Shown one piece after another: positions 1 to 44,882 of a DNA stretch of 44,882 nt (position 1 is its first letter; every line of letters starts with the position of its first letter). Under the pieces are notes generated by a model that was not told the origin of the DNA, did no database searches, and worked only from the letters and a program-made list of their open reading frames with translations. The translations under genes and the position numbers were made by a program. The DNA is from Nitrospirota bacterium (lineage in GTDB: Bacteria; JACPQY01): positions 185,620 to 230,501 of the forward strand of contig JACPQY010000024.1 in the NCBI GenBank assembly GCA_016190245.1, in the 5' to 3' direction.

Positions 1-543
1 GTGAACAAAGGGCCGAACGCCATCGACCTCAACACGGTGATTCTCATTCTGCTCGTTCTGTCGCTGTGGCTGCATCGGAGCACAAAGAGGTTTCTCTCGG
101 AGGCCGAGGAGGGAACCCGGGCAATCTGGGGCGTGCTGATCCAATTCCCTCTCTACTCGGGCATCTTCGGCGTGATCAAGTCCTCCGGCCTTCAGGACGT
201 GCTGGCCGATGCCTTCGTCGCCCTCTCATCGCCGGAACGGTTTCCCTTTCTCACGCTCGTCTACTCGGGCGTCCTCAACTACTTCGTGCCGTCCGGCGGC
301 GCCAAGTTCGCCATCGAGGCGCCCTACATCATGGAAGCCGCCCAGCGGCTGGGCGTAGAGTACCCGAGAACGATCCTGGCCTATGCGTGGGGCGACACGC
401 TTACGGACATCATCCAGCCCTTCTGGGCCATCCCGCTGCTCGGCTTCGCCAAGGTGGAGTTCCGTGAGATCATGGGCTACTGCCTGCTCTACTTCTTCAT
501 CTACGCGCCGCTCGTGATGGCCGCGTTCTACTTCTGGGGCTGA
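1..543 (+). CDS. atoE: Short-chain fatty acid transporter, AtoE family (C-terminal part)
   Basis: The last 180 residues of an AtoE/TIGR00366-type permease, which imports short-chain fatty acids such as acetoacetate or butyrate across the inner membrane. The frame is open from base 1, so the gene almost certainly begins outside the window; the full family is about 440 residues. The translation is strongly hydrophobic, with at least four likely membrane segments, and carries the family-typical stretches NYFVPSGGAKFAIEAPY and WGDTLTDIIQPFWAIPLLG. It is convergent with the ATPase gene that follows. The GTG at base 1 is probably an internal valine codon. Confidence 0.85.
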   Translation: MNKGPNAIDLNTVILILLVLSLWLHRSTKRFLSEAEEGTRAIWGVLIQFPLYSGIFGVIKSSGLQDVLADAFVALSSPERFPFLTLVYSGVLNYFVPSGGAKFAIEAPYIMEAAQRLGVEYPRTILAYAWGDTLTDIIQPFWAIPLLGFAKVEFREIMGYCLLYFFIYAPLVMAAFYFWG

Positions 544-657
544 ACGCCCCGCGCCGCCGGCCTCAGCCCCCTTTCCCCGCGGCGCCATCCGGGGGCGCAT
601 TCTCCCGCTACTCTCGACGCGCAGAGCGCAAATCGAACCTTCACCTCATCTCCCCCC

Positions 658-1803
658 TCAGCTTCCCGACAGCAGATCGATTGTCGCCGTGAGGTTGAGG
701 GAAGCCTCGTTGCCCGCCGAGGCCACCCGCTCCGTCCGGGATACCAGGACGAGCTTGTCTGCCCCCACCAAGCCTCCAGCCTTTCGCAGCCGATCGAAAT
801 CCTCCCGTCCCGGCGCGGAGCTCAGCTTGATCTCGAAGGCCCATCTCCGACTGTCCATCTCGATCAGCAGGTCGATTTCAGTTCCGTCGCTCGTTCGGAA
901 GAAATACGGTCGGAAGGTCCTGCCTTCGGCCTGCAAGGTGTTTAGAATCTGCTCGATCACGAAGCCCTCCCAGCTCGCCCCCACCCATGGCCGTACAAGT
1001 AGCTCCCGGCGGGTGGGGATCCCGAGGAGGGCGTGGAGGAGACCCGTATCCCGCCAGAAAATCTTGTGCGCTTTTACGAGTCGCTTTCCAAGATTGGCGT
1101 GGAAGGGGCGCAGCCGTCGAATCAGAAACGCCGCCTCCAGGAACTCCAGATACCCATCCACGGTGTGGTAGCTGAGTCCCAGGCTTCGCCCAATCTCGGA
1201 GGCGTTCCACATGGACCCGTGCCTGGCCGCGAGCATGAGCATGAAGCGCTTGGTCGCGGCGGGCTTGGCCGGCAACCCCCAGTCGGGAAGGTCTCGTTGT
1301 GCCATCAGGTCCAGGTAGTTCGACTGCCAGGACGGGAAACGTCGCGCCCGCAGAAGGCCGCCATCGGGGAAACCGCCCGTCAGCCACAGGCGATCCATGG
1401 GCGCCTTCGGCGCCTCGCCCAGAACAAACGGTGTCAATTCACAGAGCGCCAGCCGACCCGCCAGCGATTCGGACACCTCGCGCATCAGGCCCGGCGAGAC
1501 GGAGCCGAGCAGGAGGAAGCGGCCGTTTTCCCTCCGCCGCTCGTCGATGGCGCCTCGGATCCGGGGGAAGACCTCCGGGAACGACTGCGCCTCGTCCAGC
1601 ACCGTCAGGCCCGTTGAGGCGGTCAGATCCCGCCACTCGATGTCGAGCCGGAGACGATCCGCCTCCTGCTCGAGATCGAAATATCGCCGGCTGAGCGTCC
1701 GCGCGAGCGTCGTCTTGCCGACCTGGCGGGGGCCGACCAGCGCCACGGCCGGAAACTCCCGCAGGAGGCGCTTGACGCGGGTCGACACCTTCCGCTGGAT
1801 CAC
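658..1803 (-). CDS. AAA ATPase with C-terminal DUF4143 domain
   Basis: A 381-residue protein of the widespread, poorly characterised AAA_14/DUF4143 family. Near the N-terminus is a Walker A motif (GPRQVGKTT, about residues 24-32), then LTVLDEAQ as Walker B. The C-terminal DUF4143 half has the order GTEIDLLIE ... AFEIKLSS, which resembles a PD-(D/E)XK nuclease core. The middle holds a winged-helix-like segment (ASEIGRSLGLSYHTVDGYLEFLE). The start is GTG; a consensus TATAAT lies 7 nt upstream, so the mRNA is probably leaderless. The gene stands alone. The upstream 45 bp are much more AT-rich than the rest of the window, which may mark acquisition by transfer. The family's cellular role is unknown. 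Confidence 0.9.
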   Translation of the reverse strand: MIQRKVSTRVKRLLREFPAVALVGPRQVGKTTLARTLSRRYFDLEQEADRLRLDIEWRDLTASTGLTVLDEAQSFPEVFPRIRGAIDERRRENGRFLLLGSVSPGLMREVSESLAGRLALCELTPFVLGEAPKAPMDRLWLTGGFPDGGLLRARRFPSWQSNYLDLMAQRDLPDWGLPAKPAATKRFMLMLAARHGSMWNASEIGRSLGLSYHTVDGYLEFLEAAFLIRRLRPFHANLGKRLVKAHKIFWRDTGLLHALLGIPTRRELLVRPWVGASWEGFVIEQILNTLQAEGRTFRPYFFRTSDGTEIDLLIEMDSRRWAFEIKLSSAPGREDFDRLRKAGGLVGADKLVLVSRTERVASAGNEASLNLTATIDLLSGS

Positions 1804-1810
1804 GTTTTAC

Positions 1811-1839
1811 ATTATAGAAGTCTATTTCTATTTATGCAA
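1811..1839 (-). promoter_or_regulatory. Sigma70-like promoter of the DUF4143 ATPase gene
   Basis: On the minus strand, TTGCAT (1834-1839), a 17-nt spacer and a perfect TATAAT (1811-1816). Only 7 nt separate the -10 box from the GTG start at 1803, so transcription should begin at or next to the start codon. Confidence 0.75.
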
Positions 1840-1960
1840 GCTCGCCTACGCGGAGCCCGCCACCCCGTTCCCCTCGCCTCTCCCACAAGGATCCTCTTTC
1901 ACTCTCCGGGAGGCGTAGAACCTGGATTGAGGCCTCGCACCGCTGTCCGCTTTCCCGGCG

Positions 1961-2323
1961 CTAGCCCTCGGTCTTGTCCGCCAACTCAATCAAGCTCAAG
2001 AACACGTCCCTCACGATCCGTGCCTCGCGTCGCCCCAGACGTTGCAACCGGCGCGAAAACTCCCGCGCAAGCTTCTCCTTTTCGCGCGTGTCGTGCCGCT
2101 CGTCTCCTTCCAGCAGGTCGTGGATCTCGAGCCCCACGGCCGCACCCACGTCCATCAGCAGCTTGAGGGTAGGGTTGGACTCGACACCCCGCTCGATCCG
2201 GCTGACGGTCTCGGCCGTCACGCGGGCGGCCTCCGCCACGCTCTCCTGCGTCAGGCCTTTCACCAGCCGCGCATGCCGAACCCTTGCGCCGATCTCCACG
2301 AGGACACCATCCATCTTCGCCAT
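1961..2323 (-). CDS. XRE-family helix-turn-helix regulator
   Basis: A 120-residue DNA-binding protein. Residues about 8-68 form a Cro/CI-type HTH (ARVRHARLVKGLTQESVAEA ... VTAETVSRIERG), followed by a charged helical tail (about 75-115) that may dimerise. The start ATG at 2323 is preceded by GGAGG at a good distance, one of the few strong Shine-Dalgarno sites in this part of the window. It is divergent from the FN3 lipoprotein gene at 2425, with about 100 bp between start codons, so it may control that promoter. The target is not visible from sequence. Confidence 0.88.
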   Translation of the reverse strand: MAKMDGVLVEIGARVRHARLVKGLTQESVAEAARVTAETVSRIERGVESNPTLKLLMDVGAAVGLEIHDLLEGDERHDTREKEKLAREFSRRLQRLGRREARIVRDVFLSLIELADKTEG

Positions 2324-2386
2324 GGGCCACCTCCGTGGAGGGTACGGAAGCACCCCCGGCGAATGAAGGATCATTAGATCTGGTCC

Positions 2387-2415
2387 TTGACTTATATCCC
2401 ATCACGCGCTATGGT
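2387..2415 (+). promoter_or_regulatory. Promoter of the FN3 lipoprotein gene
   Basis: TTGACT (2387-2392), a 17-nt spacer and TATGGT (2410-2415). The ATG at 2425 follows after 9 nt, giving a predicted leader of only 2-3 nt. Confidence 0.6.
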
Positions 2416-2424
2416 CCGCGCCGG

Positions 2425-4149
2425 ATGGGGGTGGCACCTTGCCTTTCGGCGACCGGTCTCCGGCTGGTATTGGCCGGTGCCCTGCTCCTCTCAGCCCCGG
2501 GCTGCGGGTGGGTCGTGGATTTCTTCCGGGACGAGGACACCGACAGCCAAGCTGAGTTGGTCGTCCCCGCTGACTCGATCCCTGTGGTCGTGGCAGTCCC
2601 CCTCACACCTGAGCAGGCGGCGGCTTTGGCGGGCGTGTCACGAACGGACGACCTCTCGCGGGCGGACGACCTTGTCGTGGATGTGCTGGTTAACGACCAG
2701 ACGGCCGCCGATGCCGTCCGCGGCGGCGTGAGGGCGGGCGTCCGGGGCGGTGTGCGAGCAGGCGTCCGCGCGGGGGTCCGTGCCGTGGCCCAAAGACAGG
2801 CCGGGAGCGATGGTGAGACTATCTCCTTCGTGGCACAAGTGGCCATCCCCAAGGAATTGGTCCGCGGGGGGGAGAACTCGCTCGTCGCCCGGATCCGACC
2901 CGTAGACAGTCCCGACGCCCACCTCTTCCAAATCAAAACGAAAGTCGGGTTCGCGGGCGGCGAGGAGGGCGCGACCCGTGAGATCCAAGAAAGGAATCTG
3001 GCCCCCGAGGAAGTCGAACTTCCAGATGCGGACCGGGACGGCGTCTCCACGCTCCTCGAAGCGGTAAGTCTCGGCGTCTCCGCGGCGCTCGATGGGGGGG
3101 CCAAGCCGACGGAAGACGAAGTTCGGGCGGCCATCGAGAAGTTCGCGGCAAAGCTGATCGCGGAGATGAAGAGGCAGGGGCTGATCGTAAGCGTGGACCC
3201 GAGCAAGATCGACTTCACGCCACCGGTCGGGGGCCTAGCGTTCGCGGAGGGGGACGTGCCTGCCAGCCACCTTCCCGGGTGCGAGTCAGACAAGATCGCG
3301 CCTACAACAGACACCATCGAAACCCTTGAGACGGCGGCCACGATTGTCCTTTGCGCCAACGAGCCGGCCCGATTCCAATGTTCGTTGGACGGTGCACCCC
3401 CCGCGCCCTGTCTCAGCCCCCTGTCCTTGAGCGGCCTCGATTTCGGGCGGCACTCGATCGCGGTCGTGACGGCAGACGGCAACGGGAACACGCAAGTCCA
3501 GATGCTCACGTTCAGGTGGCAGGTCGTCCCGAAGAGCCTCCCCGCGCCCACGGGACTGGCGGCCACAGCCGGTGACGGCGGCGTCACTCTCAGGTGGGAC
3601 ACCGTCGCGGGGGCGACCGCATACAAGGTCTACTACGGCACAAGCGCCGGGGCGATGGTGAGCACCCTTCGCTCCACGGAACCCTCGACCTCGATCGGGG
3701 GACTTCAGAACGGCACAACCTACCACTTTGCCGTGGCCGCGCTCGCTGGGGAAAAAGAGAGTGAGAAAAGCGCGACGGTCTCCGCCACTCCCTTCACGGG
3801 CGGGCAGACGATCCTTTCACCCCCCACCGGTCTGGTGGCGACGGCCGGAAACGGGGAGGTCACGCTCGCGTGGACCGCAGCGGCCAGCGCTGCAGGCTAC
3901 AACATCTACTACGGCACGTCGGCCGAGCAACTCACCTCGACGATCACCGCCTCAAGCACCACGATCATCGTGGGTGGTCTCACGAACGGGACGGCCTACT
4001 ACTTCGCCGTGGCCGCCGTCGGCGCCCCGGGGACGGAGAGCGCAAAATCGGAGGCCGTGAAGGCCACCCCGGTGGCCGCGTCCGTCCCCGTCGGAAGTCC
4101 CATGTGCGCCCTGGATGCGTCGACGGTCAACGCGTGCACGTTGGGATAA
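2425..4149 (+). CDS. Lipoprotein with two fibronectin type III domains
   Basis: A 574-residue exported protein. The N-terminus has a lipoprotein signal with lipobox LSAPGC, giving a lipidated cysteine near residue 26. It is followed by a mature region with a VR[GA]G tandem repeat (about residues 98-121), a region rich in charged helices, and two C-terminal FN3 domains (about residues 373-458 and 465-552) opening with PAPTGLAATAG and SPPTGLVATAG and sharing the YYGTSA signature. The repeats suggest a surface adhesion or binding role, which is inference. An earlier in-frame start near 2284 is rejected because it would put 47 non-signal residues ahead of the signal peptide. Divergent from the XRE regulator. 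Confidence 0.85.
   Translation: MGVAPCLSATGLRLVLAGALLLSAPGCGWVVDFFRDEDTDSQAELVVPADSIPVVVAVPLTPEQAAALAGVSRTDDLSRADDLVVDVLVNDQTAADAVRGGVRAGVRGGVRAGVRAGVRAVAQRQAGSDGETISFVAQVAIPKELVRGGENSLVARIRPVDSPDAHLFQIKTKVGFAGGEEGATREIQERNLAPEEVELPDADRDGVSTLLEAVSLGVSAALDGGAKPTEDEVRAAIEKFAAKLIAEMKRQGLIVSVDPSKIDFTPPVGGLAFAEGDVPASHLPGCESDKIAPTTDTIETLETAATIVLCANEPARFQCSLDGAPPAPCLSPLSLSGLDFGRHSIAVVTADGNGNTQVQMLTFRWQVVPKSLPAPTGLAATAGDGGVTLRWDTVAGATAYKVYYGTSAGAMVSTLRSTEPSTSIGGLQNGTTYHFAVAALAGEKESEKSATVSATPFTGGQTILSPPTGLVATAGNGEVTLAWTAAASAAGYNIYYGTSAEQLTSTITASSTTIIVGGLTNGTAYYFAVAAVGAPGTESAKSEAVKATPVAASVPVGSPMCALDASTVNACTLG
2716..2787 (+). repeat. Six 12-bp units encoding VR(G/A)G tetrapeptides
   Basis: Six consecutive degenerate 12-nt units encode Val-Arg-(Gly/Ala)-Gly-like tetrapeptides within the FN3 lipoprotein. 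The units differ at synonymous positions (for example cgc, agg, cgg and cga for Arg), so the peptide pattern has been kept while the DNA diverged. Confidence 0.75.
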
Positions 4150-4174
4150 CGGGAGAAAGGCCGGGGCCGAGCGA

Positions 4175-4444
4175 CTACGGCTTGAAGAAGGCGAACAGGA
4201 TGGCCGTGAGGACGCCGACGATCGAGGCAAACTGACCGATCCAGAAGATGAACATCCACTTGATCAATTCGGCCCGCAGATTCGACAGACCCTTCTCCAA
4301 CTCATCCCGCGTGGCAAGCGCCTTGAGTTCGTGCTGGAACTTCGCCTCCAGGGCCTGGTCAAACTTCTCCGCAGCGGACTTCGCCTTGGCCTCGTCCGCC
4401 CCGGCGGATCTCAAAGCTTCGTATATCTCAACGGCAATCGCCAT
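4175..4444 (-). CDS. Small coiled-coil membrane protein, DUF1640-like
   Basis: An 89-residue protein with an N-terminal amphipathic, coiled-coil-prone segment (about residues 15-60: AKAKSAAEKFDQALEAKFQH and onward) and one C-terminal membrane helix (about 63-86, WMFIFWIGQFASIVGVLTAI). This resembles the DUF1640/CCDC90 group of tail-anchored coiled-coil proteins, whose bacterial role is unknown. The ATG at 4444 has TACAAT (4458-4463) 13 nt upstream on the same strand. It is divergent from the gene at 4504 with only 59 bp between start codons, so promoters overlap. Confidence 0.75.
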   Translation of the reverse strand: MAIAVEIYEALRSAGADEAKAKSAAEKFDQALEAKFQHELKALATRDELEKGLSNLRAELIKWMFIFWIGQFASIVGVLTAILFAFFKP

Positions 4445-4503
4445 GGGGACTCTGTCGATTGTACGCCCTCGTGGATGTGATTGAAAAAGGGAAGGAGGTT
4501 TCC

Positions 4504-5340
4504 ATGAAAAGCTTGTTTGCCAAGAGCGCCCTCATCGGAGCCGGGTTGACCGCCGGTTCGCTGGCGGCGTTGGCCCTCGCCGTCACCGTCGGCACGATCA
4601 AGACCTGGACCAGCGGTGAGACGCTGACGGCGAGCGATCTCAACACGACGATCTCGAGCCTCAAGACCGCGATCGAGGGCATCCCGAACTGGACGAAGAG
4701 CGGGAGCGACGCGGTGTACACGGATGGGAAGGTGGGGATCGGGACGGCTGCGCCTGCTGCCCCGATCCATGTCACAGCCACTCTCAACAACAGCGGTAGC
4801 ACGTCCTACAGAGATACGAACAATGCACTGCACGTGGACAACCAGAGCAGCGCAGACGGCGCGACAGCCTATCTGCGCATGGAAGTCGTCGGAGACGGGT
4901 ACCACCTGGGCACCCTCCGAAACACGAACGACGATGTGGACTTCGTGATCTGGCGTGAGGTCACCTCCTCGGGGAATCATTTCGAACGGTTCCGCATCTC
5001 GAACGGTGCCGACGTGAAGGCTGCGGGCAAGTACCTGGCGTTCAGCGGATCAAACGCTGTTCCTGTGACGGCCGACAGCACCCAACAGCTCATACAGAGG
5101 GGGCGCGCCTGCGAAGCGACACCGAGCAGCAATTCGATCAGCGTGACCTTCTCACCCGCATTCTCCGCACTGCCAACGCTCGTTGGCACCTTCGACAATA
5201 ACTCGGCGGGCCACGGCACCCCCAATTTCCTGTTCATCAATTACCCGCAGTTCACCACCTCAGGAGCGACTTTCGCCCAGGATGCCGACAATAGTTCCAC
5301 CACCTCGTGTGTCCAGTGGATCGCCATCGGCCCGAAGTGA
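4504..5340 (+). CDS. Exported protein with tail-fibre-like VGIGT motif
   Basis: 278 residues starting at ATG 4504, preceded by a strong GGAAGGAGG Shine-Dalgarno. The N-terminus is a signal peptide or anchor (SALIGAGLTAGSLAALALAV). Next come WTSGETLTASDLNT, seen at the start of many phage-tail and surface-fibre-like proteins, and DGKVGIGTAAPAAPIHV, the VGIGT collar motif common in tail fibres and secreted repeat proteins. The C-terminal half is beta-rich with two cysteines near the ends (GRACEATPS, TSCVQWIAIGPK) that may pair. It lies 24 bp upstream of the FHA gene and is probably co-transcribed with it. Function unknown; a surface filament or fibre subunit is a guess. Confidence 0.75.
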   Translation: MKSLFAKSALIGAGLTAGSLAALALAVTVGTIKTWTSGETLTASDLNTTISSLKTAIEGIPNWTKSGSDAVYTDGKVGIGTAAPAAPIHVTATLNNSGSTSYRDTNNALHVDNQSSADGATAYLRMEVVGDGYHLGTLRNTNDDVDFVIWREVTSSGNHFERFRISNGADVKAAGKYLAFSGSNAVPVTADSTQQLIQRGRACEATPSSNSISVTFSPAFSALPTLVGTFDNNSAGHGTPNFLFINYPQFTTSGATFAQDADNSSTTSCVQWIAIGPK

Positions 5341-5364
5341 TCCGCGCTGGAAGGAGGAAGAGTC

Positions 5365-5826
5365 ATGCGCAAGTGTCTCAGAACGAACGGCGGAGAGATC
5401 GTGCTTCTCGGAAGCCGCACGACCATCGGTCGGGACGGCGAGAACGAGATCCAGCTCATCGATGAGCGTGTCTCGAAGCAGCATGCCCAGATCCTGCTGG
5501 AGGAAGACGGCCGCTTCGTGCTCTTCGATCTGTCGAGCCGGAACGGCACGTACGTGAAAGGCGAGCGGATCCACCGGCTCCCCCTCGAGATCGGAACGAC
5601 CTTTCAGATCCTCGATTTCGAGTTCACCTTCGACGAGATCGACGAAAACGACCCCGCCGTCCACGCCATCGAGGAACCCATCAAACTCCTCTCCGGCCCC
5701 GCCACGAGGAAAACCGTAACGGCATCGTTTCGTCTCGACCCCGATGAGCCCCAGGCCAGTGATCGAGGCCCGGCGGCCGGCAAGTCCCCCTCTTCGTCGT
5801 CAGGGCGCGGCGGCGACCGACGATGA
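5365..5826 (+). CDS. FHA-domain protein
   Basis: 153 residues with one forkhead-associated phosphothreonine-binding domain at residues 15-85: TIGRDGENEIQL, then SKQH, then SSRNGTYVKGERI, which are the conserved Gly-Arg, Ser-x-x-His and Asn-Gly blocks. The C-terminal 50 residues are low-complexity and polar (SPSSSSGRGGDRR). The ATG has a good GGAGG upstream. FHA proteins read Ser/Thr kinase signals, but no kinase is in the window. The stop codon overlaps (ATGA) the start of a gene that is cut off after 12 codons. Confidence 0.92.
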   Translation: MRKCLRTNGGEIVLLGSRTTIGRDGENEIQLIDERVSKQHAQILLEEDGRFVLFDLSSRNGTYVKGERIHRLPLEIGTTFQILDFEFTFDEIDENDPAVHAIEEPIKLLSGPATRKTVTASFRLDPDEPQASDRGPAAGKSPSSSSGRGGDRR

Positions 5827-5861
5827 AAAGGCTCCTGGCTCTTTCCTGCGCGCTGTTCTAG
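5823..5861 (+). pseudogene. Truncated signal-peptide start behind the FHA gene
   Basis: The ATG at 5823 overlaps the FHA stop codon in the classical ATGA arrangement and opens MKRLLALSCALF, which looks like the beginning of a signal peptide, before a TAG at 5859. This looks like the remnant of a translationally coupled exported partner whose body has been lost. The short length limits certainty. Confidence 0.4.
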
Positions 5862-5863
5862 AC

Positions 5864-5914
5864 AGGCGTGGGGTCAAACCTTGAGACATGACTCCCCCCT
5901 GAGCGCCCACGCCT
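5864..5914. terminator. Inverted repeat between convergent FHA and MazF genes
   Basis: AGGCGTGGG (5864-5872) and CCCACGCCT (5906-5914) are perfect 9-bp arms separated by 33 nt. The position between two convergent genes suggests a bidirectional terminator, although there is no clear T-tract. The loop carries GGGGTCAAACCTTG, a motif almost repeated at 39457-39470. Confidence 0.4.
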
Positions 5915-5953
5915 TCGCATCGCAGAGCCAAAGCCGGACCCCTGACGCCACGT

Positions 5954-6301
5954 TCATCTCCCGAGAACAACGTCGATCCCCATCATGACCTGTGCGAACC
6001 ATTTCGGCGGGAGTCGGCCGGCGCGCTTCGTCAGGAGAGCGCGGCCAAGGGTGACGATCTGTGAGGCATTTGCCACCGAGTCCTTCGGAACGCCCGTGGT
6101 GTCCTTGGGCAGCAATACGTTTCCAGGAGCACGGGACCACGCCAGGTTGCTCGTCAGCGGAACGCATACGACGGTCGCGATCCTGCTCCGGTTGATGTGA
6201 TCCCCTTGCACAATCAGGACGGGCCGTCGGAAGCCCGGTCCGGAGCCTCCAGGAACGTCAAGATCCGCCCACCACACCTCGCCTTGCGATACCTCTACCA
6301 C
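5954..6301 (-). CDS. mazF: MazF/PemK-type endoribonuclease toxin
   Basis: 115 residues of the PemK/MazF family, which cleave mRNA at short sequences. Family marks are QGEVWWADLD near the N-terminus, RRPVLIVQ, VVCVPLTSN and the later GVPKDSVANASQIVTLGR, which matches the conserved region around the catalytic Thr/Ser. The start is GTG at 6301, overlapping the antitoxin stop codon by 7 bp, so translation is coupled. Convergent with the FHA gene. Confidence 0.93.
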   Translation of the reverse strand: MVEVSQGEVWWADLDVPGGSGPGFRRPVLIVQGDHINRSRIATVVCVPLTSNLAWSRAPGNVLLPKDTTGVPKDSVANASQIVTLGRALLTKRAGRLPPKWFAQVMMGIDVVLGR

Positions 6302-6531
6302 TCGCTGCGCTCCCGGATCCGTCGAGCTGCCGCGGCAGTGAAGGCGTCAACGGGTTCCTCAAGTTGATCTACGACGCGGTCCATCGCTTCGGTGACCTCG
6401 TCCGGCGCGTGGCGCAAGAGGTACTCCGAAAGGGCATCAGCATACAAGCGGCTTCGGGACTTCTTGGCCCGGCGGGCGTGTCTTTCGGCCGCCCGGAAGA
6501 CGTTATCCGGAACCGACACAGCGGTTTTCAT
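6295..6531 (-). CDS. Ribbon-helix-helix antitoxin of the MazF pair
   Basis: 78 residues. The N-terminus (MKTAVSVPDNVFRAAERHAR) is a typical RHH DNA-binding strand and helix, followed by a second helix (SRSRLYADALSEYLLRH) and a charged C-terminal tail (PVDAFTAAAARRIRERSEW) that would bind and block the toxin. The ATG at 6531 is chosen because the 18 residues upstream do not resemble the family and because TATACT ends 6 nt before it. The protein should neutralise MazF and repress its own promoter. Confidence 0.88.
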   Translation of the reverse strand: MKTAVSVPDNVFRAAERHARRAKKSRSRLYADALSEYLLRHAPDEVTEAMDRVVDQLEEPVDAFTAAAARRIRERSEW

Positions 6532-6536
6532 ACCAT

Positions 6537-6547
6537 CAGTATAACTG
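6537..6547 (-). promoter_or_regulatory. Antitoxin -10 box inside a small operator-like palindrome
   Basis: The minus strand reads CAGTTATACTG here, a palindrome with 4-bp arms that contains the -10 hexamer TATACT (6538-6543). The antitoxin ATG lies 6 nt downstream, so the transcript is probably leaderless, and RHH binding would cover the promoter. The -35 element is weak (TTGCGG with a 16-nt spacer). Confidence 0.5.
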
Positions 6548-6615
6548 AACGGCCCGCTTCCGCAAGTCCCGTGCCTCTGTCGCACGTGGCCGTCCCCCGG
6601 ATGGCGACGGTGCTG

Positions 6616-7218
6616 TCAGGCTGACCTGTGCTTCTCCGCTGTGAACCACGCAAACGCGCCCCCAAGTTTCTCGGTTGCCTGCGGCGCGAGGCCGGCCTCT
6701 TCAATCCCCTTCCGGAACTCAGCGGCATCGAAACGATCCGCCTGGGGATGGTCGAAGAGGCGTCGCACAACGGGATGCCGGATGAAGGCACCCAATACCT
6801 CTTCCGCGTAGAAACGCCCGCCCGGTTTGAGCACCCGCGCGATCTCGCGAAGGGAGAATCGCCACTGCGGGATGTGGTGGATGATGCCGAAATCGAAGAC
6901 GGCGTCGTAGGTGTCGTTCTCGACCGGGATGGTTGTCGCGTCCCCCACCCAGAGCCTCGCGTTCGAGCCTCGTCGCCCGAGTCTCCGCCGCGCGCGGGCC
7001 ACCATGCGGGGGTCGAGGTCGAACCCGTCCACGGAGTGCGCGCCAAAGACATCCAAAATCAGACCCGCCCCCACCCCGCGGCCGCACCCCACCTCAAGCG
7101 CCCTGCCACCGTTCATCGCCCCCCCCATCCGGAGCAGGCGGCGCGCCTCGACGTGGTGCTGCACCGCGGCCCGTACGGGGTTGTTCATGAGTGCGAACTC
7201 GAACCGGTTGAGCAACAT
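6616..7218 (-). CDS. Class I SAM-dependent methyltransferase
   Basis: 200 residues of the Methyltransferase_11 type. SAM-binding motif I is ALEVGCGRGVGAGLIL (about residues 40-55). Acidic loop GFDLDPRMV follows, then WVGDATTIPVENDTYDAV, FGIIHHI and LKPGGRFYAEE, the usual post-I and motif II-IV blocks. The substrate cannot be read from sequence. A G8 run on the coding strand (C8 at 7119-7126) lies within codons for MGGAM. The gene is divergent from korA. Confidence 0.9.
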   Translation of the reverse strand: MLLNRFEFALMNNPVRAAVQHHVEARRLLRMGGAMNGGRALEVGCGRGVGAGLILDVFGAHSVDGFDLDPRMVARARRRLGRRGSNARLWVGDATTIPVENDTYDAVFDFGIIHHIPQWRFSLREIARVLKPGGRFYAEEVLGAFIRHPVVRRLFDHPQADRFDAAEFRKGIEEAGLAPQATEKLGGAFAWFTAEKHRSA

Positions 7219-7477
7219 GGGCTACTCTTCGCGAGTATCGTTCGAGTGTTGGGAAAAGTCCATCATGCGGGCTGTCCTAGGACCAAGCAGAAGTCCGGTC
7301 CAGACCCCGACTTGAAGACCCGGGAGGTACATGATAGCCTATGCACTGTGGAATGATGACATGAGGCGAGAAACCCATTATTCGAGGCGGTCGACACCCC
7401 GTCCCCCGTGTGCCCACGCAGGCACAGGGCACGGGGAACGCGCCGGCTGACGCTCGGCCCCACAAGCCGCACCACCC

Positions 7478-9379
7478 ATGCACAACTCAATCGCACCCGA
7501 ATCCGGAGGACCAACCGAGAGGCCACCGAAACGGCGCACCCGTCTGCGCGAGGTGACGGTCCGTTTCGCGGGCGACTCCGGTGACGGCATCCAAGTCACG
7601 GGGTCGCAGTTCACCTCCGTCACCGCCATGGCCGGGAACGACCTCGCCACCTTCCCCGACTTTCCCGCCGAAATCCGGGCCCCGGCCGGTTCTCTCCCGG
7701 GCGTTTCCGGCTTCCAGATCCAATTCTCTTCCAGCGACATCTACACGCCGGGCGACCAGGCCAACGTCCTCGTGGCCTTCAATCCCGCCGCGCTCCGCAC
7801 GAATCTGAAAAACCTCGTTCCGAACGGCACCCTCTTCGTGAACAAGGACGAGTTCACGGACAAGAATCTCGAACGCGCCGGCTACGCCTCGAATCCACTC
7901 GGGGACGGTTCGCTGGCTGGCTACCGGCTCATCGAGATCCCCATGACCTCCCTCACGGTGAAAGCCCTCGAGAGCGTCGCCGCCCTCTCGCACAAGGAAC
8001 GAGAGAGGTCCCGCAACTTCTTCGCCCTCGGCCTAGTGTGCTGGCTCTACAACCGCCCACTGGCGCCCATCGAGAGGTGGATCCACAAGAAATTCGGCGA
8101 CACACCGGGGATCGAGGAAGGCAATAAGAAGGCCCTCCATGCCGGCTACAACTACGGCGACACGACCGAGCTGCTTCAGGTCGCGTATGAAGTCCCGCCC
8201 GCGCGGCTCCGCCCGGGCCTCTACAAGAACATCTCCGGCACAGTGGGGCTCGCGTATGGCCTCCTCACCGCCGCGCAGAAGGCCGGGCTCAAGCTGATCT
8301 ACTGCGGCTATCCGATCACCCCGGCCAGCGACCTCCTCCACGAGCTCTCGCTCTACAAGAACTTCGGCGCGATCACGATGCAGGCGGAGGACGAGATCGC
8401 CTCCATGAACGCGGCCATCGGCGCGTCTTTCGCGGGGGCGCTCGGCGTCACGGCCACCAGCGGCCCGGGAATGGCCCTGAAGAGCGAAGCGATCAATCTC
8501 GCGGTGATGACGGAACTGCCCGTCGTGATCGTGGACGTGCAGCGCGCCGGTCCCTCCACGGGAATGCCCACCAAGACCGAGCAAGCCGACCTCCTGTTCG
8601 CCATCCTCGGTCGCCCCTCGGAATCACCTCTGCCCGTGCTCGCGCCCTCCTCCGTGGCCGATTGCTTCAGCACCGCCCTCGAAGCGGTGCGGATCGCCGT
8701 GCGGTACATGACGCCTGTGATCGTCCTCGCCGACCTCTACCTGGTCTTCGGCTCGGAGCCGTGGCTCATTCCGGATCCGGACTCGATTGCACCGATCGAG
8801 ATCGAACCGCGGCGCAATCTGGGTCACGCTGCCGGCAACGGCGCGTACCGATCCTATGCGCGCGACCCGAAGACTCTGGCGCGGCCCTGGGTGCCCGCCG
8901 GCACGCCGGGCTTCGAACACCGGATCGGCGGCCTCGAGAAAAGCCAACTCTACGGTGATGTCTCCTACGACCCGGACAATCACGACGCGATGGTGAAACT
9001 CCGGGCCGAGAAGATCGAGCGCATCGCGCAAGACTACCCGCCGCAAGACGTGTACGGCGCGCCCGAGGGCCAACTCCTCGTCATTGGCTGGGGCAGCACG
9101 TTCGGCCCCATACGCACGGCGGTGGAACAACTTCTGGAGAGCGGCCTGTCCGTGGGCCATCTCCACCTGCGCCACCTCCATCCCCTGCCCGCGGATCTCG
9201 GCGGCATCCTGTCGCGGTACCGAAAGATCCTCGTACCCGAGAACAACTTGGGCCAACTCCGATTGCTGCTGCGGGGGCGCTACCTGGCGGACGTCCTCGG
9301 CTACAACCGCGTGACGGGCCAGCCGTTCAGCGTGCGAGAGCTTCGCGAAGAATTCCTGCGCCACCTCAACGGGAGTTGA
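7478..9379 (+). CDS. korA: 2-oxoacid:ferredoxin oxidoreductase, fused gamma-alpha subunit
   Basis: 633 residues. Residues about 20-190 are the gamma domain (VTVRFAGDSGDGIQVTGSQF), followed by the alpha pyrimidine-binding domain with YPITPAS (about residue 282), QAEDEIASMNAAIGAS and TSGPGMALKSEA, then a C-terminal domain II. With KorB it decarboxylates a 2-oxoacid, most likely 2-oxoglutarate, to the acyl-CoA while reducing ferredoxin, as in the oxygen-tolerant two-subunit enzymes. No 4Fe-4S delta domain is present. There is no Shine-Dalgarno before the ATG. korB follows directly. Confidence 0.93.
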   Translation: MHNSIAPESGGPTERPPKRRTRLREVTVRFAGDSGDGIQVTGSQFTSVTAMAGNDLATFPDFPAEIRAPAGSLPGVSGFQIQFSSSDIYTPGDQANVLVAFNPAALRTNLKNLVPNGTLFVNKDEFTDKNLERAGYASNPLGDGSLAGYRLIEIPMTSLTVKALESVAALSHKERERSRNFFALGLVCWLYNRPLAPIERWIHKKFGDTPGIEEGNKKALHAGYNYGDTTELLQVAYEVPPARLRPGLYKNISGTVGLAYGLLTAAQKAGLKLIYCGYPITPASDLLHELSLYKNFGAITMQAEDEIASMNAAIGASFAGALGVTATSGPGMALKSEAINLAVMTELPVVIVDVQRAGPSTGMPTKTEQADLLFAILGRPSESPLPVLAPSSVADCFSTALEAVRIAVRYMTPVIVLADLYLVFGSEPWLIPDPDSIAPIEIEPRRNLGHAAGNGAYRSYARDPKTLARPWVPAGTPGFEHRIGGLEKSQLYGDVSYDPDNHDAMVKLRAEKIERIAQDYPPQDVYGAPEGQLLVIGWGSTFGPIRTAVEQLLESGLSVGHLHLRHLHPLPADLGGILSRYRKILVPENNLGQLRLLLRGRYLADVLGYNRVTGQPFSVRELREEFLRHLNGS

Positions 9380-9402
9380 TCCGGTGGAATCCACACACCC
9401 CG

Positions 9403-9411
9403 CCCCCCCCC
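9403..9411 (+). other. C9 run at the 5' end of korB (frameshift site)
   Basis: Nine consecutive C between the best korB start (GTG 9384, with GGGAG 8 nt upstream) and the korB frame. The GTG frame and the korB frame are out of register here. Ten C (or seven) would join them and give the N-terminus VESTHPAPPPAPKLTRKD running straight into the family sequence. Confidence 0.7.
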
Positions 9412-9454
9412 GGCGCCGAAGCTCACGCGGAAAGACTTCCTGACCGAGCAGGAG

Positions 9455-10414
9455 GTGCGGTGGTGCCCCGGTTGCGGCGACTACTCCATCCTCAACGCGA
9501 CCACCCAGGCCTTCGCCCAACTCGGGATCCCGCGGGAGAAGTTCGTGATCGTCTCCGGCATCGGCTGCTCCTCGCGGCTCCCGTACTATGTCAACACCTA
9601 CGGCTTCCACGGCATCCACGGCCGCGCCCCGGCGATCGCTACGGGCGTGGCCCTGGCCAACCCGGAGCTTCACGTGTGGGTGGTGACGGGCGACGGCGAC
9701 GCCCTCTCGATAGGGGGCAACCACTTCATCCACACCCTGCGCCGGAACGTCAACCTCAAGATCCTGCTCTTCGACAACCGGATCTACGGCCTCACCAAGG
9801 GGCAATACTCGCCCACCAGCGAGTTCGGCAAGATCAACAAGAGCGCCCCCTACGGCACCCTCGAACGCCCGGTGGATCCGATCGCCCTCGCCTTGGCCGC
9901 GGGGGCCACGTTCGTGGCCCGTTCGGTGGACATCTATCAGAAGCACCTGGCCGAAGTCCTTCGCAAGGCAGCCCAGCACCGGGGCACCGCCTTCATCCAC
10001 ATTTTCCAGAATTGCTACGTCTACAACGACAACGCGTTCACCGAATTCGCGGACAAGGACGTGCGGGACGAGCGGAACGTTGACCTCGAGCACGGCCGGC
10101 CCGTCCTGTTCGGGAAGAACCGCGACAAGGGGATCCGACTCGACGGGATGCGCCCGGAAGTGGTGACCCTCGGAAACGGCGTGACCGAGAAGGACGTGCT
10201 GACCTACGACACCCGGAGCCTCACCCTTGCGCACATCTTCGCTCAGATGGCGCCACCCGCCTTTCCCATGCCGATCGGCATCCTTCACCAAGAAGAGCGG
10301 CCACCCTACGAGGAACTGGTCTATGGCCAGCTTGCGGCGGTGAGGGAGGCCAAAGGCGCCGGCGACCTTCGCGCGCTATTCCGCTCGGGCGAGACGTGGG
10401 AAGTGAGAGGGTGA
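9455..10414 (+). CDS. korB: 2-oxoacid:ferredoxin oxidoreductase, beta subunit
   Basis: The thiamine-diphosphate and iron-sulfur subunit paired with KorA. The first residues carry RWCPGCGDYSIL, with two of the cluster cysteines. Further on are GIGCSSR (third cysteine), GDGDALSIGGNHFIH (TPP/Mg binding) and DNRIYGLTKGQYSPTS. The GTG at 9455 is the only standard start in this frame, but it cuts off about a dozen residues (KLTRKDFLTEQE) that look native and has no properly spaced ribosome site. The true start is probably GTG 9384, reached through the C9 run at 9403-9411 if that is really C10 or if slippage occurs. Convergent with the Wzc-like gene. Confidence 0.9.
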   Translation: MRWCPGCGDYSILNATTQAFAQLGIPREKFVIVSGIGCSSRLPYYVNTYGFHGIHGRAPAIATGVALANPELHVWVVTGDGDALSIGGNHFIHTLRRNVNLKILLFDNRIYGLTKGQYSPTSEFGKINKSAPYGTLERPVDPIALALAAGATFVARSVDIYQKHLAEVLRKAAQHRGTAFIHIFQNCYVYNDNAFTEFADKDVRDERNVDLEHGRPVLFGKNRDKGIRLDGMRPEVVTLGNGVTEKDVLTYDTRSLTLAHIFAQMAPPAFPMPIGILHQEERPPYEELVYGQLAAVREAKGAGDLRALFRSGETWEVRG

Positions 10415-10456
10415 GGGGCAGCCGCGTCGGGTAACCCGGCCCGGCGCAATCGTTCG

Positions 10457-12568
10457 CTACGACGAAACCGCCAATCCCGATGCGTCCGCCTCGTCCCCTT
10501 CAGGGCGGACAGCGGCTGTCGCAGCGGTGTCCCGATCCCGCGTCACCTCGGCCTCGTTGAACACGACCCCCACGAACTTCTCCTTCGCACCCCGCAGGGC
10601 CTCCAGGGCGCGCGTCGCCATCGCCCGTGGCGTGCGGCCTGCCCGGTAGATGAGCACCACCGCATCCACAGCGGGAAAGAGCGCGCTCGCGTCCGCCGTG
10701 GGGAGCAGGGGCGGCCCATCAACGATCACGATGTCAAACTCCCGCCGGAGCTGGGGGAAAAGCCCCTTGCGCACGAGTTCTTCGAGGGACTCCACCGGGT
10801 GGAGCGGGGCGTTCCCCACGGGGAGGATCTTGAGATTGTCCAGGCCGGGCGCCCGCGTGAGCGTGGCCGGATCGAGCAAGCCAAACACGACAAGATCGTA
10901 GATGTCCTTCGTGACCTCCGGCCAAGAGAGTCCCTCGGCCAGAACATTCGTCCAACCCTGACCTTGACCAAACGGGACCACTTCGTGGAGATCGGGCGCC
11001 CGCACATTCGCCTCGAGGAGAAGCGTGGACTGCTGATTCTGTGCGTAGGCCGCGGCGAGATTGGCGGCCAACAGGGTCTTCCCTTCCCCTTCCACACTGC
11101 TCGTCACCAGCACGACCCGGGTCGGGCGATCCGGACGCGCCAGGGCGGATCGGAGGATTCGGAACGATTCCGCGGCCGCTGAATCGGGGGCGTTGTGAAC
11201 AACCAGCCCGCGGAAGGGATCGCCCCGGGCCGTGGCCTCGGCCTCGAAGGAGGGCACCAAGGTCAGCACCGGCGTGCCCAAACGCGCCTCGACCTCGGCC
11301 GGCGTGTGAAGCGAGCGATCGAGCGCTTCAGCACCGAGGGTGAGTCCCAATCCCACGGCCGGTCCAAGCAGGGCCAGCGCCACCAGCCCCCACAGCGGAT
11401 ACCCGCGAGCCGGCCGGGCGGGAAGCGTGGCAAGTTCAAGCAGGCGGACCAGATCCGTCTTCAGCGAGGCCTGCAGCTCGGCGGACTGGCGGGTCTGCTC
11501 CATCCGGTCTATCACGCCCTGGATACGCTCCACTTCCCGCCTGAGTCGTGCGAACTCGATCTCGTCCCCGAGGTAAACCAGGTTGGCCTGTTCGAGTTCG
11601 TTCTTCTGGGCCATCACGTGGTGCATCTTCTCATCGAGGTCGCCGATGAACCGTTCGAGCGCCGCTACGAGTTGTTCGCGCGCCTCTTCGCCCTGGCGGC
11701 GCAACTCCTCGATCTCGGGATGGGACTCCGTAAAACCAATGAGAAGATCCTGCCGCTTGAACAGGATCTCGATGTAGCGCGCGCGCAGCCTTTCATACGC
11801 CGCGGGGGCGTCGGGAAATTCGAGAGACGGCATCGCGTCCCGGCCCACCTCGACGGGAGCCTTCAGAATTCCAAGTAGTTCCCGCGCGCGCCGACCCTTC
11901 TGATCCACTTGGAGCGCCTGTTCGTCCAAGTCCAGGATGCGACTGAGATGGATCTGGATCGCCGAGTGGCCCTCCAGCACACGATGGGTCAGCTTGAACT
12001 CATTGAGGCGGGCCTCCGCATCCTGGAGCGACGCCTCGATCTGCTGCCGGTAGTCGCGCCCGAGTTGCTCGGGCATCTCCCCGCGCCCCGCCGCCTGGCC
12101 ATTGCGATATCCCTGGTAGGCGAGCGCGGCCTGGTTGGCGAGGTCGCGCGCCTCGCGCGGGGTCTCCGCCTCGGCATGCATGTCGAGGATGAGGGTCTCC
12201 CCTCGCCGGCTCACCTGCAGGCGACGCCGCAGATCCTCCACCACTTCGCCGTAGGCGGAGTTCCGCAGTCCTTCCTCGATCCCCAACCCCTCAGGGATCC
12301 GGCCCAGCCTCTGCGCCGCCACGAAAAGAATGGGAGCGCTCCTCACGATTTGGAGTTCCGTGGTCACATCAGCCACAACCGGCGCCGTGCCCAGATCCTG
12401 GCGAGAGGCCCATTCGAGCTGGACGGAGGACCGCGCGCGATAGACCGAAGGATAGAGAAGCGCCAGGGCCGCCGCCCCGGCCAAGCCGCTCAGCGTGGCC
12501 ACAGCCAGCGTCCCCTTCTTGCGCCCCAGGGCGCGGAGCCATCGCGAGGATGCGTGGGTCGAGCCCAT
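10457..12568 (-). CDS. Wzc/CapB-like polysaccharide chain-length and kinase protein
   Basis: 703 residues. Residues about 20-45 are the first membrane segment, 40-150 the Wzz domain, 150-370 a long coiled coil, then a second membrane segment (PLWGLVALALLGPAVGLGLT), and residues 485-703 a BY-kinase-type ATPase domain. The kinase motifs are Walker A SSVEGEGKT (about 490), Walker A' LLLEANVRAPD and Walker B IVIVDGPP (about 613). In the usual Walker A' (LLIDADLRRP) the first Asp is conserved; here it is Glu. The C-terminal tail contains no tyrosine, so the usual autophosphorylated Tyr cluster is missing. The ATG at 12568 overlaps the stop codon of the HD-GYP gene by one base. The upstream extension is rejected as non-homologous. 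Confidence 0.88.
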   Translation of the reverse strand: MGSTHASSRWLRALGRKKGTLAVATLSGLAGAAALALLYPSVYRARSSVQLEWASRQDLGTAPVVADVTTELQIVRSAPILFVAAQRLGRIPEGLGIEEGLRNSAYGEVVEDLRRRLQVSRRGETLILDMHAEAETPREARDLANQAALAYQGYRNGQAAGRGEMPEQLGRDYRQQIEASLQDAEARLNEFKLTHRVLEGHSAIQIHLSRILDLDEQALQVDQKGRRARELLGILKAPVEVGRDAMPSLEFPDAPAAYERLRARYIEILFKRQDLLIGFTESHPEIEELRRQGEEAREQLVAALERFIGDLDEKMHHVMAQKNELEQANLVYLGDEIEFARLRREVERIQGVIDRMEQTRQSAELQASLKTDLVRLLELATLPARPARGYPLWGLVALALLGPAVGLGLTLGAEALDRSLHTPAEVEARLGTPVLTLVPSFEAEATARGDPFRGLVVHNAPDSAAAESFRILRSALARPDRPTRVVLVTSSVEGEGKTLLAANLAAAYAQNQQSTLLLEANVRAPDLHEVVPFGQGQGWTNVLAEGLSWPEVTKDIYDLVVFGLLDPATLTRAPGLDNLKILPVGNAPLHPVESLEELVRKGLFPQLRREFDIVIVDGPPLLPTADASALFPAVDAVVLIYRAGRTPRAMATRALEALRGAKEKFVGVVFNEAEVTRDRDTAATAAVRPEGDEADASGLAVSS

Positions 12569-13500
12569 CAGGCCAGCACCTCGCGGATGCTCATCATCGG
12601 GTTGAGTCGCAGGTCCACCAGATGCGGACGCTCCGTCGCCGGCTCCGAGGCGTCGATGAACTCCACGACAGGCCGCATGGGATGGCCCGGATTGCAAAGG
12701 ACCACCCGCGCGAGCTTGCCCGTCGTGAGGCGGACCCTCGAGCCCGGCGGGTAGAGCGTGAGGCGCCGCAGAGCGGTCATCCACACCGCCCGCGGAAAGA
12801 TGTCCGGCGACTCCTTGATGAGCGTGTGGCAGGCCTCGACAAACGGCCGGGCAGCTCGGTGAGGGCGAACGTGCGTGACGCTCTCGATCGTGTCGCACAA
12901 TCCCACCAGACGGGCCAGTCGCCCGATCGCCGCCCCTTTGAGTCGGTCCGGGTAGCCGGAGCCGTCCACGCGTTCGTGCTCCTGCCGTACCATCTCGACC
13001 AGATCTCGCTTCAGGCGGAGTCGCTCGAGCCAGGCCGACCCCACCGCCGGGTGTCGCTCCACTTGGGCCCTTTCCTCCGGCGTAAGCGATCGCGGCGCGT
13101 CAAGAATGGCGGGGCCGACGGACATCATGCCCACGTCGTGCAAGAGGGCGCCCGCCGCGAGGAGGAGAAGCTCCTTGCCATCCACGGACCAGTCGCGCGC
13201 GAGCGCCACGGCCATGATCGCCACATTAAGGGAATGCTCCACGAGGAAGTCGCGGCGGTACTGATTGGGAACGCTGTCGAACACGCGCTCCAGCCAGACT
13301 TCCGGCGAGGCCTGCACCTGCGTGACGAATTGCCCGAGCAACTCGAAGAGCTTCTGTTCCCGTACATCGCGCCCTTCCTTGAGGGCGTCGAAAAAGACGG
13401 CACACTCGTTCCGTAGCCCCCACGCAAGAGAGTCCGCCTTCGCGCGGCGCTTCTGCAGGAGGATAGACTCCTCAAACTGCGGGACCTCGATGGTTTCCAT
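12568..13500 (-). CDS. HD-GYP domain phosphodiesterase-like protein
   Basis: 310 residues; the domain covers about 80-250 and lacks an attached receiver domain. Visible motifs are EHSLNVA (His89), HDVGMM (121-126), RHPAVGSAWL, QEHERVDGSGYP (173-184) and CDTIESVTHVRPHR. HD and GYP are intact, but the usual HDIGK lysine is Met and HHE is QEHE, so c-di-GMP hydrolysis is likely but not certain. The C-terminal 60 residues (TLYPPGSRVRLTTGKLARVV) are a common tail in this family. It is the first gene of the operon with the Wzc-like protein, linking cyclic-di-GMP to exopolysaccharide export by inference. Confidence 0.88.
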   Translation of the reverse strand: METIEVPQFEESILLQKRRAKADSLAWGLRNECAVFFDALKEGRDVREQKLFELLGQFVTQVQASPEVWLERVFDSVPNQYRRDFLVEHSLNVAIMAVALARDWSVDGKELLLLAAGALLHDVGMMSVGPAILDAPRSLTPEERAQVERHPAVGSAWLERLRLKRDLVEMVRQEHERVDGSGYPDRLKGAAIGRLARLVGLCDTIESVTHVRPHRAARPFVEACHTLIKESPDIFPRAVWMTALRRLTLYPPGSRVRLTTGKLARVVLCNPGHPMRPVVEFIDASEPATERPHLVDLRLNPMMSIREVLA

Positions 13501-13526
13501 CCGTGGACTTTCTCCGCTGGTTCGAT

Positions 13527-13555
13527 ATATTAGCGCGAAACAGTCCACGTTGCAA
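13527..13555 (-). promoter_or_regulatory. Promoter of the HD-GYP/Wzc operon
   Basis: On the minus strand, TTGCAA (13550-13555), a 17-nt spacer and TAATAT (13527-13532). The start ATG at 13500 lies 26 nt downstream, so this transcript has a normal short leader with GGAG in it. Confidence 0.65.
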
Positions 13556-13810
13556 GCGGCACCAAGCATCCATGCATTGGGGGATCGCAGTCGAGCACCC
13601 ATTGGAGAAACTGGAGGGACGCACTCCGCTGCGCACCGTTTCACGGGGGTCACGTCCCCTTCAGCCCCGACCTGCCCGCGGCCCGGCAGGCCCGCCGTAC
13701 CATCTCTGGCGGGCAGGCGGGCGGGGCGCAGCCCGCCACCGGACGGCCCGCCGCCTCGCCACTCCGAAACTACTTGACGGACCGCGAAAAACGAGGCAGT
13801 TTAGGCCGTA
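13556..13810. other. Intergenic region with GC-rich imperfect hairpins
   Basis: No gene is seen. Around 13671-13760 the sequence is built from repeated cccgcc/ggcggg blocks that can fold, for example CCCGCC near 13691 with GGCGGG near 13709. A TTGACG at 13774-13779 could serve the lipoprotein gene at 13811, but no convincing -10 box follows. Confidence 0.4.
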
Positions 13811-14821
13811 ATGAACCGCTGGATATCCCTTCCCCTCGCGGCGGCGGCTCTCACCTTCGCGTCCTGCTTCGAGGCGTTTGAAACCATCCATGTGGACACG
13901 GGCTGGCGGATGAAATACGCGGTCTATGTCCAGTCGGAATTGCCCGAAGTCGTCAACCGGTTCAACAAGATGCTCCAGGATTACTCGGTCACGGCCTCGG
14001 TGGGACGGGCGCAGAAGCTGGCCACCGTAAGCTACGATGGGGAATGGATAGAGGCAGCCCAGTTCTCGCCGGTCGGTTTCCAAACGACGATCCAGGAGGG
14101 CGGCAAGAACGGACCGCACAAAGTGACTCTGACGCGGACTTGGACAGCTGAGAAGGTTTCCGGCTATGTCGGCCAGGCAGGTTGGGCGGAATTGGCGGCC
14201 CAGGCGCGAAGACCGGGGAAGTACACCCTCACCCTCCAACTCCCGGGAGCGATCCGCTCGGCGGTCCTTGTGAAAAACGCCGGCATCACCGGGGAGAAGC
14301 GCATTCACCCCGACAAGACTCGCGGCGGCAAGGCCATCTGGCTTGTTCCCGATCTCCTGCTCGTGGACATGACCTCCATGACGATTGAGGCGTCCTTCAC
14401 CGGCCGGATGACAGCGAAGGAAGCGCCGCCGGCCACAACGATGGCCGCTCTCACGGGCTGCCAGTCCCCGGTAGTTCTCTCGCGCGCGGCGAAAGCGCTC
14501 GCCGGGGCGGGCGCGGCGATGGGAGAGGCCCGCCTCACACCCGACCAACGCCAAGCGCGCTATCGCGAGTTCCTTCCCGAAGTCAGCAGCCTGGAGAAAG
14601 AGTGCGCCAACAGCGAACTGGGCGCGTCGCTCGGCAAGCTGCGGGCCGTCCTTTCTGCGGCTCCGGCCACCGCGGCCCCGGCACCCACGCCGACGCCTCC
14701 CCCGCCACCCAAGGCCGCCGCCCCTCCGCCTCCGCCGCCTACGAAACCGGCCCCCGCCATGGAAGAGGAAGAAGGCGCTGAGGAAGAGGAAAGCGAAGAG
14801 GAAGAAGAGGAAGAGGAGTAG
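13811..14821 (+). CDS. Lipoprotein with Pro-rich and poly-Glu C-terminus
   Basis: 336 residues. Signal sequence MNRWISLPLAAAALTFASC gives a lipidated Cys19. Residues about 20-210 are a mixed alpha/beta domain of unknown family. A Pro/Ala-rich linker (PTPTPPPPPKAAAPPPPPPT) and an acidic tail of almost only Glu close the protein, as in envelope-spanning or cation-binding low-complexity tails. No relative is recognised. Alone between the HD-GYP operon (divergent) and the sigma factor operon (convergent). Confidence 0.75.
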   Translation: MNRWISLPLAAAALTFASCFEAFETIHVDTGWRMKYAVYVQSELPEVVNRFNKMLQDYSVTASVGRAQKLATVSYDGEWIEAAQFSPVGFQTTIQEGGKNGPHKVTLTRTWTAEKVSGYVGQAGWAELAAQARRPGKYTLTLQLPGAIRSAVLVKNAGITGEKRIHPDKTRGGKAIWLVPDLLLVDMTSMTIEASFTGRMTAKEAPPATTMAALTGCQSPVVLSRAAKALAGAGAAMGEARLTPDQRQARYREFLPEVSSLEKECANSELGASLGKLRAVLSAAPATAAPAPTPTPPPPPKAAAPPPPPPTKPAPAMEEEEGAEEEESEEEEEEEE

Positions 14822-14842
14822 CCCCGCGGCGAGCCGCCGCGG

Positions 14843-15121
14843 TCAAAGCCTCTCGAACCGTCTCAGGGCATCGCCGAAGTTCAGCACGTCCACGAGCAGG
14901 TCGGTGCGCGTGACGGGGTAGCCCCCGTAGGCGAGCTCCATTCGCCACGCGATGTAGCCTTTAGGCGGCAGGGGCAGAAAGGGGAACCGAAGGAGCCAGT
15001 TCCTTCTGCGGCACCGCCAGAGGAAAACCCCGAGCCAGAAGAGAAGGACCGGGACTTCGGTCCATCGCCAGAGCCGCTGGGTGGCCGGGCCGTGAAAAGC
15101 TTCTTGGTTGGAGGTCACCAT
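14843..15121 (-). CDS. Small membrane-associated protein, third gene of the sigma operon
   Basis: 92 residues with one likely membrane helix (TEVPVLLFWLGVFLWRC) followed by a basic stretch (RRRNWLL) and a soluble tail. Its ATG begins one base after the anti-sigma stop codon, so it is translated from the same mRNA as the sigma/anti-sigma pair. Function unknown; a membrane partner of the anti-sigma factor is possible. Confidence 0.6.
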   Translation of the reverse strand: MVTSNQEAFHGPATQRLWRWTEVPVLLFWLGVFLWRCRRRNWLLRFPFLPLPPKGYIAWRMELAYGGYPVTRTDLLVDVLNFGDALRRFERL

Positions 15122-15122
15122 C

Positions 15123-15386
15123 TCACGGGCCCGCCGAACCGAAAATCTCCTCGATCCTCGCGCGCAGATGGGGCGGCACGTTCACGGCACGCTCCCGGGC
15201 GCGCAGCCCGCTCACCGCGCGCATCGTCGCCTGCAGGCTCTTAAGCCACGCCACGCAGCCGGGGCACGTGAGGAGGTGGAGACGAATCCGCACGCGATGG
15301 AGCAACGGCAGCCGCCTTTCCATGTAGTCGCCGATGTTCTGCGCGGTCTCCCGGCAGGTTCCGGTCACCCTGGGCCAGCGGCTCAT
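15123..15386 (-). CDS. ZAS-type zinc anti-sigma factor
   Basis: 87 residues. The zinc anti-sigma signature is present: Cys11 (TCRETAQNIGDYMERRLP) and His37-x3-Cys41-x2-Cys44 (HLLTCPGC). ZAS proteins hold an ECF sigma factor inactive until a signal, often oxidation of the cysteines, releases it. No transmembrane helix follows, so it should be soluble, fitting a redox-type sensor. Its ATG overlaps the sigma stop codon (ATGA), and the sigma gene's last codons are a G10 run. Confidence 0.88.
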   Translation of the reverse strand: MSRWPRVTGTCRETAQNIGDYMERRLPLLHRVRIRLHLLTCPGCVAWLKSLQATMRAVSGLRARERAVNVPPHLRARIEEIFGSAGP

Positions 15387-16009
15387 GCCCCCCCCCCGCG
15401 CATCCGCTCGGCCAAGGCGTCTCGAAGCCCCAACCGTGCCCGATGGAGCAGCACCCTCAGATGGACGTCCGTGATTCCCAAGGCGGTGCAGATCTCCTGG
15501 GGCTCCCACTCCTCGATGTAGCGCAAGTGGAAGGCACTGCGCTGAAGATACGGGAGCCGCTGCATCGCTTCCCGGACCCACCCCAGGCGCTCCTCCTTGA
15601 GGAGTAGTTCCTCGGCATTGGGGGGAAAGGGGACCGCCATCGCCAGGGGCTGCCCTGATGCATCGAACATCGAATCGGGCGGGAAAGGATCAAGTGCGAC
15701 CGTGTCGAGCGAGATTTCCCGATGGCCTTCCCGTGACATTTCTCGCAGCACGTTCACGAGGATTCCGAACAGCCAGGTCCGTAGCTTGGACAGACCACTG
15801 AAATGATCCACTCGCTCCAACGCGCGCACGCCCGCCCGAGCCACGGCCTCCTCGGCCTCGCCGGGCGAACCGGTGGACCGCAAGGCAAATCGGTACAGGG
15901 CGTCCGACTCTTTCAAGAAGACCTCGCCCACCTCTTTCCGTCGCCGAACGGTGTCGGCAACAACGGGAGCAGAAACCGCGGTCGCGCCTCCCTTGCCCGG
16001 ATTATTCAT
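15383..16009 (-). CDS. ECF-type RNA polymerase sigma factor
   Basis: 208 residues. Region 2 is at about 31-95 (ALYRFALRSTGSPGEAEEAV ... LRTWLFGILVNVLREMSRE), and region 4 at about 145-200 (LGWVREAMQRLPYLQRSAFH ... PQEICTALGITDVHLRVLLH). The ATG at 16009 is chosen for the SD-like GAGG upstream and because the 30 residues before it are unlike the family. It should direct RNA polymerase to a stress regulon, with release from the ZAS partner as the switch. The C-terminus (ERMRGGGA) is encoded by a G10 run. Confidence 0.9.
   Translation of the reverse strand: MNNPGKGGATAVSAPVVADTVRRRKEVGEVFLKESDALYRFALRSTGSPGEAEEAVARAGVRALERVDHFSGLSKLRTWLFGILVNVLREMSREGHREISLDTVALDPFPPDSMFDASGQPLAMAVPFPPNAEELLLKEERLGWVREAMQRLPYLQRSAFHLRYIEEWEPQEICTALGITDVHLRVLLHRARLGLRDALAERMRGGGA
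15388..15397 (-). other. G10 run at the sigma/anti-sigma junction
   Basis: Ten G on the coding strand form the last sigma codons before GCA TGA, where ATGA starts the anti-sigma gene. With eleven G the reading becomes GGC ATG AGC and the sigma factor is fused in frame to the complete anti-sigma protein. Confidence 0.8.
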
Positions 16010-16083
16010 GCGCCTCTGAATCCCATTGCCCCGTGCGGCCTTGGGGATACGTTCCGATACCTGGTGTAGCGCATGAATAATCC
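15999..16083. repeat. 15-bp inverted repeat spanning the sigma start
   Basis: GGATTATTCATGCGC (15999-16013) and its exact complement GCGCATGAATAATCC (16069-16083), 55 nt apart. The left arm contains the sigma start codon, so pairing in the mRNA leader would bury it. Confidence 0.7.
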
Positions 16084-16090
16084 GCCCGAA

Positions 16091-16133
16091 GGGCCGCACC
16101 AGCCGCAGGATGCGGCGGTGCGGGGCCGGCCCC
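16091..16133. terminator. Strong hairpin between the DUF3089 gene and the sigma operon
   Basis: CCGCACC-A-GCCGCA (16094-16107), loop GGA, then TGCGGC-GGTGCGG (16111-16123) form a 13-bp stem with one bulge. It is followed by the perfect palindrome GGGGCCGGCCCC (16122-16133). It may end the DUF3089 transcript or act as an attenuator ahead of the sigma gene. No T-run follows on the minus strand. The rest of 16134-16308 shows no gene. Confidence 0.5.
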
Positions 16134-16308
16134 GAAACCTTCGCCTCTGAGAATTCATGAACAATCGGGGCTTGGCCATGTGGGTTCTACCATTGCACAC
16201 TCCTCCACGCGCCCGCAAGACCGGAGGGGCATTGATACCCCGGCCTTCGGCCGCAGCCCCTCCCACCAGGGCGCGAGAGGATCTCGCGTGGGCGCCGCCG
16301 CCTTCAGG

Positions 16309-17656
16309 TCACTGGGGAGAACTTGCCGCGCGACGACGTATCTGCTCGATCAGATCCCCGATGGCCAGATTGAAATCGTAGAGGTGGAGTCCGAACGGGC
16401 CGGTCGCCGTGCGGACGTCCAAGGGGTCACCCCGCTGGTCCACCCCTGCGGGATCCTCGTGGAAACCGATGGCGAGGTAGGTGTCGCCATTCGAGGCCCT
16501 CCGGCAGGTGGCCGTGTAGCGCCCGGGGTAGTGACGAAACGTGGAGACCGAGTTCCTCGCGGCGCCCTCGTTCACAAAGAGCCCCGTGAGGGTTGTGCCG
16601 TCAAGGACACGCACGTCGCCCGGCTCCGCGGACCCGTCCTTTATGTTCACCACGGCGTGGCCTTGGGGCAGCACGGCCAGGGCGGGATTCGTGCAGGCCA
16701 CCTCGTCGCGCTCGCCATCCGCGACTCGATGGAGGTAGCCCTCGGGCGCGAGAACCGCATCCACCCCCCCCCCCGGCGGAGCCGGGTTTCGGGTTATCCC
16801 CATCGGCATGAGAGCGATAGTGCAGCACGCATCCCCGCTCGGGGGCATCCGTGCAAAGGGGCAAGTCCGAAAACGACCCGCCCACTCTCTCGCCGGGGAG
16901 TACATAGGTGTTGAAACCGATGGGCAGGGCGAGCACCAGGGCCGCGCGCAGCTCATCGCTCCGGCGGCGTCCCGGCACACGCGTAACCTCCTTCGAACCA
17001 TCGAAGTAGCGGTGGAGAAGGTAGGAAGCCATCTGGGCGCCCTGGGAATGGCCGATGACGACAATCGGGCGGCCGTTGTTCCACTCGCGCAGGTAGGTCT
17101 CGAAGGCCGCCGCCACGTCGGCGAAGGCGGCGCGAAAGATCGCCGCACCCTCTTCGGGAGGAATCATGTAGCTGCCCAGCGTGCCCTGTCGATAGAAGGG
17201 CGCAAAGACGCGGCAGACTTCCGAGAACCGGCCCGCGAGGGCGCGGATCGTGAGGGCGGGAATGAGCACGTCGGTGAGATCCTCATGGTTCCCCGCCTTC
17301 GGGCTCCAGTCCACTGTGGGATAGGTGAAGAAGCAGTCGAGCCTCGCGGGATCGTCGCGCAGCGGAACCTCCTCGCGCGCCGAGCCATCCGCCTCGATCC
17401 GCTCGATCCGATAGGGCCGCGTGCATTCATCCGAGGCCTTCCCCGGGTGACACCCCCAGAGGTCGAGGTTGAGATAGTCCACCGGCGGGAGTGTGCTCGC
17501 CTCCTGGAGCCGCTCGGCCACGCTCGCGCCCGCGGATCCGGCGCCTCCATCCTCGCCGCAAGAGAGCAGGAACAGAGCAATCCCAATAGACACCCACCTT
17601 AGGTTGGCTCCCGCGCCGATCCCGGCTCCCCGCAACTTGCGAAGCGCGAAAACCAT
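16309..17656 (-). pseudogene. DUF3089 alpha/beta-hydrolase-like lipoprotein, frameshifted at a poly-C run
   Basis: One gene read in two frames. The first part (17656 to about 16775) has a lipoprotein signal (LFLLSC), the DUF3089 opening and the nucleophile elbow VIGHSQGAQMA (GxSxG). It then enters the C11 run at 16764-16774 and continues out of frame to a stop at 16601. The second part (GVDAVLAPEGYL ... NPALAVLPQGHAVVNIKDGS ... FRHYPGRY, ending 16309) is the conserved rest of the domain in another frame. Removing one C gives a continuous 448-residue protein. This is either a real slippage/decay mutation or an assembly error. It is divergent from the hydrolase at 17769. Substrate unknown. Confidence 0.82.
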
Positions 17657-17662
17657 CGGCGC

Positions 17663-17668
17663 ACTATA
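17663..17668 (-). promoter_or_regulatory. -10 box of the DUF3089 gene
   Basis: TATAGT on the minus strand ends 6 nt before the ATG at 17656. A weak TTGGAG lies 18 nt upstream. This fits the leaderless pattern of the window. Confidence 0.55.
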
Positions 17669-17752
17669 CGCGAGTCCGGAACGTTGCTCCAACTCCCCGC
17701 CCGGTGGCGTCCGCTGGAAAAGGCGTAGCGGCTGTTGCTCTTTTTGCCAACC

Positions 17753-17761
17753 TGCTAGGAT
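17753..17761 (+). promoter_or_regulatory. Extended -10 box of the hydrolase gene at 17769
   Basis: TGC-TAGGAT, an extended -10 element, ends 7 nt before the ATG. The same CTGCTAGGnT-N7-start layout occurs before lgt at 24967-24974. Confidence 0.55.
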
Positions 17762-17768
17762 CGCGCCG

Positions 17769-18722
17769 ATGAGCATTCGCAGTCTTGGTGTGATCCTGCT
17801 GGTCGTCGGGGTTGCCGCCCTCGTTGCCGTCCTGCCCGTCTTCCATCCCCGCGATTGGCAACCCTGGACCGACGCCATCAAGGAGGCGCCAGGCCAGCTC
17901 GTAAAGACGAAAGACCACACCACACACGTCGTCGTGAAGGGCGAAGGGCCACCGGCGATTCTCATTCACGGTTTCATGTATCACTCGATCATGTGGGAGG
18001 GGACACAGCGGGATCTCACCCACTATGCCCGGACCCACGCGATGGATCTCTACGGCTGGGGCTACAGCTCGCGTCTGGACGCGGTCAACTACTCGTACGA
18101 TCTCTACGCGCGGCAGGTGATCGACCTGATGGACAGCCTGGGAATCGAGCGAGCCGATCTCATCGGACAGTCCATGGGAGGCGGGACAGCCATGGTCGTG
18201 GCGGCGCGGTGGCCTCAGCGCGTGCGCAGCCTGATCCTCGTGGATCCGGCCGGCCTCCCCAACCCCTTGCCCCTCACGGGTCGCATCTTCGGCCTTCAGG
18301 GCGTGGGCGAGTTCCTTGTCGCTCTGCCGGGTCGTTCGGTCTTCAAGAAGAACCTGCAGGATTTCTGGTTTCATGATGCGTCGCGGGTGACGGACGAGTA
18401 CGTGGACGCCGTGATACGTCCGTTTCGGATCACGGGATCAACGCGGACGATCCTGAACATCCTGCGCACGCTCGACTTCGGAAGTCTGGAGGGCGAGGTG
18501 CGAACACTTGCCGGTCACCACATTCCGACGCTTGTCGTCTGGGGCCGCGAGGACCGCGCCGTACCCCTCCCGATCGGGGAGAAGCTTCATCACAGTCTGC
18601 CCGGTTCGCAGTTCTTCGTGGTGGATGGCGCGGGCCACAGCCCACACGAGGAGAAACCCGAGATCGTCCACCCACGGCTGATCGAGTTTCTCAAGTCGCT
18701 TCCCGCTCCGCCTGCGCCCTGA
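17769..18722 (+). CDS. Membrane-anchored alpha/beta hydrolase
   Basis: 317 residues. An N-terminal membrane segment (SLGVILLVVGVAALVAVLPVF, about 4-25) anchors the hydrolase domain in the envelope. Domain marks: oxyanion segment LIHGFMYHS, nucleophile elbow GQSMGGG (Ser), acid in WGREDRAVP, and His in DGAGHSPHEEKP. Substrate unknown; esterase, lipase and C-C hydrolase activities all occur in this fold. It shares a 112-bp divergent promoter region with the DUF3089 gene and is convergent with the epoxide-hydrolase-like gene. Confidence 0.88.
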   Translation: MSIRSLGVILLVVGVAALVAVLPVFHPRDWQPWTDAIKEAPGQLVKTKDHTTHVVVKGEGPPAILIHGFMYHSIMWEGTQRDLTHYARTHAMDLYGWGYSSRLDAVNYSYDLYARQVIDLMDSLGIERADLIGQSMGGGTAMVVAARWPQRVRSLILVDPAGLPNPLPLTGRIFGLQGVGEFLVALPGRSVFKKNLQDFWFHDASRVTDEYVDAVIRPFRITGSTRTILNILRTLDFGSLEGEVRTLAGHHIPTLVVWGREDRAVPLPIGEKLHHSLPGSQFFVVDGAGHSPHEEKPEIVHPRLIEFLKSLPAPPAP

Positions 18723-18748
18723 CGGGGCGGCGGCCTGGGCGAGGCCGC

Positions 18749-19603
18749 TCAACCCGCGAAGAACTCGAGCAACGCCTCGTTCACTTCGTCGGGAGCTTCC
18801 TGCTGGATCCAGTGTCCCACACCGTGAAGAACCCGCACGGTGAGCGGGCCTGAGACGAACTTCGCCATCCCGCGCGTGAAGTCGAGGCTCAGTGCGGGGT
18901 CGCGGTCCGTCCAAAGGATGAGCGTGGGCACGGGTATGGGGTTGAGACGGAGCTGACGAACTGCCTTGTACTGGCTGGGGATCGCTCGATAGTACGCCAG
19001 CCCGCCACCGACGCCCCCCGCCTTGCGCGCAGCCTCGCGGAACGCCTCCAGGTCTTCGGGCGTGAGGCGCTCCTTCCGAACGGCACCCCAACGAAACATC
19101 TGGACCACCCCCGCGTGGTCCCGAAGCGAAATCAGGTACTCCGGCAGCCACGGGATCTGGAAATACAGGATGTAGAGACTGCGGAGGACCTGCAGGGGGT
19201 TCCTCCCCCAAATCTCCAGCGTGCGCATCGGGTGCGGACCGTTCATCACGGCAAGACGGTGCAGACGTTCGGGATACCGGTGGGCGAAATACCACGCGAG
19301 CGCCCCTCCCCAATCGTGTCCCACGAGGTGGACCTTCTTTTCGCCGAGGGCATCGAGGAGGCCGGCCACGTCGGCGGCCAAGGTTTCGAGGTCATACCCG
19401 CTGTCCGGCCGCTCGGTCTCGTTGTACCCCCGCAGATCCGGCGCGACGGCGTGGAACCGGCCCGACAGCGCCTTTATCTGATGCCGCCACGCGTACCAGA
19501 ACTCGGGGAAGCCGTGCAGGAAAACCACCGCGGGCCCGCTCCCGCACTCCGCCACGTGCATGCGGATCCCGTTGGTCTGAACGTGCCGGTGGCGGATCTC
19601 CAA
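18749..19603 (-). CDS. Epoxide hydrolase-like alpha/beta hydrolase
   Basis: About 284 residues. The opening HVQTNGIRMHVAECGSGPAV and HGFPEFWYAWR (oxyanion HGxP) are typical of epoxide hydrolases. The nucleophile elbow is GHDWGG with Asp instead of Ser, the acid is in WTDRDPA, and the base is His in GVGHWIQQEAP. Cap-domain tyrosines (SLYILYFQIPWLPEY) are compatible with epoxide ring opening; haloalkane dehalogenase is the main alternative. The start is uncertain: no ATG precedes the homology, so TTG at 19603 is used here. CTG at 19627, overlapping the stop of the upstream lipoprotein gene, is another option. Probably co-transcribed with that gene. Confidence 0.85.
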   Translation of the reverse strand: MEIRHRHVQTNGIRMHVAECGSGPAVVFLHGFPEFWYAWRHQIKALSGRFHAVAPDLRGYNETERPDSGYDLETLAADVAGLLDALGEKKVHLVGHDWGGALAWYFAHRYPERLHRLAVMNGPHPMRTLEIWGRNPLQVLRSLYILYFQIPWLPEYLISLRDHAGVVQMFRWGAVRKERLTPEDLEAFREAARKAGGVGGGLAYYRAIPSQYKAVRQLRLNPIPVPTLILWTDRDPALSLDFTRGMAKFVSGPLTVRVLHGVGHWIQQEAPDEVNEALLEFFAG

Positions 19604-19623
19604 GGAGGCAGGCGAAGGCGAGG

Positions 19624-22600
19624 TCAGGGCGGCGTCAGGACGTAGGGACACGTGTTGCCCGCGCGGCCCTCGAGGCAGCGGTCGTCGGAGATCACGGCGC
19701 CGTCGGTCTGGAAGAAGCGGGCGATCTGGCTGACCATGAAGGTGTCCACGTCGAACGCTTTCTGAGGGGACGAGACAAAGAATCCGTGCTGGTCGGTGCC
19801 GAAGCCGCACTTGTCCTGGAAGTTCTCCTCTTCAAGATCGTCGTTGGGGCAGGTCAGCGGCAGGCGCATCCCTGACTGACCGGCCGCGCCGAAATCGGCC
19901 GTGCTCACCGTCGCGCGCAGCGGCGGGTCCAGCCTCGGCGGACAAACACCCTTGTGGCAGAGTTCGTCCTTTCCCTCGGAGAGATTGTCCGGATCGAACA
20001 GCAGGCCGTAGGGATTGTGACGCTTCGCGCTTTCGAGGTTTTCCAAGACGTACGCGTCTATGAGCACATCGTTGACCGGCTTTCCGTAGCGCGGGTCGGG
20101 CTCTCGGTAGCCGAGGATCCCGGCCGATCGCGCGATCATGATGGCCGTGTTGAGAGGCACGTTCATGTCGCCGATCGTGCCCACAACGAGAAGGTTGCTC
20201 CCCTTGCGACCGCTCGGCGCCGGCGTCTGACCGAGCGGATCGAGAAAATAGTGCGTCGCGTAGTTGGCCGGGTCGGCCGGATCCACAATCATCTGCGAGA
20301 TCTCCATGAAACGCCGCACGTCCGGGTGGTTGCGTCGAAAACCGTAACCACTTGTGAGGGATACGAGCGGGCTGCCGACAGGATGGTTCGCCCGCGGTTT
20401 CCCGTCCACCCCGAACGACTGGAAGCCGGCATCGACCTCGAATGTGTCAATCACCTGCCGGACGGCGCACGCCCCCGCACGCACGTCCCTCGCGAGGGCG
20501 GTCGGGCATGCTTGGCCATCGAAGAGGGTCACGGCAATGCGATCGCCCGCATCGGCGGCGATGTGGGCCCGGAAAAGATGATCCTTGTGGACTCGCACGA
20601 GGTCGTCCTCCCGGTTCGTGCGGTTCTCGACGAGCACCCAATCCCCTGCCCTCAGTGGCTGCACGCGAGCGAACGTGACCTTCAGGTCCTCGTTCACGTT
20701 GTGGATCAGAAACTTGAGGAGTGTCTCCCCCCCGCCGTCCGCCAGCTGACCGATGACCATGGGACCGAGAAGCGGGAGGAAGACCGCCTCCACCGCCCCT
20801 CCCTGCGTGGTACGCACGCCGATATCAATCAGCCCGCCCCCGCCTGAAACGGGCGCCGCGGCGCGCACGAATGGCTCGATCCCGCCAAGCACGGATGAGA
20901 GGATTCCGCCCAGCGACTGGCCCCAGGCGTAGAACCGGCTGTCCGGCCCGCCCACGTCCGGCGTGCCGTCGCCGTTCCAGTCTCCCCCGAGGTCGTCCGC
21001 CTGACCGTTGCCGTTCATGTCGAACCGCCAGCGTTGGTATCCGTCGTACGAGCGAAGGATCCTCACGAGCTGCATGTAGTCCACGATCGTCTGGCGGACG
21101 ATGTCGCGCGTGTGGAAGGTGTCGGCAGAGAAAAAGTCTCCGCCGGAGTCCACCACGCCATCTCCGTTCAAGTCCCGCGCGCGTCCCGGGAGCGCATCCA
21201 CGAGGGGCAGCAGGCCCAGGCCGCCGGCGACCACGTTCGCGATCTGGGAAAACTGGTCGTCCACGCCGATGCCGTGCCCCACGGCCTCCATCCCGATGCT
21301 GGCGATGCCGTGCTTGGCCATGTGACCCGCGAAGCCGAGGAACTCCACGCGGCTGCTCGTGTAGCCGTGACCGTAGAACGCGACGGGAAACGGCGGCTGG
21401 TGGGGACCATTCGCCTTGGGCACCGCCAGCCAGAACACCGCCTTGTTCTTCCCGAGGTTCCGGGCGGTCCCGGATTCGTAGTCGATGTCGAACACGCCGA
21501 GATGATCGTCCTTGCAGGACTGTGTCGTTTCATCCCAGCGGTGGCAAATGAAGTAGGGCGTCATGAACTCGCCCTGCGCGATGAAGTCCACGTAGTCGTA
21601 CGTCGCCCGCAGCGCCTCAACCTGTTCCGGCCGGATTCCCAGGCCCAGCCCCCCCCCACTCTCGAGGCCGCTCAGAACATCCAGGAGAACTTTCATGAGC
21701 GCGTCGGCCTTGAGAATCCTCGGATTGCGATGGGATGTTGATTCGATCGCTGCGGTGTTGCACGCCCGTCCCGGATGGGCCGCATTCCACTCCTTGTCGC
21801 AGTAGATCGGCGGCGCGTCGGAAAGCTCCGGTGGGGCGAAGGTCGAGAGAAACGCCAGAGGGCCGTCCCCGTACAAACCCCGACGGATCTGGACCATGTC
21901 CCGGGTGACACTCTGAGTGGTGAATGTCCACGCGAAGGCAATCTGATCCACGCCGACGCCCACGCGCTTGAGGATCGGCACGGCGCGGTCGAGGTCCTGC
22001 GTCTGCTGCGCATGGTTCACGTAGGGGAAAGGCGACTGGACGGGCCTGCCGTCCGTGCCCACCACCCGGTCCGTCAGGATCACCGCGTAGGTGCTCTCCT
22101 CTCGAAGTGGGACCACCGGCCGCAGGATCAGCGTATGGGTGGAAACGTCGTAGAAACTGAGCAGATCGTCGAGGCAGTTTCCCGCCGCGCCCGGTTTGAA
22201 GTTCGGTTTCCCCAGCCGACCGTCGTCGTTCGTGTCCTCCCCCGGATCCAGCGAGCCGTTGCCGTTCACGTCCTCGTCCACGGTTTCGAATATGACGTTG
22301 CAGGAGCCCTCGCGAGGGTCGTTGTCGAAGTAGCGCGTCCGCGAGAGACCGAGGGGGAAGTTCCCCCGGCCCATATCGAGTTCCACGGGGTCGTCGGAGG
22401 ACCGGTCGAGGTTCACGACGTACACCGCATCGTCGGAAAGGTCGTGGTTGGTCTGATGGCGGCGGGCGAGGTCGAGAACGTCGAGCGGCGCGTCGAAGGA
22501 GACCGAGATCGCGCCGATCGTGCTGAAACCCGAGAGTTGGTCCACCTTGACGCGGACGTCACGTTCGAGTGCCGTGGGCCCCATGAGGCTTGCGCTGATG

Positions 22601-22824
22601 CGGCGGCCGGTGGGTGAAGTGGGGTCCATGCGCGTGGCGGCGTTGTTCGGGAAGGGCATGTCGGGGAACGGCCGACCCTCGATATCGTAGATCACCTTTG
22701 GGCCGCCCGTCGCCCGCGTGGGGGCCAGGCCCGTCGGGCCGTCGCCGTCGGCGCAGGCGAGCGGGGCCAGCAGGAAAAGGACCGCCACCCACCTCCCCTT
22801 GGCTGAGCCCGCCTCCCGAATCAT
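19624..22824 (-). CDS. Large secreted lipoprotein with alpha/beta-hydrolase core and Ca-binding repeats
   Basis: 1066 residues. Signal sequence with lipobox LAPLAC. An N-terminal beta-rich region (about 40-330) is followed by a hydrolase-like core: PVAFYGHGYTSSRVEF and the nucleophile elbow YAWGQSLGGILSSVLGG. DxNGDG-type Ca-binding loops occur in three places (DVNGNGSLDPGED, DLNGDGVVDSGGD, DMNGNGQADD/DWNGDGTPD). Cysteine pairs are frequent, as in surface proteins. Such proteins are common in myxobacteria-like genomes, but the substrate is unknown. A C9 run (21649-21657) lies in codons for GGG and leaves the frame intact. Confidence 0.85.
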   Translation of the reverse strand: MIREAGSAKGRWVAVLFLLAPLACADGDGPTGLAPTRATGGPKVIYDIEGRPFPDMPFPNNAATRMDPTSPTGRRISASLMGPTALERDVRVKVDQLSGFSTIGAISVSFDAPLDVLDLARRHQTNHDLSDDAVYVVNLDRSSDDPVELDMGRGNFPLGLSRTRYFDNDPREGSCNVIFETVDEDVNGNGSLDPGEDTNDDGRLGKPNFKPGAAGNCLDDLLSFYDVSTHTLILRPVVPLREESTYAVILTDRVVGTDGRPVQSPFPYVNHAQQTQDLDRAVPILKRVGVGVDQIAFAWTFTTQSVTRDMVQIRRGLYGDGPLAFLSTFAPPELSDAPPIYCDKEWNAAHPGRACNTAAIESTSHRNPRILKADALMKVLLDVLSGLESGGGLGLGIRPEQVEALRATYDYVDFIAQGEFMTPYFICHRWDETTQSCKDDHLGVFDIDYESGTARNLGKNKAVFWLAVPKANGPHQPPFPVAFYGHGYTSSRVEFLGFAGHMAKHGIASIGMEAVGHGIGVDDQFSQIANVVAGGLGLLPLVDALPGRARDLNGDGVVDSGGDFFSADTFHTRDIVRQTIVDYMQLVRILRSYDGYQRWRFDMNGNGQADDLGGDWNGDGTPDVGGPDSRFYAWGQSLGGILSSVLGGIEPFVRAAAPVSGGGGLIDIGVRTTQGGAVEAVFLPLLGPMVIGQLADGGGETLLKFLIHNVNEDLKVTFARVQPLRAGDWVLVENRTNREDDLVRVHKDHLFRAHIAADAGDRIAVTLFDGQACPTALARDVRAGACAVRQVIDTFEVDAGFQSFGVDGKPRANHPVGSPLVSLTSGYGFRRNHPDVRRFMEISQMIVDPADPANYATHYFLDPLGQTPAPSGRKGSNLLVVGTIGDMNVPLNTAIMIARSAGILGYREPDPRYGKPVNDVLIDAYVLENLESAKRHNPYGLLFDPDNLSEGKDELCHKGVCPPRLDPPLRATVSTADFGAAGQSGMRLPLTCPNDDLEEENFQDKCGFGTDQHGFFVSSPQKAFDVDTFMVSQIARFFQTDGAVISDDRCLEGRAGNTCPYVLTPP

Positions 22825-22830
22825 CCGCGG

Positions 22831-22859
22831 ATCATAGGGAAACGACCCCGGGGAGTAAA
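22831..22859 (-). promoter_or_regulatory. Promoter of the large hydrolase lipoprotein
   Basis: TTTACT (22854-22859), 17-nt spacer, TATGAT (22831-22836); the ATG at 22824 follows after 6 nt. This predicts a leaderless mRNA. Confidence 0.65.
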
Positions 22860-22894
22860 GCCGCTGGGCCGCGTCGGGTCGCCAACCGGCAGGT

Positions 22895-23314
22895 TCAGGC
22901 GACCTTGCGGCCGGACAGAGTCTCGATGACTTGGCGCGTCAGATTCATCGCTTCCTTGGCGAAGGGGACGTAGGCCAGCATGCCGCGGTAGTAGCCCGCA
23001 AGGTGGACCCCATTGTAGGCCGCATTGAGCAGCTTGACGAGCCTGCCGTTTGTGACCGCGAGGTGCTTCACCGTGGCCGCCCGCAGATCTTCCCAAGACC
23101 GAGGCATTTGCTTTTCGGTAAGACCCCTTTCCTTCAGCGCAGCCCGGACCGCCATGTCGATGGCCAGCCAAGCCGTACCAAATGACTCTCGAACCGGCTT
23201 GATGTCCTCGTAGAGGTTGTCGTTGATCTTCGACCGGCCCAGCAACTCGCGCGCGTTCCGGTAGTACCGGATCGCTTCGTCGAAACCGTTCGGCGCCTGG
23301 CCCCTGCTGCTCAT
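22895..23314 (-). CDS. DUF5618-like helical protein
   Basis: 139 residues, predicted all-helical. FDEAIRYYRNARELLGRS, then YEDIKPVRESFGTAWLAIDM and YNGVHLAGYYRGMLAYVPF resemble the DUF5618 family (HEPN-like small helical proteins of unknown function). The ATG at 23314 has no Shine-Dalgarno. The nearest upstream elements are a -10 box 9 nt away and a G8 run inside the promoter spacer. Confidence 0.72.
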   Translation of the reverse strand: MSSRGQAPNGFDEAIRYYRNARELLGRSKINDNLYEDIKPVRESFGTAWLAIDMAVRAALKERGLTEKQMPRSWEDLRAATVKHLAVTNGRLVKLLNAAYNGVHLAGYYRGMLAYVPFAKEAMNLTRQVIETLSGRKVA

Positions 23315-23323
23315 GGCAAAGAG

Positions 23324-23352
23324 ATTGTCCCCCCCCACCCGCGCCGCGTCAA
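23324..23352 (-). promoter_or_regulatory. Promoter of the DUF5618 gene with a G8 run in its spacer
   Basis: On the minus strand, TTGACG (23347-23352), a 17-nt spacer and GACAAT (23324-23329). Seven of the eight G of the run at 23329-23336 fill the -10-proximal part of the spacer. Loss or gain of one G would change the spacer to 16 or 18. Confidence 0.6.
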
Positions 23353-23367
23353 CGCGCGTCCCGGGCC

Positions 23368-24897
23368 CTATTGAACGACCGCCAGGCCGCCGGCGACGAC
23401 GATCGTGACCCGGCGGCGGTCGTCGAGCGTGAGCGGGGCGTAGCCGCTGTTGGAGAGGAAACCGCGGCCGACATAGGCGCGCCACAGCACCGAGCCCATG
23501 TCCAGATCCAACGCCGTGACGTACCACGAGGCGTTTGACGCCCAGGCATCGTCGCCCTCGATCTCATAGATGTATGCCTGCCGGGACGCCCCCGAGACAA
23601 GCGGCACGGCGTTCGGCGCAAAAAGGCTCTCGTCCTTCCACAGCAGACGTACTCGGCCCGCTGCGGCGTCGAGCCGGTACGCGGCCACGCCCTTCGAGGA
23701 ATTGGACTCGACAACGAACGTATCCCCGTACGCGGCGATCGTGTTCTCCGTTTGCGCGCGAGGGTCTGAAAAGGGGACCGATTCATCCACATCGAGCGGC
23801 GAGCCGTCCGACGTGCGCAGCGCGATCAGTCTCATGGGCCTCGCGCCATCCATGAACACCAGAACCTCCGAATCCGGCCCCATCAGCGTGGGCGTCGTAC
23901 CCGATCCGTCGCTGAATCTCACGTTCTGCTGGGCTGAGAAAAGCGCGCAGGCCTCCAGAGGCGTGGGCTCGGCGCACGGCACGGGCGTTGGCACCGGACC
24001 GGACTCGTACGGGATGCTCCAGATCTCCTCCAATCCGGTCCCACCCTCGCGCAGCTTCACCGCGTGCTTGTTGGTGAGGAGATAGATGCCGTCCTCGGGA
24101 TCCACGGCCAGATTGTTCGAGACGTTTTCGCCCGGGTACGAACGCACGAGCAGGTCCGTCGTCCCGTCTCGGAACACCCGCAGCCGCATCACCTTTACGG
24201 CCGTGGAGTGGGGCACGAGCATGTCGTTTTTGCGCTCCTCCTTGAGCCCCGAGGTGACCAGCGCAAGGTCGATGAGGCCCGGTGAGTGGTAGAGCGGATT
24301 CATCCCGACGATGAGATCGTCCGAGTCGAGCAGATTCGGATGGCGGGCAAGGAGATCCACGGCGAGGACTTCGCGCAGGCCCTCGGAGTCCGGGCAGATG
24401 CGATGCAAAACCTGGCGGGTGAAACTCCAGAAGCAATCCTCGAAATCGAGGATGGTGTAGAGGCTGCTGAACGGGTTCTCGATCGCCAACTCCGCCCGCC
24501 CGTCCGTTCGCAGACTCTCCCCTTCAACCCAGACGCGGTGGAAGACGTGTCGCGAGCGGATCACATCCACGCCTTTGAGCATGAGGTGACCGTCCGACGC
24601 ATACATCACCGCCCCTGGGCCGAGGATGTCGGTGAACACGGTGGCCTGGGGGCTCTCGCCCGCCGGCCCGGCGTGCTCACTGGCGGCCTCTTGAGCGGAC
24701 GAGTGGTGAAGCATGGGCCACGGGCTGTCGGCGAGAAACGGGTTGGACGTTGCCGCCCTCCCGCCATCCCCTTGACTGCATGACGATGCGAGGACGGCGA
24801 GGAACAGGGCCGCGACACGCAAGGCGTAGCGGGAAGAGAGCCCAAGCCGGCACCGACCCTCCGGATTCCTCTGCCGGTATTCTTCTCGCTCTGTCAT
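23368..24897 (-). CDS. Secreted lipoprotein, probable beta-propeller
   Basis: 509 residues. The N-terminus carries an Arg-rich stretch and lipobox LASSC (Cys about 40). The mature part has repeated beta-strand blocks and PQQ-propeller-like ends (WYVTALDLDMGSVLWRAYVG), as in outer-membrane-associated propeller proteins, though the pattern is weak. Function unknown. Start ATG 24897 is chosen from the signal sequence; the long upstream open frame is the complement of lgt and is rejected. It is divergent from lgt. Confidence 0.75.
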   Translation of the reverse strand: MTEREEYRQRNPEGRCRLGLSSRYALRVAALFLAVLASSCSQGDGGRAATSNPFLADSPWPMLHHSSAQEAASEHAGPAGESPQATVFTDILGPGAVMYASDGHLMLKGVDVIRSRHVFHRVWVEGESLRTDGRAELAIENPFSSLYTILDFEDCFWSFTRQVLHRICPDSEGLREVLAVDLLARHPNLLDSDDLIVGMNPLYHSPGLIDLALVTSGLKEERKNDMLVPHSTAVKVMRLRVFRDGTTDLLVRSYPGENVSNNLAVDPEDGIYLLTNKHAVKLREGGTGLEEIWSIPYESGPVPTPVPCAEPTPLEACALFSAQQNVRFSDGSGTTPTLMGPDSEVLVFMDGARPMRLIALRTSDGSPLDVDESVPFSDPRAQTENTIAAYGDTFVVESNSSKGVAAYRLDAAAGRVRLLWKDESLFAPNAVPLVSGASRQAYIYEIEGDDAWASNASWYVTALDLDMGSVLWRAYVGRGFLSNSGYAPLTLDDRRRVTIVVAGGLAVVQ

Positions 24898-24909
24898 CTG
24901 CGTTGGCGG

Positions 24910-24939
24910 ATTGTAGCCACCCCAACCTCGAGTTGTCGA
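24910..24939 (-). promoter_or_regulatory. Promoter of the beta-propeller lipoprotein
   Basis: TCGACA (24934-24939), 18-nt spacer, TACAAT (24910-24915), with the ATG at 24897 12 nt downstream. The -35 box lies in the near-palindrome GTTGTCGAACAAC (24932-24944), placed between this gene and lgt, so one regulator could serve both. Confidence 0.6.
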
Positions 24940-24966
24940 ACAACCTGTACAGGGCTCGGACCTTCT

Positions 24967-24974
24967 GCTAGGGT
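24967..24974 (+). promoter_or_regulatory. Extended -10 box of lgt
   Basis: TGC-TAGGGT immediately precedes a 7-nt gap to the GTG start of lgt. TGTACA 17 nt upstream is a possible -35 box. The layout matches the hydrolase promoter at 17753-17761. Confidence 0.5.
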
Positions 24975-24981
24975 ACCCCCC

Positions 24982-25866
24982 GTGCATCCGGTCCTTTTCA
25001 AGATCGGCAGTTTCACGATCTACACCTTCGGCGTCATGCTCTCGCTGGGGTTCATCCTCGGGAGCAGCCTCGCGGCCCGCGGCATCCGCGAGATCAAGGG
25101 CGACGTCCAAAGATTCTGGGACCTCTGCTTCTGGATCTTCATCGCCGGCATCGTGGGGTCGCGCCTCCACTACGTCATCATCAACGCGGGCGATTTCTGG
25201 GACGCCTGCTTCTATCCCGAGAAGGTCGGCCTGGTCAACAGCTCGTGCTTCGAGGCGCTGTACGTCTGGAAGGGCGGACTCGCGTTCTACGGCGGGTTCA
25301 TCGTCGCGTTTCTCACCAGCATCGCCTACATGAAACGACACAAGATCAACGCGTGGGCTTGGTCCGACATCATCGCCCCCTGCGTTTTCCTCGGCCTGGG
25401 GATCGGCAGGCTGGGTTGCTTCTCGGCCGCCGACGACTTTGGGAAGCCCACGGACCTCCCCTGGGCGCTCAAGTTCCCCAATCTCGTCGGATACCCGGAC
25501 CTGGAGAACGTGCCGATTCATCCCACGCAACTCTACATGCTGATGAAAGACGTGCTCGTTTTCATGGTCGGCTACGTCTGGCTCCGGAAGCGAAAGACCT
25601 TCGACGGCCAAGGGACGTTCGTGTGTCTCGGCCTCTACTCCGTGCTACGCTTCGTGGTGGAGTTCTTCCGCGGGGACTACAAACGGGGGTTCATCTTCGA
25701 AGCCGACCTCTTTCAGTTGTACGCCGACGGCATCGAGCAGTTCCCGCACTACGGGCCCGAGATCCTCTCGAACGCCCAACTCATTTCGATCATCCTCTTC
25801 GTGATTTCTCTCGGGATGTTGGCGTACCTTGCCCGGAGTTCCCGGGCTGCCCGCACGAAGGCGTAG
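24982..25866 (+). CDS. lgt: Prolipoprotein diacylglyceryl transferase
   Basis: 294 residues, multi-pass inner membrane enzyme that moves diacylglycerol from phosphatidylglycerol to the lipobox cysteine. Motifs: GGLAFYGGFI (about residue 95), GRLGCFSAADDFGKPTDLPW (about 145) and HPTQLYMLMKD (about 178-188). The start is GTG with an extended -10 box 7 nt away and no ribosome site. It heads the cytochrome c maturation genes with only 20 bp to ccmA, so it appears to be the first gene of that operon. The window encodes several lipoproteins that would be its substrates. Confidence 0.96.
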   Translation: MHPVLFKIGSFTIYTFGVMLSLGFILGSSLAARGIREIKGDVQRFWDLCFWIFIAGIVGSRLHYVIINAGDFWDACFYPEKVGLVNSSCFEALYVWKGGLAFYGGFIVAFLTSIAYMKRHKINAWAWSDIIAPCVFLGLGIGRLGCFSAADDFGKPTDLPWALKFPNLVGYPDLENVPIHPTQLYMLMKDVLVFMVGYVWLRKRKTFDGQGTFVCLGLYSVLRFVVEFFRGDYKRGFIFEADLFQLYADGIEQFPHYGPEILSNAQLISIILFVISLGMLAYLARSSRAARTKA

Positions 25867-25886
25867 CCCCGACTTTCCACTCGTCC

Positions 25887-26558
25887 ATGGCCTCCGAGAT
25901 TCTGCACCTTGAGGGAGTATCGAAGCGGCTGGGGGGACGCGAGGTCCTCCAGCAGGTGGAGTTGTCCGTCCTGGAAGGCGAGGCCGTGGCGGTGGTGGGC
26001 CACAACGCCTCCGGCAAAACAACGCTCCTCAACATCCTCTCCACGCTGTGGGCGATCGACAGCGGGGAAGCGCGTGCGTTCGGACTCGACCTGAAGCGAA
26101 AGGCCCGCCAGGTCCGCGCGCGGCTCGGCTACGTGACGCACGAAAGCCAACTCTACGCCGAGCTGTCGGTGCAGGAGAACCTCGAGTTCGCCGCTCGGCT
26201 GTACGGCATACGCGACCGCGCGGGGCGCATTGAGGAGCTGTTGCGATGGTTCGGGATGGACTCGCTCCGACGCGCACCGGTCAAGGATCTCTCGGCAGGC
26301 ATTCGGCGGCGCGTCAGCGTGCTGAGAGCCCTCATCCACCAGCCCCGCCTCCTCCTGCTGGATGAGCCCTTCACGAACCTGGATCCCGCCGGACGGCGGG
26401 TCGTCGAGGAAGCCGTCCGGGCCGTCGCCGAAGTGGGCAGCGTGGTCCTCACCGCGCCCTCGCTCGAAAACGTGCCGCCCTTCCTGAAGAAGAAAGTCTT
26501 CCTGCACCGCGGGCGCGTGGTGAGGGAAGACCAGACGCAACTCCTCACCTCGGTGTAG
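25887..26558 (+). CDS. ccmA: Heme exporter ATP-binding subunit CcmA
   Basis: 223 residues. Walker A is GHNASGKTT (family usually GPNGxGKTT), signature LSAGIRRRVSVLRALI, Walker B LLLLDEPF. With CcmB it powers the CcmABCD complex that releases the CcmE-heme intermediate. The longer open frame starting at 25245 is rejected, since its first 214 codons are the out-of-frame shadow of lgt. No Shine-Dalgarno precedes the ATG. Confidence 0.93.
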   Translation: MASEILHLEGVSKRLGGREVLQQVELSVLEGEAVAVVGHNASGKTTLLNILSTLWAIDSGEARAFGLDLKRKARQVRARLGYVTHESQLYAELSVQENLEFAARLYGIRDRAGRIEELLRWFGMDSLRRAPVKDLSAGIRRRVSVLRALIHQPRLLLLDEPFTNLDPAGRRVVEEAVRAVAEVGSVVLTAPSLENVPPFLKKKVFLHRGRVVREDQTQLLTSV

Positions 26559-26577
26559 GCGGCGATCGTCGAGTCCC

Positions 26578-27243
26578 ATGCTGAGGCAGGCCTTCTGGAT
26601 CGCGTGGAAGGACATCCAGCTCGATTTCCGTCAGCCGCGCGAGATCCTCGGTCTCATCACGCTCGGTCTCGTCTGCCTGTTCATCTTCGGCTTCGCTCTC
26701 GGCGTCGGGACGCCCTCGCCCGCCTCCCTCTTCCTGCCCTACTGGATGGCCCTCCTGTTCCTGACGCTGCTCTCCACACTCTGGATCTTCGAGCGCGAAC
26801 AACAGAACGGGACGCTCCAGGCCCTCCTCCTTGCCTGCCGCGAGCCATCAAGCATCTACTTGGGCAAGCTGCTCGCCTACAGCCTCCGCCATGCCGTCAT
26901 CCAGTTCGTGCTGATGGTCGTCTTCCTCACGATCCACAACCGGCTCACTCCGCACCTCTTCGTGTGGTTCGGGCTGGTCAACGCGATGACGCTGCTCGGC
27001 TTCACCGCCCTCGGCGTCCTGACGGCGGCGCTCCTCACCGGTGCGGGTGTGGCCGGAACGCTGGGGGGGGTGCTCCTCTTCCCTCTTCTGATCCCGGTCG
27101 TGCTGGGGGCTGTTTCGGCGATGGAGCGCGCGGTGGGCGGCGCTTCCGCTACGCCCGGGAACTGGCTCGAGTTGCTCGCGGCGGCCGACGTCCTCTTTGT
27201 TGCCTTTCCCGTGATAATCTTTGATAAGATACTCGAAAATTGA
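26578..27243 (+). CDS. ccmB: Heme exporter membrane subunit CcmB
   Basis: 221 residues with about six hydrophobic segments. Typical CcmB blocks are WIAWKDIQLDFR at the N-terminus, LPYWMALLFLTLLSTLWIFEREQ and LLLFPLLIPVVLGAVSAMER. It begins 19 bp after ccmA and ends 2 bp before ccmC. A G8 run at 27063-27070 encodes part of TLGGVLL, in frame. Confidence 0.93.
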   Translation: MLRQAFWIAWKDIQLDFRQPREILGLITLGLVCLFIFGFALGVGTPSPASLFLPYWMALLFLTLLSTLWIFEREQQNGTLQALLLACREPSSIYLGKLLAYSLRHAVIQFVLMVVFLTIHNRLTPHLFVWFGLVNAMTLLGFTALGVLTAALLTGAGVAGTLGGVLLFPLLIPVVLGAVSAMERAVGGASATPGNWLELLAAADVLFVAFPVIIFDKILEN

Positions 27244-27245
27244 CC

Positions 27246-27908
27246 ATGAGCCGCCCCCTGACACTTCTTGCGTATCTCCTGCTCTTCGCGGGGACCTACC
27301 TGGCCTTCGTCGAGGCGCCGCGAGAGGCGTACCAGCAGGAGTTTTACCGCCTCATCTACTTTCACGTTCCCTCCGCCTGGATGATGATGCTCACCTACGC
27401 AGGGCTCGCGTTCTTCAGTGCCATGAGCCTCTGGAAGAAACGCGAGAGATGGGACCACCTCGCGGTCTGTTCGGCCGAGGCCGGCACGGTCTTCACCGCC
27501 ATCACGCTCTTCACCGGCGCCATCTGGGGCAAGCCCGTCTGGGGGGTGTGGTGGACGTGGGATGCGCGCCTCACCACCACCCTGATTCTTCTGTTCATCT
27601 ACGCGGGGTATCTCCTCCTGCGGGCGTTTGCCGCGGACCCCGCGCGCCGGGCGCGATTCGCCGCGATCTACGCGCTCATTGGCTTCTTCGACCTCCCCCT
27701 GATCCACTTCTCCGTCCAGTGGTGGCGCACGCTCCACCAGGGGCCCTCGTTCGGCCCCGGGACGGGCGGGCTCGTGGGGGAACCGATCCGGATCATCGTG
27801 ATCCTCAACTTCCATGCGTTCGTGCTGCTCTACGCGAGTTGGATGTGGCGGCGGTATCGGACGCTCGCGCCTGTCACTCACATGGAAGCCCCAAAGGTGG
27901 AATCGTGA
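27246..27908 (+). CDS. ccmC: Heme lyase/handling protein CcmC
   Basis: 220 residues. The tryptophan-rich WWD motif is GVWWTWDARLTT, and the two external histidines sit in YFHVPSAW and LIHFSVQWWRTLH. CcmC loads heme onto CcmE. ATG 27246 is preferred over TTG 27240. The stop codon overlaps the start of ccmD by 4 bp. Confidence 0.94.
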   Translation: MSRPLTLLAYLLLFAGTYLAFVEAPREAYQQEFYRLIYFHVPSAWMMMLTYAGLAFFSAMSLWKKRERWDHLAVCSAEAGTVFTAITLFTGAIWGKPVWGVWWTWDARLTTTLILLFIYAGYLLLRAFAADPARRARFAAIYALIGFFDLPLIHFSVQWWRTLHQGPSFGPGTGGLVGEPIRIIVILNFHAFVLLYASWMWRRYRTLAPVTHMEAPKVES

Positions 27909-28009
27909 GCGAAGGCTGGGGATACATCGTCGGCGGCTTCGCCGTCGCCTACGCCTTTCTGCTGACCTATGAGGTGTTTCTCATCATGAAAGGGCGCCGC
28001 GCGTCATGA
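27905..28009 (+). CDS. ccmD: Small heme exporter protein CcmD
   Basis: 34 residues with one membrane helix (GYIVGGFAVAYAFLLTYEVF) and a basic end (KGRRAS), as expected for CcmD, which is needed to release holo-CcmE. It starts with GTG in a GTGA overlap with ccmC and ends in an ATGA overlap with ccmE. Too short to be picked up by length, but position and topology make it secure. Confidence 0.88.
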   Translation: MSEGWGYIVGGFAVAYAFLLTYEVFLIMKGRRAS

Positions 28010-28425
28010 GCCCCCGCTGGATCGCCCTCGCCATCGCAGCCGCCGCGATCCTGTTCCTGGTGTACCGGGGGACGGAGCAAGGCCTCGTGTACTATTACAC
28101 GCCGACCGAGATCCACGCCCTAACGGGGACCGATATCGAAAAGCGCATTCGCGTGGGTGGATTGGTGGAGGGCGGAAGCCTCCAGCGCACAGAGGGATCG
28201 CTGCTGCTGAAATTCCGAATCAGTGACGGGGCCCAGGCTGTGGACGTCCTGTTCTCCGGTGCACCGCCCGACCTCTTCCAGGAAGGGAGGGGAGCCATCG
28301 CTGAGGGGCAGTGGAAACCGGAAGGCGTCTTCGAAGCGGACAACATCCTCGTCAAACACTCCGAGGAGTACCAGCCGGTGTACGATGCCTCGTCGGGGTC
28401 GAAGCCACCCTACCGGGAGCCGTAG
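28006..28425 (+). CDS. ccmE: Heme chaperone CcmE
   Basis: 139 residues with an N-terminal membrane anchor (about 6-20) and an OB-fold domain. The heme-binding His118 and Tyr122 are in LVKHSEEYQP, the HxxxY form. CcmE carries heme covalently through the periplasm to CcmF. It overlaps ccmD by 4 bp. The 66 bp before ccmF contain no gene. Confidence 0.94.
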   Translation: MSPRWIALAIAAAAILFLVYRGTEQGLVYYYTPTEIHALTGTDIEKRIRVGGLVEGGSLQRTEGSLLLKFRISDGAQAVDVLFSGAPPDLFQEGRGAIAEGQWKPEGVFEADNILVKHSEEYQPVYDASSGSKPPYREP

Positions 28426-28491
28426 CGAGGTGGCAAGCATGTACTCCGCCGTCGCCAATCCCCCGTTCCCCTCCTAAGCACGCTCGCACCC

Positions 28492-30465
28492 ATGCTGGCC
28501 GATCTCGGAACCATTGGATTGATGGCCGCCCTTGCGCTCGCGGCCTTCGGCCTTGTTGCGGCCGCGATCGGGCAGAGACGCAACCGGCCGGCCCTCATCG
28601 CCGGAAGCCATCGCGCGCTCTACGCCATCGCGGGAGTGCTCACGTTCTGCATGGTAGCCCTCGCGTACGCGTTCCTAGCCCGCGACTACAGTATCTCCTT
28701 CGTGGCCCGGCACTCGAATCGAGACATGCCCGCCGCCTATGCCTTCTCCGCCCTCTGGGGGGGGCAGGAAGGCTCGCTCCTCCTCTGGGTATGGCTGCAG
28801 TCCCTCTACGGAGCGCTCGCGGTCCGGACCACGCGAACGGCCCTCCCCCAGCTCGCCGGCTCCTTCGCGGCCATCTTCCACGCGATCCTTCTCTTCTTCA
28901 GCGTGACGCTCGTGTTTGCCGCGGATCCCTTTTCGCGACTCTTCCCCCTCCCCACGGACGGTGGCGGCCTGAACCCGCTGCTTCAACACCCCCTCATGGT
29001 CATACACCCGCCGATGCTCTACCTCGGCTTTGTCGGGACGTCCGTCCCCTTCGCCTTCGCCCTCGCCGCCCTCATGCACAAACGGGTCGATCCGCTGTGG
29101 ATCCACCTCAGCCGAAAGTGGACGCTGTTCTGCTGGATGTGCCTGACGACCGGCATCGTCCTCGGCGGGCACTGGGCCTACCTCGAACTGGGATGGGGAG
29201 GCTACTGGGCGTGGGACCCTGTCGAGAACGCCTCCTTCATGCCCTGGCTCACGATGACCGCCTACTTCCACTCCACCATGGTCCAGGAGCGGCGCCGCCT
29301 CCTCGCCGGCTGGAACGTCGTCCTCGCGATCCTCTCCTACACGCTCTCCGTGTTCGGAACATTCCTGACCCGCAGCGGCGTGATTTCATCCGTGCACTCG
29401 TTTGCGCTGTCGAACATCGGCCCCTTTTTCCTCGGATTCGTCGCCCTCACCCTCGTTGTGGCCTTCGGCCTGTTCATCGTTCAGTTCTCGAAGATGAAAG
29501 GCCCCCGGGAGGAGCAGATCGAGCATCCCGTCTCGCGCGAAAGCGCGATCCTCATCAACAACCTCTTCCTCGTGAGCAGCACGTTCGTGGTCCTGTGGGG
29601 GACGATCTTCCCCGTTCTCTCCGAGGCCTTCCAAGGAAAGAAGCTCAGCGTGGGAGCGCCGTTTTTCAACTCGGCCCTCGCGCCGGTCGGGTTGGCCCTC
29701 CTGTTCTTGATGGGCACGGCACAGGTCATCCCCTGGCGAAAAGCGTCGGCGGGGCGCCTCGTGCGCAACCTCGGCATCCCTGTGTTGGCGGGCGCCGCCG
29801 CGGTGGCCGCGGCTTGGCGGGTAACCCAGCACCCCACGTTTTCGGCCGGCGCCGGTCTGAGCGCGTTCGTGGCAGCGGGACTGCTCTGGGACGTGGCCGT
29901 CAGCATCCGCGCCCGGCGGCGACTCCACGGCGAGGCGACCCCAGACGCCTTCGTGGGCGTGTTTTCACGACAGCGCCGGCGCGTGGGCGGCTTCGTCTCT
30001 CATGTCGGGATCGCCCTCATCGGCCTCGGCATCATGGGATCGCTCTTCAATGAGGAAAAAGAGATGCGCGTGGAGCCCGGCCAAACCGTCAGCGCGGGGC
30101 GCTACTCACTCCACTTCAAAGAATTCGTGCGCGATCATCAATCCGGCTATTTCTCCTACGGCGCGCTTTTCGACGTTGAGAACGACGGCAAGGCCCTTGG
30201 ACAACTCCGGCCGGAGCGCCGCCTCTACCCCAACCAGAACGATCCCACGACCGAGGTGGGACTTCTGAAAGGGCTGGGGGAGGATCTGTACATCGTCCTT
30301 GCCGACTTCGACCGCGAGGGCAAGTGGGTCGTCCTCAAGACCTTCGTGAAGCCGCTCGTCTCGCTGGTGTGGCTGGGCTGGCTCGTGCTCCTCGTGGGCT
30401 CGATGTGGGCCTTCATGGGACGGAGCCTCGCGCTTTCACCGCGGCCCACCGGGACAGACCGATGA
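28492..30465 (+). CDS. ccmF: Cytochrome c heme lyase subunit CcmF
   Basis: 657 residues with about 14 membrane segments. The WWD domain is WGGYWAWDPVENASFMPWL and the histidine region MVIHPPMLYLGFVG. Together with CcmH it attaches heme to the CxxCH of apocytochromes. The C-terminal periplasmic domain is at about 510-620. A G8 run (28757-28764) in ALWGGQEG is in frame. The stop overlaps ccmG (ATGA). Confidence 0.95.
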   Translation: MLADLGTIGLMAALALAAFGLVAAAIGQRRNRPALIAGSHRALYAIAGVLTFCMVALAYAFLARDYSISFVARHSNRDMPAAYAFSALWGGQEGSLLLWVWLQSLYGALAVRTTRTALPQLAGSFAAIFHAILLFFSVTLVFAADPFSRLFPLPTDGGGLNPLLQHPLMVIHPPMLYLGFVGTSVPFAFALAALMHKRVDPLWIHLSRKWTLFCWMCLTTGIVLGGHWAYLELGWGGYWAWDPVENASFMPWLTMTAYFHSTMVQERRRLLAGWNVVLAILSYTLSVFGTFLTRSGVISSVHSFALSNIGPFFLGFVALTLVVAFGLFIVQFSKMKGPREEQIEHPVSRESAILINNLFLVSSTFVVLWGTIFPVLSEAFQGKKLSVGAPFFNSALAPVGLALLFLMGTAQVIPWRKASAGRLVRNLGIPVLAGAAAVAAAWRVTQHPTFSAGAGLSAFVAAGLLWDVAVSIRARRRLHGEATPDAFVGVFSRQRRRVGGFVSHVGIALIGLGIMGSLFNEEKEMRVEPGQTVSAGRYSLHFKEFVRDHQSGYFSYGALFDVENDGKALGQLRPERRLYPNQNDPTTEVGLLKGLGEDLYIVLADFDREGKWVVLKTFVKPLVSLVWLGWLVLLVGSMWAFMGRSLALSPRPTGTDR

Positions 30466-30995
30466 AGAGGACCGTTGGGCTTGCCCTCCTCGGCGCCATC
30501 GCAATCGCCTTCATCGTGATATTCGGCCATGGGCTCACCCAGGACCCCCGAGCCATCCCTTCGCCGCTCGTGGGCTACCCGGCCCCGAGATTCTCGCTGC
30601 CCAAGATCGGCGGCGGCACCCTGCGGATCGAGGACTATGCGGGCAAAGGGGTCGTGGTCAACTTCTGGGCATCGTGGTGCCTCCCCTGCCGCGACGAGGC
30701 CCGGGTGCTGGAGATGGTTTCGCGCGGCTACGCCGAGAAGAACGTGGTCGTGGTCGGGATCAACATGCAGGACGAGGACGCGTCGGCTCAGAAATTCATC
30801 ACCGAAGAGGAGATTACGTTCCCGAACGGGCGGGATGCGGAGGGGAAAACGGCGATCGACTTCGGGGTGTACGGCGTACCCGAGACGTTCTTCATCGACT
30901 CCGCCGGGAGGGTCGCGCACAAGGTGGTGGGCCCCGTCCACGCGGACTCGATCATCGAGGGGCTGAAGAAGATCGCGCCGGGGGAGGCAGGATGA
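30462..30995 (+). CDS. ccmG: Thiol:disulfide oxidoreductase CcmG/DsbE
   Basis: 177 residues, anchored by residues 5-23. The thioredoxin motif is WASWCLPCR (Cys73, Cys76) and the cis-Pro segment GVPETFFID. It keeps apocytochrome cysteines reduced for heme attachment. Start ATG 30462 overlaps the ccmF stop, and its stop overlaps ccmH. Confidence 0.95.
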   Translation: MKRTVGLALLGAIAIAFIVIFGHGLTQDPRAIPSPLVGYPAPRFSLPKIGGGTLRIEDYAGKGVVVNFWASWCLPCRDEARVLEMVSRGYAEKNVVVVGINMQDEDASAQKFITEEEITFPNGRDAEGKTAIDFGVYGVPETFFIDSAGRVAHKVVGPVHADSIIEGLKKIAPGEAG

Positions 30996-31468
30996 AGCGA
31001 TTGATCAGGGCCGCGGCGGCCTTCGCCTTGCTCGGGGCCGCATCCGGCGTGCGATCCGAAGAGTCCAGCGCGGCCGATCCCGCTGTCGAAAAACGCGTCC
31101 GGGCGCTCGCCACTGAACTCCGCTGCCCCGTCTGCCAGAACCTCTCCGTTGCGGATTCCCCCTCGACGATGGCGGTTCAAATGCGCTCGCTCATCCGAGA
31201 GGAGATCGAGAAAGGCGCGACGGAAGATCAGGTGCGCTCCTTCTTCGTTCAGAAGTACGGAGAGTGGATCCTCCTCGCTCCGCTGAAATCAGGGTTCAAC
31301 TGGCTCCTCTGGCTGGGCGGTCCGGTCCTGCTGCTGGCCGGCCTCGTGGGCATCGTTTTCTGGGTGGCACGCCGGCGGCGCCCGATTGAAGACGTGCCGC
31401 CCGTGTCCGCGGAAACCGCGGCCCGGATCGAAAAAGCCCTCAAGGAGCGACTGGAGGACGGCGCGTGA
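30992..31468 (+). CDS. ccmH: Cytochrome c biogenesis protein CcmH (N-terminal type)
   Basis: 158 residues with a signal sequence, the redox motif LRCPVCQNLSV (Cys45, Cys48), and a C-terminal membrane helix (WLLWLGGPVLLLAGLVGIVF). This is the CcmL/CcmH domain without the TPR part. The stop overlaps the next gene by 4 bp. Confidence 0.95.
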   Translation: MKRLIRAAAAFALLGAASGVRSEESSAADPAVEKRVRALATELRCPVCQNLSVADSPSTMAVQMRSLIREEIEKGATEDQVRSFFVQKYGEWILLAPLKSGFNWLLWLGGPVLLLAGLVGIVFWVARRRRPIEDVPPVSAETAARIEKALKERLEDGA

Positions 31469-31767
31469 CGATCCTCGTGGCGGCCGCGGCCCTCGTCGTG
31501 GTCCTCTGGTTCGTGTCCCGACCCATCCTGGGCGGCCGCCAACCTGCAACGCCACTCGCTCCTCCCGTAGGGAATTGGGAGCTCAACGCCCTCCTCCAGC
31601 AACTCCTTGAAATCGACCTCGATCTCCAGGCAGGCCGCATCTCCGCCGGCGATCACGACCGCCTCAAACGCTTCTATCAGGCGCGCGTCGCCTCCGCCCT
31701 CGCCACCAGCGGAGGGGAGACAGGCGTTGCTGCAACACCGGAACCGGTTCAGGCCCCACGTACATGA
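31465..31767 (+). CDS. CcmI-like N-terminal domain protein
   Basis: 100 residues. One membrane helix (ILVAAAALVVVLWFVSRPIL) and then LLQQLLEIDLDLQAGRISAG, matching the start of CcmI, which presents apocytochrome c to the lyase. The TPR region of CcmI is absent. Starts with GTG in a GTGA overlap with ccmH. Confidence 0.7.
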   Translation: MTILVAAAALVVVLWFVSRPILGGRQPATPLAPPVGNWELNALLQQLLEIDLDLQAGRISAGDHDRLKRFYQARVASALATSGGETGVAATPEPVQAPRT

Positions 31768-32432
31768 CCGCCGCGCTCACCCTCGCCTTGGCCGCCCTTC
31801 TCTCCTCGGGCGACAGCGCCCGCCCCCCGGCCCCCTCAACGTCCCCGCACGGGGGGGCAACAATGGAAACGCCTCCGCCCGAGTCCACAACGAATTTCCA
31901 ACGCGAGATCCTCATGATCGACGTCGAACCCGGCCGCCTCCAAGTCCGCCAGATCCTCTTCCCGGCAGGGCCCGTCGAGACGCTCATGTTCACAGCACCG
32001 GAAAACGCCTCGGAGGTCGAACTCGAAAACGGTTTCTCGGAACAGACACCCATCCCCATCACCGAACGGACCTACTCCGCGCATCCCGTACCCGGGGCCT
32101 TCCCACTGATGATCAGGTACACGGTGCGGACCCTGGGACGCGACTACGAGCTGGTCAAGAGCGTGGACACGGATGCGCCCGAGCAGAGCGTCCTCGTGGC
32201 GCGGATGCTGCCGGCACCCCACGTGGAAACGGCTTCGTTCGAGGGCATGAGAGAGATGGGCGAAGGCTTGTACTACATCTACCGGCTTCCATCGGATTCG
32301 GCCACACCCACGCAGATCGTGGCGCAGTTCAGCGGCCTCCCCCTCCCCCCCACCGCCTCGCGATTGGTCGCAGGTGCGTTCGGCCTGGGGCTCCTGTCTC
32401 TGCTGTTCCTCGGGCGGCTGAAATCCGCCTGA
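31764..32432 (+). CDS. Secreted or membrane-anchored protein in the ccm operon
   Basis: 222 residues: a signal sequence (TAALTLALAALLSSGDSA), a beta-rich periplasmic domain with FQREILMIDVEPGRLQVRQI and TVRTLGRDYELVKSV, and a C-terminal membrane helix (LVAGAFGLGLLSLLFLG) with a short basic tail. No family is recognised with confidence; the layout resembles carboxypeptidase-regulatory-like or cytochrome-associated accessory proteins. It overlaps the upstream gene by 4 bp, so its work is likely linked to cytochrome c maturation. Confidence 0.75.
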   Translation: MTAALTLALAALLSSGDSARPPAPSTSPHGGATMETPPPESTTNFQREILMIDVEPGRLQVRQILFPAGPVETLMFTAPENASEVELENGFSEQTPIPITERTYSAHPVPGAFPLMIRYTVRTLGRDYELVKSVDTDAPEQSVLVARMLPAPHVETASFEGMREMGEGLYYIYRLPSDSATPTQIVAQFSGLPLPPTASRLVAGAFGLGLLSLLFLGRLKSA

Positions 32433-32442
32433 TGCCGGGCGG

Positions 32443-33573
32443 ATGGACGATCGCTACTCCACCATCTTCAGGTCGTTCTCGCTCCAAACCCCAAAAGCTG
32501 CCGATTGGGCCTTCCTCGGCCTGATCGTCCTGGCGCTGGCCGTCGTGGCCGCCGTCGGCGGCCTCGTCTACTACCGGGTCCAGAAACGCAAGGCCCGCGA
32601 GGGCGAAGCGGCCGAGTTCGAGCGCGTCTGCGCGCAGGACAAGCTCGACGAGGAAGAACGAGCCGCGCTGGACGAGATCGTGGCCGCCGCCCGGCCGGAG
32701 CCGCTGACCAGGATCTTCGCGGGCAAGAACGTCTTCGACCGCGCCGTGGCCGAGTGGGCCAAGACCGTCAATGCCGCCCTGAGGGACGAGAAGGCCGACA
32801 TTCTCGCGAGCCTTCGCCGTAAGCTCGGCTTTGCTCGAGCCAAGGAAGGACTCATGGTGGTCAGCAGCAGGAGCCTCAAGCCCAAACAAGTACTCGGGCT
32901 GGAGCTGACTCGCCGTGATCCCCCCATCGCGTTCCAAGCCCCCGTCCTCCAGGTGGACGATTTCGGGGTCACCGTCCAGGTTCCGGAAGACGTCGGCGGC
33001 AAGATCCACTTCATCCAGGGAGAACCCCTCGACGTGGAGTTCAACCGCCCCGGCGAGGGCACCTACGGCTTCCTGAGCCGGATCGTCGAGGTCCCCTCAC
33101 AAAGGCGCCTGGTGATCGAGCACTCGGAGAAACTCAGCGTCAGCCAGCAGCGCGCCTCGGTCCGGATCGACGTTCACCTCCCGATAAAATTCAAAAGGAT
33201 TCCCGCCCCGTGGGCACCGGACAAAGACCAAGTGGCACGATTGATCGGAGACGACCGGATCGAAACCATGCCCGGCACCGTGGTGAACCTCAGCTCGGAC
33301 GGCGCGCTCGTCCGGGTCGAAGAGAAGTTCTACACCAACGACTGCATCCACTTCCGGCTCCAGTTCGACGCCAAGGAACGCGATTCCAAGATCACCTTCT
33401 ACTGCAAGGTCCTCGGGGCGTCCCCCCACGCCAACGGCAAGGAGTTTCTCCTCCGCACGCAATTCGTGGACATGGCCGAGCCGATCCGGGAAAGGCTCGT
33501 GCAGTATCTGTTCCGGGTTCAGACGGAGAGCGTCAAGGAAAAATCCGGCCTCGCCCCCGTCCGCGTCGCCTGA
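32443..33573 (+). CDS. Membrane-anchored PilZ-domain protein
   Basis: 376 residues. One membrane helix (about 24-45), a charged cytoplasmic linker, a YcgR-N-like beta domain (about 145-230) and a C-terminal PilZ domain with RASVR (RxxxR, about 237-241) and NLSSDGALV (N/DxSxxG, about 282). These are the c-di-GMP-binding residues, so it should respond to that messenger. It follows the ccm genes by 10 bp and ends the operon; why a c-di-GMP receptor is there is unclear. The window also has an HD-GYP protein. Confidence 0.9.
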   Translation: MDDRYSTIFRSFSLQTPKAADWAFLGLIVLALAVVAAVGGLVYYRVQKRKAREGEAAEFERVCAQDKLDEEERAALDEIVAAARPEPLTRIFAGKNVFDRAVAEWAKTVNAALRDEKADILASLRRKLGFARAKEGLMVVSSRSLKPKQVLGLELTRRDPPIAFQAPVLQVDDFGVTVQVPEDVGGKIHFIQGEPLDVEFNRPGEGTYGFLSRIVEVPSQRRLVIEHSEKLSVSQQRASVRIDVHLPIKFKRIPAPWAPDKDQVARLIGDDRIETMPGTVVNLSSDGALVRVEEKFYTNDCIHFRLQFDAKERDSKITFYCKVLGASPHANGKEFLLRTQFVDMAEPIRERLVQYLFRVQTESVKEKSGLAPVRVA

Positions 33574-33659
33574 ACCACCCGGTGAGGCCCGGGAGAGAGA
33601 CCCTGCATCGGCGTAGTCCTTCTGGAACTATCGCGCCCGACCGGTCCGGCCCCCTTGGA

Positions 33660-33688
33660 TTGACACCCCCCCCCCGGACGGATAAAGT
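33660..33688 (+). promoter_or_regulatory. Promoter of the SDR/AKR operon with C10 filling the spacer
   Basis: TTGACA (33660-33665), then C10 (33666-33675), then 7 nt and TAAAGT (33683-33688). The spacer is exactly 17. The short-chain dehydrogenase ATG lies about 100 nt downstream, preceded by AGAGGA. Nothing else is seen in 33574-33795. Confidence 0.7.
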
Positions 33689-33795
33689 TTGGACCTGTGG
33701 GACGTGGGAGGACGAGCCGTCGGGATGGTTGTGAGGCGGAGGGTGGGGTTCCCGGTCGAGCCCCCCTCGATGACGCAGTGAGAGGATAGTGCGCG

Positions 33796-34608
33796 ATGCC
33801 CTGGAGGTTCAAAGATCGGATCGTTGTCGTGACGGGCGCGTCCAGCGGCATCGGGAAGGCAACGGCCCTTGCCTTCGCCCGCCAAGGGGCGAAGCTCGGC
33901 CTCATCGCGCGCGACCAGACGGCGCTCGAAGACGTCGCCAAGACCGTCCGGGACTCAGGCCAGACGGCCGTGGTGGCGCCGGCGGACGTGACAAAACCCA
34001 AGGAACTCCAGCAGGCCATCCAAACGCTGGTGCGCCAGTTCAAGACCGTTGACGTGCTCGTCAACAACGCCGGCTACGGGGTCTACGGATATTTTCTCGA
34101 AGTCCCCATCGAGGAACAGCGTGCTCTCTTCGAGACGAACTTCTTCGGCGCGCTCCATGCCATCCTCGCCGTCATTCCGCTGATGAAGGCGAAGAAGTCC
34201 GGGATCATCATCAACGTCTCTTCCATGGCGGGACTGAGGCCCATCCCAAAGTTCGCGGCGTACAGCGCCTCCAAGGCCGCGTTGAACTCCATTTCCGAGG
34301 CGCTTCGCCTCGAGCTCAAGCCCTATGGAATTCACGTGATGCTCGTTTGTCCGGGCACCACGGCGACCCAGTTTCAGAAACGCGCGCGCCATTTTGGAAA
34401 GAAGGCGGAACCGCGCCATCCACCCAAGGCCTTCGTGCAAACTGCGGAAGAGGTGGCCGACCTGATCGTCGAAGGCGCGGCCTCGGGGAAACGCGTCATC
34501 GTGCCGGGTCTCCTCAACTGGGTTGGCCTCCAGGTGGACCGTCTGGCGCCCAGGAACCTGTCCGACCGGCTCATCGGCCGCTTCCTCGACTTGGGACCTG
34601 ATTCGTGA
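33796..34608 (+). CDS. Short-chain dehydrogenase/reductase
   Basis: 270 residues, classical SDR. Cofactor site TGASSGIG (residues 14-21), NNAGYG, catalytic Ser in INVSSMAG and Tyr-Lys in AYSASKAALNS. The C-terminal residues (LLNWVGLQVDRLAPRNLSDR) form a hydrophobic tail common to the SDR7-like group acting on lipids or retinoid-like substrates. The substrate cannot be inferred further. A SD-like GAGAGGA precedes the ATG. Confidence 0.93.
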   Translation: MPWRFKDRIVVVTGASSGIGKATALAFARQGAKLGLIARDQTALEDVAKTVRDSGQTAVVAPADVTKPKELQQAIQTLVRQFKTVDVLVNNAGYGVYGYFLEVPIEEQRALFETNFFGALHAILAVIPLMKAKKSGIIINVSSMAGLRPIPKFAAYSASKAALNSISEALRLELKPYGIHVMLVCPGTTATQFQKRARHFGKKAEPRHPPKAFVQTAEEVADLIVEGAASGKRVIVPGLLNWVGLQVDRLAPRNLSDRLIGRFLDLGPDS

Positions 34609-34671
34609 GCGTGAAGGAAATCAGCGCGGGCGTTGGCCGAGCCGCGGCACGCGCACTCGAGCCATAGTCCC

Positions 34672-35640
34672 GTGCTCCACCGCCCGCTCGGTCGGACCGG
34701 ACTGAAGATCTCCGAGATTGGATACGGCGCCTGGGGCATCGGAGGCACGTGGTGGGGCGGTACGGACGACATTCAGGCGCTTGCAGCGCTGAAGAAAGCC
34801 CTCGACTGCGGGATCAACTTCATCGACACGGCGCTCGTCTACGGCGAGGGCCACAGCGAACGCCTCGTCGGTCGTGCCCTGCGGGAGACGCGACTTCCGG
34901 CCATCGTGGCCACCAAGGTGCCCCCGAAGAACCGAGAATGGCCCGCCCGCAATGGCAACATCCTCGATTGTTTCCCGGCCACGTGGGTCGTCCAGAACGC
35001 GGATAAGAGCCTCAAGCACCTCGGCGTGGAGACGATCGATCTCCTCCAGCTTCACGTCTGGCACGGCGACTGGGCCAAACAAGACGATTGGCGCGAGGCC
35101 AAGGAACGGCTTGTGCGGGCCGGGAAGATCCGCTTCTTCGGGATCTCGATCAACGACCATGAGCCCGACTCCGGTGTCGAGGTCGTGAAATCGGGCGGGA
35201 TGGACAGTGTGCAGGTCATCTTCAACCTCTTCGACCAGACACCGACCGATCGGCTCCTGCCGGCCTGCGCCGAACACGGCGTGGGGGTGATTGCGAGGTG
35301 CCCGCTCGATGAAGGGGGGCTGTCCGGCCGTTTCACGTTGGAGACGACATTCCCCGCCGGCGATTTCCGGCGCTCCTACTTCAAGGGAACCCGCCTCACG
35401 GAAACCATCGAAAGGGCCGAGCAGCTCGGCTTCCTCGTCCGCGAGGAGATTCGGAGCCTCGCGCAGGGGGCGCTCAAGTTCGTGCTCAGTCACCCCGCGG
35501 TATCCACGACCATCCCAGGTATGCGCCGGCCCGATCACGTGGAAGAGAACGCGTGTGTGTCGGATGGCCGCCTCCTCAGCGCAGAGGAATTGGAGCGCCT
35601 CAAGGAGCACGCCTGGCCTCGGAACTTCTACTCGGGCTGA
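34672..35640 (+). CDS. Aldo/keto reductase
   Basis: About 322 residues. The opening LHRPLGRTGLKISEIGYG, catalytic Asp/Tyr in FIDTALVYGEGHSERLVG, Lys in ATKVPPK and His in LLQLHVWH mark the AKR barrel, and the C-terminal TTIPGMRRPDHVEEN is the cofactor end. GTG 34672 is chosen because homology starts there; TTG 34633 is possible. It is 60 bp after the SDR gene and likely in the same operon, so a coupled two-step carbonyl reduction is plausible. Confidence 0.9.
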   Translation: MLHRPLGRTGLKISEIGYGAWGIGGTWWGGTDDIQALAALKKALDCGINFIDTALVYGEGHSERLVGRALRETRLPAIVATKVPPKNREWPARNGNILDCFPATWVVQNADKSLKHLGVETIDLLQLHVWHGDWAKQDDWREAKERLVRAGKIRFFGISINDHEPDSGVEVVKSGGMDSVQVIFNLFDQTPTDRLLPACAEHGVGVIARCPLDEGGLSGRFTLETTFPAGDFRRSYFKGTRLTETIERAEQLGFLVREEIRSLAQGALKFVLSHPAVSTTIPGMRRPDHVEENACVSDGRLLSAEELERLKEHAWPRNFYSG

Positions 35641-35745
35641 CAGCGCCGTGGCTTGAGGCACGTCCGGAACCCTCCGAGACCCTGAAACACCTGGACAAGG
35701 AGTCCTGGTGCCACGAAAGGAAGGCAGGCCAGGACCTTGTTATGC

Positions 35746-35899
35746 GCGGGCCATCCTGGCCCGCATCTACTCATGGTCCCATGCCCTCCGTGGCATGGGA
35801 TGGCCTGCGAAAAGCGTGGCAAGTTCAGGGTGACACTTCTAGTGTTGTCATGCTGTCCGCCACAGGCGGATTGATTCGGCATCTCGTCGAGAGCCGAAT
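35746..35899. repeat. Cluster of five consecutive hairpins
   Basis: Between two convergent genes: GCGGGCCA/TGGCCCGC with a 3-nt loop (35746-35764), TCCCATGCC/GGCATGGGA with a 6-nt loop (35777-35800), ACACT/AGTGT (35833-35845), TCCGCC/GGCGGA (35856-35870), and ATTCGGC/GCCGAAT (35874-35899) holding a nested TCTCG-T-CGAGA. All arms are perfect. The rest of 35641-35926 contains no gene. Confidence 0.8.
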
Positions 35900-35926
35900 G
35901 CACTTTCCCTTTTTCCGGATTGGGGC

Positions 35927-36556
35927 TCAGGAGGCGGCCGCGCCTGCTCCGGCTGCGGCGGGAGCAGTTTCCGGAAGAGGCCTGCCGGGGGATTCCGCCT
36001 CCTCCCATCGCGCCACCGTGACCGCCACCCTGCCCGCGAGTTCCCCCCGCGTGCGCTGGAGCGCGACGTACAGTTCATCCGCCCCACCTGAGCCGACCGC
36101 GACCATGAGCGACAGCCCCTCGAGCAGCCGCAGGTCCTTCCAGGATCCGTCGGCCAGTCCCTGAATCATGCGGTCCACGAGCCTCCCGGCCTCCGTCTCC
36201 CCGTGGAGACGGCCCGGGAGGCCGAGGATGAATCGCCGTCCCGCCAGGCGGCGCAGCGTCTCGGCGAGATACTGGTAGACCTTGAAAATGCGGTAGTAGC
36301 TGAAGTCGCGGCTCGAGCCGAGGCCGAAGAGCAGCATCGCGCGAGTGCGGAACAACCCCTCGGCCACATAGAGCAGCCGGTCTTCGGGAGCGCCCTTCAC
36401 GTGTCCGTCGAGGAGAAGCCGCGACAGGCGGCCGGCCTCGTGCCAATCCACCCAACCGGCTGTGCCCTTCAAGGGGCGCTCGTCCTCGAAGAAGGGCAGG
36501 AGAAAGAGATCGGCCTCGATGTCGAAGAGGCGCTGCGGCGTCAGGACGATGCGCAC
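35927..36556 (-). CDS. M17 aminopeptidase N-terminal (macro-like) domain protein
   Basis: About 209 residues that match only the N-terminal regulatory, macro-like domain of leucyl aminopeptidases (DIEADLFLLPFFEDERPLKG ... GRLSRLLLDG). The M17 catalytic metal-binding domain (NTDAEGR type) is absent. Start GTG 36556 lies inside the end of nusB (16-bp overlap); no other start fits. The Ala/Gly-rich C-terminus ends at 35927. The protein may bind a nucleotide-like or amino-acid ligand; this is inference. Confidence 0.7.
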   Translation of the reverse strand: MRIVLTPQRLFDIEADLFLLPFFEDERPLKGTAGWVDWHEAGRLSRLLLDGHVKGAPEDRLLYVAEGLFRTRAMLLFGLGSSRDFSYYRIFKVYQYLAETLRRLAGRRFILGLPGRLHGETEAGRLVDRMIQGLADGSWKDLRLLEGLSLMVAVGSGGADELYVALQRTRGELAGRVAVTVARWEEAESPGRPLPETAPAAAGAGAAAS

Positions 36557-37044
36557 GGCTGCGTCACCTCCGACAGGACGCGATCGAGGATCCCGTTGAC
36601 AAACCGCGCCGACTCCTCCGCCCCATATTTCTTCGCCAACTCGATGGCCTCGTTGATGGCCACCTTGGGAGGGACATCCGGGGCGTACCGCAACTCGTAC
36701 ACGCCCAAGCGGAGCACGTTGCGATCCACGGTGTGGAGTCGCTCGATCCGCCACTTGGTGCTGGCCGCCCCGATGAGGCGGTCGATCTCCTCCTGGTGCC
36801 GCCGGACGCCCTCGACAAGATCCAGAGCGTACGTCCAATCCGCTCCCTCGCTGTAGGGCTCTGCCTTTCGCTCGGCGAGCAAGTCGCTGGGGCTCGCGCC
36901 TCGGAATTCCGACTGGTAGAGGGCTTGCAGAGCCACTTCTCGCGCTCGGCGGCGCGGGCCGAAACCCTTATGAGTGGAGTCGCCCGGGTTCAGATCTTTC
37001 GCAGCAGATTCACCATTTCGATGGCCGCCAGGGCCGCGTCCCAT
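36541..37044 (-). CDS. nusB: Transcription antitermination factor NusB
   Basis: NusB binds BoxA of rRNA leaders with NusE to keep RNA polymerase from stopping. [33 protein letters not shown] and [20 protein letters not shown] are the family blocks, ending FVNGILDRV. The start is unclear: the only ATG in frame is at 37044, 55 nt inside ribH, while homology starts near 36960. A CTG at 36993 overlapping the ribH stop is an alternative. Part of ribAB-ribH-nusB, a common order. Confidence 0.93.
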
Positions 37045-37454
37045 CCCTTGTTTCCCATTTTCGTGCCCGAGCGCTCGATCGCCTGCTCGATCGTGTCCGC
37101 CGTCACGATGCCAAAAATGACCGGCACGTCGAGGTCCTGACCCGCGCGGGCCACTCCCGAGGCTGCCTCGCCCGCGACGTAGTCGAAGTGGGGCGTGCCG
37201 CCGCGGATGACCACACCAAGGCAGATGACCGCGTCCACTTTGCGGGCCTTGGCGAATCGGCGAGCGACCACGGGGACCTCGAACGAACCCGGCACCCACG
37301 CGACGGTGATGTGATCTTCGGTCACGCCGTGGCGCCGCAACCCTTCGAGCGCCCCGTCGAGCAGGTTCTGGGTAATGGCCTTGTTGAACCGGCCCACCAC
37401 GACGGCAAATTTCAGGCCTTGTGCCGTGAGATCGCCTTCCAGAACCGTGGCCAC
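36990..37454 (-). CDS. ribH: 6,7-dimethyl-8-ribityllumazine synthase
   Basis: 154 residues, the penultimate enzyme of riboflavin synthesis, joining the butanone phosphate from RibAB with the ribitylaminouracil. The active-site block is [12 protein letters not shown] with His89, and the phosphate-binding [12 protein letters not shown] segment is intact. It starts 7 bp after ribAB and ends inside nusB. Confidence 0.96.
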
Positions 37455-37461
37455 GGGAAGA

Positions 37462-38661
37462 TCAGACGGAAAGGATGTGCCCGAGCTTTTCCTTCTTCGC
37501 CCGCAGGTAACGGAGGTTCCGGGCGTTGGAGGGGATCTCGATGGGCACTCGCTCCACGATCGTCAGCCCGTAGCCCTCGAGGCCCACGATCTTCTTCGGG
37601 TTGTTAGTCATCAGCCGCATCTTCCCCACGCCGATGTCGTGAAGGATTTGCGCGCCCATGCCGTACTCGCGCAGGTCCGCTCTGAAACCGAGCTCGTTGT
37701 TGGCCTCGACCGTGTCCTTGCCCGTGTCCTGGAGCCGGTAGGCCTTGAGCTTGTTGAGCAGGCCGATGCCGCGCCCCTCCTGATTCAGGTAGAGCAGGAC
37801 CCCCCGCGCCTCCTCGCTGATCATCTCCATGGCGCGGTGCAACTGGGGGCCGCAGTCGCAGCGGATCGAGCCGAACGTGTCCCCCGTGAGGCATTGGGAG
37901 TGCACGCGAACGAGGACCGGATCCTCCCGGCGGATCTCCCCGAGCACGAGGGCCAGGTGAACTCCCGCATCCACAAGGTTCTCGTAGGCCTGCAGGCGGA
38001 ATTCGCCGTACTCCGTCGGGAACTGGGTCTCCACCTGCCGCTTGACCAAGCGCTCGTGTTCCATCCGGTAGCGAATCAGATCCGCGATGGTGCAGATCTT
38101 GACGTCGCACTTCTTTCCGAACTCTTCGAGGTCCGGCAGGCGGGCCATCGTGCCGTCCTCGTTCATCACCTCGCAGATCACAGCCAGGGGCTTGAGGCCC
38201 GCGAGCCGCGCCAGATCCACCGAACCCTCCGTCTGCCCTGCGCGGACGAGCACGCCGCCGTCCCGCGCGATGAGCGGAAAGACGTGGCCCGGGCGCGCGA
38301 AATCCTCGGGCCGCGCACCCTCGCTCACCATCACCTGGATGGTGCGGTAGCGATCGTACGCCGAGATCCCCGTCGAGATCCCGTGCCGCGCATCGATCGA
38401 AACCGTGAAGGCCGTGGTGTTGGTGGACGTGTTCTCCGTCACCATGAGCGACAGGCCCAACTCCTTCGCCTTGACCGCCGTGACAGGAACGCAGATGAGC
38501 CCCCGGCCCTTGCTCGCCATGAAGTTGATGGCCTCCGGGGTGACCATCTCCGCAGCCATCACGAGATCGCCCTCGTTCTCGCGGTCCTCATCGTCCATGA
38601 GGATGACCATGCGGCCCTTGCGGATCTCCGCGATGGCCTCTTCAATCGTGCAGACTGGCAT
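37462..38661 (-). CDS. ribBA: Bifunctional DHBP synthase / GTP cyclohydrolase II
   Basis: 399 residues. The N-terminal RibB domain (1-200) has the acidic loop [11 protein letters not shown] (23-33), and the C-terminal RibA domain has [18 protein letters not shown] with the three zinc cysteines. It makes both precursors of riboflavin, from ribulose 5-phosphate and GTP. AAAGGAA precedes the ATG. It heads the operon ribBA-ribH-nusB-M17N. No FMN riboswitch is recognised in the roughly 45-bp gap before the HAD gene. Confidence 0.96.
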
Positions 38662-38682
38662 GCACAGTTCCTTTCGTGGCGG

Positions 38683-38711
38683 ATTCTATCAGCTAGCTCC
38701 CTGACTCACAA
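38683..38711 (-). promoter_or_regulatory. Promoter of the rib operon
   Basis: TTGTGA (38706-38711), 17-nt spacer and TAGAAT (38683-38688) with TG one base upstream (extended -10). The -35 box is formed by the last codon and stop of the HAD gene. The ATG at 38661 follows after about 20 nt with a ribosome site. Confidence 0.6.
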
Positions 38712-39389
38712 CGCGCCGCGGGGGCCGCCCACGGTCCGCTGGAACTTCAGGATCTCCCATCCCCGCTTCTCCGCCTCCCGGCGCATCAGGACCTGGGGAT
38801 TGACCACTTTGGGATACCCCACCTCTTCCATAAGAGGGAGATCCGAGAGGCTGTCCGTGTAGAAGTAGCTCTGAGAGAGATCCACGTGTCGCTCCAGAGC
38901 GAACTCGCGGGCCAGCTTGGCCTTCTCAGCGCCGTAGCAGATCTGGCCGACGTGGCCGGTGATGAAACCATCGTGCAGGACGATGCTGGAGCACAGGGCG
39001 TAGTGAACGCCGAAGAACTCCTGGAAGCGCTCCACCATGTATCTCAGGGAGGCGGTGTTGAAGACCACAAGGTGCCCCTTCAGCCGATGCTGCTCGATGA
39101 TCTCCTTCGCCTCCACGAAGATGCGTGGCTTCATGTGGCGCTCGAAACACTCGTCGATGAGATCCACCACCTCGCTCGCCCGCATGCCGTGGAAGATCTC
39201 GAGCCCGTACTCGATCATCTTCTTGTAGTCCATCATGTTGAGACGGTACATGAGCTCGTACCATGCCAAACGGGCCAGGTGGGCCTCTTTCACATAGCCT
39301 TTGCGGTAGAGGTACAGCGTGAAGATCCGCCCCGTGGATTCCCGGATCACCGTGTGATCCAGATCGAAAAAAGCGGCGGTTTTCTTCAC
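38706..39389 (-). CDS. HAD-IB family hydrolase (SerB-like)
   Basis: 227 residues. Motif I DLDHTV (nucleophile Asp), motif II FNTAS, motif III Lys in GAEKAKL, motif IV YTDSLSDLPLM. This set fits the HAD-IB phosphatase group that includes SerB-like and lipid phosphate phosphatases. The start is GTG 39389 with GGGAGG upstream; residues further up do not resemble the family. It precedes the rib operon and may supply a phosphatase needed for riboflavin synthesis, where the step is often unassigned, but this is only a suggestion. Confidence 0.85.
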   Translation of the reverse strand: MKKTAAFFDLDHTVIRESTGRIFTLYLYRKGYVKEAHLARLAWYELMYRLNMMDYKKMIEYGLEIFHGMRASEVVDLIDECFERHMKPRIFVEAKEIIEQHRLKGHLVVFNTASLRYMVERFQEFFGVHYALCSSIVLHDGFITGHVGQICYGAEKAKLAREFALERHVDLSQSYFYTDSLSDLPLMEEVGYPKVVNPQVLMRREAEKRGWEILKFQRTVGGPRGAL

Positions 39390-39570
39390 GAACGTACACC
39401 CTCCCCGCGAGGCGGCGCGGCCCGGGCACACCTCTGTGGCGCCCGCTCGGCCCGCCGGGGTCAAACCCTGTCACCTCCCGGCTCTCTTTGGTGGGCGATT
39501 ATACCCGCGGAGCGGCTGATCGCAATGCCGCCGCCGGCTCTCGAAAGATCGGCCGGTCCTCGGACACGCG

Positions 39571-39599
39571 TTGATGGCGGGGCGGGAATCGTATAGGCT
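39571..39599 (+). promoter_or_regulatory. Probable promoter of tRNA-Gly
   Basis: TTGATG (39571-39576), 17-nt spacer and TAGGCT (39594-39599); the tRNA 5' end is 9 nt further on, so the precursor would have almost no leader. Confidence 0.45.
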
Positions 39600-39608
39600 T
39601 GCAGGCAT

Positions 39609-39683
39609 GCGGGTGTAGCTCAGGGGTAGAGCATCGCCTTGCCAAGGCGAGGGTCGAGGGTTCAAATCCCTTCGCCCGCTCCA
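39609..39683 (+). tRNA. tRNA-Gly (anticodon GCC)
   Basis: A complete cloverleaf: acceptor GCGGGTG pairs with CGCCCGC, D-arm GCTC/GAGC, anticodon stem TCGCC/GGCGA with loop TTGCCAA (anticodon GCC), T-arm with TTCAAAT loop, discriminator T and encoded CCA (39681-39683). It lies at the left end of the integrated element, and its 3' half is the likely attachment site. Confidence 0.97.
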
Positions 39684-39730
39684 AGATTTCAAGGGGTTGC
39701 GGCAATCCCCATGACGGACCGATTCCCCCT

Positions 39731-39750
39731 TGTGGCTACAGTGTGGCTAC
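39731..39750 (+). repeat. Two TGTGGCTAC repeats, likely integrase arm sites
   Basis: TGTGGCTAC at 39731-39739 and 39742-39750, start to start 11 bp, about one helical turn. They lie between the tRNA end and the integrase stop codon, where arm-type sites of tyrosine integrases are found. Confidence 0.5.
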
Positions 39751-39775
39751 GACCGGCGAAAAAGCGGCCTTCGGG

Positions 39776-40870
39776 CTACCCGGCTTGGGCCGGAGCATGT
39801 ACCGGATCGGCTCCCGTCTCACCCCGCCAGTAGGCATTGAGAACAACCCCGGCGCGTTTCAGGTTCCACGGGGACAGGTGCGCGTAGCGGAGGGTCATCT
39901 TGATGTCTTTGTGGCCGAGCAGTTCCTTGATCGTGAGGATGTCCAACCCGTTGATGGCAAGCCAAGAGGCGAAGGTGTGCCTCAAATCGTGAAAGCGGAA
40001 GTCCGGGAATCCGGCCCGCCTCCGGGCGGACACCCATGAATTCTTGAAGTTGTCGAATTCCTCCCCCTGGGGGTTGAAGAAAACGACTTCACTCTTGATG
40101 TGATGGGGTTTCCGGGAAAGGCACTCGTACACTTCATCCGTCATCGGAACCACGCGAACCGTGCTGTTCTTAGTCCCGATGATCTTGATCGCCCGGTTGG
40201 TGAAGTCTACCTGCTCCCACTTCATCGAAACGATTTCCCCCCGCCGCGCCCCGGTGTGAAGGGCCGTCAAGACGATGGGGTACAGGTGGGCGGACTTGCT
40301 TGACCGGCATTCGTCCAGCAGGGTCCGGGACTCTTCCACCGTGAGATAGCGGAGCCGTCCGGGGTCACCCTTCAATGGCTTCACCTTGTGGGCTACGCTC
40401 GTTTCAATCTCTCCCCACTCAAGGGCCTTGGTGAACAGGTGCTTCAACGTGGTCAGTTCCTTGTTGATCGTGTCCCGCTTGATCGTCCCACCCTTCGCGC
40501 TTGCTTCGTCCATGCGTCGGGTGATGTACGTTTCGATGTCCTTCCGGGTGATGTCGGCCAACGTCCTTTTCCCGAAGCATTCCTTGAACCGGAAGAGGAT
40601 GGAACGATCCCGGATGTAGCTTTCCGCCGTCTTTCGGGACTTCGACCACGATTCAAGGTATCGGTCGGCGAATTCGGCAAAGGACACCCCGGCGGGCCGT
40701 GGGTTGAGAAAGGTGAAGTCACCCGCCGCGATCTTGGCCTTGATGGCCGCTTCGGCCCTAGACGCCTCTTTGAACGACGTACCGGCGGGTGATCGGTAGC
40801 GCTCTAGGTTCTCCCCCTTGCCGTACCACGCCTGAACCCAATACGTTTCACCCCGTTTGTACACGCTCAT
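39776..40870 (-). CDS. Tyrosine site-specific recombinase (integrase)
   Basis: 364 residues. Arm-binding N-terminus (MSVYKRGETYWVQAWYGKG), core-binding domain (VSFAEFADRYLESWSKS), and catalytic domain with Arg in LHTGARRGEIV, Lys in GTKNSTVRVVPM, HDLRHTF (His-x-x-Arg), GHKDIKMT and nucleophile Tyr about 329 in RYAHLS. ATG 40870 is preceded by GGGGAG and overlaps the RHH gene stop (ATGA). It would insert the element into tRNA-Gly. Confidence 0.96.
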   Translation of the reverse strand: MSVYKRGETYWVQAWYGKGENLERYRSPAGTSFKEASRAEAAIKAKIAAGDFTFLNPRPAGVSFAEFADRYLESWSKSRKTAESYIRDRSILFRFKECFGKRTLADITRKDIETYITRRMDEASAKGGTIKRDTINKELTTLKHLFTKALEWGEIETSVAHKVKPLKGDPGRLRYLTVEESRTLLDECRSSKSAHLYPIVLTALHTGARRGEIVSMKWEQVDFTNRAIKIIGTKNSTVRVVPMTDEVYECLSRKPHHIKSEVVFFNPQGEEFDNFKNSWVSARRRAGFPDFRFHDLRHTFASWLAINGLDILTIKELLGHKDIKMTLRYAHLSPWNLKRAGVVLNAYWRGETGADPVHAPAQAG

Positions 40871-41061
40871 GGAGTCTCCCCTTTCTTGGCTTGCTTGAAC
40901 GGCCGCCGACACGTCGGGCACGTACCAAGGAAGGACAGGACCGCCCGGCGCATCACCTCCGACGCTGATACCCCCATGTCCTTCGCCGTCCGCCTCACAA
41001 GGTCAAGCTCACTCTCACGGATTTGAAAAGCCGTCAAGGTGTAGCCTTGTTTCTGTTTCAT
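40867..41061 (-). CDS. Ribbon-helix-helix protein with CxxC, integrase-coupled
   Basis: 64 residues. FQIRESELDLVRRTAKDMGV and SASEVMRRAVLSFL form an RHH-like strand and two helices, and the C-terminus has a single CPTC followed by a basic tail. It overlaps the integrase by 4 bp and is transcribed from the promoter at 41068-41096. Likely roles are repressor of that promoter or recombination directionality factor; both are inference. Confidence 0.7.
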   Translation of the reverse strand: MKQKQGYTLTAFQIRESELDLVRRTAKDMGVSASEVMRRAVLSFLGTCPTCRRPFKQAKKGETP

Positions 41062-41067
41062 GGGGAC

Positions 41068-41096
41068 AGCATATTATAAACCCGCTTATATGTCAA
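41068..41096 (-). promoter_or_regulatory. Promoter and operator of the RHH-integrase pair
   Basis: On the minus strand: TTGACA (41091-41096), 17-nt spacer, TATGCT (41068-41073), 6 nt, ATG. The spacer contains the inverted repeat TATAA/TTATA (41075-41090). The transcript should be leaderless and the repeat could be an RHH operator. The rest of 41097-41286 shows no gene; it contains C8 (41098-41105) and CCCCTTTCACCGTG (41171-41184), which recurs at 42528-42541. Confidence 0.7.
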
Positions 41097-41286
41097 GCCC
41101 CCCCCTTCGGGACGCCTTGTGACACGGAAACTTCATCCAAGGCATCCGGTGGCGCGTCGTTCGCGCCCTTCCCCTTTCACCGTGTATCGTGGTCTGTCCG
41201 TGCCTTGCAAGTGGAGTGAACGCCACTGGATCGGAAAGTGGGTGGAAGTTGCATCTTGGGGGGCGTTTCTTACTTGGAAAACGGCG

Positions 41287-41628
41287 CTATGGGGTGGATT
41301 TTCCCTTGTCCTGTACCGGATTCACGCGGGCGGTCTCATCAAGGAATTGTTCCTCTTCTCTCATCTGCTCATACACGCTCTTTCTCCCCAGAGACTTGAA
41401 GTCAAGCGGCTTCGCTTTAAACCCCTCCCGATCCTTCGGCTCCCGCGCCCGCTTTTCGATTCTCGCCGCCAAGACCTTCGCCGCCGCCACGCGCGTGTTC
41501 CCATTTCCTTCGGTCAACTCAAGCATCAGCTCGTCAGCCAACACCATGGCCTTGCTCCAGTCGCCGGTCTTATGCGCTTTGCGAAGTGCCCGACGCAATC
41601 GCTCTCTCACGCCTTGAGGTTGTGTCAT
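41287..41628 (-). CDS. Hypothetical basic helical protein
   Basis: 113 residues, highly charged and predicted helical (RERLRRALRKAHKTGDWSKA ... RVAAAKVLAARIEKRAREPK). A strong GGAGGAG precedes the ATG at 41628. Small DNA-binding or packaging-associated proteins of satellites look like this, but no family is recognised. 15 bp separate it from the Hjc-like gene. Confidence 0.6.
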   Translation of the reverse strand: MTQPQGVRERLRRALRKAHKTGDWSKAMVLADELMLELTEGNGNTRVAAAKVLAARIEKRAREPKDREGFKAKPLDFKSLGRKSVYEQMREEEQFLDETARVNPVQDKGKSTP

Positions 41629-41643
41629 GTATCTCCTCCGGTT

Positions 41644-41946
41644 TCACCTTTCAGTGTTTGGGGCTGATTCGCCCACGTCCACCGCTTCCGGTTCCTTCCC
41701 GTAATCCCGCCACCGATGGATGATCCGCTTGAAGCCTGGGGGGCAAGGGTAGGCCGCGAAGGTTTCACGTTCATCGAGGGAGGGTAGCCGGTTCGCCTTC
41801 ACCTGGACGAACAGCCCCCCGGTCCCGTTCACCGCCACCACGTCCACAGCGCCATGGGATCCGGCGCTACGGATGCAACGGTATCCTTGCGCCTCAAGGT
41901 AACGGATCGTCCTGTATTCCAAGCGTCGGCCCTTGGCGTAGCTCAT
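41644..41946 (-). CDS. Hjc-like PD-(D/E)XK nuclease
   Basis: 100 residues from ATG 41946. YAKGRRLEYRTIRYLEAQGY, then SAGSHGAVDVVAVN and FVQVKANR match the Glu ... Asp ... (E/Q)xK core of Hjc-type Holliday-junction resolvases, with Gln in place of the usual Glu of ExK. The length is near the family minimum. Such nucleases resolve junctions or trim phage and plasmid DNA. Confidence 0.72.
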   Translation of the reverse strand: MSYAKGRRLEYRTIRYLEAQGYRCIRSAGSHGAVDVVAVNGTGGLFVQVKANRLPSLDERETFAAYPCPPGFKRIIHRWRDYGKEPEAVDVGESAPNTER

Positions 41947-41961
41947 GGGTTGATTCCGTTG

Positions 41962-41977
41962 ATCCGCCGCGGCGGAT
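41962..41977. promoter_or_regulatory. 16-bp palindrome abutting the -35 box, operator candidate
   Basis: ATCCGCCGCGGCGGAT is a perfect 16-bp palindrome that ends at the first base of the -35 box of the promoter at 41977-42005. Placement like this is typical of autoregulated toxin-antitoxin promoters. Confidence 0.55.
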
Positions 41978-42005
41978 TGACCGCGCAAGCGTGGGGGCAT
42001 AGAAT
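41977..42005 (+). promoter_or_regulatory. Promoter of the 56-aa/RelE-like pair
   Basis: TTGACC (41977-41982), 17-nt spacer, TAGAAT (42000-42005), 6 nt, ATG 42012. A leaderless mRNA is expected. Confidence 0.7.
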
Positions 42006-42011
42006 TGCAGC

Positions 42012-42182
42012 ATGAAGAACGGGAAGGCCAAGCGTAGGAGAATCCCCCGCTACGGGCGCACCTACAAGGAATCTCTCGCCATCAAGCGGATGTTGGACAA
42101 GCTCCCCGTGGTCCGGTACCGCACGTGGAAGGAAGCCTTCACGCCGGAGGAATACAAGCTCTGGCGCAAGACCGCCCGGTAG
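42012..42182 (+). CDS. Small basic protein, possible antitoxin
   Basis: 56 residues (MKNGKAKRRRIPRYGRTYKE ... RTWKEAFTPEEYKLWRKTAR), very basic in its first third and helical afterwards. It follows a strong promoter by 6 nt and is 18 bp upstream of the RelE-like gene, in the antitoxin position. It resembles no family that I know, so the antitoxin role rests on context alone. Confidence 0.6.
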   Translation: MKNGKAKRRRIPRYGRTYKESLAIKRMLDKLPVVRYRTWKEAFTPEEYKLWRKTAR

Positions 42183-42200
42183 GTCTCGCCCTTTCCTCGC

Positions 42201-42482
42201 GTGTTCACGGTTCGGTCTGAAGTAGTCATCCCATCTGCAATCCTTCAAGTCGTGGATGGTTGGGACAAGAACGCCAAGTCCCGTTTCATCAAGGCGTGTC
42301 GGCTCGCGTCCGTCGATCTGTCTCACCCCTCTCTGCACACCAAGAAGGTCGTCCTTCCCGATGGCTCCCCCGCCATCCGATGCCGGATTGATGACTTTCA
42401 TCGAATCCACTTCAACCCGCCCACCGGTGGCCAATTGAGAATCCGGGAAGTCGGCGGCCACCGCTTGGAAGGGATCGGGTAG
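42201..42482 (+). CDS. RelE-like toxin candidate
   Basis: 93 residues from GTG 42201. The middle and C-terminus (SHPSLHTKKVVLPDGSPAIR, DDFHRIHFNPPT, LRIREVGGHRLEGIG) resemble the RelE/ParE fold, where a basic residue and an Arg in the central strand act on ribosome-bound mRNA. The order with a small upstream protein fits a type II module. If correct, the upstream partner is of an undescribed type. The stop is followed 1 bp later by a 28-bp direct repeat. Confidence 0.6.
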   Translation: MFTVRSEVVIPSAILQVVDGWDKNAKSRFIKACRLASVDLSHPSLHTKKVVLPDGSPAIRCRIDDFHRIHFNPPTGGQLRIREVGGHRLEGIG

Positions 42483-42483
42483 A

Positions 42484-42511
42484 CCCTCACTGCATCTCCG
42501 GCGAGAGAAAC
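42484..42511 (+). repeat. 28-bp direct repeat, left copy
   Basis: CCCTCACTGCATCTCCGGCG with 8 more bases, identical to 43925-43952. Contains a small TCTC/GAGA hairpin. It begins 1 bp after the RelE-like stop codon. Confidence 0.85.
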
Positions 42512-42655
42512 GCCTACCTTCGTACCGCCCCTTTCACCGTGGAATATGGGGATCGCCATGTGTCAGCCAAGGTGTTACCCACGGCCACGTCATGTTCCAC
42601 GATAACTACGTAGGAACAACAGGCAATCTTGGGAATGAGAATCTGGACCCAATCC

Positions 42656-42724
42656 GTCACCCCCGCGAAGGCGGGGGTCCAGTGAAATCAAGATGTTCTG
42701 GATTCCCGCTTTCGCGGGAATGAC
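42656..42724. repeat. Paired palindromic repeat (REP-like)
   Basis: Two hairpin halves, 42656-42682 and 42698-42724, related as an inverted repeat of 27 bp with five compensated differences (for example CCCCCGC-GAAG-GCGGGGG against TTCCCGC-TTTC-GCGGGAA). The core GCGAA(A/G)GCGGG is the common form of mobile palindromic repeats in many genomes. Around it, 42512-42771 has no gene, only AGGTGTTACC twice (42570 and 42754). Confidence 0.75.
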
Positions 42725-42771
42725 ATTTCTGCCCTGACTTTGACGTGACCTTGAGGTGTTACCAAGTCTCA

Positions 42772-42800
42772 TTGACAACATGCCGAGTCCATCGCACAAT
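42772..42800 (+). promoter_or_regulatory. Promoter of the cargo lipoprotein
   Basis: TTGACA (42772-42777), 17-nt spacer, CACAAT (42795-42800), 7 nt, ATG 42808. The -35 box is the consensus and the transcript should be leaderless. Confidence 0.65.
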
Positions 42801-42807
42801 CGGTTCG

Positions 42808-43506
42808 ATGGGCAGGGGAAGCATCTATCATCAATGGGCACTCTCCTCGGTCAGAACTGTTCTTGTGGGCACCTTGTTCATGGCCTGCGCCACCCCGTAC
42901 CAAGCGATGGGGTGGACAGGGGGGTACGACAATGTTCAGGTCAAACCGGACGTATTTTTTGTGGAGGTTAAGGGCAATGGGTATGCCGGTCGGACAACTC
43001 TGATTGGGTATTTCCATAGGCGCGCCAAGGCACTGTGTGACGCGGCAGGTTTCGCCGACTACATTGTGACTTCTGAAGAACACGGCACATCCCACCAGAG
43101 CATCAATCTTCCCAACACGTACACGGGTACCACCCACGGTCAGAAGATTGGAGACAGCTACCAAGGGCACACAACGGTACGCCAAGCAGGGGGCGGTTCC
43201 ATTTCCATTGCAAAGCACGATGTGAGCGGATACATCCGATGCACGGGGGCAGTCAAGATATCCTCTCCCCCCGAAAAAGCCGAGCCCTCTTCGTCCGATG
43301 ACCGTCATGTGCCATCCCGGCCGGAACACGAGGCCACTCAGGATGCCGGGATATCTCATCCGGAAAAGTCCCCGGCCAAATTCTGTGTAAGTTTCGCAAA
43401 GGAGGGCGCGGCAGAATCCGCCTGTTTTCCTTCGATGGCCGAGTGCCAGAGACATCAAGAATCCCTGCCAACTATTATCGTTGAGTGTGGGCCAGTCACG
43501 GACTGA
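42808..43506 (+). CDS. Lipoprotein of the CC0125/CC1285 type
   Basis: 232 residues. Signal with lipobox LFMAC, then ATPYQAMGWTGGYDNVQVKP and VFFVEVKGNGYAGRTTLIGY, which match the conserved part of CC0125/CC1285-like lipoproteins of unknown function. The C-terminal half is Ser/Pro/Glu-rich with a Cys-containing end (CVSFAKEGAAESACF ... ECGPVTD). It is cargo in the element, lying between the 28-bp direct repeats. Confidence 0.78.
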   Translation: MGRGSIYHQWALSSVRTVLVGTLFMACATPYQAMGWTGGYDNVQVKPDVFFVEVKGNGYAGRTTLIGYFHRRAKALCDAAGFADYIVTSEEHGTSHQSINLPNTYTGTTHGQKIGDSYQGHTTVRQAGGGSISIAKHDVSGYIRCTGAVKISSPPEKAEPSSSDDRHVPSRPEHEATQDAGISHPEKSPAKFCVSFAKEGAAESACFPSMAECQRHQESLPTIIVECGPVTD

Positions 43507-43596
43507 CCCGCTCGATCACTCGCCACATTTTCCTGGAGCCAATCCAGCGATGTGAGCGGCATCATTCGTACCGTTGTCCCTTCGGGTGTTCATGGG

Positions 43597-43625
43597 TTGT
43601 ACCGGATCATGGCAGGTGGTAGCGT
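43597..43625 (+). promoter_or_regulatory. Promoter of the small membrane protein pair
   Basis: TTGTAC (43597-43602), 17-nt spacer, TAGCGT (43620-43625) with upstream TGG (extended -10), then 6 nt to the ATG. Confidence 0.5.
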
Positions 43626-43631
43626 CCGGTC

Positions 43632-43820
43632 ATGCGATGGGATCACGGACGCCGCTCCCGGATTGCCGGTATTCTTGAGAAGGTCGGCATCACGGCCCTG
43701 ATTGCCGGAGTCGGCGATGTGGTCGTCACCCGTCAAGTCTCCCCGGTCCTCGATGCGGCAAGCATCGTTCTGGGGTTGATCGCCCTAACCGTATCGGTTA
43801 TCATCTCTTTCGATGAGTAG
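43632..43820 (+). CDS. Small two-helix membrane protein
   Basis: 62 residues, basic N-terminus (MRWDHGRRSRIAGILEKVG) and two hydrophobic segments (GITALIAGVGDVVVT and DAASIVLGLIALTVSVIIS). Overlaps the next reading frame by 8 bp. Holin, small toxin and transporter accessory proteins share this layout; none can be preferred. Confidence 0.6.
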   Translation: MRWDHGRRSRIAGILEKVGITALIAGVGDVVVTRQVSPVLDAASIVLGLIALTVSVIISFDE

Positions 43821-43917
43821 CGCCACGGCGGTTTTCATCCTGTTCCTTGCCGGAGTCCTTGGCCTCTCCGTGTGGGGGCTGACTTCGCTCCGGCATTCAT
43901 CGCGCAAGGCTCAATAG
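43813..43917 (+). CDS. Tiny single-pass membrane protein
   Basis: 34 residues with one membrane helix (AVFILFLAGVLGLSVWGLTS) and a basic end (RHSSRKAQ). Its ATG lies within the end of the 62-residue gene, so the two are coupled. The right 28-bp direct repeat starts 8 bp later. Confidence 0.5.
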   Translation: MSSATAVFILFLAGVLGLSVWGLTSLRHSSRKAQ

Positions 43918-43924
43918 CTTTTCC

Positions 43925-43952
43925 CCCTCACTGCATCTCCGGCGAGAGAAAC
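43925..43952 (+). repeat. 28-bp direct repeat, right copy
   Basis: Identical to 42484-42511, in the same orientation, 1,441 bp away. It lies 7 bp after the end of the tiny membrane protein gene. Confidence 0.85.
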
Positions 43953-43984
43953 ACCCGCCCGAAGATCGTCACTCACGCGCACAT

Positions 43985-44404
43985 TCACTGCGTTACCCCG
44001 ATCACCCGCCGGACAAGGGCCGGGGCCGCCGGAGGGTGACAGGTAGCGCACACAGGAACCCCGTGGATGCTCACCCAGAAGGTAGACCCCCCGCAAGCCC
44101 AGCAGGGACGGGAAGAATCCGCCTTTCCGCCAAGCTCTGGATGTGTAGTGGTTGGCGGTTTGGCGGAAAGGGTGCACTTAGACCCTAAGTCATTGTAATT
44201 ACGCTGGAATACTTCCGCCAAGCCATTCCGCCAAGGGGCAGCGGAATTCGGGGGCTTGGCGGAAGCGTCCACGATGGCGGAATGGATCGTTTTCAGCCGT
44301 TCCAAGTAGGCAAGGGTGCGGTCGGAGGGCTTCCCCTCCCGGCGCAAGCGTTCAAGGTATTCCTCCCCTCGGCGGATCGTCTCGGACAGAGTTTCCGGTG
44401 TCAT
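43985..44404 (-). CDS. Zinc-ribbon protein, replication-associated
   Basis: 139 residues. A helical N-terminus (SETIRRGEEYLERLRREGKP), a middle rich in SAKPP repeats, and a C-terminal four-cysteine ribbon (CWACGGSTFWVSIHGVPVCATC). ATG 44404 lies 3 bp after the stop of the RepA-like helicase, so it is coupled to it. The DNA in its middle carries the TTCCGCCAA cluster. A role in element replication is inferred from these two facts. Confidence 0.65.
   Translation of the reverse strand: MTPETLSETIRRGEEYLERLRREGKPSDRTLAYLERLKTIHSAIVDASAKPPNSAAPWRNGLAEVFQRNYNDLGSKCTLSAKPPTTTHPELGGKADSSRPCWACGGSTFWVSIHGVPVCATCHPPAAPALVRRVIGVTQ
44125..44282. repeat. Iteron-like cluster of TTCCGCCAA
   Basis: Exact 9-mer TTCCGCCAA at 44125, 44213 and 44226, and its complement TTGGCGGAA at 44160 and 44256. 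Near copies are TTGGCGGTT (44152) and ATGGCGGAA (44274). The gap 44169-44212 is AT-richer and holds CTTAG-ACC-CTAAG. The unit is read in several frames by the overlapping gene (LAE, WRN, LGGK, SAK), so the repetition is at DNA level. Confidence 0.75.
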
Positions 44405-44407
44405 CTC

Positions 44408-44882
44408 TCAAAAGGGTGGTTTTCCATCGGTCCACGATTCCTTGAACTCACCCACCGGCAGGGCTACCGGGTCAACACCTCCGACCGCATAGACTCCCCG
44501 CGATACCCGTTTGACCCCGGCTGGTTGACCCGCCAGTACCCGTTGAATCGTCCGTTCCGCGAAGTTCTTCAACCCCGCACACGAAAGGATCTCGCTCGTC
44601 TTGTAGATTCCGGGCCGAAGGGACCCAATCGCCGCACCGCAAGCCGTGTCCGTATTCGCCGTCTCCCAGCCGTCCGGGTCTTGGCACAGTTCAAAGCGAT
44701 CCTCACCGGCAAGGTGAAAAGTGAGGGGGGGAAAGTGCGTCCCGAAGAAACGATTTTTCGCCACGCACAATCGACGGATGCCGTCATCCTGGCTGCTCGC
44801 CCCCTCCCGGCGCTCCAAGTTCAGAAGAATGGGGGCGGAAGACGGTGAAGCCGAATCCCCTCGACCCCGTAGAGCCGGGTTC
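44408..44882 (-). CDS. RepA-like AAA helicase (C-terminal part)
   Basis: 157 residues of an open frame continuing past the window edge. PILLNLERREGASSQDDGIR and RLCVAKNRFFGTHFPPLTFH resemble the end of the RecA-like core of RepA/AAA_25 replicative helicases of plasmids and satellites, followed by a winged-helix-like tail (YKTSEILSCAGLKNFAERTI). Walker motifs would be outside the window. A start at TTG 44818 is rejected because homology continues upstream. Confidence 0.72.
   Translation of the reverse strand, partial: NPALRGRGDSASPSSAPILLNLERREGASSQDDGIRRLCVAKNRFFGTHFPPLTFHLAGEDRFELCQDPDGWETANTDTACGAAIGSLRPGIYKTSEILSCAGLKNFAERTIQRVLAGQPAGVKRVSRGVYAVGGVDPVALPVGEFKESWTDGKPPF

Follow-up and report, generated by a model that had tools for sequence, protein, structure and literature searches.

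A repeat cluster inside a zinc-ribbon coding sequence as the probable replication site of a tRNA-linked integrative element

Introduction

Why would a small coding sequence next to a helicase gene carry five copies of one 9-bp word? The question arises near the end of a 44,882-nucleotide stretch of DNA (the window), where an initial annotation took such a cluster for the replication origin or the excision control site of an integrated element. For integrative elements outside model species, the origin is mostly not known. An initiator helicase with iterons downstream of its gene is an arrangement of a known kind: the Rep helicase of SaPIs uses its C-terminal domain to bind short iterons that lie immediately 3' of the gene encoding it (PMC7581432), and in the PICIs of E. 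coli an AT-rich region is flanked by two iteron sets (PMC6092414).

Results

The word TTCCGCCAA occurs in five exact copies within 158 bp, three on the plus strand (44125–44133, 44213–44221 and 44226–44234) and two inverted (44160–44168 and 44256–44264), the same counts as in the initial annotation. Two near copies had been claimed as well; one, TTCCGCCAT (44274–44282, minus strand), is found within 44125–44282 by a one-mismatch rule and the second is not, while a further one-mismatch copy, TTCCGCGAA, lies beyond this interval at 44555 on the plus strand. The cluster scored 5.5–6.0, against a maximum of 3.0–3.5 in dinucleotide shuffles of the local region (z 9–11). No exact TTCCGCCAA was found outside the cluster in the 44.9-kb window, nor a second cluster of it in the sequenced parts of the element, whose middle is an assembly gap. 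Equal frequency of the word across the genome had been named as what would count against a special site. Instead, the 10-mer TTCCGCCAAG stands at background in the 3.29-Mb assembly, where it and its reversed control occur 16 times each. The cluster accounts for 4 of the occurrences of TTCCGCCAAG, against ~0.0006 expected in 158 bp. Copies in both orientations flank an AT-richer gap (44171–44212) that was also part of the initial annotation; it is 57% AT, at the 99.3 percentile of the element, and may be a melting region. The copies form three inverted pairs whose arms are fully complementary over 12, 13 and 11 nt.

The repeats lie under a 139-aa ORF on the minus strand (43985–44404, putative start) that, as the initial annotation had it, encodes a zinc ribbon, CWACGG-FW-S-G-VCATCHPPA, with the pattern CxxC...CxxCHPP. 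Because the copies use both strands and three frames of this ORF (2, 2, 0, 2 and 1 for copies 1 to 5), as had been claimed, a protein repeat does not explain them. The ORF is modeled with three strands at pLDDT 88; a fold search with the ribbon model returned no significant PDB match, and the ribbon is without a Pfam or NCBIfam model. Protein searches gave no match to the whole ORF in genome contigs, viral contigs, phages or plasmids, and none to the ribbon alone in phages or plasmids. A degenerate DNA pattern, on the other hand, found the ribbon conserved at ~33 loci in many phyla, and in the phylum of locus L037 a ribbon search hit 3 of 395 genomes. At two loci beside replication helicases (L063 9666–10121 and L038 6275–6781), the ribbon is fused to a TubC_N docking domain (PF18563).

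What kind of element carries the cluster? As the initial annotation had it, the element is integrated: it starts at a tRNA-Gly (GCC) gene (39609–39683, plus strand; ARAGORN, Rfam), the 3' part of which (39636–39682) is the left attachment site, and a 47-bp copy of this part, 46/47 identical, lies on contig C42, 2.4 kb from the contig end. A tyrosine integrase gene follows the tRNA at 39776–40921 on the minus strand (Pfam PF00589, E 2.8e-33; PHROG integrase, E 6.2e-75). At the other side of the ribbon ORF, an open frame at 44408–44881 on the minus strand encodes the C-terminal 157 aa of a primase-helicase, the adjacent helicase of the initial annotation; its gene is cut by the end of the window, which is the end of its contig. 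The other end of the element (L174, G000:C42:17500–27517, element part 7641–10018) holds an unassigned 323-aa ORF, a gene for an Xis/AlpA-type HTH_17 protein and, running off the contig, a primase gene of which the N-terminal half is present, with a weak Toprim match. The two contig ends do not overlap, and the middle of the helicase falls in the assembly gap; we joined them because the att copies and the gene order match, and by position the helicase C-terminus and the Toprim half are most likely one gene. The two parts sum to ~7.6 kb, for an element of about 8 kb overall.

The gene set of the element is PICI-like, with an integrase beside tRNA-Gly, iterons, and genes for the HTH_17 protein and the Toprim primase close to the second att. 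When we looked for a P4-type helicase, a Toprim-like N-terminus was found in fragments, the core fell in the assembly gap and the C-terminus was without match. Neither Pfam nor PHROG gave a match to the helicase C-terminus, and its single-sequence model is poor (pLDDT 38), so that its DNA-binding domain is assumed.

Other repeated sequences were seen in the element. CACTGCATCTCCGGCGAGAGA occurs twice (42488–42508 and 43929–43949) and in five places of a second genome of the same phylum (G001), once with two mismatches. We considered it as a conserved non-coding signal and rejected this, since it reads on the minus strand as a C-terminus, FLSPEMQ followed by a stop; it is a good marker of the element family and was kept as such. 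REP-like inverted repeats, CCCCCGCGAAGGCGGGGG ... CCCGCTTTCGCGGGAATGAC, were noticed by eye at 42655–42725.

Within the phylum we compared two genomes. A decayed relative lies on contig C21 of G001, between 41-bp att repeats at tRNA-Arg; it has a truncated integrase, the ribbon, and a misplaced helicase that is joined to the beginning of the ribbon gene. The N-terminal and ribbon parts of the ORF are kept there as protein. In a 63-bp block shared with the window, the iterons at 44226–44234 and 44256–44264 are spared exactly while 9 other positions have changed (chance of sparing both, 0.04). Compared to the window, ~100 bp are missing, a gap that ends in two iteron copies, and the ribbon stands in another frame. 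Half of the cluster is lost from this sole close relative, a decayed element. Relatives that keep the protein and lose the repeats had been proposed as a test of the cluster. The outcome is mixed: this close relative retains the ribbon together with two exact repeats, while no cluster was detected at several of the distant ribbon genes. The same decayed element contains a 66-bp period repeat (L016 8421–8863) that encodes a repetitive protein of DEKGT-type units.

The CACTGCATCTCCGGCGAGAGA marker located four further sites in G001, and those on contigs C8, C16 and C18 encode replication helicases, with integrases adjoining tRNAs on C8 and C16. The sister element on C8 encodes a Prim-Pol/AAA_25 helicase with a C-terminal HTH and is without a ribbon gene; ATGTTGCGC occurs six times, on both strands, within 100 bp 3' of the helicase stop (z 9). 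The DUF3987 genes of C16 and C18 have weaker clusters (z ~3) at the same place, made of other words (TGTACGGTG and ATGCGAAA). Thus, the position of the cluster is constant in the G001 elements while the word and the coding context vary.

Does this position recur beyond the phylum? At the ribbon loci gathered with the degenerate DNA pattern, the proteins encoded upstream of the ribbon are AAA_25, DUF3987, Prim-Pol and Toprim helicase-primases. Of the 34 regions upstream of the ribbon, 14 contained a 9-mer cluster at z>=4; of 432 other windows taken from these loci, 6 did. Because selection by ribbon or repeats was to be avoided, we also sampled DUF3987 genes from 494 genomes of two phyla regardless of either feature, and found a 3'-end cluster at z>=3 in 12/38 genes, no more than about a third, compared to 0/37 gene-internal windows. 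As a positive control, the detector scored P4 crr at 7.6 and P4 ori at 9.4. At L022, L128 and L149, three copies at 9-bp pitch are opposed by three more. AT enrichment was modest overall (20/32 loci in the top quartile), and no cluster was detectable at ribbon loci L033, L036, L042 and L069. Two arrays were found farther downstream of a ribbon. The GGTAGACAA array of L027 (Acidithiobacillus), of closely spaced inverted pairs, lies 1423 bp downstream and away from the helicase end (z 15); that of L019, a near-palindrome, GTTCTGAAC, at 11-bp pitch, lies 4320 bp downstream (z 13.6).

Which protein reads the word? We compared words and helicase C-termini over 36 loci, trimming each C-terminus ahead of the first repeat to keep residues encoded by the repeats out of the comparison. 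Similarity of the word correlated with similarity of the C-terminus (Mantel r 0.385; 0/2000 permutations as high, p<=0.0005). The partial correlation of word and C-terminus given the helicase core was 0.215 (p 0.0003), and that of word and core given the C-terminus was 0.071 (p 0.06). The link between word and C-terminus may come partly from shared ancestry of the module. At ribbon loci, the correlation with the word was 0.475 for the helicase C-terminus versus 0.187 for the ribbon. Elements with homologous helicase tails can have a word in common while their arrays are rearranged and their flanks differ; this is the case for CTTGTTCCC in L024 and L038, which are of different phyla, and for GCTATTCCT in L041 and L130. 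Some tails match HTH families (HTH_7, 4.7e-8, in L055; HTH_5, 2.1e-4, in G001:C8). The zinc-ribbon protein is a poor candidate for the reader, because clusters exist without a ribbon and the word is only weakly predictable from ribbon similarity.

Discussion

What, then, does the cluster do? Because its place just 3' of the helicase gene recurs and its word tracks the helicase C-terminus, we think that it is probably a cis-acting replication site of the tRNA-linked ~8-kb element, either the origin itself or an essential crr-like partner. The element would excise, and its Toprim primase-helicase would then bind the TTCCGCCAA iterons via its C-terminal domain. The opposed copies may seat helicase assemblies on either side of the AT-richer gap, which would melt and allow the helicase-primase to begin replication. 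The replication site would thereby be fitted into the small zinc-ribbon coding sequence just downstream of the helicase gene.

Similar arrangements are found in several known replicons. In lambda-type origins, the iterons read by the initiator lie inside the replication gene O. The iterons of the window also lie inside a coding sequence, but in the neighboring gene, on both strands and in three frames, whereas those of lambda are in the initiator gene itself. In P4, crr is annotated as non-coding and is duplicated as two 120-bp units, a second cluster (ori) exists, and alpha belongs to a different helicase family. The window cluster resembles P4 repeats that consist of an 8-bp word in both orientations, with 9–18 bp steps within each group, and that occupy a block of 300 bp immediately 3' of the alpha primase-helicase gene, between alpha and int (X51522). 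With PICIs and SaPIs, the window element shares short iterons just 3' of the helicase gene, around an AT-rich stretch; it differs in that helicases of the window type are of other families, the cluster overlaps a coding gene and no phage dependence is known. In pRN1, the origin lies immediately downstream of the primase-helicase gene, as the cluster does in the window, but the element reported as essential is a 100-bp stem-loop and not a repeated word (PMC4234260).

The pRN1 case suggests that structure could be what is read: the inverted copies would extrude hairpins recognized by the helicase, and the word would be a by-product of the stems. Consistent with this, the single-strand DNA fold of 44115–44292 beats that of shuffles (z −7.2), the inverted arms run beyond the 9-mer, over the 12, 13 and 11 nt given above, and flank agreement is higher between copies in opposite orientation (0.353) than in the same orientation (0.293), in 20 of 30 loci. 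However, inverted repeats of any kind fold well, many clusters consist mostly of tandem direct copies at 8–9 bp pitch (L031, L128 and L161), and structure alone does not need distant elements with homologous helicase tails to have a word in common. We therefore regard a structure-read origin as improbable. A sub-case of the replication site would be a copy-number or incompatibility locus that is bound by the initiator while replication starts elsewhere, much as P4 has crr directly 3' of alpha and ori elsewhere. This seems unlikely, although not strikingly so, given that the sequenced parts of the element, the assembly gap excepted, contain no second TTCCGCCAA cluster.

Could the repeats instead be a regulatory site, at which a repressor, the Xis-like HTH_17 protein or the zinc-ribbon protein controls transcription or excision? 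Xis-type proteins bind short repeats, and the element encodes an HTH_17 protein. However, the clusters lie downstream of the helicase gene and not in front of it, the one on G001 C8 has no ribbon gene, and ribbon similarity is a weak predictor of the word; we find such a site quite improbable. Of the two functions in the initial annotation, the origin is favored by the recurrent place 3' of the helicase gene and by the link between word and tail, while excision control is disfavored because the clusters track the helicase gene and not att, and because the Xis-like gene sits at the opposite end of the element. Chance or a protein repeat deserves next to no credence: two copies in the same frame do encode SAKPP, but the copies occupy both strands and three frames and no shuffle came near the observed score. 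Att arm sites were rejected as being in the wrong place, and a CRISPR or a transposon end was also considered and rejected.

A replication site addressed by the helicase itself may have a wider meaning. In our estimate the chances are even that helicases of the AAA_25 and DUF3987 families, encoded by integrative elements in many phyla, form a large unrecognized class of self-addressed replicons, in which each helicase tail would read its own 7–9 bp word. The words would stand in opposed tandem groups, often with a copy every 9 bp, at or within the 3' end of the helicase gene and the next gene, and tail and word would form a readable code for the prediction of origins. What appears to be new is the helicase families (AAA_25 and DUF3987), the range of phyla in which they occur, the fact that clusters often overlap coding sequence, and the correlation of word and tail; in the openly accessible literature, we found no paper that joins DUF3987 and iterons.

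Provided that clusters do keep to this position and that words do follow tails, one could predict from sequence where very many elements have their origins and to which incompatibility groups they belong, and dozens of pairs of helicase tail and word would be at hand for learning how such domains choose DNA. The window cluster, with repeats that overlap a protein-coding gene on both strands and in each of its three frames, would also clearly exemplify a replication site evolving under two constraints at once.
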